A stretch of DNA of 40,284 bases from a virus. This document shows, in pieces, positions 1 to 40,284 of the stretch. The position numbers and the translations under genes were made by a program. Position 1 is the stretch's first letter; every line of letters starts with the position of its first letter. The DNA lies in the IMG/VR virus record IMGVR_UViG_3300006737_000065, positions 1 to 40,284 of that record, one strand, 5' to 3'. The notes beneath the pieces are model-generated. The model was not told the origin of the DNA. It did no database searches and worked only from the letters and a program-made list of their open reading frames with translations.

Positions 1-197
1 AGTTGACAATCGATCCCCATCTCGCGTAGATCCCTCACGAGACTGTCGACCCAAGGGCGACCACCGGAGATCGCTTGCCACGATACGCAGGTCGGCCCGT
101 TGTCGGTCTTCAGAAAGGTTTGAGCGAACCATCGATCGCCCGGTAAGCATTCAAAGATAATGTGATCGATTCGGTCGGCTTGTTCTTGCGTTGGCAT
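1..197 (-). CDS. Hypothetical protein, 3' end beyond the window
   Basis: I do not recognise this protein. Sixty-five codons are visible from ATG before the left window edge; it begins MPTQEQADRIDHIIFE and is rich in acidic residues and tryptophan. The start is supported by a GGGAG Shine-Dalgarno site five bases upstream and by an extended -10 promoter (224-232). Its GATC-rich composition matches the two other minus-strand genes to its right and differs from the phage genes after 2953. It sits directly downstream of the TGTCAAG repeat arrays, so it may be controlled by whatever binds them. No function can be inferred. Confidence 0.6.
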   Translation of the reverse strand, partial: MPTQEQADRIDHIIFECLPGDRWFAQTFLKTDNGPTCVSWQAISGGRPWVDSLVRDLREMGIDCQ

Positions 198-223
198 GGT
201 GTCTCCCTTTGTTATCTATACAC

Positions 224-232
224 AGTATAACA
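224..232 (-). promoter_or_regulatory. Extended -10 promoter for the left-edge gene
   Basis: On the minus strand the sequence reads TGTTATACT, an extended -10 (TGn) followed by TATACT, which matches the sigma70 consensus at five of six positions. No good -35 lies 16-18 bp upstream, as is usual for extended -10 promoters. It lies 27 bp before the start of the left-edge gene. The TGTCAAG repeats begin about 30 bp upstream of it, a position suited to an activator or repressor. Confidence 0.55.
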
Positions 233-260
233 TGGCGCCACTACAAAAGGGGGGCGATCT

Positions 261-300
261 TGTCAAGACGATGTCAAGCGGATGTCAAGACGATGTCAAG
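261..300. repeat. Four 11-bp tandem repeats, TGTCAAG array A
   Basis: TGTCAAG occurs at 261, 272, 283 and 294, exactly 11 bp apart. The unit is TGTCAAGACGA with small changes in the last four bases. One repeat per helical turn puts all copies on the same face of the DNA, as in iterons or cooperative operators. The heptamer contains the TGTCAA half-site of the nearby palindromes, so one protein may bind both. The role is inferred; the repeats and spacing are read directly. Confidence 0.75.
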
Positions 301-384
301 GGATCCGGCTGCACTTTGCGCCTGTATGACGTAGGCCCGATCGATTAGCGTATCATGCAAAGCCCACGAAAGCACGCGTGAAGT

Positions 385-413
385 TGTCAAGACGGTGTCA
401 AGGAAATGTCAAA
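385..413. repeat. Three 11-bp tandem repeats, TGTCAAG array B
   Basis: TGTCAAG at 385 and 396 and TGTCAAA at 407 again keep an exact 11-bp step. Array B is separated from array A by about 85 bp of ordinary sequence and runs almost directly into the first GTTGACGTGTCAAC palindrome (416). The two arrays and the palindromes together fill the gap between the left-edge gene and the next minus-strand gene. Confidence 0.72.
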
Positions 414-415
414 AA

Positions 416-546
416 GTTGACGTGTCAACCTGCACTATCACGTTTGTACTATCACGGCGGTTGACGTGTCAACCTCGTTCGCCTGCCGTAGGTGCACGAA
501 AGCGCCCGACCCCACACCACACGGGATCGGACGTTGACGTGTCAAC
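416..546. repeat. Three copies of palindrome GTTGACGTGTCAAC
   Basis: Identical 14-mers lie at 416-429, 460-473 and 533-546: arms GTTGAC and GTCAAC around a two-base centre GT. The first two are 44 bp apart (four helical turns). Dimeric repressors and origin-binding proteins typically recognise such sites. Between copies one and two, ACTATCACG is also repeated (434 and 448). The third copy lies just past the stop codon of the next minus-strand gene. A fourth, fully symmetric version is at 2421. Confidence 0.72.
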
Positions 547-554
547 CGGTCGCG

Positions 555-1571
555 CTAAGCGGCGATCGCGGCTGTCAAGGGCTGATCGGCATCGATGATA
601 AAACTATCTTCAGGGTTAAAACGTCCCTTTGCATAGAGTAGAACCCAAGCACCCGAAGCAGGATCGAAGGGACGCGCGTCTGATTTGTCACCATCGATCA
701 AGGGCCGATCCAACCATGACCCGGCGTCAAGCAAGCGATCAACCTGCGCGCGGTTTAAGATAACGGCTGCAACGTTGACACCGGCGCGCATATAGTCCGC
801 TGCACGTTTGACGTGCGCAGGGTCCGAGCTAACAAGGCTATACGTTAGATGGTAGTTTGGAACCGTCAAGGCCTTACGACGCGCGCGTATAGGCGCTTTC
901 GTGTAATCGTAGAACTGCACGTCAGGGTTCTGTGTGAACAACTCGGGAAAGGTGATCGACCAGTCGATATCGGTGGTCCCGTTCAAGCGGATCCCGGTCT
1001 GCACGTCGGTCCCTTCACGCGCGTTGCGACGCGTGACGGATCGGTGATGCTTTTTGATCTCGCGATCCAATAGTACGCGTGCAACCTCTGGATACAGCTT
1101 GATCGCGGCTGTTTTGAGGATCCGCGCGCGGCGGCTCTGATCATAGACCATTTGACCCGATCCGATCAAGCACGATCCGGCGCAACCAACGCCCGGCGTA
1201 ACCGTCACAACGCCGTCAACCTTGGAAAGACCTGAGGCGAAAGGGCAAGTTAACCAGCCCGACTCTACATGAGGCGCACCGTACATGACGCGGGTATCTA
1301 AACCTTCTTTGGTGCTTTTCATAGTCTTAACAGACGATCCGAGAAAGGGTCGGATCTTGCCCGATGGTAGCAGGATCAACGCGCACAAATCCGACAAGGT
1401 AGATCCGCTTCCCAAGGTGATCCCCATATCGTGCAAGCGTTGACGCGCTTGCCCGGGTAGCCGCCGATCGAATGTGGAGTAGGGATCGGTCCCTATCTGC
1501 CTTAGGATAGCTTCCAAGGTGAGGATCGATCGGGCCGTGTTGCGTGCTGTTTTTTGTTCTTTGGTGTTCAT
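555..1571 (-). CDS. GP88/DUF7227-like phage protein of unknown function
   Basis: The 338-residue protein has the layout I associate with the phage and plasmid GP88/DUF7227-like proteins. A cysteine segment (GCAGSCLIGSG, near residue 130) is followed by an Arg-rich stretch, then RLNGTTDIDW, then PDVQFYDYTK and PNYHLTYS in the C-terminal half. The biochemical role of that group is not known to me. The start is supported by AAAGGA upstream. It follows the 150-residue gene after 27 bp, so the two probably share a transcript. The DNA is strongly GATC-rich, unlike the phage genes from 2953 on, which suggests separate ancestry. Family placement is from memory of motifs and should be treated as moderate. 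Confidence 0.65.
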   Translation of the reverse strand: MNTKEQKTARNTARSILTLEAILRQIGTDPYSTFDRRLPGQARQRLHDMGITLGSGSTLSDLCALILLPSGKIRPFLGSSVKTMKSTKEGLDTRVMYGAPHVESGWLTCPFASGLSKVDGVVTVTPGVGCAGSCLIGSGQMVYDQSRRARILKTAAIKLYPEVARVLLDREIKKHHRSVTRRNAREGTDVQTGIRLNGTTDIDWSITFPELFTQNPDVQFYDYTKAPIRARRKALTVPNYHLTYSLVSSDPAHVKRAADYMRAGVNVAAVILNRAQVDRLLDAGSWLDRPLIDGDKSDARPFDPASGAWVLLYAKGRFNPEDSFIIDADQPLTAAIAA

Positions 1572-1597
1572 AGTATGTCCTTTGTGGTGCGGTGGTT

Positions 1598-2050
1598 CTA
1601 GCTATTGATCAGGTCGTCTAGTTCGGTCGTGAAGGCTTCGATCTTACTCATGAGGGTTTCAAGCTTGCGAAGGTGTTTCGCTTTTAGACAGTCCTGTGTT
1701 TCTGGCCAGTAGACGGCTTCCTCCAAAACAGCTTGCGCCCTGTTTAGCATGGAAAAAATCTCGGTCTTTTGTTCGTCGTCTGTTCCTGCTTTAAAGTGAC
1801 TACACGCGGGGGGCGGTGTGTAGGGGCGGACGCGAGACGGATCCCAGACGATCACGCGTGCCGTAGCTAGCGCATCCTCGAGATCGCAAGTGTAGCATAT
1901 CCCCGGGCAGTCCTCCGCCAGATCTCGCGCCGTGTAGACCGGTGGCGCAACTATGTGTTGATCGGTGTATCGGTCGCGCCATACGACTGCGCGGGTGCCT
2001 AGATACTCTTGTCCGGGTACAGCTTGGATCCTTTCAAATTGCGTACTCAT
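1598..2050 (-). CDS. Hypothetical protein, 150 aa
   Basis: Not recognised. The N-terminal part is mixed, with several prolines and three cysteines close together (CPGICYTCD near residue 50), which could hold a metal but make no standard zinc-finger spacing. The C-terminal half is helical and charged (about residues 90-148) and may form a coiled coil. The start is supported by AAGGA nine bases upstream. It is the first gene of the left minus-strand operon. A hairpin at 2070-2097 lies just upstream, in the probable leader. The DNA is GATC-rich like its downstream partner. Confidence 0.6.
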   Translation of the reverse strand: MSTQFERIQAVPGQEYLGTRAVVWRDRYTDQHIVAPPVYTARDLAEDCPGICYTCDLEDALATARVIVWDPSRVRPYTPPPACSHFKAGTDDEQKTEIFSMLNRAQAVLEEAVYWPETQDCLKAKHLRKLETLMSKIEAFTTELDDLINS

Positions 2051-2069
2051 GTTCTTTTGTCCTTCTCGC

Positions 2070-2097
2070 GTGGTGTTGCAGGTTCATCCTACACCAC
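2070..2097 (-). promoter_or_regulatory. Hairpin in the leader of the left operon
   Basis: GTGGTGT then AGG pairs with CCT then ACACCAC, leaving a three-base bulge (TGC) and the loop TTCAT. The stem has ten pairs. It ends about 20 bases before the start codon of the 150-residue gene, and no T-run follows. It could be an operator or an mRNA leader structure rather than a terminator. I found no convincing promoter hexamers beside it. Confidence 0.45.
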
Positions 2098-2200
2098 AAG
2101 CTTCGCATATTCCGTACCCACAGTCAAGGGGGAGATCGCAGATATTCGATCTTTCTTGAAATCGGCCGAAAACCAAGGTTAAAACTGGATAACTGTTCTA

Positions 2201-2243
2201 GGCGTCCCCTAGGGCTAGGGTATAGGGTCGACCCTCGGACGCC
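2201..2243. repeat. Nested palindromes forming a cruciform-capable block
   Basis: Outer arms GGCGTCC (2201-2207) and GGACGCC (2237-2243) enclose the palindromes CCCTAGGG (2207-2214) and AGGGTCGACCCT (2224-2235). There is a perfect 12-base palindrome inside a larger inverted repeat, in gene-free DNA. Such blocks occur at nicking origins, recombination sites and regulator-binding sites. I cannot choose between these from sequence. Confidence 0.6.
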
Positions 2244-2296
2244 TCACAGGGGCACTACAGCGCCAAATAAGGGCATGTCCAGATCTGGAACACCCG

Positions 2297-2340
2297 GCGT
2301 CAAAATATTCGGACGCGTCAAAATATTGGGACACCAATAT
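2297..2340. repeat. 18-bp tandem repeat plus adjoining hairpin
   Basis: GCGTCAAAATATTCGGAC (2297-2314) is followed at once by the same 18 bases with one change (2315-2332). The second copy continues into an inverted repeat, ATATTGG (2323-2329) with loop GACA and CCAATAT (2334-2340). The repeat contains CGTCAA, the same half-site as in the 2421 palindrome and close to the TGTCAA of the left arrays, so it may belong to the same binding system. Confidence 0.6.
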
Positions 2341-2420
2341 CGGGGGGTGAGTCCGGCCAGACCCGGCGCACGACCACACGACCACGCCACGACACGACCC
2401 CTCGTGACGGTGTACCCTTT

Positions 2421-2434
2421 GTTGACGCGTCAAC
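2421..2434. repeat. Fully symmetric palindrome GTTGACGCGTCAAC
   Basis: A perfect 14-base palindrome, differing from the three copies at 416-546 by one base (GC instead of GT in the centre). It lies on the other side of the left minus-strand operon, about 370 bp upstream of its first gene. Related operator-like sites therefore flank that operon on both sides. Confidence 0.65.
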
Positions 2435-2596
2435 CGATAGCTAGGCTGTGTCGAGAGGTGGGCACGTCACGTCAGCCCTTAAGGTGTCACATGAAGTTGT
2501 CTTTCAAACCGCAAAAGCATCCCCGGTTTTCGGTTCGGTTTCTTTATTTCTGGGTTACTGCCTCAACATGACAGCAAATTTGCGTATTTTCGTGTT

Positions 2597-2871
2597 TGTC
2601 TACGGGTGTCTACACTTTAGCCCAACAAGGTGTAGACAAAATAGCGTAGGTTGTTCCTTTGTTTTTCTTAGTGTCTACGGTGTCTACGGTGTCTACACCC
2701 TACATATAAAGCATTACGTCTATTAAAACATACACCCCTACCCCTAGTACCCCTTTATACGCTGGAGAGCTGATAATAGGGAAAAAAGCGTAGACAGTGT
2801 AGACAGCAAACGGTTCTCGGGCTTCTATGGGCGGTTTACCCGTCTACGGCAAAACGTAGACAGCGTAGTCA
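2597..2871. repeat. GTCTAC iteron array, probable replication origin
   Basis: TGTCTAC occurs at 2597, 2607, 2672, 2681 and 2690, and CGTCTAC at 2841. The complement GTAGACA occurs at 2632, 2790, 2799 and 2856, with a degenerate GTAGTCA at 2865. Neighbouring copies are mostly 9 bp apart, so the central three form a tandem GGTGTCTAC 9-mer. Between the two clusters is an A+T-rich and pyrimidine-rich stretch (about 2700-2785) that could melt easily. The array lies directly upstream of a small HTH protein and the primase-helicase, the arrangement of an iteron-controlled origin. The repeats are seen directly; origin function is inferred. The remaining sequence from 2872 to 2952 shows no clear promoter. 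Confidence 0.7.
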
Positions 2872-2952
2872 CTTCTATTTGTCGTCTCTGGCGCGAAAAG
2901 ACGTACTTGCACCCTTCAGTCGCTTGTGTTACTTAAGACCTACGGAGGTGAG

Positions 2953-3177
2953 ATGAATAACGTATCAAATGTGCTTCTTTCTGTGCGCGAAGTCGCGGAG
3001 AGGCTCAAGGTTAGTCCCAGAACAGTGCAGCGGTTGGTCCGCAAGAAAGATTTGCGCGCATATCGCGTTGGCCGTCAACTTAGGATACCGGAGTTGGCCA
3101 TCACAGAGCTTCTCCGCAACACGAAGTTTGACGATGACGAGTTTGAGCAGATTCAAAGCGCCGAATCGCTGTTCTAG
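2953..3177 (+). CDS. Small excisionase/MerR-like helix-turn-helix protein
   Basis: The 74-residue protein is mostly one winged-helix DNA-binding domain of the excisionase type. LLSVREVAERLKVSPRTVQR is the HTH, followed by GxQLRIP, typical of the 'helix-turn-helix domain, excisionase family' proteins, with an acidic tail. ATG at 2953 is preceded by GGAGGT with a short three-base spacer; an in-frame GTG at 2926 lacks such a site and was rejected. It is the first gene after the GTCTAC repeats and lies 8 bp before the primase-helicase. It is therefore a good candidate to bind the repeats, to regulate the operon, or both. True excision activity is unlikely, since no integrase is visible. Confidence 0.8.
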   Translation: MNNVSNVLLSVREVAERLKVSPRTVQRLVRKKDLRAYRVGRQLRIPELAITELLRNTKFDDDEFEQIQSAESLF

Positions 3178-3185
3178 GGGGACAA

Positions 3186-5684
3186 ATGACGATCCAAACG
3201 AGCGAGGCCCGCATCAAGAAGGGCCTTGAAATGATCTTGCGTCCGGGACAGGTAGTTGAGCTTCGCGCTCTAGGCGTTCCCGTGGACAACGGCCTGCGGA
3301 CCATCAGCGGATTCTATGATGACGTCGGCATGTTGGCAGAAGCGGCAGCACATCTCGTCAAAGAAGGGGCTAGAGGTGTCTACTTCACGCCAAACCCCCT
3401 CAGAACCGACATTTCTGCGAATCAGCGCAACAACATTGGGGTCGCGCGCCGTGGTTCTTCCGCCAAAGACACCGATGTGGAAGAGGTTCGCTGGCTTCTG
3501 GTTGACGTTGACCCGTCTCGACCCGTCAACACCTCCAGCAACGCCCGTGAGAAAGAGAACGCCCTCATAGTCATCGGCAAAGTCAGGGCTTTCCTAGAGT
3601 CCCAAGGTTGGCCGGAGCCACTTTTCGGCGACTCGGGCAACGGCTACCACCTGATGTACGAAGTCGAGGGCCTTACACCAGAGCTTCACCGCGAAATCCT
3701 TGAGTACCTCTCGTTCCGCTTTAGCCGAGACGCGCTCGCAGTCGTAGACCAGACCGTATACAACCCTTCGCGCATATGGAAGGTTTATGGCACACTTTCA
3801 CGGAAGGGTGAAAATAGCGAGGAGCGGCCATGGCGCGTTTCGCACCTGATTTCCAAAGATTTGCCAAAAAAAGTAGTACAGCAGCAGCAACTGCAAGAGC
3901 TACTGGCTGATTCTCCTAAGGAGAATAAGCGGGATGTGCTGGCCCCCGAGGACCGCGAGGCGCTTACGACATGGATGGGAACACATTTTCCCTCAGCCGG
4001 AAGTTTTGTTCCTTGGCAAGACAAGGGTCGTAAGTGGGTGTTCGACGTTTGCCCTTGGAATCCCGACCACACCGACCGTAGTGCTTACGTTCTCCAGTTC
4101 AACAGCGGGGCTATTGTCGCTGGGTGCCTGCACAAGAACTGCAAAGGACATCAGAAAGACGAAGATGGCAACGGCACCGGCTGGCAAACGCTGCAAGAGC
4201 TTGCGGGCGAGGAGTTTGGCGGTGGTGGGGACGACGACCATCAAGGAGATTTGTCCCCGTCGTCTTCGGGCAACTTTAACCTTACGGATCTCGGGAACGC
4301 GAAACGTCTGCTCTACGCCTTCGGGACTAGTATACGTTACTCGGCGACTCACAACGCATGGTATCTCTTCGACGACACTAGGTGGCGGGTTGATACTGAC
4401 GGGGCCATCCAACGCTGTGCAAAGTCGGCGGTCGGTTTGATCTTTTCGGAGGCTAGCGCCGAGACCAATCGCCAGAGGCAGCGCGCTATTCAGCGCCACG
4501 CACTTCGCAGTGAAAGTTCCCGCTCGCTTAACGCGATGGTGTCCGTGGCGTCAACTGAAGCAGACGTCTGCATCGCCTCAGACCGCCTAGATGCGGACCC
4601 ATGGCTGTTTAACGTGGCAAACGGAACCCTAGACCTTCGGACAGGGAAGCTCTCTGAACACGACAGGACCGACCTCATTACTAAAATCAGCCCAGTCAAA
4701 TGGGACGTGTCCGCTAAATGCCCCTTGTGGGACGAGTTCATTATGTATGCGATGGAGGAGGATGAGGAAGTCGTCGAGTTCCTCCATCGTTTCTTCGGCT
4801 ATTGCCTTACGGGTCTGGTCACTGAGCAAGTTCTTCTCTTCATGGAGGGGACAGGTGGAAACGGCAAAACAACCGCTTTGCTAGTTTTAATGCACGTTTT
4901 GGGAGACTACGCTATTCAAGGCGCACCGGGCCTATTGATGTCAAAGCACAACGAGTCCCATCCTACGGAGGTCGCTGACCTTCAAGGTGCCCGCTTTGTG
5001 GCTAACGCGGAGGTAGAGAAGGGCAAGCCATTTGCCGAGGCGCTCATCAAGCAGCTTACGGGCAGCGACCCCATCCGAGCGCGGCGGATGCGTCAGGACT
5101 TCTACCAGTTCATGCCCTCCCACAAGCTGTGCATCGCGGCAAACCACCGCCCAATCATTAAGGGCAACGACGAGGGCATCTGGCGGCGTGTGATTCGCAT
5201 CCCTTGGCACCGGAAAGTGTCCTCCGCCAAGAAAGACCCTTTCCTGATTGAGAAGCTCAAGAAGGAAGCACCGGGCATTCTCAACAAGCTCGTCGCAGGC
5301 TGCTTGGCGTGGCAGAAAAAAGGACTGCAGCCCCCTGATAAAGTTAGGCTCGCTACGAACGAGTACCGTGAGGAAATGGACGTTTTGTCCGAGTATATGG
5401 AGGATCGCTGCTCAATCCATTCGGAAGCAACCATCCCCAAAAAACAGCTTTACCTCGACTACGCCGAATGGTGCGAGGACATGAAGCAGCGTCCCCAGAG
5501 CTACTCGCTCTTCTGCCGTCAGCTATCTGAGCGCGACTACAAGTCTACCGTCATTAAGGTCAAGGTTAACGGCCAACGCAAGTCAGCCCGAGTTTGGAAA
5601 GGAATCACTTTGCAGCGTTTTGAGGCTCGACCAGCGTCTCCCGCAGAGCGTATTTCGGAGAAGCTTGGGTGGGGCGAGGCGTAG
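3186..5684 (+). CDS. Primase-helicase (AEP primase plus D5-type SF3 helicase)
   Basis: This 832-residue protein joins two replication activities. The N-terminal third is an archaeo-eukaryotic-type primase: the catalytic acidic pair in LLVDVD (near residue 105) and SGNGYHLMYEV (near 150). A cysteine/histidine segment (CPWNPDH to CLHKNCKG, about 285-325) probably binds zinc. A Gly/Asp/Ser-rich linker (about 345-365) leads to a D5_N/SF3-like helicase with Walker A GGNGKT (near 556) and the sensor segment AANHRP (near 650). It resembles the satellite phage P4 alpha protein in design; that protein primes, unwinds and binds origin iterons. Its place next to the GTCTAC array fits initiation there. 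The start is supported by GGGGGA upstream. Confidence 0.88.
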   Translation: MTIQTSEARIKKGLEMILRPGQVVELRALGVPVDNGLRTISGFYDDVGMLAEAAAHLVKEGARGVYFTPNPLRTDISANQRNNIGVARRGSSAKDTDVEEVRWLLVDVDPSRPVNTSSNAREKENALIVIGKVRAFLESQGWPEPLFGDSGNGYHLMYEVEGLTPELHREILEYLSFRFSRDALAVVDQTVYNPSRIWKVYGTLSRKGENSEERPWRVSHLISKDLPKKVVQQQQLQELLADSPKENKRDVLAPEDREALTTWMGTHFPSAGSFVPWQDKGRKWVFDVCPWNPDHTDRSAYVLQFNSGAIVAGCLHKNCKGHQKDEDGNGTGWQTLQELAGEEFGGGGDDDHQGDLSPSSSGNFNLTDLGNAKRLLYAFGTSIRYSATHNAWYLFDDTRWRVDTDGAIQRCAKSAVGLIFSEASAETNRQRQRAIQRHALRSESSRSLNAMVSVASTEADVCIASDRLDADPWLFNVANGTLDLRTGKLSEHDRTDLITKISPVKWDVSAKCPLWDEFIMYAMEEDEEVVEFLHRFFGYCLTGLVTEQVLLFMEGTGGNGKTTALLVLMHVLGDYAIQGAPGLLMSKHNESHPTEVADLQGARFVANAEVEKGKPFAEALIKQLTGSDPIRARRMRQDFYQFMPSHKLCIAANHRPIIKGNDEGIWRRVIRIPWHRKVSSAKKDPFLIEKLKKEAPGILNKLVAGCLAWQKKGLQPPDKVRLATNEYREEMDVLSEYMEDRCSIHSEATIPKKQLYLDYAEWCEDMKQRPQSYSLFCRQLSERDYKSTVIKVKVNGQRKSARVWKGITLQRFEARPASPAERISEKLGWGEA

Positions 5685-5686
5685 TC

Positions 5687-5715
5687 TTGACGTTATTATA
5701 CCATTACCTTATACC
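5687..5715 (+). promoter_or_regulatory. Sigma70-type promoter for the late operon
   Basis: TTGACG (five of six consensus bases) is followed after exactly 17 bp by TATACC (four of six). It begins just past the primase-helicase stop codon and ends 17 bp before the next start codon. It lies where early replication genes give way to packaging and structural genes, a natural place for a late promoter. It is predicted from consensus only. Confidence 0.5.
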
Positions 5716-5732
5716 CAAACAGGAGTCCGCCT

Positions 5733-6155
5733 ATGTCGAATCGAACCCGTAGCACTCAAGGCAGAGGCCGACCGGCAGAAGGCGGTGGCGGTGATTACGC
5801 CCAATGGCTTATGCTGGTTCCCAAGGATAAACGCCGCGAAGTAGCGGAGTTCATCGCCAACCACGCCGTTGAGACCTACGATGACCTTGTCTCATTTGGA
5901 TGCAAAATCATGGCTGCTTTGATGGAGGGACGCATCACGCCCGCCATCGCCAAAGAACTCCGGGCGTGGCATGAGATGAACTTTAACATCATTGCTACGA
6001 AGAACACTGTTTCAGACTCGCCTCAAGACACTTACTCGGATATTGTTACTGCACTAGTACAAGTTAAACGCGAAACCAAAAAACTTCGTGGTGATTATTT
6101 CAACGCGGAGGAGGTCGTCGAGGCTGAACCTATCGCACTGGAGAGTAAAAAATGA
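5733..6155 (+). CDS. Hypothetical protein, possible small terminase by position
   Basis: The 140-residue protein is not recognised. It starts with a basic, Gly-rich leader (MSNRTRSTQGRGRP), continues as a predicted all-helical domain, and ends acidic. It is the first gene after the 5687 promoter and has an AGGAG site seven bases before ATG. Small terminase subunits are often short helical DNA-binding proteins at the head of the packaging operon. This makes it one candidate, but no HTH or family motif is evident. Its stop overlaps the next start as ATGA. Confidence 0.6.
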   Translation: MSNRTRSTQGRGRPAEGGGGDYAQWLMLVPKDKRREVAEFIANHAVETYDDLVSFGCKIMAALMEGRITPAIAKELRAWHEMNFNIIATKNTVSDSPQDTYSDIVTALVQVKRETKKLRGDYFNAEEVVEAEPIALESKK

Positions 6156-6706
6156 TGCTAGATATGTCAGGAATGGGCGCTGGAGAGCGCGAAGGCTTTG
6201 TTAAGGGCGAAGGTGGTTACTCGTATCGCCCCATGAACAATGGTGTGATTCAAGTTATGGGGCCGTCTGGTCAAATGACATTTGCGAATCCCGGAACTAC
6301 TGCTCACGCTGCAATCGAACGCGAGTTGTTTGGTGGTAGGGAAGCAGATCGTGATGCTCGTTTGGAAGAACACCTCCAAGGTGAGATGGAAGAACTTGGT
6401 ATGGACCGAGATCCCATCCGTCTGGAAGAACGCGTACAGCCGGAAGGTCAATCATTTGAACCGTCAGGGGCTGTCGATGAGCTTTACGAAGAAGCTCTCC
6501 GTCCTGCTCCCGGAACTATTGACGATGACATTGCCGCCCGTGAAAAAGCCTTGCAGGCCGAACTGGGGGAGATTTCTGAACTCCGTATGTCGGAAGGTCA
6601 AGGTGGATTTGCTGATCGCACTGTGGACAACATGGAAGCAACTGCTCGTCGTCAGGCTGGTATCCGCCCTATGCGTCAAGTTCGTCGTAAGATGAGCCGT
6701 GACTAA
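6152..6706 (+). CDS. Virion-associated candidate with a GGYSY module
   Basis: The 184-residue acidic protein carries, near residues 20-55, a segment with GGYSY, then GPSG, then GTTAHAAI. The same segment is found in the 405-residue protein at 13083 (GGYSY, GPDG, GTKAHASI). The rest is helical and Glu-rich, with a basic tail. It starts by ATGA overlap with the previous gene, and a second ATG follows directly. I know no named family for it. The shared module suggests both proteins bind a common partner, possibly in the virion. Confidence 0.6.
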   Translation: MMLDMSGMGAGEREGFVKGEGGYSYRPMNNGVIQVMGPSGQMTFANPGTTAHAAIERELFGGREADRDARLEEHLQGEMEELGMDRDPIRLEERVQPEGQSFEPSGAVDELYEEALRPAPGTIDDDIAAREKALQAELGEISELRMSEGQGGFADRTVDNMEATARRQAGIRPMRQVRRKMSRD

Positions 6707-6923
6707 ACGGAACTACCGAAAAGAGTACGCGCAGTATCACGGGACTCCCGCCCAACGACGCAACCGTAAACGCAGAAATGCGGCTCGTCGCGCGTTGGAC
6801 CTAGAGGTAGGTGACCCGCGTGAAGTTGACCACAAAAAACCTCTGAGCAAGGGCGGTGGTAACGGTAGGAAGAACCTTCGCGTTGTAAGCCGTACCACCA
6901 ACCGGAAGAAGTACAATGGCTGA
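6699..6923 (+). CDS. Small HNH endonuclease
   Basis: The 74-residue protein is very basic in its first half (PAQRRNRKRRNAARRA) and ends with the HNH core DPREVDHKKPLSKGGGNGRKNLRVV, shown here with D-H as the metal/catalytic pair and N-L further on. HNH proteins beside phage terminases assist packaging in the HK97 group by nicking or cleaving at the packaging site; others are free-standing homing nucleases. Position four genes before the large terminase favours the packaging role. The start is GTG, overlapping the previous gene by 8 bp; no other start fits. Confidence 0.8.
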   Translation: MTKRNYRKEYAQYHGTPAQRRNRKRRNAARRALDLEVGDPREVDHKKPLSKGGGNGRKNLRVVSRTTNRKKYNG

Positions 6924-7095
6924 GAAAAAAAGCCGGGTCAACGAAGCAGGCAACTACACCAAGCCCATGATGCGGAAGCGTCTTTTTGCGGCCATCAAAG
7001 CAGGCGGCAAAGGCGGCGCTCCGGGCCAGTGGTCTGCCCGCAAAGCGCAGATGCTCGCCAAGCGGTACAAGGAGAAAGGCGGGGGTTACAAATGA
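6916..7095 (+). CDS. Small basic protein, 59 aa
   Basis: Below common length cut-offs but well supported. ATG overlaps the end of the HNH gene by 8 bp, and its TGA overlaps the next start as ATGA. The protein is strongly basic (KKSRVNEAGNYTKPMMRKR near the start, then a Gly/Lys segment, and YKEKGGGYK at the end). I recall the NEAGNYTKP...RKRLF pattern from short conserved proteins of marine phages and large viruses, of unknown function. A charge this high suggests binding to DNA or RNA. Confidence 0.7.
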   Translation: MAEKKSRVNEAGNYTKPMMRKRLFAAIKAGGKGGAPGQWSARKAQMLAKRYKEKGGGYK

Positions 7096-7328
7096 AAGAG
7101 ACGCAGAAGTCCCTTAAACGCTGGGGCGATCAAAACTGGCGCACCAAATCAGGCAAGCCTAGCACACAAGGCAAGGATGCTACAGGCGAACGCTACCTCC
7201 CTGAGAAAAAGATAAAAAGCATGACCGATGAGGCATATGCTTCTTTGACTAGGCACAAGCAGGACAAACTTCGCAAGGGCATCCAACACGCCAAGGGTCA
7301 TCCGAAGTATCCAAAAGGACTAGCTTAA
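7092..7328 (+). CDS. Small basic protein, 78 aa, DUF5872-like
   Basis: The protein begins KSLKRWGDQNWRTKSGKPS and continues with GERYLPEKKI, a pattern I associate with the short basic DUF5872-like proteins of phages and large viruses; this placement is from memory. Function is unknown; the Lys-rich content suggests nucleic-acid binding. ATG at 7092 was chosen over an upstream in-frame start because it forms ATGA with the preceding stop. The following gene begins on the base after its stop. Confidence 0.7.
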   Translation: MKETQKSLKRWGDQNWRTKSGKPSTQGKDATGERYLPEKKIKSMTDEAYASLTRHKQDKLRKGIQHAKGHPKYPKGLA

Positions 7329-7646
7329 ATGGCCGTCTCCCCCAAAAAGCGAAGGAACGCGGCGCGAGGCGCTATGCTTATGAAGAAGCACGGCCTCTCG
7401 GGCTACAACAAGCCCAAGCGCACGCCTAAGCACCCCAAGAAGTCGCACATTGTGTTAGCCAAAGAAGGCGACACCATCAAGCTGATTCGCTTTGGCGAGC
7501 AGGGCGCGAAGACCGCAGGCAACCGCAAAACAGGTGAGGGAGACAAGATGCGTAAGAAGCGAGCTAGCTTCAAGGCGCGGCACGCGAAGAACATCGCCAA
7601 AGGCAAACTCAGCGCGGCTTACTGGGCCGACAAAGTGAAGTGGTAA
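7329..7646 (+). CDS. Small basic protein, 105 aa
   Basis: The protein is Lys/Arg-rich throughout. It has HPKKSHIVLAKEGD and LIRFGEQG in the middle and SFKARHAKNIAKGKLSAAYW near the end. This arrangement recurs in uncharacterised proteins of marine phages. With its two predecessors it makes a run of three tiny basic proteins between the HNH nuclease and the terminase, so packaging or nucleoprotein roles are plausible. Its stop overlaps the next start as TAATG. Confidence 0.7.
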   Translation: MAVSPKKRRNAARGAMLMKKHGLSGYNKPKRTPKHPKKSHIVLAKEGDTIKLIRFGEQGAKTAGNRKTGEGDKMRKKRASFKARHAKNIAKGKLSAAYWADKVKW

Positions 7647-8362
7647 TGAGTAACGGATTTTCGGACCAACAATACACCGAGAGTGTTCGCGAAGGAGGCA
7701 TTCCGCTTCTTTCCAACTTCCCGGCTACAGGCAACTTGGCGCTTGTGTCTTACGACGATTTTCGCGCGGCCCGCTCACACCTTGACGGCTTTGGGTCGGG
7801 CGCAAATGGGACATGGATGCCCCACGATGAACAGTTGATGATTGATGACACGAAAGACATGGTTTTGGGGGAACAGCAAAAACTGATCGATAGTTACGAT
7901 GACCCGATCGCAGCGTTTGCCAAAGATGGACTAAAGGCGGTAGACGGCCAAACCGACACTTCCGATATACCCAAGGCCCGGATTGCCCCCGTCTACATAG
8001 ACGGTCGGTACGAGCTTAGGGAAAAAGAGTTTGCAGAAAACCGCCGTCGCCGCGCAGAGGAATCCGATGCTGCGGCGTATGAACCTATAGAACCTATAGA
8101 GCCGATGGCTTTTTCTGAACTTAAACCCATAAAAGCAGCCCCTGAAGCTGCGGACCCAAACTTTGGTGGCCCTCTGACGGAAGAAGAAATACAAGGCAAT
8201 CGCAGTTTTTTCGAGGAGGCCCGCGCTGACGCCGCGAAAAAAGCCCTAGCTATTAAGAAGAGACAAGACGAGAGGGATAGAAAGAAAAAAGAAGAAGACG
8301 CCAAAATGACAGGCGCAAAGCCGGACTATTCGCCTCTCGGCGTTTCCATTAAGGAAGACTAA
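7646..8362 (+). CDS. Hypothetical protein directly before the terminase
   Basis: The 238-residue protein is not recognised. It has an N-terminal mixed region, a short EPIEPIEP repeat near residue 150 encoded by a 9-bp DNA repeat, and a highly charged coiled-coil-like C-terminus (about 185-225). ATG at 7646 overlaps the previous stop (TAATG) and is preferred to a GTG two codons upstream. It overlaps the large terminase start in the same way. Position and coiled coil make it a second candidate for the small terminase subunit, without direct evidence. Confidence 0.6.
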   Translation: MSNGFSDQQYTESVREGGIPLLSNFPATGNLALVSYDDFRAARSHLDGFGSGANGTWMPHDEQLMIDDTKDMVLGEQQKLIDSYDDPIAAFAKDGLKAVDGQTDTSDIPKARIAPVYIDGRYELREKEFAENRRRRAEESDAAAYEPIEPIEPMAFSELKPIKAAPEAADPNFGGPLTEEEIQGNRSFFEEARADAAKKALAIKKRQDERDRKKKEEDAKMTGAKPDYSPLGVSIKED

Positions 8363-10062
8363 TGAGCCTCCCCTTTGAAGGTGAAGCCTTAGAAGCCCTG
8401 TGCGACCCGTCCATAAGCCTGCGCGCTTACGCTCAAATCATTGACCAGAAGACGGGACAAGAGCACACCTTCGACCCGTTCGCGATTACCGACCGTCTAC
8501 AGGAGACTGTAGTCTCGTACTACTCAGAGCCTCCTGTGACGGCTTTGGGGCAGACCAAGTGGCTTACCCTCCTCGGATACCGTCAGGCAGGCAAGAGCCT
8601 TACCTCAGAGCTTTGTGGGTACGTCAAGGCCGCGTACACACCGGGACACGATCACGTCTGTATTGCGGATAATCGTGACCGGGCCGAATACCTGCACCGT
8701 CGCATCCACTTGACACACAGCCGATGGCCAGAGCCAGTGCGTTCGCCGACCGTTCCCAACCGAGAGGTTCGACAGTTGACCTTCCAGCACGGCGGCAAGA
8801 TGCGCGTTTTGTCTGGTGAGTCGGGCGCGGTTGGTATCGGTCAGTCGCCAGACAGCTTTCACGGGTCGGAGCTTCCGTACTGGCGTAACGCGGGGCACCA
8901 GTTCTCGATGATTTATCCGTCGATGATTAACCGAGACCATTCCCAAGTCCTCTTGGAGTCAACGCCCTCGCCGATGAGCGAGCCTTCGGCGGAATGGTGG
9001 CGCGACCACTGCCGTGACGCAAAGCTAAGTCGCGGTCGCTGGGCGTATGCGTTCTTCCCGTTTTGGGACGGCGTCCTCAACCGGCGTCCATGGGTTAAGG
9101 GTCAGAAGTTAACCCTTGAGGAAATCAAGCTTCTGGAGAAGTACGGGCATCTTGGGCTAGAGAAAGACAATCTACAGTTTCGCCGTCTTATGATTGAGAC
9201 CGATGCCGAGATTCGACGAAACCCTGACCTGTTCCGGGTCTACTATCCGTTCGACGACATTAGCTGCTGGATCGCCTCTGTAGGTTCCGTATTTCATTCT
9301 ACGCTTCTAAAGCGCCACCAAGACTCTATCCTTGTGCCTTGGAACGGGCCTTACATGGAATACGAAAAGCCTGAAGGTGGAGCCGTTTACGCCATCGGCG
9401 TTGACCCTGCGGGTTATGCTGCTCGCGATCATGCCGCATTTCAAGTGCTAAAGGTGTACGATGGAGAATGGACCCAAGTCGCAGCCTACGGAGGCATCAC
9501 TGACCCCGTGGTATTCGCGAAGAAAATCAATGAGGTTGGCAAGAAGTACAACAATGCGCTTGTGGCTGTGGAGAGCAACGGGGTTGGTGTTGCTACTTTG
9601 GCTTTACTTGAAGAGCTTGGTTATCCAAATCTCTACTACGAAAAGCCCTATAAGCCCGGAATCGCTGCTACTGCTAAATCCGTAACGATGATGCTCTCAT
9701 ACCTTCAAGACGCCTTGAAGGACGAACTCATTCTTCGTGACGAGGACACGGTTGGTCAGCTTGGGTCTTATCGCGAAGACAAGCGTACCGAGCGAAGCGC
9801 GCTGTCAGAGATGCTGCATTCCGGCAAATCGGGCAAACGCCGCGACAGGCACCACTGGGATAAAATCTCTGCGCTTCAAATCGCCTGCACCGCTGCCCGT
9901 ATGTGCCCCCGTAAATACCGCAAAGAAACTCCTGAGGGCCTAGAAAATGTGGTGCTCTTCCGGGACATGACATATGAACAGGTACAGAGTCATCGGAAAA
10001 AAGACTCCGAAGGAAGCTCTAAAACCAAATGGCGTCGAAGCCGCTATCGACGGAGGAAGTAA
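8362..10062 (+). CDS. terL: Terminase large subunit
   Basis: This 566-residue protein is the ATP-driven packaging motor and nuclease. The ATPase half shows a Walker-A-like loop GYRQAGKS (residues 72-79, K78) and an HGSELPYW segment (E170), which stands in for Walker B plus the catalytic glutamate in this type of terminase. The C-terminal RNase-H-like nuclease has its acidic residues in GVDPAG (D348), AVESNG (E404) and HHWDKIS (D500). All key residues are present, so it looks functional. It starts by TAATG overlap and ends by TAATG into the next gene. Confidence 0.92.
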   Translation: MSLPFEGEALEALCDPSISLRAYAQIIDQKTGQEHTFDPFAITDRLQETVVSYYSEPPVTALGQTKWLTLLGYRQAGKSLTSELCGYVKAAYTPGHDHVCIADNRDRAEYLHRRIHLTHSRWPEPVRSPTVPNREVRQLTFQHGGKMRVLSGESGAVGIGQSPDSFHGSELPYWRNAGHQFSMIYPSMINRDHSQVLLESTPSPMSEPSAEWWRDHCRDAKLSRGRWAYAFFPFWDGVLNRRPWVKGQKLTLEEIKLLEKYGHLGLEKDNLQFRRLMIETDAEIRRNPDLFRVYYPFDDISCWIASVGSVFHSTLLKRHQDSILVPWNGPYMEYEKPEGGAVYAIGVDPAGYAARDHAAFQVLKVYDGEWTQVAAYGGITDPVVFAKKINEVGKKYNNALVAVESNGVGVATLALLEELGYPNLYYEKPYKPGIAATAKSVTMMLSYLQDALKDELILRDEDTVGQLGSYREDKRTERSALSEMLHSGKSGKRRDRHHWDKISALQIACTAARMCPRKYRKETPEGLENVVLFRDMTYEQVQSHRKKDSEGSSKTKWRRSRYRRRK

Positions 10063-10250
10063 TGCCAGAATCAGACGCGCAGAAACGCAGCGACATGTCT
10101 CTCGGCGACCTCATGTCGCAAATCGCGGACCTCCGAAAGCAAGAGCTTCTCTCAAGCCGAATGCCGATTAAGGACGACCTAGCGGAGTCCAACATGATGG
10201 ACTATGATATGCGGCAAGAGCAGCGCCGCGAAAGGAGTCCTGATGCCTAA
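10062..10250 (+). CDS. Hypothetical short protein after the terminase
   Basis: Sixty-two residues, acidic and helical, with no recognised family. The start at 10062 is fixed by GGAGG upstream and the TAATG overlap with terL; an upstream in-frame ATG was rejected. It overlaps the next gene by 8 bp. It may be a coupling spacer or a minor virion protein. Confidence 0.65.
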   Translation: MPESDAQKRSDMSLGDLMSQIADLRKQELLSSRMPIKDDLAESNMMDYDMRQEQRRERSPDA

Positions 10251-11016
10251 GGTTACGTTCAGTCCCTTTATTGCTGGGCACATCCCTACGGGCGAAGAGG
10301 TATTCGACTACCTTTACTCCATCCCTGAAGCAGGCACACCAGACTCCTGCTCTGTTTTAAACGGCTGGCTGGACGCGGACAACTTTGACAAAATCGGTCG
10401 CAGGCAGGTTGATTTCAACTCTTTACAACGAAATGCGACCTCGGGTGGCAAGTCTGTTTGCGGAACCGCTCACATAGACTATTTCTCCCCCGTACAAAGC
10501 AGAACCGAATCTGAGCCTGCTACTGACGGGTGGTTCAACGGTGTATCTGCCCCCGAAACAGCGAGCGCCAATAACTTTATCGCAATCCCCGGCGGGTCGG
10601 TTCAGTTCTACTTGCCTTACAAGGCGTTTGTTTTGTTGACGTGGCAGGTTTGTTGGACCAATGACTCGAACGGGACCGAACGGGAAAGCCACATCCGCCT
10701 GTTTGTCGATGACAAGCGCGTAGGGCTGGACGAGACGGAGAAAGACAACTCCTGCAATGTTCGCCGGGTTCGCCGGACGCAGTGGCCTGCGGACTATGAG
10801 TCTTCCGACGCTAGCGTTAAGTTTAACTTTTTAAGAGGGCGCTACAAGAGCAGGTACTGGTCAGGGCACCAATGGCTTCCTCTGCCCGGACGGACTCCTT
10901 TATCAAAAGGGTTTCATTCTGCGTCCTTAAGGGTTATTCAAGATCAAGACGTAAAGCAGACTCGGGTTCGCATCCGGTCGCTTAAATACATATTCTTTAA
11001 AGCATCAGACGACTGA
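10243..11016 (+). CDS. Putative beta-rich virion or fibre-type protein
   Basis: Of 257 residues, the middle and end alternate hydrophobic and polar residues as in a beta-sandwich. NGWLDADNF near residue 38 and a GGSVQFYLPYKAFVLLTWQV stretch recall head-fibre or jelly-roll proteins of short-tailed phages. A weakly similar plan (DTDGINENF, GGTVWICASLQLI) is present in the 240-residue protein at 24677. The start follows AAAGGAG with a good spacer. No enzyme motif is visible, so a structural role is inferred. Confidence 0.6.
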   Translation: MPKVTFSPFIAGHIPTGEEVFDYLYSIPEAGTPDSCSVLNGWLDADNFDKIGRRQVDFNSLQRNATSGGKSVCGTAHIDYFSPVQSRTESEPATDGWFNGVSAPETASANNFIAIPGGSVQFYLPYKAFVLLTWQVCWTNDSNGTERESHIRLFVDDKRVGLDETEKDNSCNVRRVRRTQWPADYESSDASVKFNFLRGRYKSRYWSGHQWLPLPGRTPLSKGFHSASLRVIQDQDVKQTRVRIRSLKYIFFKASDD

Positions 11017-11023
11017 GGTAAAC

Positions 11024-11674
11024 ATGTCAGACATGAGCACCACGCCAAGCTACCGCAGCGGCGGAACCCTTAGGGATGTGGATTACACCGACACCTCTGG
11101 CAGCGCCTACGGAAACTTAAGTAAAACCCAGCAGAACAAGATGGACCGCGCCGCCAATCTTGACTCTAAAGGCAAAGCCGTCAAGGCTGAAGAGCTTAGG
11201 AATAAAGCCCTTTACGGGACAAAAGACCCTACAGAAATCGCGAAAATGAAACTGCTCGAAGAGGCCCGCAAGTTCGACATGACAGGCGGGGCCTCGGCAG
11301 GCGTATCTCGCCAAGAGCGTGAAGAAACAATGGCTGCCGCCCGACAGGCGGGTGAACAGAGCGCGCAAGGCATTCAGACAATGCTTGCTCGGAAGGAAAT
11401 GTCCGGGGCCGGGATTCAGTCTCCCGGAGCGCTACAACAGGCCGCTCGCGATGCCGGGTCAGGCACCGCCGCCCTTGAAGCAGACGCTTCCGCCCGCTTG
11501 ACAAAACTTGATGTAGACCGGCGAAACGCTAAGAAGGCGGAACTTATGGCGGCGCTAGCAGGCTCTCCAATCGCTCCGCCGACCGCAGCCCAACAGGCCG
11601 CTACAACACTTGCCACAGATGTCGCGCCTCAAATCATAGGTGACCTCGTCTACGGCTACACACAGGTGGCTTAA
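11024..11674 (+). CDS. Putative internal virion protein, Ala-rich helical
   Basis: The 216-residue protein is rich in Ala, Gly, Lys and Glu, with long predicted helices and no enzyme motifs. Such proteins between terminase and portal, or after the tail genes, are often ejected or internal core components, but no family is recognised. GAGGT lies five bases before the ATG. Its TAA is followed after one base by the next start. Confidence 0.55.
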   Translation: MSDMSTTPSYRSGGTLRDVDYTDTSGSAYGNLSKTQQNKMDRAANLDSKGKAVKAEELRNKALYGTKDPTEIAKMKLLEEARKFDMTGGASAGVSRQEREETMAAARQAGEQSAQGIQTMLARKEMSGAGIQSPGALQQAARDAGSGTAALEADASARLTKLDVDRRNAKKAELMAALAGSPIAPPTAAQQAATTLATDVAPQIIGDLVYGYTQVA

Positions 11675-11675
11675 C

Positions 11676-13073
11676 ATGGCAGTCGAAGAACCAAAGTCTG
11701 ACGAACAAATGGCAATGCTGATGCAGCAGGTCCGTGACATCGACATGCAAAAGCGCCGCCAAGCAATGCAGATGGGTGGCGCAATCGGAGGCCGGGCAGC
11801 GTACCGACAAAGTGGGGCGACGTTCGCGCAGCTTCAACAGTTTGCTCCCATGCCGGGCGGATTTATGCCCGCCGATATGGCTAAGTTTAACAAGCCTCTT
11901 CTCGACGCCTATAACGAACTGACCACCGCGCAGGCGGCCATCGGCGGGGGCAACGACAAAGAGCAGATGAAGCAGCGCGTCATCTTCCACAAGGCCGCGA
12001 TGGCGGAAGGCGTTAAGCTGCTCAATCAAAAGCGTAAGCTCGCCAACGACATTGAGAAGAAAAAAATCGACAAGCAAATCGATCAGGCCAAAGAACATAT
12101 TGACGCTCTCGACAACATGGAAGGTATCACTGGAAAATCTGGCGGTATCTCAGAGTACGACCGGGGCCGCGCTGCGGCCTACTCTGCGGTTGCTCAGGCG
12201 GAAAAAACTGGCGCTTCAATGACGGACGGCATGGCAATAGGAAAAATGGGCACACTTAGAAGCCAAGAGGCGATTGATGCTTTTAAAATAGAGCTTCGAC
12301 GCGCCCATGAAAAGAGCTTTGGGTCAGACGTATCAGACTTTGTCGGTAAAGTAGAGCCTGCAATAGACTCTATCGCCGAGGAGCTTGCCGCTGAGGGGAA
12401 ACTAAAACCCGGCGGCTCTGCGGAGATTGCACAAGAACTAGATCCCGAAGGCAACCCTTACTTAGGTCCGGGCGGCGCTCAAGGTAGAGAGGCCATCCTT
12501 ACATTGATGGCACAGAACATTGAGAACCTTAACGCCGCGACCGGCGGAAAGCTTAACGCAGAGATACAACAGATTGCTTCTGCGAGCACAGGTGGCCGCA
12601 CTACCGACATTATGGAAGCGGCGGACCTTACAGTCAATCGGGGCCTAACCTCCCCTGAAGACAAGAAGAGGTACATGGCGGATATGAACGAGCAAAAGGC
12701 TAGCGTGCTCGACAACATGCTCAGGCCCGGAGCAAGTCCTGAGCACAAGAAAATGCTTGCCGCTTTGACACAATCTGAGGCTTTTCAAAAGGGTAAGAAG
12801 GCTTCAGGCCTTGTCACTGACGAAGCCTTTGTCCGCCACCTGCGTCATGGCTATCGAACGACAGCCCGCGAGGGCCGCGTTCAAGACAGAGCGACTCTTG
12901 CTAAGTTGAACGTAGGGCGAAAACCGGCTACTGGTCCTCAGGCCTCCGCCATGAACGCCTTGGCCGCTGCCGTAAGTACAAAAATAGCACCCAAGCGCCC
13001 CGGCGCGGCAGTAATAAACGCCCAAGACCCTGTGATGGTCACGGCAACAACAGACGAAATAGCTCAGGCTTAA
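11676..13073 (+). CDS. Putative virion protein, 465 aa, coiled coil
   Basis: Mainly helical. The N-terminal 40 residues are Met/Gln-rich (AMLMQQVRDIDMQKRRQAMQ). A charged coiled coil runs at about residues 95-150, and an Ala/Gly-rich remainder follows. ATG at 11676, one base after the previous stop, is preferred to an upstream in-frame start inside the previous gene. No known domain is visible. Together with its neighbours it looks like an internal or ejected virion component. Confidence 0.55.
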   Translation: MAVEEPKSDEQMAMLMQQVRDIDMQKRRQAMQMGGAIGGRAAYRQSGATFAQLQQFAPMPGGFMPADMAKFNKPLLDAYNELTTAQAAIGGGNDKEQMKQRVIFHKAAMAEGVKLLNQKRKLANDIEKKKIDKQIDQAKEHIDALDNMEGITGKSGGISEYDRGRAAAYSAVAQAEKTGASMTDGMAIGKMGTLRSQEAIDAFKIELRRAHEKSFGSDVSDFVGKVEPAIDSIAEELAAEGKLKPGGSAEIAQELDPEGNPYLGPGGAQGREAILTLMAQNIENLNAATGGKLNAEIQQIASASTGGRTTDIMEAADLTVNRGLTSPEDKKRYMADMNEQKASVLDNMLRPGASPEHKKMLAALTQSEAFQKGKKASGLVTDEAFVRHLRHGYRTTAREGRVQDRATLAKLNVGRKPATGPQASAMNALAAAVSTKIAPKRPGAAVINAQDPVMVTATTDEIAQA

Positions 13074-13082
13074 GGAAATACA

Positions 13083-14300
13083 ATGGCTTTTAAACGAGAT
13101 GATCGAGTAGTTGCTGCGCGCAAAGCCCTCAAGGGCGCTAAAAAATCAGCAAGAAAAGATCGTGGCACGGGGATGCCTCAAGCCAAAGAAAGCGGAGGCC
13201 TTTTTGATGAAGAAGGAGAGGCTGAACGTAAGGGCCAGATACAGGCTGGACGAGAGCTAGCTGTAGCAAGAGGCGTTCGCCCCGGAACAGAACGTCCCAC
13301 GCCGATGTTTGAAAATATCCCCAAAGAGTTCGACCCTGACTTCGAAGACGAGTTTGTGATGGAGGGCGAAACCACAAAGCAGGCTCCATTTAAGGGTGCG
13401 GGCGGGTACAGCTACACCCAGAACGCCGCAGGCGACTACGAGTTTGTAGGCCCTGACGGCAAAAAGGGTGTCGCCAAAAAGGGGACTAAGGCTCACGCCT
13501 CTATTTTCTCGGAGATGACGGGCAAGGGAAGCTTGTACAAAAAAACAGGTTCATCAGGTGGTACATCTAGCCGCTCCGCCCCCGCGCAAACGACACTAGC
13601 GATGCTTGAGGGCGGAGAGTCAGAAGTTGAAAACACTTTTGGGGCCACATCAGAGTACGGTGATGAAGACATCCGGCTTGACGCTCAAAGCCCTCTTACT
13701 GAAGACGATATGCAAGTAAGACTTGTTTATGACGCCCTTCCCGCAGACGCCTCGACTGCTATTACAAATAGCCTGCGTACACTCGGCTCTCGCAGGCGGA
13801 CAAAAGATGACCCACTTGGGAGCGCTCGCGGAGAGGGTTACGCTCTAAGCACAGAGAAGCGTGCCGCGTTTAATACCATTTTGCCTTTTCTAGAGGACAA
13901 GATTGACTCATCCATGCCTAGCGGAAAAGCAAGCCGAAACTTCAGGAGCCGCGTTGCAGGTGCCGCGTTGCAACGTATTGATTTTGACGCTATTGCTGAC
14001 GGCGCTGATCCCAACGCTGAGATTGATAAGGCTATTGCCGCAGCCCAAAGACGCTACCCCGAAATGATGGCGGAGTTCAGAGAACAGCAAGACGCTGCTA
14101 CTCGGAGAAGCGGCGGCTATATTAGCCCCGGCATGAGTCCTAACACCCGCGCGAAAGATTACTCCGCCTTCGGTGCTTTCGAGTACGGAAAAGAAGGATT
14201 CACGGACTTGAGAAACCAAGCTGCGCGAGTCGCAGCGGCCCGTGAAGAAGAAGAAGCGCGTCAGGGACGAGCAGCTTCCGGTGGTCAAGTTCTAGAATAG
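13083..14300 (+). CDS. Virion-associated candidate, second GGYSY module protein
   Basis: The 405-residue protein has a Lys-rich start. At about residues 103-140 it carries GGYSY, GPDG and GTKAHASI, matching the module in the protein at 6152. The rest is charged and probably partly disordered (Ser-rich near 155-165), with a helical Glu/Arg-rich end. AAGGAA precedes ATG. The function is unknown; presence before the portal suggests a virion or assembly role. Confidence 0.6.
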   Translation: MAFKRDDRVVAARKALKGAKKSARKDRGTGMPQAKESGGLFDEEGEAERKGQIQAGRELAVARGVRPGTERPTPMFENIPKEFDPDFEDEFVMEGETTKQAPFKGAGGYSYTQNAAGDYEFVGPDGKKGVAKKGTKAHASIFSEMTGKGSLYKKTGSSGGTSSRSAPAQTTLAMLEGGESEVENTFGATSEYGDEDIRLDAQSPLTEDDMQVRLVYDALPADASTAITNSLRTLGSRRRTKDDPLGSARGEGYALSTEKRAAFNTILPFLEDKIDSSMPSGKASRNFRSRVAGAALQRIDFDAIADGADPNAEIDKAIAAAQRRYPEMMAEFREQQDAATRRSGGYISPGMSPNTRAKDYSAFGAFEYGKEGFTDLRNQAARVAAAREEEEARQGRAASGGQVLE

Positions 14301-14319
14301 TTTTTAAAGAGGGGGGACT

Positions 14320-16107
14320 ATGCCGCTTTCAGGCAAGCAGATTCAAGGGATCATTAGAGCGCATCGCTCGAAATCTCGCACAGAGAGGCAAGACTGGGAC
14401 CGCTGGCGGTCTTGGTACATGTCGGAGTATTGGAATCGGGAAGAAGAGCTTCCTACGGGTTCTACGACCATCGGCGCAGGCTCGTCAGGTGAGGTCAACT
14501 TTGAAACCAACTACCCGTATGCTTTTATCGACACGATGATCGCCAACGTGTGTCCGCAAAATCCGCAAGTTACAGTCCTTGCCCGCCGCGACGAGCTTCG
14601 ACACGCCGCTCGTTTTCGCGAAGCGTTGATTAACGATACCTACAACAGAAACATGCTGCACTCGCTGCTGTGGAAGACCGCAACCGGCGCGTCTATCTGC
14701 GGGCGAGCTTTTATGAAGGCAGTCTGGAACTTTAGAAAAAACAGCGTAGAGATGTTTTTTGTTGACCCTCGGTATATCTTTTTTGATATGGCTGCGGCAA
14801 AGTTTCAAGACACCCGCTACCTTGTTGAAGTTACCGTTCTGACGCAAGCCGAGTTTAAGGGTAGGACCAAAAAGCGAGGGCGCAAGGGCGCTTTGTACAA
14901 CAACAAGGTTGCTGACCGGGCCGTCTTCGGGGGCTTCCCGACATTCCTTCGTGATCAAGCCCGCAACAAAAGCCACCTTAACGAGGCCTCGCGCGACGTG
15001 TACAAGTGGGTGACCGTGTATGAAGTGTACGATTTTGAAGGTGAAGGCCGGTACTACCACTTCCTTGATGACGTGGAAGAGCCTTTGTTCGAGGGCGAGC
15101 TTCCCTATCGCTATATACGCAATCCGTTTGTAATGCTCTCCTTTAACGAGAACATGACGGACCTCGCGGGCCTCTCTGACGTCAAGCTTGTCCAATCGCT
15201 CCAAGAGCGCCTCAATGAGATTGACACCCTAGAGCTATGGCACGCTCATACGTCCACACCTGTGATGCTCGTCAACACGGCGCTAGCGGACAACCCTGAA
15301 GCCATAATGACTGCGCTGCAAGACGCAAATCAGCCGGGCACGATGATTTCTATCCAAGGGAAAGCGAATGCCCCACTGCGCGACATCATCGGCTCCACCC
15401 CAATGCCCGCGTTCTCGCCGCAGTTTGCAGAGATGCGGAATCGCTGCAATCAAGTCATTGAGTTTATCCTCGGCATCCCTCAGTATAGTCGGGGGGTTGT
15501 GGGCGTGGCGGACGTTGCTACGGAGGTCGCGCTTGCCGACACTGCGACCCGAACAAGAAACGGACGACGAATAAAGCAAATCGAAGACTTGGTCTCATCT
15601 TTAGCGGAAAGGGTCATTGGGCTTTACGAGGAGTACCTCGACCCTGATTCTAAACTAGCCATCCGGCTAACGGGAAGCCAAGAAGTATTAGACGTTAGTC
15701 GTGAAACGCTTCGGCTTCGCCCCCAGCGCGATCCTAACGAAGAGCCTTTGGATTTTGATTACGACGCGCTACCGTACTCTCCCACTGAGAACCACAAAAT
15801 CATCCAGCTTCAAAAGTTCCAACAATACTTCCCATTGTTGATGCAAGCGCCAAATGTGGATAAAGAAAAGCTTATTGTAAAGCTGTTAGATCTTTTGCAG
15901 ATTCGAGACGTCATGATGCCTCCACCTCCAACTCCATCCCCAAGCAGCATGGCCGAATCCATGACGGGCATGGATGCCGGACTGCCCGCTGAAGCGGGAC
16001 AACCTCCGGGAGTCGATAGTGTCGTCACAGGCGGGCTTCCTCCGGGAACCCAAGAACCCTCCCCGATGCCTCTTCCGGGCGGCGGTCCCGGCTTCCCCAA
16101 AGTTTAG
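14320..16107 (+). CDS. Portal protein
   Basis: The 595-residue protein forms the dodecameric ring at the capsid vertex through which DNA passes. The evidence is its size, its place before scaffold and capsid, and a portal-like sequence: an N-terminal helical region with Trp/Tyr-rich start, ETNYPYAFIDTMIANV, FVDPRYIFFD near 145, and a long helical stem. The last 70 residues are Pro/Gly/Met-rich and probably disordered. A GGGGGG run lies four bases before ATG. I see no frameshift. Confidence 0.85.
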   Translation: MPLSGKQIQGIIRAHRSKSRTERQDWDRWRSWYMSEYWNREEELPTGSTTIGAGSSGEVNFETNYPYAFIDTMIANVCPQNPQVTVLARRDELRHAARFREALINDTYNRNMLHSLLWKTATGASICGRAFMKAVWNFRKNSVEMFFVDPRYIFFDMAAAKFQDTRYLVEVTVLTQAEFKGRTKKRGRKGALYNNKVADRAVFGGFPTFLRDQARNKSHLNEASRDVYKWVTVYEVYDFEGEGRYYHFLDDVEEPLFEGELPYRYIRNPFVMLSFNENMTDLAGLSDVKLVQSLQERLNEIDTLELWHAHTSTPVMLVNTALADNPEAIMTALQDANQPGTMISIQGKANAPLRDIIGSTPMPAFSPQFAEMRNRCNQVIEFILGIPQYSRGVVGVADVATEVALADTATRTRNGRRIKQIEDLVSSLAERVIGLYEEYLDPDSKLAIRLTGSQEVLDVSRETLRLRPQRDPNEEPLDFDYDALPYSPTENHKIIQLQKFQQYFPLLMQAPNVDKEKLIVKLLDLLQIRDVMMPPPPTPSPSSMAESMTGMDAGLPAEAGQPPGVDSVVTGGLPPGTQEPSPMPLPGGGPGFPKV

Positions 16108-16116
16108 GCGGTAAAT

Positions 16117-16434
16117 ATGGATTATGGTAACATGAGAAGCAAGCTAGAAGGCATCGCGTCACGCGCCGTTGCAGCGCACTCGCCTTCAAAAGCAGACAAA
16201 GCGGTTCCTGAAGCGCCTCCTGAGGATGACCTTATGGCCATGCTGGTAGAGGCGCTTAAAGAAGCTGGTGGTGACGAAGAAAATGAAGCTGTGAAAGACA
16301 TCCTTGCTCGTATGGAAGAGGAGGGAATGGACCCTGAAGAGTCCCTCTCTCGCGCCAGAGCGCAAGAAGAAGATGAATCGCCCCCTGAAGCCGAAAACGA
16401 AGAGATGAGCGAAAACGAACCCCCCATGATGTAG
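16117..16434 (+). CDS. Hypothetical acidic protein, 105 aa
   Basis: Very acidic, especially over the last 60 residues (ESLSRARAQEEDESPPEAEN), with a helical N-terminal half. No family is recognised. The upstream Shine-Dalgarno site is weak. It is paired with a very basic protein encoded next; opposite charges could allow the two to bind each other. Confidence 0.6.
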   Translation: MDYGNMRSKLEGIASRAVAAHSPSKADKAVPEAPPEDDLMAMLVEALKEAGGDEENEAVKDILARMEEEGMDPEESLSRARAQEEDESPPEAENEEMSENEPPMM

Positions 16435-16443
16435 GAAGTTCTT

Positions 16444-16761
16444 ATGGCATTTAAGTACAACAGTCTTGGTACTGGAAAATCCCTAAAAGACGTAGCGGCA
16501 TCGTCGATTGCCGCAGTCCTCGGCCCTAACGGAAAAGGCCCCGCTAAGAAGCGTAAGGCTAAGGGTGGCACTCGCCATGGCGCTCCGAAAAAGATTCCCA
16601 CAAACGCTGCGGATGCAAAACGGGCCGAGAATGCTGCGGAGCAACGCACTAAAAACTCAAAACAACGTGTAGCGGACGAAGCAGGTCGCGCGCCCGCACG
16701 CCCGCCCATCAACCCCGGCAAGCCCAACCCCGGCAAGCCCAAGCCCGGCGGCAAGAAGTAA
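16444..16761 (+). CDS. Hypothetical basic protein, 105 aa
   Basis: Lys/Ala/Pro-rich, with a low-complexity tail made of repeated PGKP units (NPGKPNPGKPKPGGKK). It is probably disordered and likely binds DNA. It overlaps the next gene by TAATG. No homologous family is recognised. Confidence 0.6.
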   Translation: MAFKYNSLGTGKSLKDVAASSIAAVLGPNGKGPAKKRKAKGGTRHGAPKKIPTNAADAKRAENAAEQRTKNSKQRVADEAGRAPARPPINPGKPNPGKPKPGGKK

Positions 16762-16868
16762 TGCGTATCCCCATCAAGAAAATCCTCGATATTGCAGGCT
16801 CCGTCCTTCGCCTTGTAGCGCCTCTAGTTCGTAAGAAAAAATCTAAGTGTAAGTGCGGGAAAAAATAA
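16761..16868 (+). CDS. 35-aa cationic amphipathic peptide
   Basis: The peptide starts MRIPIKKILDIAGSVLRLVA, an amphipathic helix with Lys/Arg on one side, and ends in a Lys run with a CKC pair. Both ends are fixed by TAATG overlaps with its neighbours, which makes a real gene likely despite its size. A net charge near +12 and the amphipathic design suggest binding to membrane or nucleic acid. No family is recognised. Confidence 0.6.
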   Translation: MRIPIKKILDIAGSVLRLVAPLVRKKKSKCKCGKK

Positions 16869-17068
16869 TGCCCGGAATGCCCAACGTAAAACAAGTTGCC
16901 TCAAAAACGATGCGTGAGTCTAAGTTGACCCCGGAGCAACAGGCGCAAATGAAGGAGCACGCCGAGCACCACAGTCCTGAGCACATCAAAATGATGATCG
17001 GCATGATGCTCGACGGGGCCTCTTTTGAAGAAGCACATAAAGCCGCGCAAAAAGCCGTAGGCAAATAA
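16868..17068 (+). CDS. Hypothetical short helical protein, 66 aa
   Basis: Met- and Glu/Lys-rich, with two predicted helices and several His residues (KEHAEHHSPEHIKMM). No family is recognised. It starts by TAATG overlap and ends the same way into a 25-residue gene. Confidence 0.65.
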   Translation: MPGMPNVKQVASKTMRESKLTPEQQAQMKEHAEHHSPEHIKMMIGMMLDGASFEEAHKAAQKAVGK

Positions 17069-17145
17069 TGTATAAAGACGCGCGAAAGAAAAAAGTAAAA
17101 AAGATGCTTGGCAAACGAGGGTCGCGCGGCGGCTACAAAAAGTGA
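17068..17145 (+). CDS. 25-aa basic peptide
   Basis: MYKDARKKKVKKMLGKRGSR starts this peptide, of which about half the residues are Lys or Arg. The start overlaps the preceding stop (TAATG), and the stop lies just before the next gene's Shine-Dalgarno site. Its position in an unbroken coupled chain is the main support. A role as a nucleic-acid-binding peptide is possible, but nothing more can be said. Confidence 0.45.
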   Translation: MYKDARKKKVKKMLGKRGSRGGYKK

Positions 17146-17154
17146 GGGAACATT

Positions 17155-17571
17155 ATGCCTATCTATGATTTTAAATGTCCTAAAGGGTGTGGTTATTTTA
17201 ACGACATCGTAGTGCCTCTTGCGGACCATGGTAAAACGACATGCCCGGAGTGTAAGGCGTTAATGGTTACGGTGATTAGCGAAGTCGCCTTAATCGGACC
17301 AATGCCGTCAAAGCCTCTTGTTGTTGGGCAGATAGGTAAGTCTTTTGAATCGGGATCTGATTGGCGCGAGTATCAGCGTAATAATCCTGACTGCGCGATT
17401 GTCTCGGCAGACTCTAAACAATGGAAAGACCATCACGATATGGCGCGGTCCAAAGCCGAGCGAAAAGCAAAAAAACAAGGTTACAATGACCTTGAACACA
17501 AGCGCAAGACCCGAAGAAAAGAAAAAGCTAAGTTGTCTGGAAAAGTTGACAGCAAAATATACGTCCACTAA
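17155..17571 (+). CDS. FmdB-type zinc-ribbon protein
   Basis: The N-terminal 40 residues form a zinc ribbon (C8, C12, then C30-P-E-C33) starting MPIYDFKC, the layout of FmdB-family small regulatory proteins. The remaining 100 residues are strongly basic and helical (RSKAERKAKKQGYNDLEHKR). The protein may bind DNA or act in capsid assembly; regulators of this type appear in other phage structural operons without a proven job. GAGGGAA precedes ATG by four bases. Confidence 0.7.
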   Translation: MPIYDFKCPKGCGYFNDIVVPLADHGKTTCPECKALMVTVISEVALIGPMPSKPLVVGQIGKSFESGSDWREYQRNNPDCAIVSADSKQWKDHHDMARSKAERKAKKQGYNDLEHKRKTRRKEKAKLSGKVDSKIYVH

Positions 17572-17589
17572 AGGCGTTATGAGGTCGTC

Positions 17590-17907
17590 ATGCCCGCAAT
17601 GAATAAGCTAGTCTCCAAGTTAAACGAGAGTCCGCCTCAGAATCAGGCGGAACTCGAAGAGATGTTGGACGAATGCGGGTACGATCTGATCATGAAGCAG
17701 CCGGGCAAAAGCTCTGGTTACGAAGAAGAGGGAGAGGAACACGAGGAAGACATGGGGCCTGACGACGATAGCTTTCCACAAGAGCTAGTCAGCCTTCTTC
17801 CCGCCGGGATGCAAGACCCCGGAACAAACCCTCGACAAAAAACTCGGGCGATGACCATTATTGTCGCCAGAAAACTGGGTAATAAAGAGGAGGGAAAACA
17901 TGGATGA
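17590..17907 (+). CDS. Hypothetical acidic protein, 105 aa
   Basis: A Glu/Asp-rich centre (EEEGEEHEEDMGPDDD) separates a helical start from a short C-terminal helix. A weak GAGG lies upstream. ATG at 17599 is an alternative start. It overlaps the scaffold gene by 8 bp. No family is recognised. Confidence 0.6.
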   Translation: MPAMNKLVSKLNESPPQNQAELEEMLDECGYDLIMKQPGKSSGYEEEGEEHEEDMGPDDDSFPQELVSLLPAGMQDPGTNPRQKTRAMTIIVARKLGNKEEGKHG

Positions 17908-18781
17908 AGAACTTTCTGAGGCGGGGGCTGAAGCACCAGCATCCGGGGCAGTTGACGCGCCTGTTGAAGCAGAGGCGGTTGACGTCGCTTCCGATGACGC
18001 TCCTGCCACTTCGGCTCCCTCCCTCTCCGACGACACGGAAAGTGACTCGGCCCTCGCCTCTTTCCCCTCTCATGACGATTTTGGGTGGGACGATTGGGAT
18101 GGCACACATGATGCTCTGCCAGAGCCTGTGCGCGGTTGGGGCAGCAAGCTTTCCGATTACTACACCTCTCGGTCTGATGCTAAGATTAAAGAACACGAAG
18201 AGTCCTCGGACCATACTCGTAGGCTTTACGAAGCACTTATGGGGGGCAACGAAGACCCTCGTGTAGAGGAATACTCCACAAAACTGTCTGACTGGGAAGG
18301 TCGGTATGGTGAGCTTGACGACAAGTACACCTCGATGCAGACGGAATATGAGGGATTTAAGGCAAATGTAGAGGCCGCCATTGAGGCCGAAGCAGATGCT
18401 TACGCACAGACGTTTCGCGAGACAAACTCCGATATTTTCGAGAGTAATGAACTCGCAACAAAGTTTGCAGACCTGCTCGAAGAGGGCTGGGATCTTGAGA
18501 CCGCAGCGAAAGCCTCGCGCCTTTCGGATGATGTTCTTGGGATTGCGAGAAAGGCGAAGGCCGATGGAGTTCCTGATGCTTACGCGCTGCGGTTTGCCGC
18601 TGCGGGCAGGCAAAGGGCTGCGAAGCCTCGTCCGGGCGCACAGTTAACGGCGGGGGCTACTACACCAAGTAGGCCTCCAGCGCAGTCTACTGCACCGAAT
18701 ACTGACGCAATGTCCTTGAAGGACTGGAGATCACATGTTGCGCGAAGTGCATTAAGTAAAACCAAAACTAGGAGAGCCTAA
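17900..18781 (+). CDS. Capsid scaffolding protein (putative)
   Basis: The 293-residue protein directly precedes the major capsid gene. It has the scaffold plan: an acidic Ala/Ser/Asp-rich first 90 residues, a charged coiled coil (about 95-200), and a basic C-terminal tail (RSHVARSALSKTKTRRA) that would contact the capsid shell. Scaffolds guide procapsid assembly and are removed before or during packaging. The start at 17900 follows AGGAGGG, a strong ribosome site. It overlaps the capsid gene by TAATG. Identification rests on position and composition, since scaffolds diverge quickly. Confidence 0.65.
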   Translation: MDEELSEAGAEAPASGAVDAPVEAEAVDVASDDAPATSAPSLSDDTESDSALASFPSHDDFGWDDWDGTHDALPEPVRGWGSKLSDYYTSRSDAKIKEHEESSDHTRRLYEALMGGNEDPRVEEYSTKLSDWEGRYGELDDKYTSMQTEYEGFKANVEAAIEAEADAYAQTFRETNSDIFESNELATKFADLLEEGWDLETAAKASRLSDDVLGIARKAKADGVPDAYALRFAAAGRQRAAKPRPGAQLTAGATTPSRPPAQSTAPNTDAMSLKDWRSHVARSALSKTKTRRA

Positions 18782-19875
18782 TGGCTATTTCACCTGACGT
18801 ATTGGCGACTGCTCTAAATGAGTTGATGCCGTCATACAGCGAGATGTTTGTAAAGTTCCATCCCCTGATGGAAAAAGTAATGATGAACGGCAACCTTGAG
18901 CGCGCCGCCCTAAAAGGGCCAAAGCGTGAGTTTGCTGTTGTAACAGATGGTCCCGGTAGCGTGACACAAGTCACCACTGGTTCGGAAGTCATCGCTGGTG
19001 GGCGTACACAAAACGCACACCGAGGAAACGTGGTTGCTCCGCGTCTCATCTATGCGTTCGACGTTCCCGGCAAGGACTTGGCTGAGGCCAACGGCGAGAT
19101 GGACCTCGCGCGAATCCTTCAGCACTACCCAGAGTTGGCGCTGTCTGACTTCCACGAGCGGATCTCGAATCAGCTTGGAACAGGAAACGGCAACGGTGTC
19201 GGCGGCTTTGTTACCCTCAACGGTAACGCACAGTTCACCCCCGACGGCTCTGCCCGCCAAGGCATCTTGCAACAGCGATCTATCGCAGACCAAGGCACCA
19301 CCGGCAACACCATCCACGGCTTGACACAGGGTACAATCAACGGCTGGAACAACCAGTACGAAGACATCACCTCGTTTGCTGTCAACGGTCGTAGCCAAAT
19401 GCGTAAGGCGTACTTCGCCGCATCGCGTCAAGGCAAGACCTCTGGTCCCGTCGATCTGATGATCGGTGATGAGTCATCTTACCTCAACTACATCGACGAC
19501 TTGGACGATCAAGTTCGCGTGATCAAGGTTGAAGGCGACAAGGCCCCACCTCTCGTCCGTCAGGGCGTGAAGTTCCTCGAAGCTGACTTCTACCTCGATG
19601 ACTCCATTGACATCGGCGCTGTTGATGCAGCAGGAGCTAACTTGTTCAGCGCGGCTGCACAGGACGGCATCATCTACGGTCTCAAGACTCCGACTTGGCA
19701 CCTGTTTACCCTTGGCCACGATGCGGCTCGCGAAACGAAGGGCGACTTCGCTCTCCGTGGACCGTTCCGAATCCCTGACCAAGACATTTTCCGCTACGAG
19801 TTGGTGCTCATGATGGGCCTCCACACCACGCAGCTTCGTTCCAACTTCGTCGTCACTGGCGCAGGCACACCTTAA
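18781..19875 (+). CDS. Major capsid protein
   Basis: The 364-residue protein is the probable shell subunit. It follows portal and scaffold, has a regular composition with few Cys, and contains the long helix and beta segments expected of the HK97-type fold (for example the segment LARILQHYPELALSDFHERI, a spine-helix candidate). Coding quality is high and codon use is the most regular in the window. It starts by TAATG with the scaffold. I could not match it to a named subfamily by eye. Confidence 0.75.
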   Translation: MAISPDVLATALNELMPSYSEMFVKFHPLMEKVMMNGNLERAALKGPKREFAVVTDGPGSVTQVTTGSEVIAGGRTQNAHRGNVVAPRLIYAFDVPGKDLAEANGEMDLARILQHYPELALSDFHERISNQLGTGNGNGVGGFVTLNGNAQFTPDGSARQGILQQRSIADQGTTGNTIHGLTQGTINGWNNQYEDITSFAVNGRSQMRKAYFAASRQGKTSGPVDLMIGDESSYLNYIDDLDDQVRVIKVEGDKAPPLVRQGVKFLEADFYLDDSIDIGAVDAAGANLFSAAAQDGIIYGLKTPTWHLFTLGHDAARETKGDFALRGPFRIPDQDIFRYELVLMMGLHTTQLRSNFVVTGAGTP

Positions 19876-19884
19876 GGAGGTCTC

Positions 19885-20358
19885 ATGTCTGGATTTACAG
19901 CAGCAGGTATTAATACTACCACAGTTACCACAACACAACAGGCTCCTCTGGGGTTTGAGTTGACTGTGCCTGATGGCGATAAGGGTCTTCAAACTTGGAT
20001 TTACGTCCAAAACAAAGACTCTGTAGAGCTTGTGGTCGGAACCGTTTGCGGTCGCGTCGACTCGTCCCTCACCTACCAAGTTGTTCGCTGTCCCACCAGC
20101 GAGACGACGGCGCGGGTGGTTGGATGCGTTCAGACCGCGATTCCGGCAGAGTCGTATGGTTTCATTCTCCGCAAGGGCGTTGGCACCGTGTTGATTGACA
20201 CGGGTGTTAGCGCGAACGCTGGACTTCAGGTTGGCAACGGCACCGCTGGACGCGCAGATGCGTCTGGTGGCGCGCTGACCCACCCTACGTTCGGACTTTC
20301 CCTCGCGGCGATTCTCACAGGTGAGACGGGCAACGCTCACATCAACTGTATGGGCTAG
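19885..20358 (+). CDS. Putative capsid decoration protein
   Basis: The 157-residue protein is almost all beta by appearance, rich in Thr, Val and Gly. It ends in repeated GxG turns, as seen in capsid-stabilising or decoration proteins encoded right after the capsid gene. AAGGAGG nine bases before ATG predicts strong translation, which fits a protein needed in many copies. A similar plan recurs in the protein at 32737. Confidence 0.6.
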   Translation: MSGFTAAGINTTTVTTTQQAPLGFELTVPDGDKGLQTWIYVQNKDSVELVVGTVCGRVDSSLTYQVVRCPTSETTARVVGCVQTAIPAESYGFILRKGVGTVLIDTGVSANAGLQVGNGTAGRADASGGALTHPTFGLSLAAILTGETGNAHINCMG

Positions 20359-20361
20359 TAA

Positions 20362-22098
20362 ATGAATCTCAAAGAGATTCGGGACGCGATGTTCGCTCAG
20401 GCGGACTGGGCACCGACCCAGTCGTCTGAGGCGACATCTCGCGTCAATAACTTCATCAACCGGGCCTATAATGTGTTGGCCTTGGAAGCGCCGTTTCTCT
20501 TCTTTGAATCTAAGGTGCATCTGGCTACAGAGCCGGATGTTGCCTCTTTAGCTGGTGACGTTGACAACGGGGTTCTCGACAACGTCCGTTTGGCAGGCGC
20601 TAACACGCTGCCCGGAAGCCCTACGACACGCGATCCATGGACATGGCGCACTACTTATACGTCTACACAGCAAGCAGCCAAGCCCGCCGCTTTTAATGCT
20701 TGGAAGTTTGATCGCTCTTGGGACGGACGCCGCATAGAGATTACAACCGCCGATGGGACTAAAATCCGAAATCAAATCCGCTCCGTGTGGAAAAACGCTT
20801 CGGACAACTACTATTACTTTACCTTGGTGACGCCTTGGGACATCGGAACCTACGGTCAAGGTGACTTTAAGTACCGCATTTACACCGATGCTTATGCCCT
20901 GCCGGACGACCTCATTGAGCTTCGCTCTGCGCGGCTTCGAGATCAGGACATCAACTACCCGCTTGACGTATACGGTCAGCGGGAGGCAGAAGAGTTTGAG
21001 CTTGACGGACCCCCTAGCCAAGTAGCTTCGGGGATTCCTCGCTGCATCTTTCGCCGACAACATATCCACATGCGCGGACCAAGCGTTCCACCGGCAGCAA
21101 GTCTTGCCATTACAGGCGACACGGTAGCTGCCGCTTGGCTTGGACCGGAGCCTGCCGGAACCTTTGAGTATAAGGTGACCTACACTTGGGGCAAGCGCGA
21201 CGTTGAGTTTCAGCTTCCCGGCCTCGGCAGTTGGGAGGGCTTCGCGCAGCCTTTGGAAATCACGAATACAACAGTTTTTCCCAACTATTCTATTTCGACC
21301 GACGGCAACAACCCTGCCCGGAACAGATTCCGAACCCCTCGGTTCGAGTCTCCACCATCTTCCGCATCAGCCGCCGTTAAGCACAACGGGCTGGTCAAGG
21401 GCTTTTTGCCTGCGATTAAGGTCTCGCTGCCGAACATTACCTACGCTCTGGGCTACTTGAACAGCATCAGCTTCAGTAGCTCAACATACACCCGTCAGTC
21501 TTTAAATCAAAGTGGTGTATACATCCGAATCTACCGGAAGCGCACATCGACGGACATGACAAACTACGGTGAGCTTGCTAACGAGGCGGCGGGACTTCAG
21601 CGATCACAGCTTGATGTCGCAGAAGATTTTCTTCTGTTAGCAGAGATGCGCGCCGACAGCGTTAATGACGGCATTTGGTACGACACTGGCGAGTTTCTCC
21701 CTGATTACAATCGCCGCCTTCGTGACATCCACGGGTATCAAACCATGCAGTTTTACCCTAAGCCTGACAAGCGGTACGTTACAGAGATCCGCGCCGTGGT
21801 GAGGCCGTCCAAGCTTGTTGACGACCAAGACACCCCGCTTATCCATGCGGAGTGCATGAGCGTGCTCTTAGAGCGCGCCATGGTATACCTTTACGAGAAC
21901 ATGGGCAATGCAGTCATGTCTCAGGTCAGCAAAGAAAAATATCAAGAAGCTCTTCTCACTTTATCGAAAAGATACGGTGACCTTCGCACCCCGGACGTAC
22001 CTGTGTTACGTCGTATGACACGGGCCACCGGCTACCGGACAGGGCGCAAGTGGAACCGTCGTTTATCAACGGATGATTTGGGAGGGGTTATAGAATGA
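20362..22098 (+). CDS. Head-to-tail connector or tail-tube protein (putative)
   Basis: The 578-residue protein follows the capsid genes, where short-tailed phages encode the adaptor under the portal. The N-terminus (EIRDAMFAQADW, then VNNFINRAYNVLALEAPFLF) is helical, as in adaptors; the rest is beta-rich with many aromatic residues. This is a positional assignment. The next gene overlaps by ATGA. Confidence 0.6.
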   Translation: MNLKEIRDAMFAQADWAPTQSSEATSRVNNFINRAYNVLALEAPFLFFESKVHLATEPDVASLAGDVDNGVLDNVRLAGANTLPGSPTTRDPWTWRTTYTSTQQAAKPAAFNAWKFDRSWDGRRIEITTADGTKIRNQIRSVWKNASDNYYYFTLVTPWDIGTYGQGDFKYRIYTDAYALPDDLIELRSARLRDQDINYPLDVYGQREAEEFELDGPPSQVASGIPRCIFRRQHIHMRGPSVPPAASLAITGDTVAAAWLGPEPAGTFEYKVTYTWGKRDVEFQLPGLGSWEGFAQPLEITNTTVFPNYSISTDGNNPARNRFRTPRFESPPSSASAAVKHNGLVKGFLPAIKVSLPNITYALGYLNSISFSSSTYTRQSLNQSGVYIRIYRKRTSTDMTNYGELANEAAGLQRSQLDVAEDFLLLAEMRADSVNDGIWYDTGEFLPDYNRRLRDIHGYQTMQFYPKPDKRYVTEIRAVVRPSKLVDDQDTPLIHAECMSVLLERAMVYLYENMGNAVMSQVSKEKYQEALLTLSKRYGDLRTPDVPVLRRMTRATGYRTGRKWNRRLSTDDLGGVIE

Positions 22099-22355
22099 AG
22101 GCAGATATGGTTTGCGGTGGGATTTATACTTGGTCTGATTCGGTCGGGCGTAAACTTCAAGGGACTCTGGTCTCTATTACACACAGTCCTAACGGTGTTA
22201 TCGAGGGAACAATGCTTGCTACAGGCTTTGCCCCCGAAATCGTCCGGCCCAACTCTGAGCGTTGGGAGCAGTTTACTTTGGTGGGACGGCCCGCTTCCGC
22301 AAAACTTGGACGGCCTTCCGCTCCGAAAGTGGGGCGACCTAAGAAGAAGGCTTAA
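22095..22355 (+). CDS. Hypothetical protein, 86 aa
   Basis: A short beta-rich protein with a basic low-complexity tail (AKLGRPSAPKVGRPKKK). The tail contains a repeated GRP element and resembles AT-hook-like cores, which may contact DNA. It starts by ATGA overlap with the connector gene and is followed by the tail protein after two bases. Confidence 0.6.
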   Translation: MKADMVCGGIYTWSDSVGRKLQGTLVSITHSPNGVIEGTMLATGFAPEIVRPNSERWEQFTLVGRPASAKLGRPSAPKVGRPKKKA

Positions 22356-22357
22356 TC

Positions 22358-24673
22358 ATGGCGGACCAGCGCGGAGTGGCCTCTCTTGGCCCCTATCTCC
22401 TAAGAACACAGGCTGGGAAGCTATTCCTTCCTAATGAGCTTGCTCATGAGATCAAGAACATGTACCCGATGGACGAAGGCACCCTTCGCTCCATCTGGGG
22501 ACCAGCCGCGTATGTCCCCATCAAAGACACCTTGGTGTTTGAGCAAGACTTTAAATACGGAACGCCGGGCGAACGTCCTCTCTCCTCTGTCGGCTCAACA
22601 GGAAACCCTCGTGCGCTCCGAACCGTGTACCCGGAGTATCCGGTATACGGACAGCATCAGCACGGCATCTTCCATACCAAGCTATACGGCAGAGAGCGTA
22701 GCGTTTTGCTCCTCCATACAGGCTACGAACTGTGGGAGTTCAGGGGTTGGCATCGAAACTGGCGGCAACTTCTATCTTCTCCCGCAAGTTCGCACGGGGT
22801 TGAGGACGTTCTGCGGGACGACAATGCGATTCGGTTTCCTACGCAGTTTGAGGCTACAGGCACAGGGATTGTTATCGTTCCCCAAGACGGACGGGCGTAC
22901 TTTTACGACGGCGAAATCATTGCCCCGCTAGGCTTTTCCGACGTTCCAGAGACACCTTCAGCGCGTGGACCGGAAGATTCCAACATGGGTGTTACCCAGA
23001 CGGATACCATTATTGGGTCAAATGACACCGGCTACGCTCATTCCGGGCTAGGCTACATGCTTAGAACCGCAGGTGTTTCCGGCATGACTTACGGCTTTGG
23101 TCATTGCCGCCTTGGCACGGTTAGCGATTTTACCGATTCTGCCGTCACAGCAACCGGCTGGCTGAACCCCGGAGAATGGCGCTGCAAGGTTCAGTTTATC
23201 GACCGTTGGGGCAACCTGTCGGCGCTTTCAAACGCCAGTGAGCCTGTCCAGTTTACACGTCAAGGCGCCAAGCTAAAGGTAAACAACGCTTTTCCCGGTT
23301 CGGTCGGCATGGGTGCGGCGGCGATAGGCGTTTCCGTGGATGCGCTTAGGATGCAGATAGCTTGGGCGGGGGTTCCGACTGGACCAGAGCACTGTGTCGG
23401 TCGGATCATACACCGGACAAAAGACCTCAAAAACTCAGGGGACGTCAAGTTCTACGAGCTTGCCCTTAACTCTGCTTCGGTAGCCAATGCGTTTGCCACG
23501 CTCCCCGACAACGTGACGACCATTTATCCTGATAACATCCCGGACTCGTTTTTAACTCGTGAAGCTTTAGACATTGTAGCTGTACCAAAGTTTAAGCTTT
23601 GTAAGGTTGCTTTTGGGCGTCTATGGATTGGCAATATCGAAGGACAAGAGTCTGCCATCATGCCTTCAATGCCGGGCCAATGGGGGACGTTTAAAGCGCG
23701 TGAGAAGATTTACCCTGACGCGACTGGCGGTGAAATCACAGGTCTGTGGCGATGCCCTAAAGGGCTTTTAGTGTTTACCCGCCGAAGCTCATTCCTTGTA
23801 CAAGTGTCCGACGACGGGGCACGTTTTAGGCCCGAGCCACTATCGTCGGAGATCGGATGTCACGCGCCCTCGTCCCTACAGACCACAACTTTAGATAATG
23901 TCATCTGGTTAGGGTCTGACGGTTTTTACAGTTACGACGGCGAGAGCATCACGCCTATTTCCGGCGCGCTGGACAAATACTTCAAACGGGCCACAAAATC
24001 ACGTTTTCCGCAAGCCTGTTCGGCGTATGACCCTGAAACTAACGAGTACCGGTGCTGGGTGTCTACTAACGGCAATGTTGAAAACGACACCTGCTTCATC
24101 TACGATGGCAACGGCTGGCGCATCCGAACTGACTTTCAGCCCCGTTCTGTATGTGTCACACAAGACCATCGTTCATATATGCTCGCAGCAGGCTCTGTGA
24201 CGGGCGACGAGGGACATTCTGGCGTCTACCTCCTAGACCATGTGGGAAATCGCTCAGACGAGTCCCTAACGGCCCTTATCGACAGTCGCGAGGCCTTGAT
24301 CGAAACCGTGTGGCTTGACGGTCAGGCCTCTTTGTCCAAAAAAACAGTACCTAAGCTTTATCTTTGGTTCCGGGAGACGGAGAAGGCCGACATTACCGTA
24401 GAGGTGATGCGTGATTGGAGAGACACCGTTGTGGAGACGGTCACCACGACTCGCTACTCCACTATGGATGTGCCTCCGTTTTGGGGTGAGGAAGCCTTGG
24501 ACTCAGGGGGCAAGTATAAAGAGCGCCGTCCGTTTTGGACAAGGGCGCAAATCTACCTGCCCTCAGCCGAGACCTTCAAGTTCCGCATCCGAGGGACCGG
24601 CGCTTGGGAGTTTGTGGGGTTATCTTTCGACGAGTCTCCGCGTTACTTCGGTGGCGCACAGACACCGGGGTGA
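22358..24673 (+). CDS. Tail nozzle / tail-tubular-B-like protein (putative)
   Basis: The 771-residue protein resembles tail tubular or nozzle proteins of short-tailed phages in length, order (after the connector) and content. An N-terminal segment mentions EGTLRSIWGP, and a long beta-propeller-like middle includes VIWLGSDGFYSYDG. The C-terminal 150 residues are beta-sandwich-like. It would form the tube below the connector. No catalytic motif is evident. Confidence 0.6.
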   Translation: MADQRGVASLGPYLLRTQAGKLFLPNELAHEIKNMYPMDEGTLRSIWGPAAYVPIKDTLVFEQDFKYGTPGERPLSSVGSTGNPRALRTVYPEYPVYGQHQHGIFHTKLYGRERSVLLLHTGYELWEFRGWHRNWRQLLSSPASSHGVEDVLRDDNAIRFPTQFEATGTGIVIVPQDGRAYFYDGEIIAPLGFSDVPETPSARGPEDSNMGVTQTDTIIGSNDTGYAHSGLGYMLRTAGVSGMTYGFGHCRLGTVSDFTDSAVTATGWLNPGEWRCKVQFIDRWGNLSALSNASEPVQFTRQGAKLKVNNAFPGSVGMGAAAIGVSVDALRMQIAWAGVPTGPEHCVGRIIHRTKDLKNSGDVKFYELALNSASVANAFATLPDNVTTIYPDNIPDSFLTREALDIVAVPKFKLCKVAFGRLWIGNIEGQESAIMPSMPGQWGTFKAREKIYPDATGGEITGLWRCPKGLLVFTRRSSFLVQVSDDGARFRPEPLSSEIGCHAPSSLQTTTLDNVIWLGSDGFYSYDGESITPISGALDKYFKRATKSRFPQACSAYDPETNEYRCWVSTNGNVENDTCFIYDGNGWRIRTDFQPRSVCVTQDHRSYMLAAGSVTGDEGHSGVYLLDHVGNRSDESLTALIDSREALIETVWLDGQASLSKKTVPKLYLWFRETEKADITVEVMRDWRDTVVETVTTTRYSTMDVPPFWGEEALDSGGKYKERRPFWTRAQIYLPSAETFKFRIRGTGAWEFVGLSFDESPRYFGGAQTPG

Positions 24674-24676
24674 CAG

Positions 24677-25399
24677 ATGGCTTGGAGATACCCAAGATAC
24701 GACATTAAATCGGGCGCTGTCATCGACACTGATGGTATCAATGAGAACTTTATTCCGATTGTTTCGGAAGCCTCCGGCGCTCTTGACGAGCATAACATCA
24801 GCGCCGAGACGCCCCCGATCGCACGGACTCAGCTAGCAGAAGACGCAGCTTTTATTCTGCACACCGCGTCTGAGTCTCCGAGCGTTCTGGACTACCTTAA
24901 CAAGGCCAAGTGGGCAACCATCGCAAGCACCGATGGCTGGCAGACCTTTGACAACAACGGCTTGTCACTTGATTTTGTGGCCAAGGGCGGAACCGTTTGG
25001 ATTTGCGCCTCGCTTCAGCTTATTGCAGGTACAGGCGTGGCCCGGATTGACCAAAAAGGCTTCGGGTATAGCGTGGGACTCAAGATTGACGGGACCACTG
25101 TGTTTGAATCGGTGCTAGGCACCGGAGATTCGTCTAATGAGTTTTACCGTGGATTTAAAGGGAGAGGGCTTGTGGTCGAGCCGAATACCGACTCGGAGCT
25201 TGCCACGCCCCAATGTGGAGGCGGCCTTTCGGGGGCAAGGCTTCCGGTGACCGTGGACACGATTCTAGAGCTTTCACCGGGCAGGCACCTTATCGAGGTG
25301 GCGGTCATGAACATCCGCGCGTCGATGGAAAGCTCCTCCTCCGATAGCAACACCTATATCGCCAATAGGGAGATTTTTGCCTTGGAGATGCTCCGCTAA
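24677..25399 (+). CDS. Putative fibre or jelly-roll virion protein
   Basis: The 240-residue protein starts with a virion-attachment-like segment (DTDGINENF, ALDEHNISA) and continues as a beta-sandwich. It shares this plan weakly with the protein at 10243. It overlaps the next gene by TAATG. A host-binding or head-fibre role is inferred, not shown. Confidence 0.55.
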   Translation: MAWRYPRYDIKSGAVIDTDGINENFIPIVSEASGALDEHNISAETPPIARTQLAEDAAFILHTASESPSVLDYLNKAKWATIASTDGWQTFDNNGLSLDFVAKGGTVWICASLQLIAGTGVARIDQKGFGYSVGLKIDGTTVFESVLGTGDSSNEFYRGFKGRGLVVEPNTDSELATPQCGGGLSGARLPVTVDTILELSPGRHLIEVAVMNIRASMESSSSDSNTYIANREIFALEMLR

Positions 25400-26268
25400 T
25401 GGCCATCATTTACACCTACCTTGACCCGGATTCCGACTTTACCGCTGATTCACTAAACCTCAGGTTTGAATCGGCCATCGGAACAACTAGTGGTATAAAC
25501 CAACTTAGTCTCGAAGATCTGTCTTTAGGCGCTCTTAGGCACAACCATCTTCCAAGGCTTGTGCTCCAAGATGGCGTTGCCGACGAAACCACCTACGCAG
25601 ACTTGTCTGGCGGGGTATTGGTGGGTTCCGGCTCGCGGAACATCTTCTCCACCATGAATCACAACGCTTTTAGCTCGACGACCACAGTTGCCGGTACCGC
25701 TACATCTATTGCTGACGTGTCTTATAATCTGCTGCCTTCTAGCATTTCCATAGAACTTGGTATGGACACAGACTCACAAGTGGGGGCCATATTGGTCTTG
25801 GCTAACGCCGACTTGACGAAGATTGTCGTTACGGCGACAGACACAACTGGAACCGATGTCTGGGATCCCAATGAAGATGAGCATTTCGGACTGTTTTACA
25901 TCAAGGTCACGGACTCATCTTCGCCCGCAAAATCCTATGTCCTTGAGCGGACGATGAGGACGTTGTCGCCGAGGGTTACAATATCGACCAAAAGCTATGA
26001 CCCTACCGTTTCCCCTGCAATAACTTATCACTATCCGGGCTTCTACACCAGCGCGACTTCCGCTGACAGGTTGACCAATCAGGATGTGTCCATACGCACT
26101 GTAATCACACCTTCGGATTTAACTGCAGGCGGACTCTCTGACGTTGCGAAGATTGAGCTTATGGCGCAAGCAGGCCTTGGACCAACGGGAGACTGGACGG
26201 CGACTCTGAAGGTAGGTAAGTCTAATCTCACAGCAATCCCGCTTCACACTAAGCTAAATCAACTGTAG
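25399..26268 (+). CDS. Putative beta-rich virion protein
   Basis: The 289-residue protein opens with DSDFTADSLNLRFESAIG and LGALRHNHLPRLV, a start seen in proteins anchoring fibres to short-tailed virions. A Thr/Ser-rich beta region follows. It begins by TAATG overlap. It lies between the tail and the giant protein, so a fibre or collar role is plausible. Confidence 0.55.
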   Translation: MAIIYTYLDPDSDFTADSLNLRFESAIGTTSGINQLSLEDLSLGALRHNHLPRLVLQDGVADETTYADLSGGVLVGSGSRNIFSTMNHNAFSSTTTVAGTATSIADVSYNLLPSSISIELGMDTDSQVGAILVLANADLTKIVVTATDTTGTDVWDPNEDEHFGLFYIKVTDSSSPAKSYVLERTMRTLSPRVTISTKSYDPTVSPAITYHYPGFYTSATSADRLTNQDVSIRTVITPSDLTAGGLSDVAKIELMAQAGLGPTGDWTATLKVGKSNLTAIPLHTKLNQL

Positions 26269-26274
26269 GTCATT

Positions 26275-29200
26275 ATGGCGGAAGAAACTGTCCCGGAAGT
26301 CCCAGAGGTTCCTGAAGCTCCTGTAGCTCCGCCGGAGCCAGAGCCTTCAAAGCCTAACTTTGAAAGGCCTAGTTACGCCGAGTTTATCAAGTTTACTCCT
26401 GATCAACTTAATAAGTACGTTCAGACCCAAGCGGACAAGGGTAACGCCGCTGCTAAACTGATGCGTCCTACGGTAGAAAAGAAGCCCACTACGGACATGA
26501 GCGCGGATTTACGGTCTCGACTGCCGTCTAACGCTTTGAGGCAAGCCGCCTATACAAAAGGCGCAGGCCTCGTCAGCGAACAAGAGTTGGCTCTTGATAA
26601 CATCCTTTCGACCAACAACATTGAGCCTAACAAGGCGGCTAGACAGGACCGCCTTAACGCAATCGTCGGACAGGCTTTGCGGCAGGAAGAGCACGACAAG
26701 CTCGGGGATAACGAGTTTAAAGCCTTGAACGTGATGTCGATGACTCAACTAGGGCGTGAATACAAAGACCTCGCTGACCTCAAAGAGAACTTCCGGCGTG
26801 ACGCTGAAGCATACAATGCTGACCAGAAAAGGCTTCAAGAAGAAGCTAAGAGCAGAAAGGTAAAATACCGCTCGGTGGGCGTTGTAAACGGTAAACTTGT
26901 CGGCACTGCGAACATGACGGGCACAGGCTTTGACGCCCAGCAGGCAGAGGAGATGAAGCCGTCTGCGGAGCAGGTGCTACATTCAGACACTTCAGACCCC
27001 GAGCTTTATAAGAGCGTTTCACTGGGCCTCACGGCTACGCCCACGTCTACAGAGTTTGCGGAGTTTGCGTTTGACAGCCCTACGGAGCGCAAAAAGTACC
27101 TAAGCAATGCCTATCGCCCGCAAAAAACCGCGCTGGCGATGGATGTCTACAAGCCGATTTACGAAGATCCTACAGGCAAAAACCGAGGCATTAACCTAGA
27201 CATCGCGTATACCTCTGCAAAAGCGCACTATATTAAGCAGCTTACAAACAACAAGCCTTTATCGACCTTCGACGTTTCAGAGAGAGACGAGATCCGAACA
27301 GAGGCCGAAGGGCTTGCCCGTGGCGACATCTCCCGTATTGAGCGAAGCACGCCCTCGTTCGTGTACAGGCGTAACGATGACGCCCTCCAGAACTACCTTG
27401 ACGGAACCGGCATTCTCGGGCCTATCTCGACACTTCCAGTGCTCAAGCCTTTGCTCGCGCCCTTTTTGCCCCACCGTAAGATCGCAGGCACCATCGGCAA
27501 ACGGGGCGAAGAGGCCGAAGAAGTTGCCGAAAAGGGCGTTGTTGCCACTTATATCACTGACGGAGGAGTTGCGAACGCGGCTGACTCTATCTTCAGATAC
27601 GCGCCTACAGAGGCAATCGGGGCCGCGTATCATCTTGCGCACAAAGACTATGTCAGAGAGTTTGGTGATAAAGCCTCGGGACGAGGGACTTGGATTCTAA
27701 AGCGGATGGGGCAAATCTGGAACAGTGACCGTCTTGTCGAGGAGATCGCCACTACCACGGACAATGCAGGCAGACTGCTTACAGAGGCTGGGCCGGTCAT
27801 GCTAGGTGAGTTCGGGGAAGCAAATCCCACAACCGCTGCTGTAATGGTGGGCGTTCCCACGTTCGGCATCATGTTGCTAGAGCCGGATGTTTTTATGGGT
27901 CTGCCCTTTGTAGGAAAGGCAGCGAAAGCTTTAGGCGGCGCAGGCAAGACGGCAAAAGGCCTCGCCCGACTTCGCCACGTTGATCGCCTAGATGACGGTA
28001 AAAACCTTCTGACCAAGGCTGTTGACGGCCTCAGCGCGGAACAGAGGACCAACCCCGTTGACGTAGCCGCTGCCCTTCAGAAGGCCGCAAATGATGATAA
28101 GACAGGCGCGGCACGAGCGATTCTTCAACAGGTCGCCTATGATGCTGGGACGCGGGCCGGAGGTCCAGCGGACAGCCTCGTCAACATCGTAAGAAGAGAA
28201 ACAAGCATCATGAAGAGCGAGGCCAAAAACGCAGTAAAGTCGCGGGCCGACGCCGTCAAAGATATTGAAAAAGCTAAAGACGCAAAAACAGCCGCAGAAG
28301 CCTCGGAATCAGTACACATGGCCGTCCGCAACAGTCTTAACGCTTACGGAAACGACCTTCGGGGGGCGCAGGCGGCACTTAACCGTGCGTCAGCCTTCGC
28401 CAAAAAGGCCCAAAACGATCATATTGCCATGGCCACGTCTCGGGCAATGGTGGATGATGATGCGTTTAGCGCCTACATCAGCTCAGGGAAGGCTAAAAAG
28501 CTAGATCAGTACCTAAGCAGTGACGAGGCCAAGACTTTCTTTAAAGGACGGGATGCCGAAATCAAGGCGTTAAGGGAAGAAATAGCCGAGCTAGGGGTCA
28601 AAAAGTTTGACAAGGTCAAGGAGGCCCGAGCGGCCAAAAAAACCATGCGTCAGAAGATTGCCAAGTTCTACCAAAAAGAGGTTACCAGTCCGCTGTCTCG
28701 CCATCAGGCCCGACTGAAGAAGCGGGCAGACGCGGCGATAGCCAAGCAGACAAAGGCTCAAGCGGCCTTGGATCTTACGGTAAACAACGTCAAGGCCTTG
28801 CTGAAACCTAAAGCCGTAGAGATGCTGACACGCACGCTTAAGGGTGTGGGCGGAAGGGGCGTTGACGCTAAGTTTTTAGCAAAACAACAAGACGAGCTAA
28901 ATGCCCAAATCTTGGAGTTACAGAAAACACAACAAGCCGCAGAGGGAACTATTCGGCGGGCGTCAGAGGAGATTGCGACTGCAGAGGGTATCGCCAAGGT
29001 TGTTGGTGAGGAGGTTCAGTTGGGGCCTAAGGCCTTGATGGCCCAAACGCAGATAGCTGAGGCCATGCTTGACAGCCTCACCAAAGTATCTGCTGCTATT
29101 GACGTGGCCAAGACACGCCGTGGTGGTGAGGAGATTAAGAAGCTTATAGAGGAAGGCCGTGGCGTAGATGAGATCGTCGCAGACACTGCGCGTTTAGACG

Positions 29201-32200
29201 AGATCAGAAAGCTCGCCTCCAATGATTTGGCCGCGCTGTCCAATGAGGACTTCTTAGAGGCGCTAACGAAGGCAGACCTCGCCGAGAGAATGTGGGCGGC
29301 ACCTGCGACAATGAACAAGGTCAAGATAAACCTGTTCACGGACGCTTTTACCCGGCCACGCATGTGGTACGCTGCGACATCAATCCGTGTCAACGATTTA
29401 TTTGCCCGTAAGCTGGGGACGATCTTTAATACAAGGGTCGCGCTCTTAGGCCCCCGATTTGGCAAAGGGGTAGACCGGATTGCGAAGCGAACAGCGCGAT
29501 TTGCCCGAGCCGCCGCACAAGACCTGAGCATCGTCGTAAGGTACGCTCCCGAAGCCGAGCGTAGCAACCTAATCAAACAGTACCTTACAAGCGGAGAGAC
29601 TATACAGCTTCGTCCCGGCATTGAAGTCAGTGGTAACATCGGCATGGGAGCATCGTTCTTCGAGACCGCCAAAGAGGGCTTCCTGAACATCGCCCGAGTT
29701 ATCCCTAAGAACGATAAGGCACGGGAGGAGTTCTTTAAGAACCAACAGTCCGCGTCTCTAGAGGCGTTCGTAAAAGCCTTTGTGTCCGATAACGTCTTGG
29801 GGGCAGAGGCCCTTAAGGCGGGTGAGGCTGTGATGAAGTTTGTCGCAAAGCTCAAAGACGCGCCTGCCGATCTAACCTTAGAGGGGATGCAGAAGTTGGC
29901 GTTTGACGCCGTTAAAGACGCGGGCATGAGAAGGGTGGCTGACACCTTTGAAAACATCCCTGCGAAGGACATGTCCTTGTCGTACAAATCTATTGTAGCA
30001 GGCGCGGTAGAGGAGACGTACACTTCTAGGATGGCCAATCTAGTCGGCGCGGGCCTGAACATCCGCAACATCCGCGCCTACGAAAGATTCATCGGTAGAG
30101 GCAAAGAAATTATCCCTATGCGTCAAACTCTTGAAGTTAAGGACATGGTAGTTCTTAAGGCGGACGTAGAGACTTACCGTACAATCACAAACCGGACTCA
30201 GCAGGCGGCTAAAAAGCGAGGGCCAGTCTCTTCGATGGAGAAGGTTGTGACCGAGGCGCAGCCTAATGCGGTGGCCGCGATGGAGCTGATGGACATCGTA
30301 ACGGTAGACGGAATAACATATGGACGTGTAGTTCTAAACGGCAAGCCGAAAGACATCCCCATCAAGGATTTGACGTTACGGGAACCAGAGCTTTCTTTCC
30401 TAGATGTGGCCGATGCGTACTTGCGCTTTGGTCCAGACCTAGTTCAGCAGGCGTATAAGAAAGACTTGTCGAGCAATATCCGCCAAGCGTCGGACGATTT
30501 TATGGAGTTGGTGGCGCACTCTAAAGACGCCAACGGAAACATGCGGATTGTACCAAGGTTTAAGCTTGAGACGTTCTCTAAAAACTTAGACAATATCTCT
30601 AAAAAACTTACAGAGAACCTGTCTGACGTCGGCGCGGGCAATGTGCTGACACAGAACCTAGCGTCAACAACCCTCAAGATGATAAGTCTGTGGAAGAGGC
30701 ATGTACTTACCGGGCTTTTATCTCCGAATCCCGGATTCTTCGTAAATAACCAAGTAGGCGACTTTTCACAGATGGCAACCGAGTTGAGCATCGGTGATGC
30801 AGCTGTGATTTCTATGTACGGCTCTCTAGGTTACGTTCCGTATCTAGGGACACGGCTTCAAGACGCCACGCGAAAAGCCGCACAAGTCGCTGGGGACGTG
30901 GGTCTTAGACTGCCATCGCTGTTCGACGCGACCTTTAACCGCTTCATCGACGATGTTCTCGAAGGGACCGATGAGGTCAAGGTTTACAAGAAGGCAAATG
31001 GCGAGACTGTAAAAGTAAACCCCGCGAAGCTTATGAACGAGGCCCTAGAAGACGGCATGGACGACAGCATCCGGCACGCCGACTGGGGGACAGAGCTTCG
31101 TGAGGCCGTTGATCGCAACATCGGGCTTGTAGAAAAAGGGCTGAAGTCAACCAACTCGGCCATCAAGACCTTACAAGACGCGAAAGACGAATACTTCGAC
31201 ATCATGGACATCACCATGCGGGCGTCACAGCGAAGGCAGCGTCTTCAGTTCTACGCGCATCTGCGATTTAATAAAGGCATGTCCAGAGACGAGGCTGCCG
31301 ACATGATGTCTAGGGCGCTGTACGATTACCAGACAAGCGTAGGCAAGTTCGAGACAGAGTGGATTGCCCGGATCAGCGCCTTTTACACTTTCTCTAAGAA
31401 CGCGATTGCGCAGAACTTTAATGCCCTGTTTCACGGGTCAGACGACTTGCTTGATTACGCCAAGAGACATGCGAGGTTTAACACCAAACAGCAGCGCATG
31501 GAGGCCATGAGTCGTTTTGCTAACGTGGTTTTCCATGAGCAGTACGTTAGCCCTTCGATGGGAATAGGCGAAGGAGAAGACCCCGCAGGCCTCAGCCCGG
31601 CGGAGCAGCGGAGGATAGCGAGAGAACTAGAGCTTCCTGATTGGCTGATGGATTACATGATCTCCGATGTCGGGACGCTGACCAAAGAGGGTCAGAAGAT
31701 GATGTCAGAGCTAGGCAGGGACCGTGTGAACTACGCGAAGACTGTATCGACACGTCTTACGTCCATCGAGTTCCAAAACATGTATTCCGAGATGATTCAC
31801 CTTGTCTCCGGCGCAGCCGTTGCTGGCCTCCGCAAAGACGTAGACTTCGACACCAGAGAGGGAGCCTCTTTTATACTGAAAGAGCTAGTCAATATGATGA
31901 ACCCTATCGCAGAAAATGTCTTCGAGGACACCTTGCGGAAGCTTACTGGACTTCCAATACCCCCAAAATCAACCTACGGGAAGCCGCTTACAGGGGCAGA
32001 GCTTGAGTTCGCCAAGCTGTTCGGCATGACCAACTCTCTTGGTTTGACCGAAACAAACGGCAAAATCAGGTCTAACGACAACCTCATAAAGACCGGCATG
32101 TTGGACATGGCGGGACGCGAAGTGAACCGTTTCCGCCTTATGGCCTCCGTCATATTTGGTACGGATCTAGGCGCATTAACGCCTATCGAGACCCGCGCAT

Positions 32201-32382
32201 ATCTTGCAGGGATGGATAAATCCGAAGTACAAAAGAGACTAACTGTATTGAGTCAGTTAATGAACGTACAGAAAGTTTATCTTTTACACGGCGATCAGAC
32301 TAAAAGCTTCAAAGTCAAATCCGACAAAAGAGAAGTCGGTCGGAAATACAAAAAAGCAGGCAAAGAAGGTATGGTGGAATAA
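26275..32382 (+). CDS. Giant virion protein (2,035 aa), putative ejected protein
   Basis: The largest gene in the window takes 15% of it. The N-terminal 30 residues are Pro/Glu-rich. Helical regions follow. A hydrophobic stretch near residues 520-560 (VPTFGIMLLEPDVFMGLPF) could enter a membrane. Long coiled coils lie at about 640-960. The C-terminal third contains FYTFSKNAIAQNF, recalling the FYTW(T/S)(R/K)N motif of large virion proteins. I found no lysozyme or transglycosylase signature. Short-tailed phages eject such giant proteins to build a channel for DNA entry; that role is inferred. Its stop overlaps the next start (TAATG). Confidence 0.7.
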   Translation: MAEETVPEVPEVPEAPVAPPEPEPSKPNFERPSYAEFIKFTPDQLNKYVQTQADKGNAAAKLMRPTVEKKPTTDMSADLRSRLPSNALRQAAYTKGAGLVSEQELALDNILSTNNIEPNKAARQDRLNAIVGQALRQEEHDKLGDNEFKALNVMSMTQLGREYKDLADLKENFRRDAEAYNADQKRLQEEAKSRKVKYRSVGVVNGKLVGTANMTGTGFDAQQAEEMKPSAEQVLHSDTSDPELYKSVSLGLTATPTSTEFAEFAFDSPTERKKYLSNAYRPQKTALAMDVYKPIYEDPTGKNRGINLDIAYTSAKAHYIKQLTNNKPLSTFDVSERDEIRTEAEGLARGDISRIERSTPSFVYRRNDDALQNYLDGTGILGPISTLPVLKPLLAPFLPHRKIAGTIGKRGEEAEEVAEKGVVATYITDGGVANAADSIFRYAPTEAIGAAYHLAHKDYVREFGDKASGRGTWILKRMGQIWNSDRLVEEIATTTDNAGRLLTEAGPVMLGEFGEANPTTAAVMVGVPTFGIMLLEPDVFMGLPFVGKAAKALGGAGKTAKGLARLRHVDRLDDGKNLLTKAVDGLSAEQRTNPVDVAAALQKAANDDKTGAARAILQQVAYDAGTRAGGPADSLVNIVRRETSIMKSEAKNAVKSRADAVKDIEKAKDAKTAAEASESVHMAVRNSLNAYGNDLRGAQAALNRASAFAKKAQNDHIAMATSRAMVDDDAFSAYISSGKAKKLDQYLSSDEAKTFFKGRDAEIKALREEIAELGVKKFDKVKEARAAKKTMRQKIAKFYQKEVTSPLSRHQARLKKRADAAIAKQTKAQAALDLTVNNVKALLKPKAVEMLTRTLKGVGGRGVDAKFLAKQQDELNAQILELQKTQQAAEGTIRRASEEIATAEGIAKVVGEEVQLGPKALMAQTQIAEAMLDSLTKVSAAIDVAKTRRGGEEIKKLIEEGRGVDEIVADTARLDEIRKLASNDLAALSNEDFLEALTKADLAERMWAAPATMNKVKINLFTDAFTRPRMWYAATSIRVNDLFARKLGTIFNTRVALLGPRFGKGVDRIAKRTARFARAAAQDLSIVVRYAPEAERSNLIKQYLTSGETIQLRPGIEVSGNIGMGASFFETAKEGFLNIARVIPKNDKAREEFFKNQQSASLEAFVKAFVSDNVLGAEALKAGEAVMKFVAKLKDAPADLTLEGMQKLAFDAVKDAGMRRVADTFENIPAKDMSLSYKSIVAGAVEETYTSRMANLVGAGLNIRNIRAYERFIGRGKEIIPMRQTLEVKDMVVLKADVETYRTITNRTQQAAKKRGPVSSMEKVVTEAQPNAVAAMELMDIVTVDGITYGRVVLNGKPKDIPIKDLTLREPELSFLDVADAYLRFGPDLVQQAYKKDLSSNIRQASDDFMELVAHSKDANGNMRIVPRFKLETFSKNLDNISKKLTENLSDVGAGNVLTQNLASTTLKMISLWKRHVLTGLLSPNPGFFVNNQVGDFSQMATELSIGDAAVISMYGSLGYVPYLGTRLQDATRKAAQVAGDVGLRLPSLFDATFNRFIDDVLEGTDEVKVYKKANGETVKVNPAKLMNEALEDGMDDSIRHADWGTELREAVDRNIGLVEKGLKSTNSAIKTLQDAKDEYFDIMDITMRASQRRQRLQFYAHLRFNKGMSRDEAADMMSRALYDYQTSVGKFETEWIARISAFYTFSKNAIAQNFNALFHGSDDLLDYAKRHARFNTKQQRMEAMSRFANVVFHEQYVSPSMGIGEGEDPAGLSPAEQRRIARELELPDWLMDYMISDVGTLTKEGQKMMSELGRDRVNYAKTVSTRLTSIEFQNMYSEMIHLVSGAAVAGLRKDVDFDTREGASFILKELVNMMNPIAENVFEDTLRKLTGLPIPPKSTYGKPLTGAELEFAKLFGMTNSLGLTETNGKIRSNDNLIKTGMLDMAGREVNRFRLMASVIFGTDLGALTPIETRAYLAGMDKSEVQKRLTVLSQLMNVQKVYLLHGDQTKSFKVKSDKREVGRKYKKAGKEGMVE

Positions 32383-32684
32383 TGTCCAACTTAGACCAGC
32401 GCGTAACGGTTCTCGAAGACCAAGTAGGCGGCATCCGTGAAGCGCTTGCCATCGTTCAAAACGAACAAAAGCACTCTGGCAAAACGCTAGACCGCATCGA
32501 AGCCCAACTTACGGAGCTTTCTAACCGCAATCAGTTTGATTGGGGAACCGCGTTAAAAAACCCCCAAACTATAGTTTTGGGCTTGATTCTCGTAGGAGGC
32601 CTGCTTGGGCACGACACGATGATGCTAGCCAACGCTTCAATCAATCCCGCTCTTGCAGGGCAAACCCTTGACATGGTGCCTTAG
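32382..32684 (+). CDS. Coiled coil plus one membrane segment, holin candidate
   Basis: One hundred residues: a heptad coiled coil (about 3-50), then a hydrophobic segment near residues 64-77 (TIVLGLILVGGLLG), then a short tail. This order recalls XhlA-type holin-associated proteins. It lies far from the endolysin gene, which is on the other strand, so a virion or membrane-anchor role is equally possible. It starts by TAATG from the giant gene. A promoter for the next genes lies inside its last codons. Confidence 0.55.
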   Translation: MSNLDQRVTVLEDQVGGIREALAIVQNEQKHSGKTLDRIEAQLTELSNRNQFDWGTALKNPQTIVLGLILVGGLLGHDTMMLANASINPALAGQTLDMVP

Positions 32685-32696
32685 GCACTGTATAGA
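32668..32696 (+). promoter_or_regulatory. Strong sigma70-type promoter
   Basis: TTGACA, a perfect -35, is followed after 17 bp by TATAGA (four of six). The -35 lies within the last codons of the preceding gene. The 52 bp between genes here is among the longest gaps in the plus-strand run. It would give extra transcription of the downstream structural genes, starting with a decoration-like protein that has an AAGGAG site. Confidence 0.6.
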
Positions 32697-32736
32697 AACA
32701 ACATCCGAAGAGGATACGTCTTAAGGAGACATCGAA

Positions 32737-33153
32737 ATGGCATCCATGTTTAAGCAGCGGCTTTTAAAGGCTGGCAGAGACTTCAGTTACTCTATGGCCG
32801 TCAAGGTTGTAGGCGGCGAAACCGGCCTCACCGAGAACACTGTAATGTACCCCAGTGGCTCACAAGGCACTTTTCTGGTCTACAAGCACTCCGCTGCCGA
32901 CGCGGCGACAACGACGGGCCGTTTGCTGATTGCAAAGCATGACATTCCTAACGGTGGTTATGGAATCGGTCTTCCGTGGAAGATGGTCACAGGTCTAAAC
33001 ATCGCAGGCGCTGCTGGCACGGCCATTTACACCGATGCCAACGGGCAGTTGACAGCCGCCGTTGCCGGTGGCATTGTTGGCCGGATTGTTACAGCGCGAA
33101 CGGGTGTGCTCAAGTCAGATGCAGTAGTGTTGTTCGCTCCTGAATCCGAGTAA
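32737..33153 (+). CDS. Putative decoration or head protein, 138 aa
   Basis: A beta-rich Gly/Ala/Thr-heavy protein with AGAAGTAIYTDANGQLTAA and GGIVGRIVTA, a pattern common in capsid-decorating proteins. It is the first gene after the 32668 promoter and has AAGGAG before ATG, implying high expression. A similar plan is seen in the protein at 19885, though the sequences are not clearly homologous by eye. Confidence 0.55.
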   Translation: MASMFKQRLLKAGRDFSYSMAVKVVGGETGLTENTVMYPSGSQGTFLVYKHSAADAATTTGRLLIAKHDIPNGGYGIGLPWKMVTGLNIAGAAGTAIYTDANGQLTAAVAGGIVGRIVTARTGVLKSDAVVLFAPESE

Positions 33154-33165
33154 TAGGGGGCTTAG

Positions 33166-33732
33166 ATGGGCGTTTCACGCATCAGGCCTTCTCGGATATT
33201 GTCCGAAACATCGCTTACGGTGGGCAATTTGCCGGACGGTAGTAGCTCTGATGAGCGAGCTACGTTTGAAATCACAGGACTGCCCACCCGAGGGATTATC
33301 CGTTCGGCACGTTTGATTATTACTGACGGCGCACAAATGCGAAATACCGGCTTGGACGCTATTGTGCTCCATACTAGTGGAACCGCTGCGGCGGGGACGA
33401 CCGCCGACCTGTCTTCCGCAGATATTCAATCTACGCTGGTCGCGATCACCTTTAAGCAGGAGGTAGGAGGCGGAGGGACGGCTCTTGGGGTCAGGCCCAT
33501 CCCTACTGGGATATATATGCTCTGCATCAACATGTTGACCCAATATGTTTTTCCCGCGTCTCCGGGTGGTCCGGCGATAGAATACGGTCCACTATTTTAC
33601 GATGTGTCCGCCGGTGTGCTTGGTCCCGATGCGAACGACGGCAAACTGTATGTGAGCTTCGTTTCAGGGGAGTTCGACTATACGTCTGTGACCTCTGCCA
33701 AGATTGTTCTTGAGATTGAACCCGCGTACTAG
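33166..33732 (+). CDS. Hypothetical beta-rich virion protein, 188 aa
   Basis: No family is recognised. The sequence alternates in a beta pattern with Gly/Ser/Thr-rich turns (GTAAAGTTADL), and it has no enzyme motif. GGGGGC lies upstream of ATG. It sits among small structural genes, so a virion role is likely. Confidence 0.55.
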   Translation: MGVSRIRPSRILSETSLTVGNLPDGSSSDERATFEITGLPTRGIIRSARLIITDGAQMRNTGLDAIVLHTSGTAAAGTTADLSSADIQSTLVAITFKQEVGGGGTALGVRPIPTGIYMLCINMLTQYVFPASPGGPAIEYGPLFYDVSAGVLGPDANDGKLYVSFVSGEFDYTSVTSAKIVLEIEPAY

Positions 33733-33740
33733 GGAGCGGT

Positions 33741-34187
33741 ATGAGCAACATTGCCAAAGGCGCAGCAACCGGGGCCTCAACAGGCGCAACGCTAGGCTCA
33801 ATCGTGCCGGGTGTCGGCACTGTTATCGGGGGCGCTATTGGCGCGGTTGCCGGTGGAATCGGCGGTGCCTTTAAGGACAAAAAGACTAAGAAGGACGCAG
33901 AGGCTCAACAGCTTGCTGCTGGGCAACAGATGGCAGCGCAAAGCGCACAGCGCCCGGTAGACGCCCCGAAGACGCGGTCAATGCAGGATATGCTCGCCGC
34001 AGGACGTAGATCGCGCCTCGCCCGTGAGATGGCTGCTGACGGAGAGAACGGGTTTGAGGCGAGAGTCCGCCGAAAACTGACAGCCGAGGAAAAAGATCCT
34101 ACGATCCGGGGCTACCGAGACACTACCGGGGGCGCCGACATTATAGGAAACATCGACAAGGTTAAGGGCTTGGTGCCGGAAATCTGA
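33741..34187 (+). CDS. Glycine-zipper protein, 148 aa
   Basis: Residues 5-45 are a long glycine-zipper-type hydrophobic segment (GASTGATLGSIVPGVGTVIG and on), expected to insert into or line a membrane. The rest is charged and helical (RSRLAREMAADGENGFEARV). This plan occurs in phage proteins that cross the cell envelope during DNA entry and in some holins. Which applies here is not clear. It ends in a TGATG overlap with the phosphoesterase gene. Confidence 0.6.
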   Translation: MSNIAKGAATGASTGATLGSIVPGVGTVIGGAIGAVAGGIGGAFKDKKTKKDAEAQQLAAGQQMAAQSAQRPVDAPKTRSMQDMLAAGRRSRLAREMAADGENGFEARVRRKLTAEEKDPTIRGYRDTTGGADIIGNIDKVKGLVPEI

Positions 34188-35347
34188 TGGAAGAAATAAC
34201 CGTCAGCGCGCAGGGTCACCGCGTCAAGACTCTGAAGCAGCTACTGAAGCACGCTAAGGTCGATACCAACAAGTGGCGCGTCTCTTCGTGGAAGTGTAAC
34301 TCTTGGGAACAGAGCGTCAAAGGCGGCGAAGACACTATCACGCTTTATCAAGTCAAAGCATACCTTGAACGCAAGATCGAGCCTGACCGCAAACCCGCTC
34401 ATCCCGCTAAGTACATCCCGAGGATTGACACTGGCGTAAGAGAGACCGGGTTGCAAAGCACTTTGTTTGTACCTGATTTGCAGTTGGGCTTTTGCTGGAG
34501 AGACAGGTACACATACTTAGAGCCGATGCACGACCGTACCGCGATGGACGCTGTGGTCGCGTTGGCGAGGGCTATGAAGCCTACAAATATCGTACTCTTG
34601 GGCGACATGCTAGACCTAGCCCCATGGAGTACGCGATTCCCTCGTAAGCCAGAGTATCGACAGACTACCCAGCCCGCGATTGACGAGCTTCACTGGTGGC
34701 TAGCGGACCTGCGTAGCGCATCGCCTGCTAGTAAAATAGTTTACTTGGCTGGAAATCACGAAGAGCGTATCGCCAAGGCAGCGGTCGAGCTTTTGCCTGA
34801 GGCGACAAACGTAGCCCCTGCTTTAGAAACAGATCCCGTACTTAGCCTCAACCGGCTTCTGCATCTTGATCGGCTAGACATCGACTACGTCGGGCCGTAT
34901 GGTGCTGACTGGTGGTTGTGGCCCGAGTCGAACTCTCCCGTCCGAGTGACTCATGGTAACAAAGTTCGCGCAGGCAGCGGGGCAACAGCGACAGCCATCT
35001 CAAAGGCGGCCAGATGGTCCGAGGTCTACGGCCACATCCATAAGGTGGAGTTTGTACAAAAGACGTTTCACGGTCCCAATGGACCTCAGACCGTCACAGC
35101 CATGAGTCCCGGATGCCTTGTGCGTGTTCCGGGGCCGACTCCCGGAGTTTCTCTCGCTCCCGACTGGCAACAAGGCGTCGGAGTAGCTATACTTGACGAG
35201 AACACCAATGACGTTCATATGCACTTACTTCCAATCACTAATGGCCGGGTTGTCTGGGAAGGCAAAGTCTTTGAGGGGCAAGACCCTTACGAGAGAATCG
35301 CCTTTGAGACGGGCTGGAAGCAGTTTATCGGAGATAAAAATGGCTAA
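34187..35347 (+). CDS. Calcineurin-like metallophosphoesterase
   Basis: The 386-residue protein holds all five metal-binding motifs of the family: PDLQ (D97, Q99, with Q in place of the usual H), GDMLD (D140), GNHE (N190, H191), THG (H256) and GHIH (H283, H285). The first 60 residues (VKTLKQLLKHAKVDTNKWRV) form a separate small helical domain, seen in phage members of this family. The substrate is unknown; related enzymes cut phosphomonoesters, phosphodiesters or nucleic acid. The Q in motif I is common in phage members, so the site is probably active. It overlaps both neighbours. Confidence 0.87.
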   Translation: MEEITVSAQGHRVKTLKQLLKHAKVDTNKWRVSSWKCNSWEQSVKGGEDTITLYQVKAYLERKIEPDRKPAHPAKYIPRIDTGVRETGLQSTLFVPDLQLGFCWRDRYTYLEPMHDRTAMDAVVALARAMKPTNIVLLGDMLDLAPWSTRFPRKPEYRQTTQPAIDELHWWLADLRSASPASKIVYLAGNHEERIAKAAVELLPEATNVAPALETDPVLSLNRLLHLDRLDIDYVGPYGADWWLWPESNSPVRVTHGNKVRAGSGATATAISKAARWSEVYGHIHKVEFVQKTFHGPNGPQTVTAMSPGCLVRVPGPTPGVSLAPDWQQGVGVAILDENTNDVHMHLLPITNGRVVWEGKVFEGQDPYERIAFETGWKQFIGDKNG

Positions 35348-35516
35348 AAACAAGAAGTTCAACATCTTCAAGCTTGTCGCTCGCATCCTTCGGGTCGGGC
35401 GAAAAATCACCGTTGCACTGGCTGACGATCAAAAGATCACCCCAGACGAGCGTGACGAGATCATCGCGCTTCTATTGTCAGAGGTCACCGCGTACCTCGA
35501 CGAAGTGATGGGGTAA
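35340..35516 (+). CDS. Hypothetical protein, 58 aa
   Basis: Basic and hydrophobic at the start (MAKNKKFNIFKLVARILR), acidic later with an EF-hand-like stretch (LADDQKITPDERDEI). Start 35340 overlaps the phosphoesterase gene end by 8 bp; a longer in-frame start was rejected as it would overlap that gene by 150 bp. Function unknown. A C-terminal amphipathic helix is likely. Confidence 0.65.
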   Translation: MAKNKKFNIFKLVARILRVGRKITVALADDQKITPDERDEIIALLLSEVTAYLDEVMG

Positions 35517-35519
35517 TCA

Positions 35520-35891
35520 ATGCCTACAGTAAATAAACAGTCTACCCGCGTTGACTTCAGTCAACTGACTGATTCTCTTGCAAGCAACACTGCGGTCAGT
35601 GATGTGTTTGGTGCGGGAGGTAAGATTTACTTTTTGTTCGTGTCAAGCAGTGGTACGGCGGCAGCGGGGTTTGATTTTCTCAAACTATACGATACCAAAG
35701 ATCAAGTAGACCTCGCAACAGATGCTCCCGACTTTGTTTTTCCGATCACTTATTCTAAAAATGAAGTGTTCCATTTTCCCGATGGTCTGACGATTTCAAA
35801 TGGCCTCGGCTATGTTGCCAGCAATACGGGTGGAACAGGTGCGGGGTCTAATCCTAACCGGACGCTATCTATTCAGATGGTTTTTAAGTGA
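35520..35891 (+). CDS. Small beta-sandwich protein, first of a tandem pair
   Basis: The 123-residue protein has FLKLYDTKDQVDL, DAPDFVFPI and FHFPDGLTISNGLGYV. These match in order and spacing YLKVYNA, NAPFYILRA and VIFPAGTEFGYLSYI in the next gene. The two probably arose by duplication. Beta-sandwich proteins of this size in phages are usually capsid or fibre accessories. It starts three bases after the previous stop. Confidence 0.6.
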   Translation: MPTVNKQSTRVDFSQLTDSLASNTAVSDVFGAGGKIYFLFVSSSGTAAAGFDFLKLYDTKDQVDLATDAPDFVFPITYSKNEVFHFPDGLTISNGLGYVASNTGGTGAGSNPNRTLSIQMVFK

Positions 35892-35899
35892 GGTAACCA

Positions 35900-36268
35900 A
35901 TGGCTCAGATTCAACCCCTTCTAGGCCCGATCGGTGGTCAGGTGTATACCGCCACCATCTCCAACGCCAGCGCCGTCAACAACCCACTGGCGGATACGGC
36001 AGTTACTGTGTATCAAATCGAGCTAGACAACACAGCCAACTCTGCGGCAACGTACCTCAAGGTCTATAACGCGGCGTCTCCAGCACACGCGAGCAACGCC
36101 CCGTTCTATATCCTGCGGGCCGAAGCGGCTACGAAGCAGCATGTCATCTTCCCTGCGGGAACTGAGTTCGGCTACCTGTCCTACATTGTTACGACGACAC
36201 AACTTAACACAGGCACACCTAGCGCAACCAGCAGCGCCGTAGAGGTAGCTTGTCTGTACAGTCCCTAG
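35900..36268 (+). CDS. Small beta-sandwich protein, second of a tandem pair
   Basis: The 122-residue paralogue of the previous gene product ends the plus-strand run. GAGGT lies five bases before ATG. Its TAG overlaps the TAG of the opposing endolysin gene within CTAG, leaving no room for a terminator between the two operons. A structural role is inferred. Confidence 0.6.
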   Translation: MAQIQPLLGPIGGQVYTATISNASAVNNPLADTAVTVYQIELDNTANSAATYLKVYNAASPAHASNAPFYILRAEAATKQHVIFPAGTEFGYLSYIVTTTQLNTGTPSATSSAVEVACLYSP

Positions 36269-36837
36269 CCTCGTAGTCTGACGGAGAAGAACTCAGCATC
36301 CCCAAGGATGTCAGTCTCCGTCCCTGACCAGATAGAAGGCAGAATGTTAATGGCAGGGCCGATGTCCCGCCAGACCACGCCGTCTTCGTTGAGGCGCAGG
36401 TTTGCTTCCAGCACAAGCAGATTCTGCCCACGCTTCAAAGCGATGAACGAGTGCCCGCGTTTCCATCGCTCGTCCCACTTCTGATAAAGATACCAGCCGT
36501 TGCCGGTGCCTTTGGTGGTGAGGCCCATGTCTGCCGCCGTAGTCAGCGGTCCCCACAAGTCTTCGCGGCTCCACATCTGCCACTGCTTGTACCGGGTGAA
36601 GCTCCAGCCCGCCTTTGGGTATACTTGGGCGAGCAAGCCATAGGTAAAGGAAGAACAGTCAATCTCTCTTGTACCGCTGCGAATCAGCGTGCTCGGAACG
36701 CCGGGGATGTCTGGCGGGTAGTCCACCTTGTGTCCGTAGGTGTAGCCCTCCCAAACAGGAAGGCAGGAAAGGATGCGGTCTCGGAGGCGCGGGTTGCCGA
36801 CCTCAGAAGGATACAAACCAATAGTACATTCGTCCAT
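36265..36837 (-). CDS. NlpC/P60-like endolysin (putative)
   Basis: The 190-residue protein has an NlpC/P60 papain-like catalytic pattern: IDCSSF (C61 nucleophile), GHSFIAL (H129) and LVLEAN (about residues 142-146, polar third residue). Such enzymes cut the stem peptide of peptidoglycan. The true start at 36837 forms TGATG with the preceding ATPase stop; a longer in-frame start was rejected because it would lie inside that gene. There is no signal peptide, so it needs a holin or a route across the membrane. It lies with replication genes rather than with structural genes, so its timing may differ from late lysis. Confidence 0.72.
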   Translation of the reverse strand: MDECTIGLYPSEVGNPRLRDRILSCLPVWEGYTYGHKVDYPPDIPGVPSTLIRSGTREIDCSSFTYGLLAQVYPKAGWSFTRYKQWQMWSREDLWGPLTTAADMGLTTKGTGNGWYLYQKWDERWKRGHSFIALKRGQNLLVLEANLRLNEDGVVWRDIGPAINILPSIWSGTETDILGDAEFFSVRLRG

Positions 36838-37823
36838 CACACCCTCACCAAGTCCCACCCAAGGGACATAAAATCGTAGTCTTCTGGTAACACAGTGGTC
36901 TGCACGAAGACACCTGCACACAACATGTTCCTGAGAGAGCGCATAAGCCACCCTAGAGTCCTCGGGTCATACGCCCGGTCAGGCAGGATGAAAAGGGCGC
37001 GCGGGCCGTTGAGAAGGGCACCAGCGAGCGCGACAGCGAGCGCCACGGTTTCTACGCCAGATGGTATGACAACGTCCCCGTTGATGGAGAGGCGAATCTT
37101 ACCCCCAAGCTCGACGAACTCGGCCCTACCAATCTCTTCCGGCAGGTAGCGGTTGATGCCCGTCTCGACCACGTCGAAAGACCCCTTCACAAAGATGAGG
37201 GCCTCCTTGTCAATCTTGGCCTTCAACTGCTTTGACTTCAGAATCTGTGTTTCAAGAGAATCCTTTTCATTGTCCACGAAGTAGGACTCAAGGCCATTGT
37301 CCTCGACGTACTCTTGGATGACGGCTAGCTCGCGCATCCGCTTCTGATGGCTGCGTATAGACGCGCCAACCGACTTCATCATCTCAAGCAGGGCCTTGCG
37401 GTACGAACCGTGGTGCTTGACACGGGCGTCCCAGCCCGGGATGTCGAGGGCGATGGGGTGATCGTCATCGTCGATGTTTGTTAGAAGGAACTCTACTAAA
37501 GCGTCGTGACTTCCCGTAAGCGCGCGCATCGCCATCGCGACCACGTTGTCAAACTTCTTGCTGCGGTCGCCCCAACTAACCTCTTCCCCATCAACAGTAA
37601 GATGGCAGAACAAGCCATCGCCTCGTGGAGCGAGCGCCTCCAAAGCGCCCTTTGTCTTGACGTCCTTGCCTGCCGCATCGTAGGCTGTGTCGAACGCGCC
37701 AAGCTCAATCGAGTGGATAACTGCGCTCTTTCCCGAACCATTGCGTCCGAAGATAAGGTTGTACGGTGATGCGAGTTGCAGGTCGATTGGACCCTTCACA
37801 TTAGAATAGATTCCCTCAATCAT
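36837..37823 (-). CDS. Compact SMC/RecF-like ATPase
   Basis: The 328-residue protein has a clear Walker A, GRNGSGKS (residues 26-33), and a coiled-coil-like middle (about 140-205). Near the C-terminus lies a degenerate ABC signature (IPSGVETVALAVALAGAL in place of LSGGE), followed by LFILPDR in the Walker B position, without the usual DE. RecF, SMC and gp46-type ATPases act in DNA repair, end processing or origin handling; the short arm makes it a minimal relative. The missing DE could mean weak or no hydrolysis. It starts by ATGA overlap with the zinc-ribbon gene. Confidence 0.75.
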   Translation of the reverse strand: MIEGIYSNVKGPIDLQLASPYNLIFGRNGSGKSAVIHSIELGAFDTAYDAAGKDVKTKGALEALAPRGDGLFCHLTVDGEEVSWGDRSKKFDNVVAMAMRALTGSHDALVEFLLTNIDDDDHPIALDIPGWDARVKHHGSYRKALLEMMKSVGASIRSHQKRMRELAVIQEYVEDNGLESYFVDNEKDSLETQILKSKQLKAKIDKEALIFVKGSFDVVETGINRYLPEEIGRAEFVELGGKIRLSINGDVVIPSGVETVALAVALAGALLNGPRALFILPDRAYDPRTLGWLMRSLRNMLCAGVFVQTTVLPEDYDFMSLGWDLVRV

Positions 37824-37999
37824 TTTTTCTCCCTCATCTCGTGAGGCCATATCCAGCCTCCGTGGTTATTTTTGCATCGCCACCCACCCTGCGGGCCAGC
37901 GTCTACGACAATATCTTCAACGCCACCAGCCCAAAGCCGAGGCTCTTTGCACTTCGGGCAACGGCTTCCCTTCTGCTCCCAAACTAAATCCTTCGCCAC
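37820..37999 (-). CDS. Zinc-ribbon protein, 59 aa
   Basis: This short gene is supported by its product and by coupling. It has RCPKC, then 25 residues later RCKNNHGGW, a likely zinc site (C,C,C,H). The GTG start is preceded by AGGGAG, and its TGA overlaps the ATPase start as ATGA. It overlaps the end of the winged-helix gene by 16 bp in another frame. The Trp content is high. It may recruit the ATPase to DNA or RNA; the family is not named. Confidence 0.7.
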   Translation of the reverse strand: MAKDLVWEQKGSRCPKCKEPRLWAGGVEDIVVDAGPQGGWRCKNNHGGWIWPHEMREKK

Positions 38000-38178
38000 A
38001 GGTTCTCCCTCGTAGACGCAATTTGCCTCCGGGCGACCTTGTTGAGCTTGACAAGCTTCTTTAGCCAGTAATCCAGCGTGTGCGGCGAGTATCCGCTGCG
38101 GTTTCGTATGTCATCTGTGGTATACCACCCATCCGAAGGAACGGCGGATAGAACCGCATCTCCCTTGTTAATGCTCAT
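37984..38178 (-). CDS. Small winged-helix DNA-binding protein, 64 aa
   Basis: TTDDIRNRSGYSPHTLDYWL is a helix-turn-helix; LNKVARRQIASTRENLWRRI forms the wing and a basic tail. It likely regulates the operon or binds replicating DNA. A GGGAGGA Shine-Dalgarno site overlaps the polymerase stop region and lies four bases before ATG. It follows the polymerase gene by 9 bp. Confidence 0.75.
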   Translation of the reverse strand: MSINKGDAVLSAVPSDGWYTTDDIRNRSGYSPHTLDYWLKKLVKLNKVARRQIASTRENLWRRI

Positions 38179-38187
38179 GTGTCCTCC

Positions 38188-40284
38188 CTAGACATCTTTC
38201 CAAGTCATTCCTATCTCTGCTTCCGCACTGAAAGTAACATCGAGACCATCCACCTTGCGTGTCAAGGTTTCGTCAACGATCTGCTTAACCTCCTCGGCGC
38301 GCTCTTCGGGCACCGACAGAAGCACGGCATCATGCAGTTGATTTACTAAGCCAATCTTATTGTCAAAGTCGAAGGGGATGTGCTTCTCAACAAGCTCCAG
38401 CATGGACATGGCAACCACGGCAAACCCGCCTGCCTGCACCCCGAAGTTTAGGATTGCATTGTAATCCTCTTCGGCAAAGTAGCGGCGGCGCATCCACACG
38501 ACCTCTTCGATGTACCCGTCCATCTTGTATTGGTCCACAGTGTTCTTCCACCACGCCTCAAACTCCGGGGCCTTAGACTTCCACCGCCGATGTAGCACGC
38601 GAATCTGACGTAGGTCGTAGTGGGCGTACAGCATGTTGCCCGCGTCGTCCTCGGCTCTTCCGATTATCTCATGAACTTTAGGAGCGGACGCGCCGTATAG
38701 CGAGGCAAAGCAGATTGTCTTCGCGAGGTTGCGGAGTTGCTTGAACTGGCCCTTGCCTTTGCCCATCTTGGTATCCGGGGCACCTTCCGCATTCCAGAAG
38801 ACGTCTCCGAACATGAGGTCTGCGGTGAGGTTGTGAGGGTCAATCTCTTTTTTCTCGAAGGCGTCGAGGTAATGCTGGGCGTTTGCCAAGGCGGCTGCGA
38901 AGCGCAGTTCGAGCTGGTCATAGTCCGCACCGACGAAGACGCAACCGTCTGGAGGGATGAACATATCTCGTAGGTTGAACGGGATGTTTTGGAAGTTAGG
39001 GTTAGACGAAGAGAGCCGTCCGGTAACCGTTCCGTGTGAGTTGTAATCGGGGTAGACATATCCATCCTTTACGACACCAGCGTTTGGTGCGAACTTTCTT
39101 ATGTAAGTAGACAGCAGCTTCTCGGCCCTGCGGTAGAAGCGGAGCGCCTGAAGAAACTCACGCTGCTCCTCGTCAGCCAAGGGATTGACCGAGAGCGAGC
39201 GCAAAGAGGCCACGCTCGTCGAAGGTTCGCCCGAGAGGGTGTACTCGTGCGGAGGTAGCGCCCACTTGTCGAACAACAGGCGACGCAACTGCGCGGTGGA
39301 GTTCGGGTTTATATCTGGCTGGATGCGTTGTAACTTTGTACGCCACTTGACCGCCGCTTCTGTCTGGGCCTCTTCATGGAGCAGGCGCGTAGGCTCGTGG
39401 ATTCTAATACCCATGCGGCGCATCCCGGCGCAGAGGCTCTGCATCCGAAGGTCTTTGTCAATCAGGTGTGTCTGCTTTCGCTCGTAGACCATCTCCAGCA
39501 AAGGCTGCACAACTCGGGCTGTAACCGCCACGTCAGTCGCGCAATACTCGTGAAGCTCCTTGTCGGTCTTCGCCGTCACGCCCGCATGGTCGGCCTTCCA
39601 CGCAGGAACATCCGTTAACACCGAGCCTACGAAGCCGAGGCTGTGCCTGTACTCGGACGCGGCAAGCTTATGTAGAAGAAGGGTGTCTACTAGAGGGGCA
39701 GGTGTAACGCCCAGATGCTGCTCCACAACAAGCCGATCAAAGTAACCTGCATTGTGACCACAAATCCGAACCTTAGATTGCTCATCAAACACCTCACGGA
39801 GCAGGCGTTTAATCTCTTCCTCATCGGATGGCGAATAGAATCTTGAAACTCCGTCGATGCTAAGGAAACCCAGCATTAAAACTTCGTTTTCAGTTCCGAT
39901 GCCTATGCACCTTAGGCCCGCGTTGAGGGAGTCGATTCCATCAGTCTCGACATCGTAGGACAACAACCAGTCTTTCTTCACTGCGCGGTGAAAAAAGTCC
40001 TTCACGACATCTGGTGTAGGATTGTAATGTACAATCGGCTCGGGCCACTGAAGCCGGTCTCGGTGGTGACGAATCGCCTTCTGGATGTCGCTGTGCAGGA
40101 CGGGCCTGAGATGCTGTTGTAAGGCGACCTGAGACGGATGGTATGTAGGTAGAACCTTACGCCCGTCAACGACCGTGGGGCCACCTCTGACGGCCTCCAG
40201 CGACGGGTTGCCGGGCAGCACTGACTTGGTAGCCATAGGCCCGCAGGTGATGACGGTCTTGTACTTAGCCATCTCTTCTGCTAC
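38188..40284 (-). CDS. DNA polymerase, family A, with UDG-like N-terminal segment; 5' end outside
   Basis: The visible 698 residues start with a uracil-DNA glycosylase family-4-like end (ITCGPMATK, VRGGPTV, LPTYHPSQ), then a 3'-5' exonuclease (YDVET, HNAGYFD, YCATD), then the polymerase. Motif A is ADYDQLELRF, motif B RNLAKTICFASLYG, and motif C HDA instead of the usual HDE; TGRLSSSNPNFQNIP is conserved. A polymerase with a family-4-type UDG segment is known in phage SPO1. The frame stays open to the window edge: codons VAEE precede the first Met, so that Met is probably internal and the full glycosylase domain continues beyond 40284. This is the main replicative polymerase. Confidence 0.93.
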   Translation of the reverse strand, partial: VAEEMAKYKTVITCGPMATKSVLPGNPSLEAVRGGPTVVDGRKVLPTYHPSQVALQQHLRPVLHSDIQKAIRHHRDRLQWPEPIVHYNPTPDVVKDFFHRAVKKDWLLSYDVETDGIDSLNAGLRCIGIGTENEVLMLGFLSIDGVSRFYSPSDEEEIKRLLREVFDEQSKVRICGHNAGYFDRLVVEQHLGVTPAPLVDTLLLHKLAASEYRHSLGFVGSVLTDVPAWKADHAGVTAKTDKELHEYCATDVAVTARVVQPLLEMVYERKQTHLIDKDLRMQSLCAGMRRMGIRIHEPTRLLHEEAQTEAAVKWRTKLQRIQPDINPNSTAQLRRLLFDKWALPPHEYTLSGEPSTSVASLRSLSVNPLADEEQREFLQALRFYRRAEKLLSTYIRKFAPNAGVVKDGYVYPDYNSHGTVTGRLSSSNPNFQNIPFNLRDMFIPPDGCVFVGADYDQLELRFAAALANAQHYLDAFEKKEIDPHNLTADLMFGDVFWNAEGAPDTKMGKGKGQFKQLRNLAKTICFASLYGASAPKVHEIIGRAEDDAGNMLYAHYDLRQIRVLHRRWKSKAPEFEAWWKNTVDQYKMDGYIEEVVWMRRRYFAEEDYNAILNFGVQAGGFAVVAMSMLELVEKHIPFDFDNKIGLVNQLHDAVLLSVPEERAEEVKQIVDETLTRKVDGLDVTFSAEAEIGMTWKDV

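Follow-up and report, generated by a model that had tools for sequence, protein, structure and literature searches.

Introduction

The alpha protein of P4 is a primase-helicase whose C-terminal winged-helix origin-binding domain recognises iterons. The structure of this domain is cited in a study of another D5-type protein, whose similar tail domain was likened to both the P4 alpha origin-binding domain and Rfx1 (PMC10516667). A PICI origin lies 3' of the initiator gene and has an AT-rich region with one set of iterons on each side; the PICI pri-rep-ori drives plasmid replication, and the layout was called unique to PICIs in 2018 (PMC6092414). SaPI Rep and Cch2 (D5_N family) bind origin iterons via their C-terminal domain, with two hexamers being proposed (PMC7581432). 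We have analysed a putative origin related to these systems in an uncultured phage, IMG/VR record IMGVR_UViG_3300006737_000065, a viral stretch of 40,284 bases referred to here as the window. The features concerned are the following:

2597..2613, plus strand: left outer iterons, TGTCTAC at 2597-2603 and 2607-2613 (three copies in L008, L009, L011 and L022)
2632..2638, minus strand: left single iteron in opposite orientation (same place in L005, L008-L012, L022, L007, L014 and L121)
2672..2696, plus strand: left inner iterons, TGTCTAC at 2672, 2681 and 2690, 9 bp apart
2700..2759: low-stability centre, candidate melting site
2767..2787: conserved box GAGCTGATAATAGGGAAAAAA, directly before the right inner iterons and unchanged when the iterons change
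2790..2805, minus strand: right inner iterons at 2790 and 2799, 9 bp apart and inverted relative to the left inner ones
2842..2847, plus strand: right single iteron core GTCTAC (CGTCTAC) in opposite orientation (full TGTCTAC here in L004, L005, L009 and L011)
2856..2871, minus strand: right outer iterons, exact at 2856 and with one mismatch at 2865 (GTAGTCA)
2953..3177, plus strand: HTH_17 protein of 74 aa, excisionase-like and possibly a regulator (Pfam HTH_17, E 4.7e-15; PHROG excisionase/HTH)
3186..5684, plus strand: primase-helicase of 832 aa with a prim-pol-like N-terminus, D5_N at 372-519 and DUF5906 at 554-668
5412..5612, plus strand: C-terminal winged helix of the primase-helicase (aa 743-809), proposed iteron reader, with recognition helix ~770-784 and wing 785-806

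The locus resembles the SaPI/PICI systems in having a D5/SF3-type initiator with a C-terminal DNA-binding domain and two iteron sets flanking a low-stability region, and also in that related elements differ in iteron sequence (PMC6092414, PMC7581432). It departs from them in the position of the putative origin, 5' of the HTH-primase operon instead of directly 3' of the initiator gene, in the extra outer clusters and opposite single sites of its array, and in a phage that encodes its own DNA polymerase A. The likeness to P4 alpha lies in a primase-helicase with a C-terminal winged helix and in the TGTCTAC arrays that P4-like satellites also carry; the P4-alpha-type protein of these satellites, however, has Zn-ribbon and Toprim primase domains where the window enzyme has its prim-pol-like N-terminus, and their arrays stand after the gene, not before it. 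Cch2, from SCCmec, shares the D5_N-type helicase and an isolated C-terminal domain that binds origin repeats (AAGTG), but it has no fused primase and just three iterons, located downstream of the operon (PMC7581432). Finally, the D5 helicase part of phi105 is homologous (39% identity), and a very AT-rich centre there lies between inverted TGTTACT/AGTAACA pairs, whereas the phi105 array follows the primase gene and the N-terminal region of the enzyme is another one.

Gene setting

Virion genes are present in the window (terminase-like, with a weak Pfam match below the cut-off, portal-like and major head protein), as are the genes for DNA polymerase A and the primase-helicase; the record does not correspond to a PICI satellite, which is phage-dependent and without a full virion gene set. 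Genes run leftward before the array (555-1571 and 1598-2050) and rightward after it. Among the cultured phage records searched there was no DNA match to the array region, and the best protein matches stayed below 60% identity, so that the phage has no close relative in that set. The ends of the contig share neither a terminal repeat nor a reading frame that would indicate circular closure. Cumulative GC skew, put forward in the original prediction as a check on the origin, was uninformative, since genome-wide it tracks the coding strand and gives no independent origin signal. Two further genes were recorded: one for a 2035-aa protein in the virion gene region (26275-32382), with no PHROG match, and one for a RecF/SbcC-like ATPase (36837-37850, minus strand), the last 115 bases of which are shared with the beginning of the following reading frame (36265-36951).

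Composition and geometry of the iteron array

The window contains 15 copies of TGTCTAC against 3.3 expected, nine of them within the 266 bp from 2597 to 2862, where 0.02 would be expected (Poisson, P(>=9) ~3e-21); in the 700-bp upstream region, nine non-overlapping copies compare with a maximum of four in 200 dinucleotide shuffles. Five exact copies are forward (2597, 2607, 2672, 2681, 2690) and four reverse (2632, 2790, 2799, 2856), and the near-matches CGTCTAC (forward) and GTAGTCA (reverse, 2865-2871) bring the total to 11 sites, 6 forward and 5 reverse. The original prediction had listed six forward and four inverted 7-mers, mostly 9 bp apart: the forward count stands, the inverted one rises to five with the near-match, and the 9-bp step applies only to the tight clusters (2672/2681/2690, 2790/2799, 2856/2865), the remaining steps ranging from 10 to 100 bp. 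Its description of 275 bp without a gene was borne out, the reading frames that cross the array (2448-2726 and 1942-2571) being mechanical, as was that of an HTH gene and a primase-helicase gene following it, confirmed by the HTH_17 and D5 domain matches; the array ends ~315 bp before the start of the primase gene. The easily melted middle is equally real: just three 60-bp stretches of the window are less stable than 2700-2759 (rank fraction 0.001, i.e. the top 0.1%), where the GC content is 0.40-0.45 against ~0.54 genome-wide.

An arrangement absent from that account is the inversion of the site clusters about the ~93-bp centre that they flank, at offsets of -143, -133, -109, -68, -59, -50, +49, +58, +101, +115 and ~+124 bp. 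The inner inverted sites lie ~50 bp to each side of the centre in the 14 loci compared. Full mirror symmetry in the window is weakly above chance (6/300 and 22/300 in two nulls) and is class-dependent, being broken for the outer clusters in L015, L131 and L116.

Conserved place and replaced repeat in related phages

Our primase scan gave 23 loci, a set widened by later alignment scans, and the comparison was mostly within IMG/VR; with the patterns used, no primase relative was found in prokaryote species genomes. Nine loci whose primases are 71-100% identical have TGTCTAC arrays equally far before the primase gene. The proposed search for the same 9-mer beside homologous primases was thus successful in these nine relatives, but not in L007, whose primase is as close as theirs, nor in more distant loci, where the place is kept and the repeat has changed. 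Relative to the primase, the arrays lie mostly at ~-620 to -310, with these repeats:

L007: TTTCTACG, array place kept
L013: TTACTACG, array place kept
L193, L217: TGACTACA, ~100 bp further out
L014: GGTTACAA, array place kept
L015, L023: GGTTACA, array place kept
L016, L021, L118: TGTAGACGA, array place kept
L121: TGTAACA, array place kept
L131: TTTGTAGTT, array place kept
L116, L125: TTTGTGGY, array place kept
L206: GGTAGCA, array place kept
L126: ATTGTCC, class weaker or at other distance
L196: AAGTGAAC, class weaker or at other distance
L128, L133: AGGTTACAA, further out (L133: class weaker or at other distance)

Most repeat classes were never equalled in shuffle tests (0/200); the single 7-mer was weaker for L021 and L116 (3/200 each), whose sites are fewer or variable at one base. 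For L013, a neighbouring CTTGACA cluster and not the iteron repeat supplied the top 7-mer. On a tree built from the primases minus their last 132 residues, the 13 repeat classes require at least 12 changes, L007 (TTTCTACG) being nested inside the TGTCTACG clade. L007, L121 and L206, whose repeat has switched, have their TGTCTAC copies dispersed over the genome, whereas in the genomes of L009, L010 and L012 the copies cluster at the array. The unit orientation varies between motif classes; a single core GTAR common to all of them, a post hoc pattern with inconsistent unit orientation, is not claimed here. What stays is the neighbouring box, near-identical in L007, L009, L011, L013, L014, L016, L021, L193 and L217; as GAGCTTATAATAGGGAAAAAA beside the right inner sites, it is constant through several repeat switches. 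A consensus scan detected no sigma-70 promoter-like site at the box or anywhere across 2050-3200. The relatives respell the repeat in at least 12 ways at a fixed layout, as if lock and key had changed together.

The new part of these findings is the family-wide series, i.e. one layout, many repeats and a plausible reader domain changing alongside, the type of origin itself being known. The array keeping its place while its repeat switches, together with the RFX-like winged helix of the primase described below, makes this very probably a SaPI/PICI-type origin, as judged from sequence comparison. We accordingly favour the reading that 2597-2871 is the replication origin of the phage and would be read by its own primase-helicase, to which we assign a probability of about 0.75; the likely origin beside a P4-alpha-like enzyme of the original prediction thereby remains the best-supported reading, backed now by the arrays of the relatives.

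Candidate readers of the iterons

The primase-helicase matches Pfam D5_N (E 8.3e-30) and DUF5906 (E 1.9e-9), with Pox_D5 barely below the cut-off, and the PHROG DNA primase family (E 3e-117), and so carries the D5_N and SF3 helicase domains of the D5/SF3 initiators of PICI and P4 type. A fused primase is indicated by the model of the N-terminal domain, which matches RepB' primase (E 1.1e-4) and Prim-PolC. Its sequence relatives in the PDB are ASFV C962R and 7ola, a 'DNA primase' related to the helicase part. The full-length model was not confident in the helicase core, and only the N- and C-terminal domains were used. The AlphaFold2 model of the C-terminal domain (pLDDT 81.5) has a predicted winged-helix fold whose best PDB matches are RFX5 (E 2.6e-4) and hRFX1 (E 3.6e-4); the P4 alpha origin-binding domain was absent from the fold matches listed, and a profile of the primase C-terminus found no match at E < 0.001 in the other array-bearing contigs.

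The recognition helix of this domain occurs in two main types that go with two repeat groups and is nearly constant within each, the wing varying between classes: YSLF[CS]RQLSERD with a long wing accompanies CTAC-type repeats, including TGACTACA with helix YNLFCRQLSERD, and NYRLFNRQ[LM]KER with a short wing accompanies the TGTAAC, TGTAGAC, TTGTAG, TTGTGG and GGTAGCA types. Since hRFX1 contacts the DNA major groove mainly by its wing and the neighbouring strands (PMC8998557), a similar mode of reading would account for a wing that changes while the helix stays constant. Two contrasts most clearly suggest the primase as reader. Between L131 and L116, whose repeats differ slightly, the HTH_17 protein is almost the same (11% different) and the primase recognition helix identical, the wing differing at 13 of 22 positions; and of the positions constant in the primases of the TGTCTAC clade, those changed in L007 are 3 of 14 in the wing against 16 of 458 (p=0.015, post hoc).

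The main competitor is the HTH_17 protein. The iterons would then be bound by this protein and the array would be its binding region, the protein being either a repressor of the operon or the actual initiator, which brings in the primase-helicase. Its gene lies between array and primase in most relatives, and its divergence correlates with that of the iterons: the partial correlation with iteron distance was 0.53 for HTH_17, 0.56 for the wing and 0.67 for the primase N-terminus, and a partial Mantel test did not discriminate primase from HTH_17. Such pairwise-distance statistics cannot separate the candidates because everything follows phylogeny, and the case for the primase therefore rests on the single contrasts and on precedent, i.e. 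the published finding that SaPI Rep and Cch2 bind by their C-terminal domain (PMC7581432). Several observations nonetheless make a role of HTH_17 as reader unlikely. Its recognition helix RTVQR is unchanged over most iteron classes, and it is a different one (YHYAYVRQL) in L193 and L217, which keep the array and have a repeat, TGACTACA, close to TGTCTAC. Neither does HTH_17 go wherever the array goes, as L196 has an array and a gene before the primase without an HTH domain, and in phi105, Angelica and a Listeria phage the array stands after the primase gene, no HTH_17 being annotated next to it. Some 11 sites over 275 bp would also be large for an operator. On the choice between enzyme and HTH protein, which had been left open, the balance of evidence favours the primase, through its C-terminal winged helix, as the likely reader, HTH_17 being the weaker candidate.

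Proposed mechanism and remaining alternatives

If the primase-helicase reads the array, copies of it would be anchored to the iterons through their C-terminal winged helices, and the inversion of the clusters about the weak centre would let two helicase hexamers assemble face to face, melt the centre and start two forks, whose strands would be copied by the primase domain of the enzyme and the DNA polymerase A of the phage. C-terminal binding, double-hexamer loading and a bidirectional start are here carried over from relatives of the enzyme. In evolution, iteron sequence and wing would change together as spacing, centre and neighbouring box stay.

A cis site for partition, packaging or early transcription control, beside the replication genes by coincidence, is an unlikely reading, less probable than either of those above. 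Divergent promoters could indeed lie at the array, with leftward genes (555-2050) before it and rightward genes after it, but the scan for the sigma-70 consensus found none there, no partition gene was seen beside the array, the terminase-like gene is 5 kb away, and arrays of this kind accompany D5-type primases, before or after the gene, in phages and satellites that are unrelated. A functionless product of chance or of tandem-repeat mutation, for which the 9-bp steps might speak, is refuted by the comparative data, namely two orientations, fixed non-tandem spacing, a place conserved in diverged phages and wholesale repeat replacement.

Under the preferred reading, as an origin served by the primase-helicase, the SaPI/PICI type of origin is now placed in tailed phages, cultured ones included, and among the relatives nature has supplied about a dozen iteron sequences together with the initiator domains that match them, a series in which a joint specificity change of the initiator and some ten sites, and an RFX-like wing setting origin specificity, become testable. 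A further-reaching proposal, which we advance tentatively and hold to be somewhat likelier wrong than right, is that the whole iteron sequence, some ten sites each time, has switched at least 12 times at fixed geometry and box, is read by the RFX-like wing and not by the recognition helix, and has a diversity that acts as incompatibility groups. If true, such groups would stop relatives or satellites that infect the same cell from borrowing the initiator or titrating it.

Arrays in other phages and satellites

Phage phi105 has TGTTACT pairs, an AT-rich centre and AGTAACA pairs, Angelica has AGCACAGAT repeats and the Listeria phage has CAGGGCA repeats, in each case in the gap that follows the D5 primase gene on its 3' side. 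The putative origins would lie at 3944-4211 (L251, phi105), 3857-4252 (L252, Angelica) and 3848-4181 (L254, Listeria phage FHC15313-PLM26), where no feature is annotated.

Directly after the alpha gene, TGTCTAC arrays were found in the P4-like satellites L036, L044, L055, L081 and L094; the apparent P4-like satellites with such arrays are L036, L037, L044, L045, L054, L055, L081, L084, L085 and L094. The C-terminal domain of their P4-alpha-type primase looks unlike that of the window in sequence, which suggests that the recognition of TGTCTAC may fall to different domains. TGTCTAC arrays also occur in three other genomes, which carry D5-type helicase genes elsewhere. Not all matches of the pattern scans were of this nature: many single-pair matches of the 17-bp pattern are chance (two copies only), and those of L069 and L071 are simple tandem repeats of 9 bp that lie within reading frames.

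Phage contigs of 35-53 kb with two separate TGTCTAC arrays 22-30 kb apart were also observed (L083/L091 in G012, L068/L070 in G009 and L074 in G010), with 12+12 and 11+11 sites in two of them and 12+5 in the third, and with array units oriented opposite to those of the window; possibly, these genomes have two origins each.

The window itself has a second repeat system at 261-573 and 2421-2434, consisting of four copies of the palindrome GTTGACNNGTCAAC (416, 460, 533 and 2421; 0.13 expected with up to one mismatch) and of TGTCAAG/CTTGACA direct repeats ~11 bp apart. L105 has CTTGACA clusters as well, and in L113 they immediately precede the iteron array.
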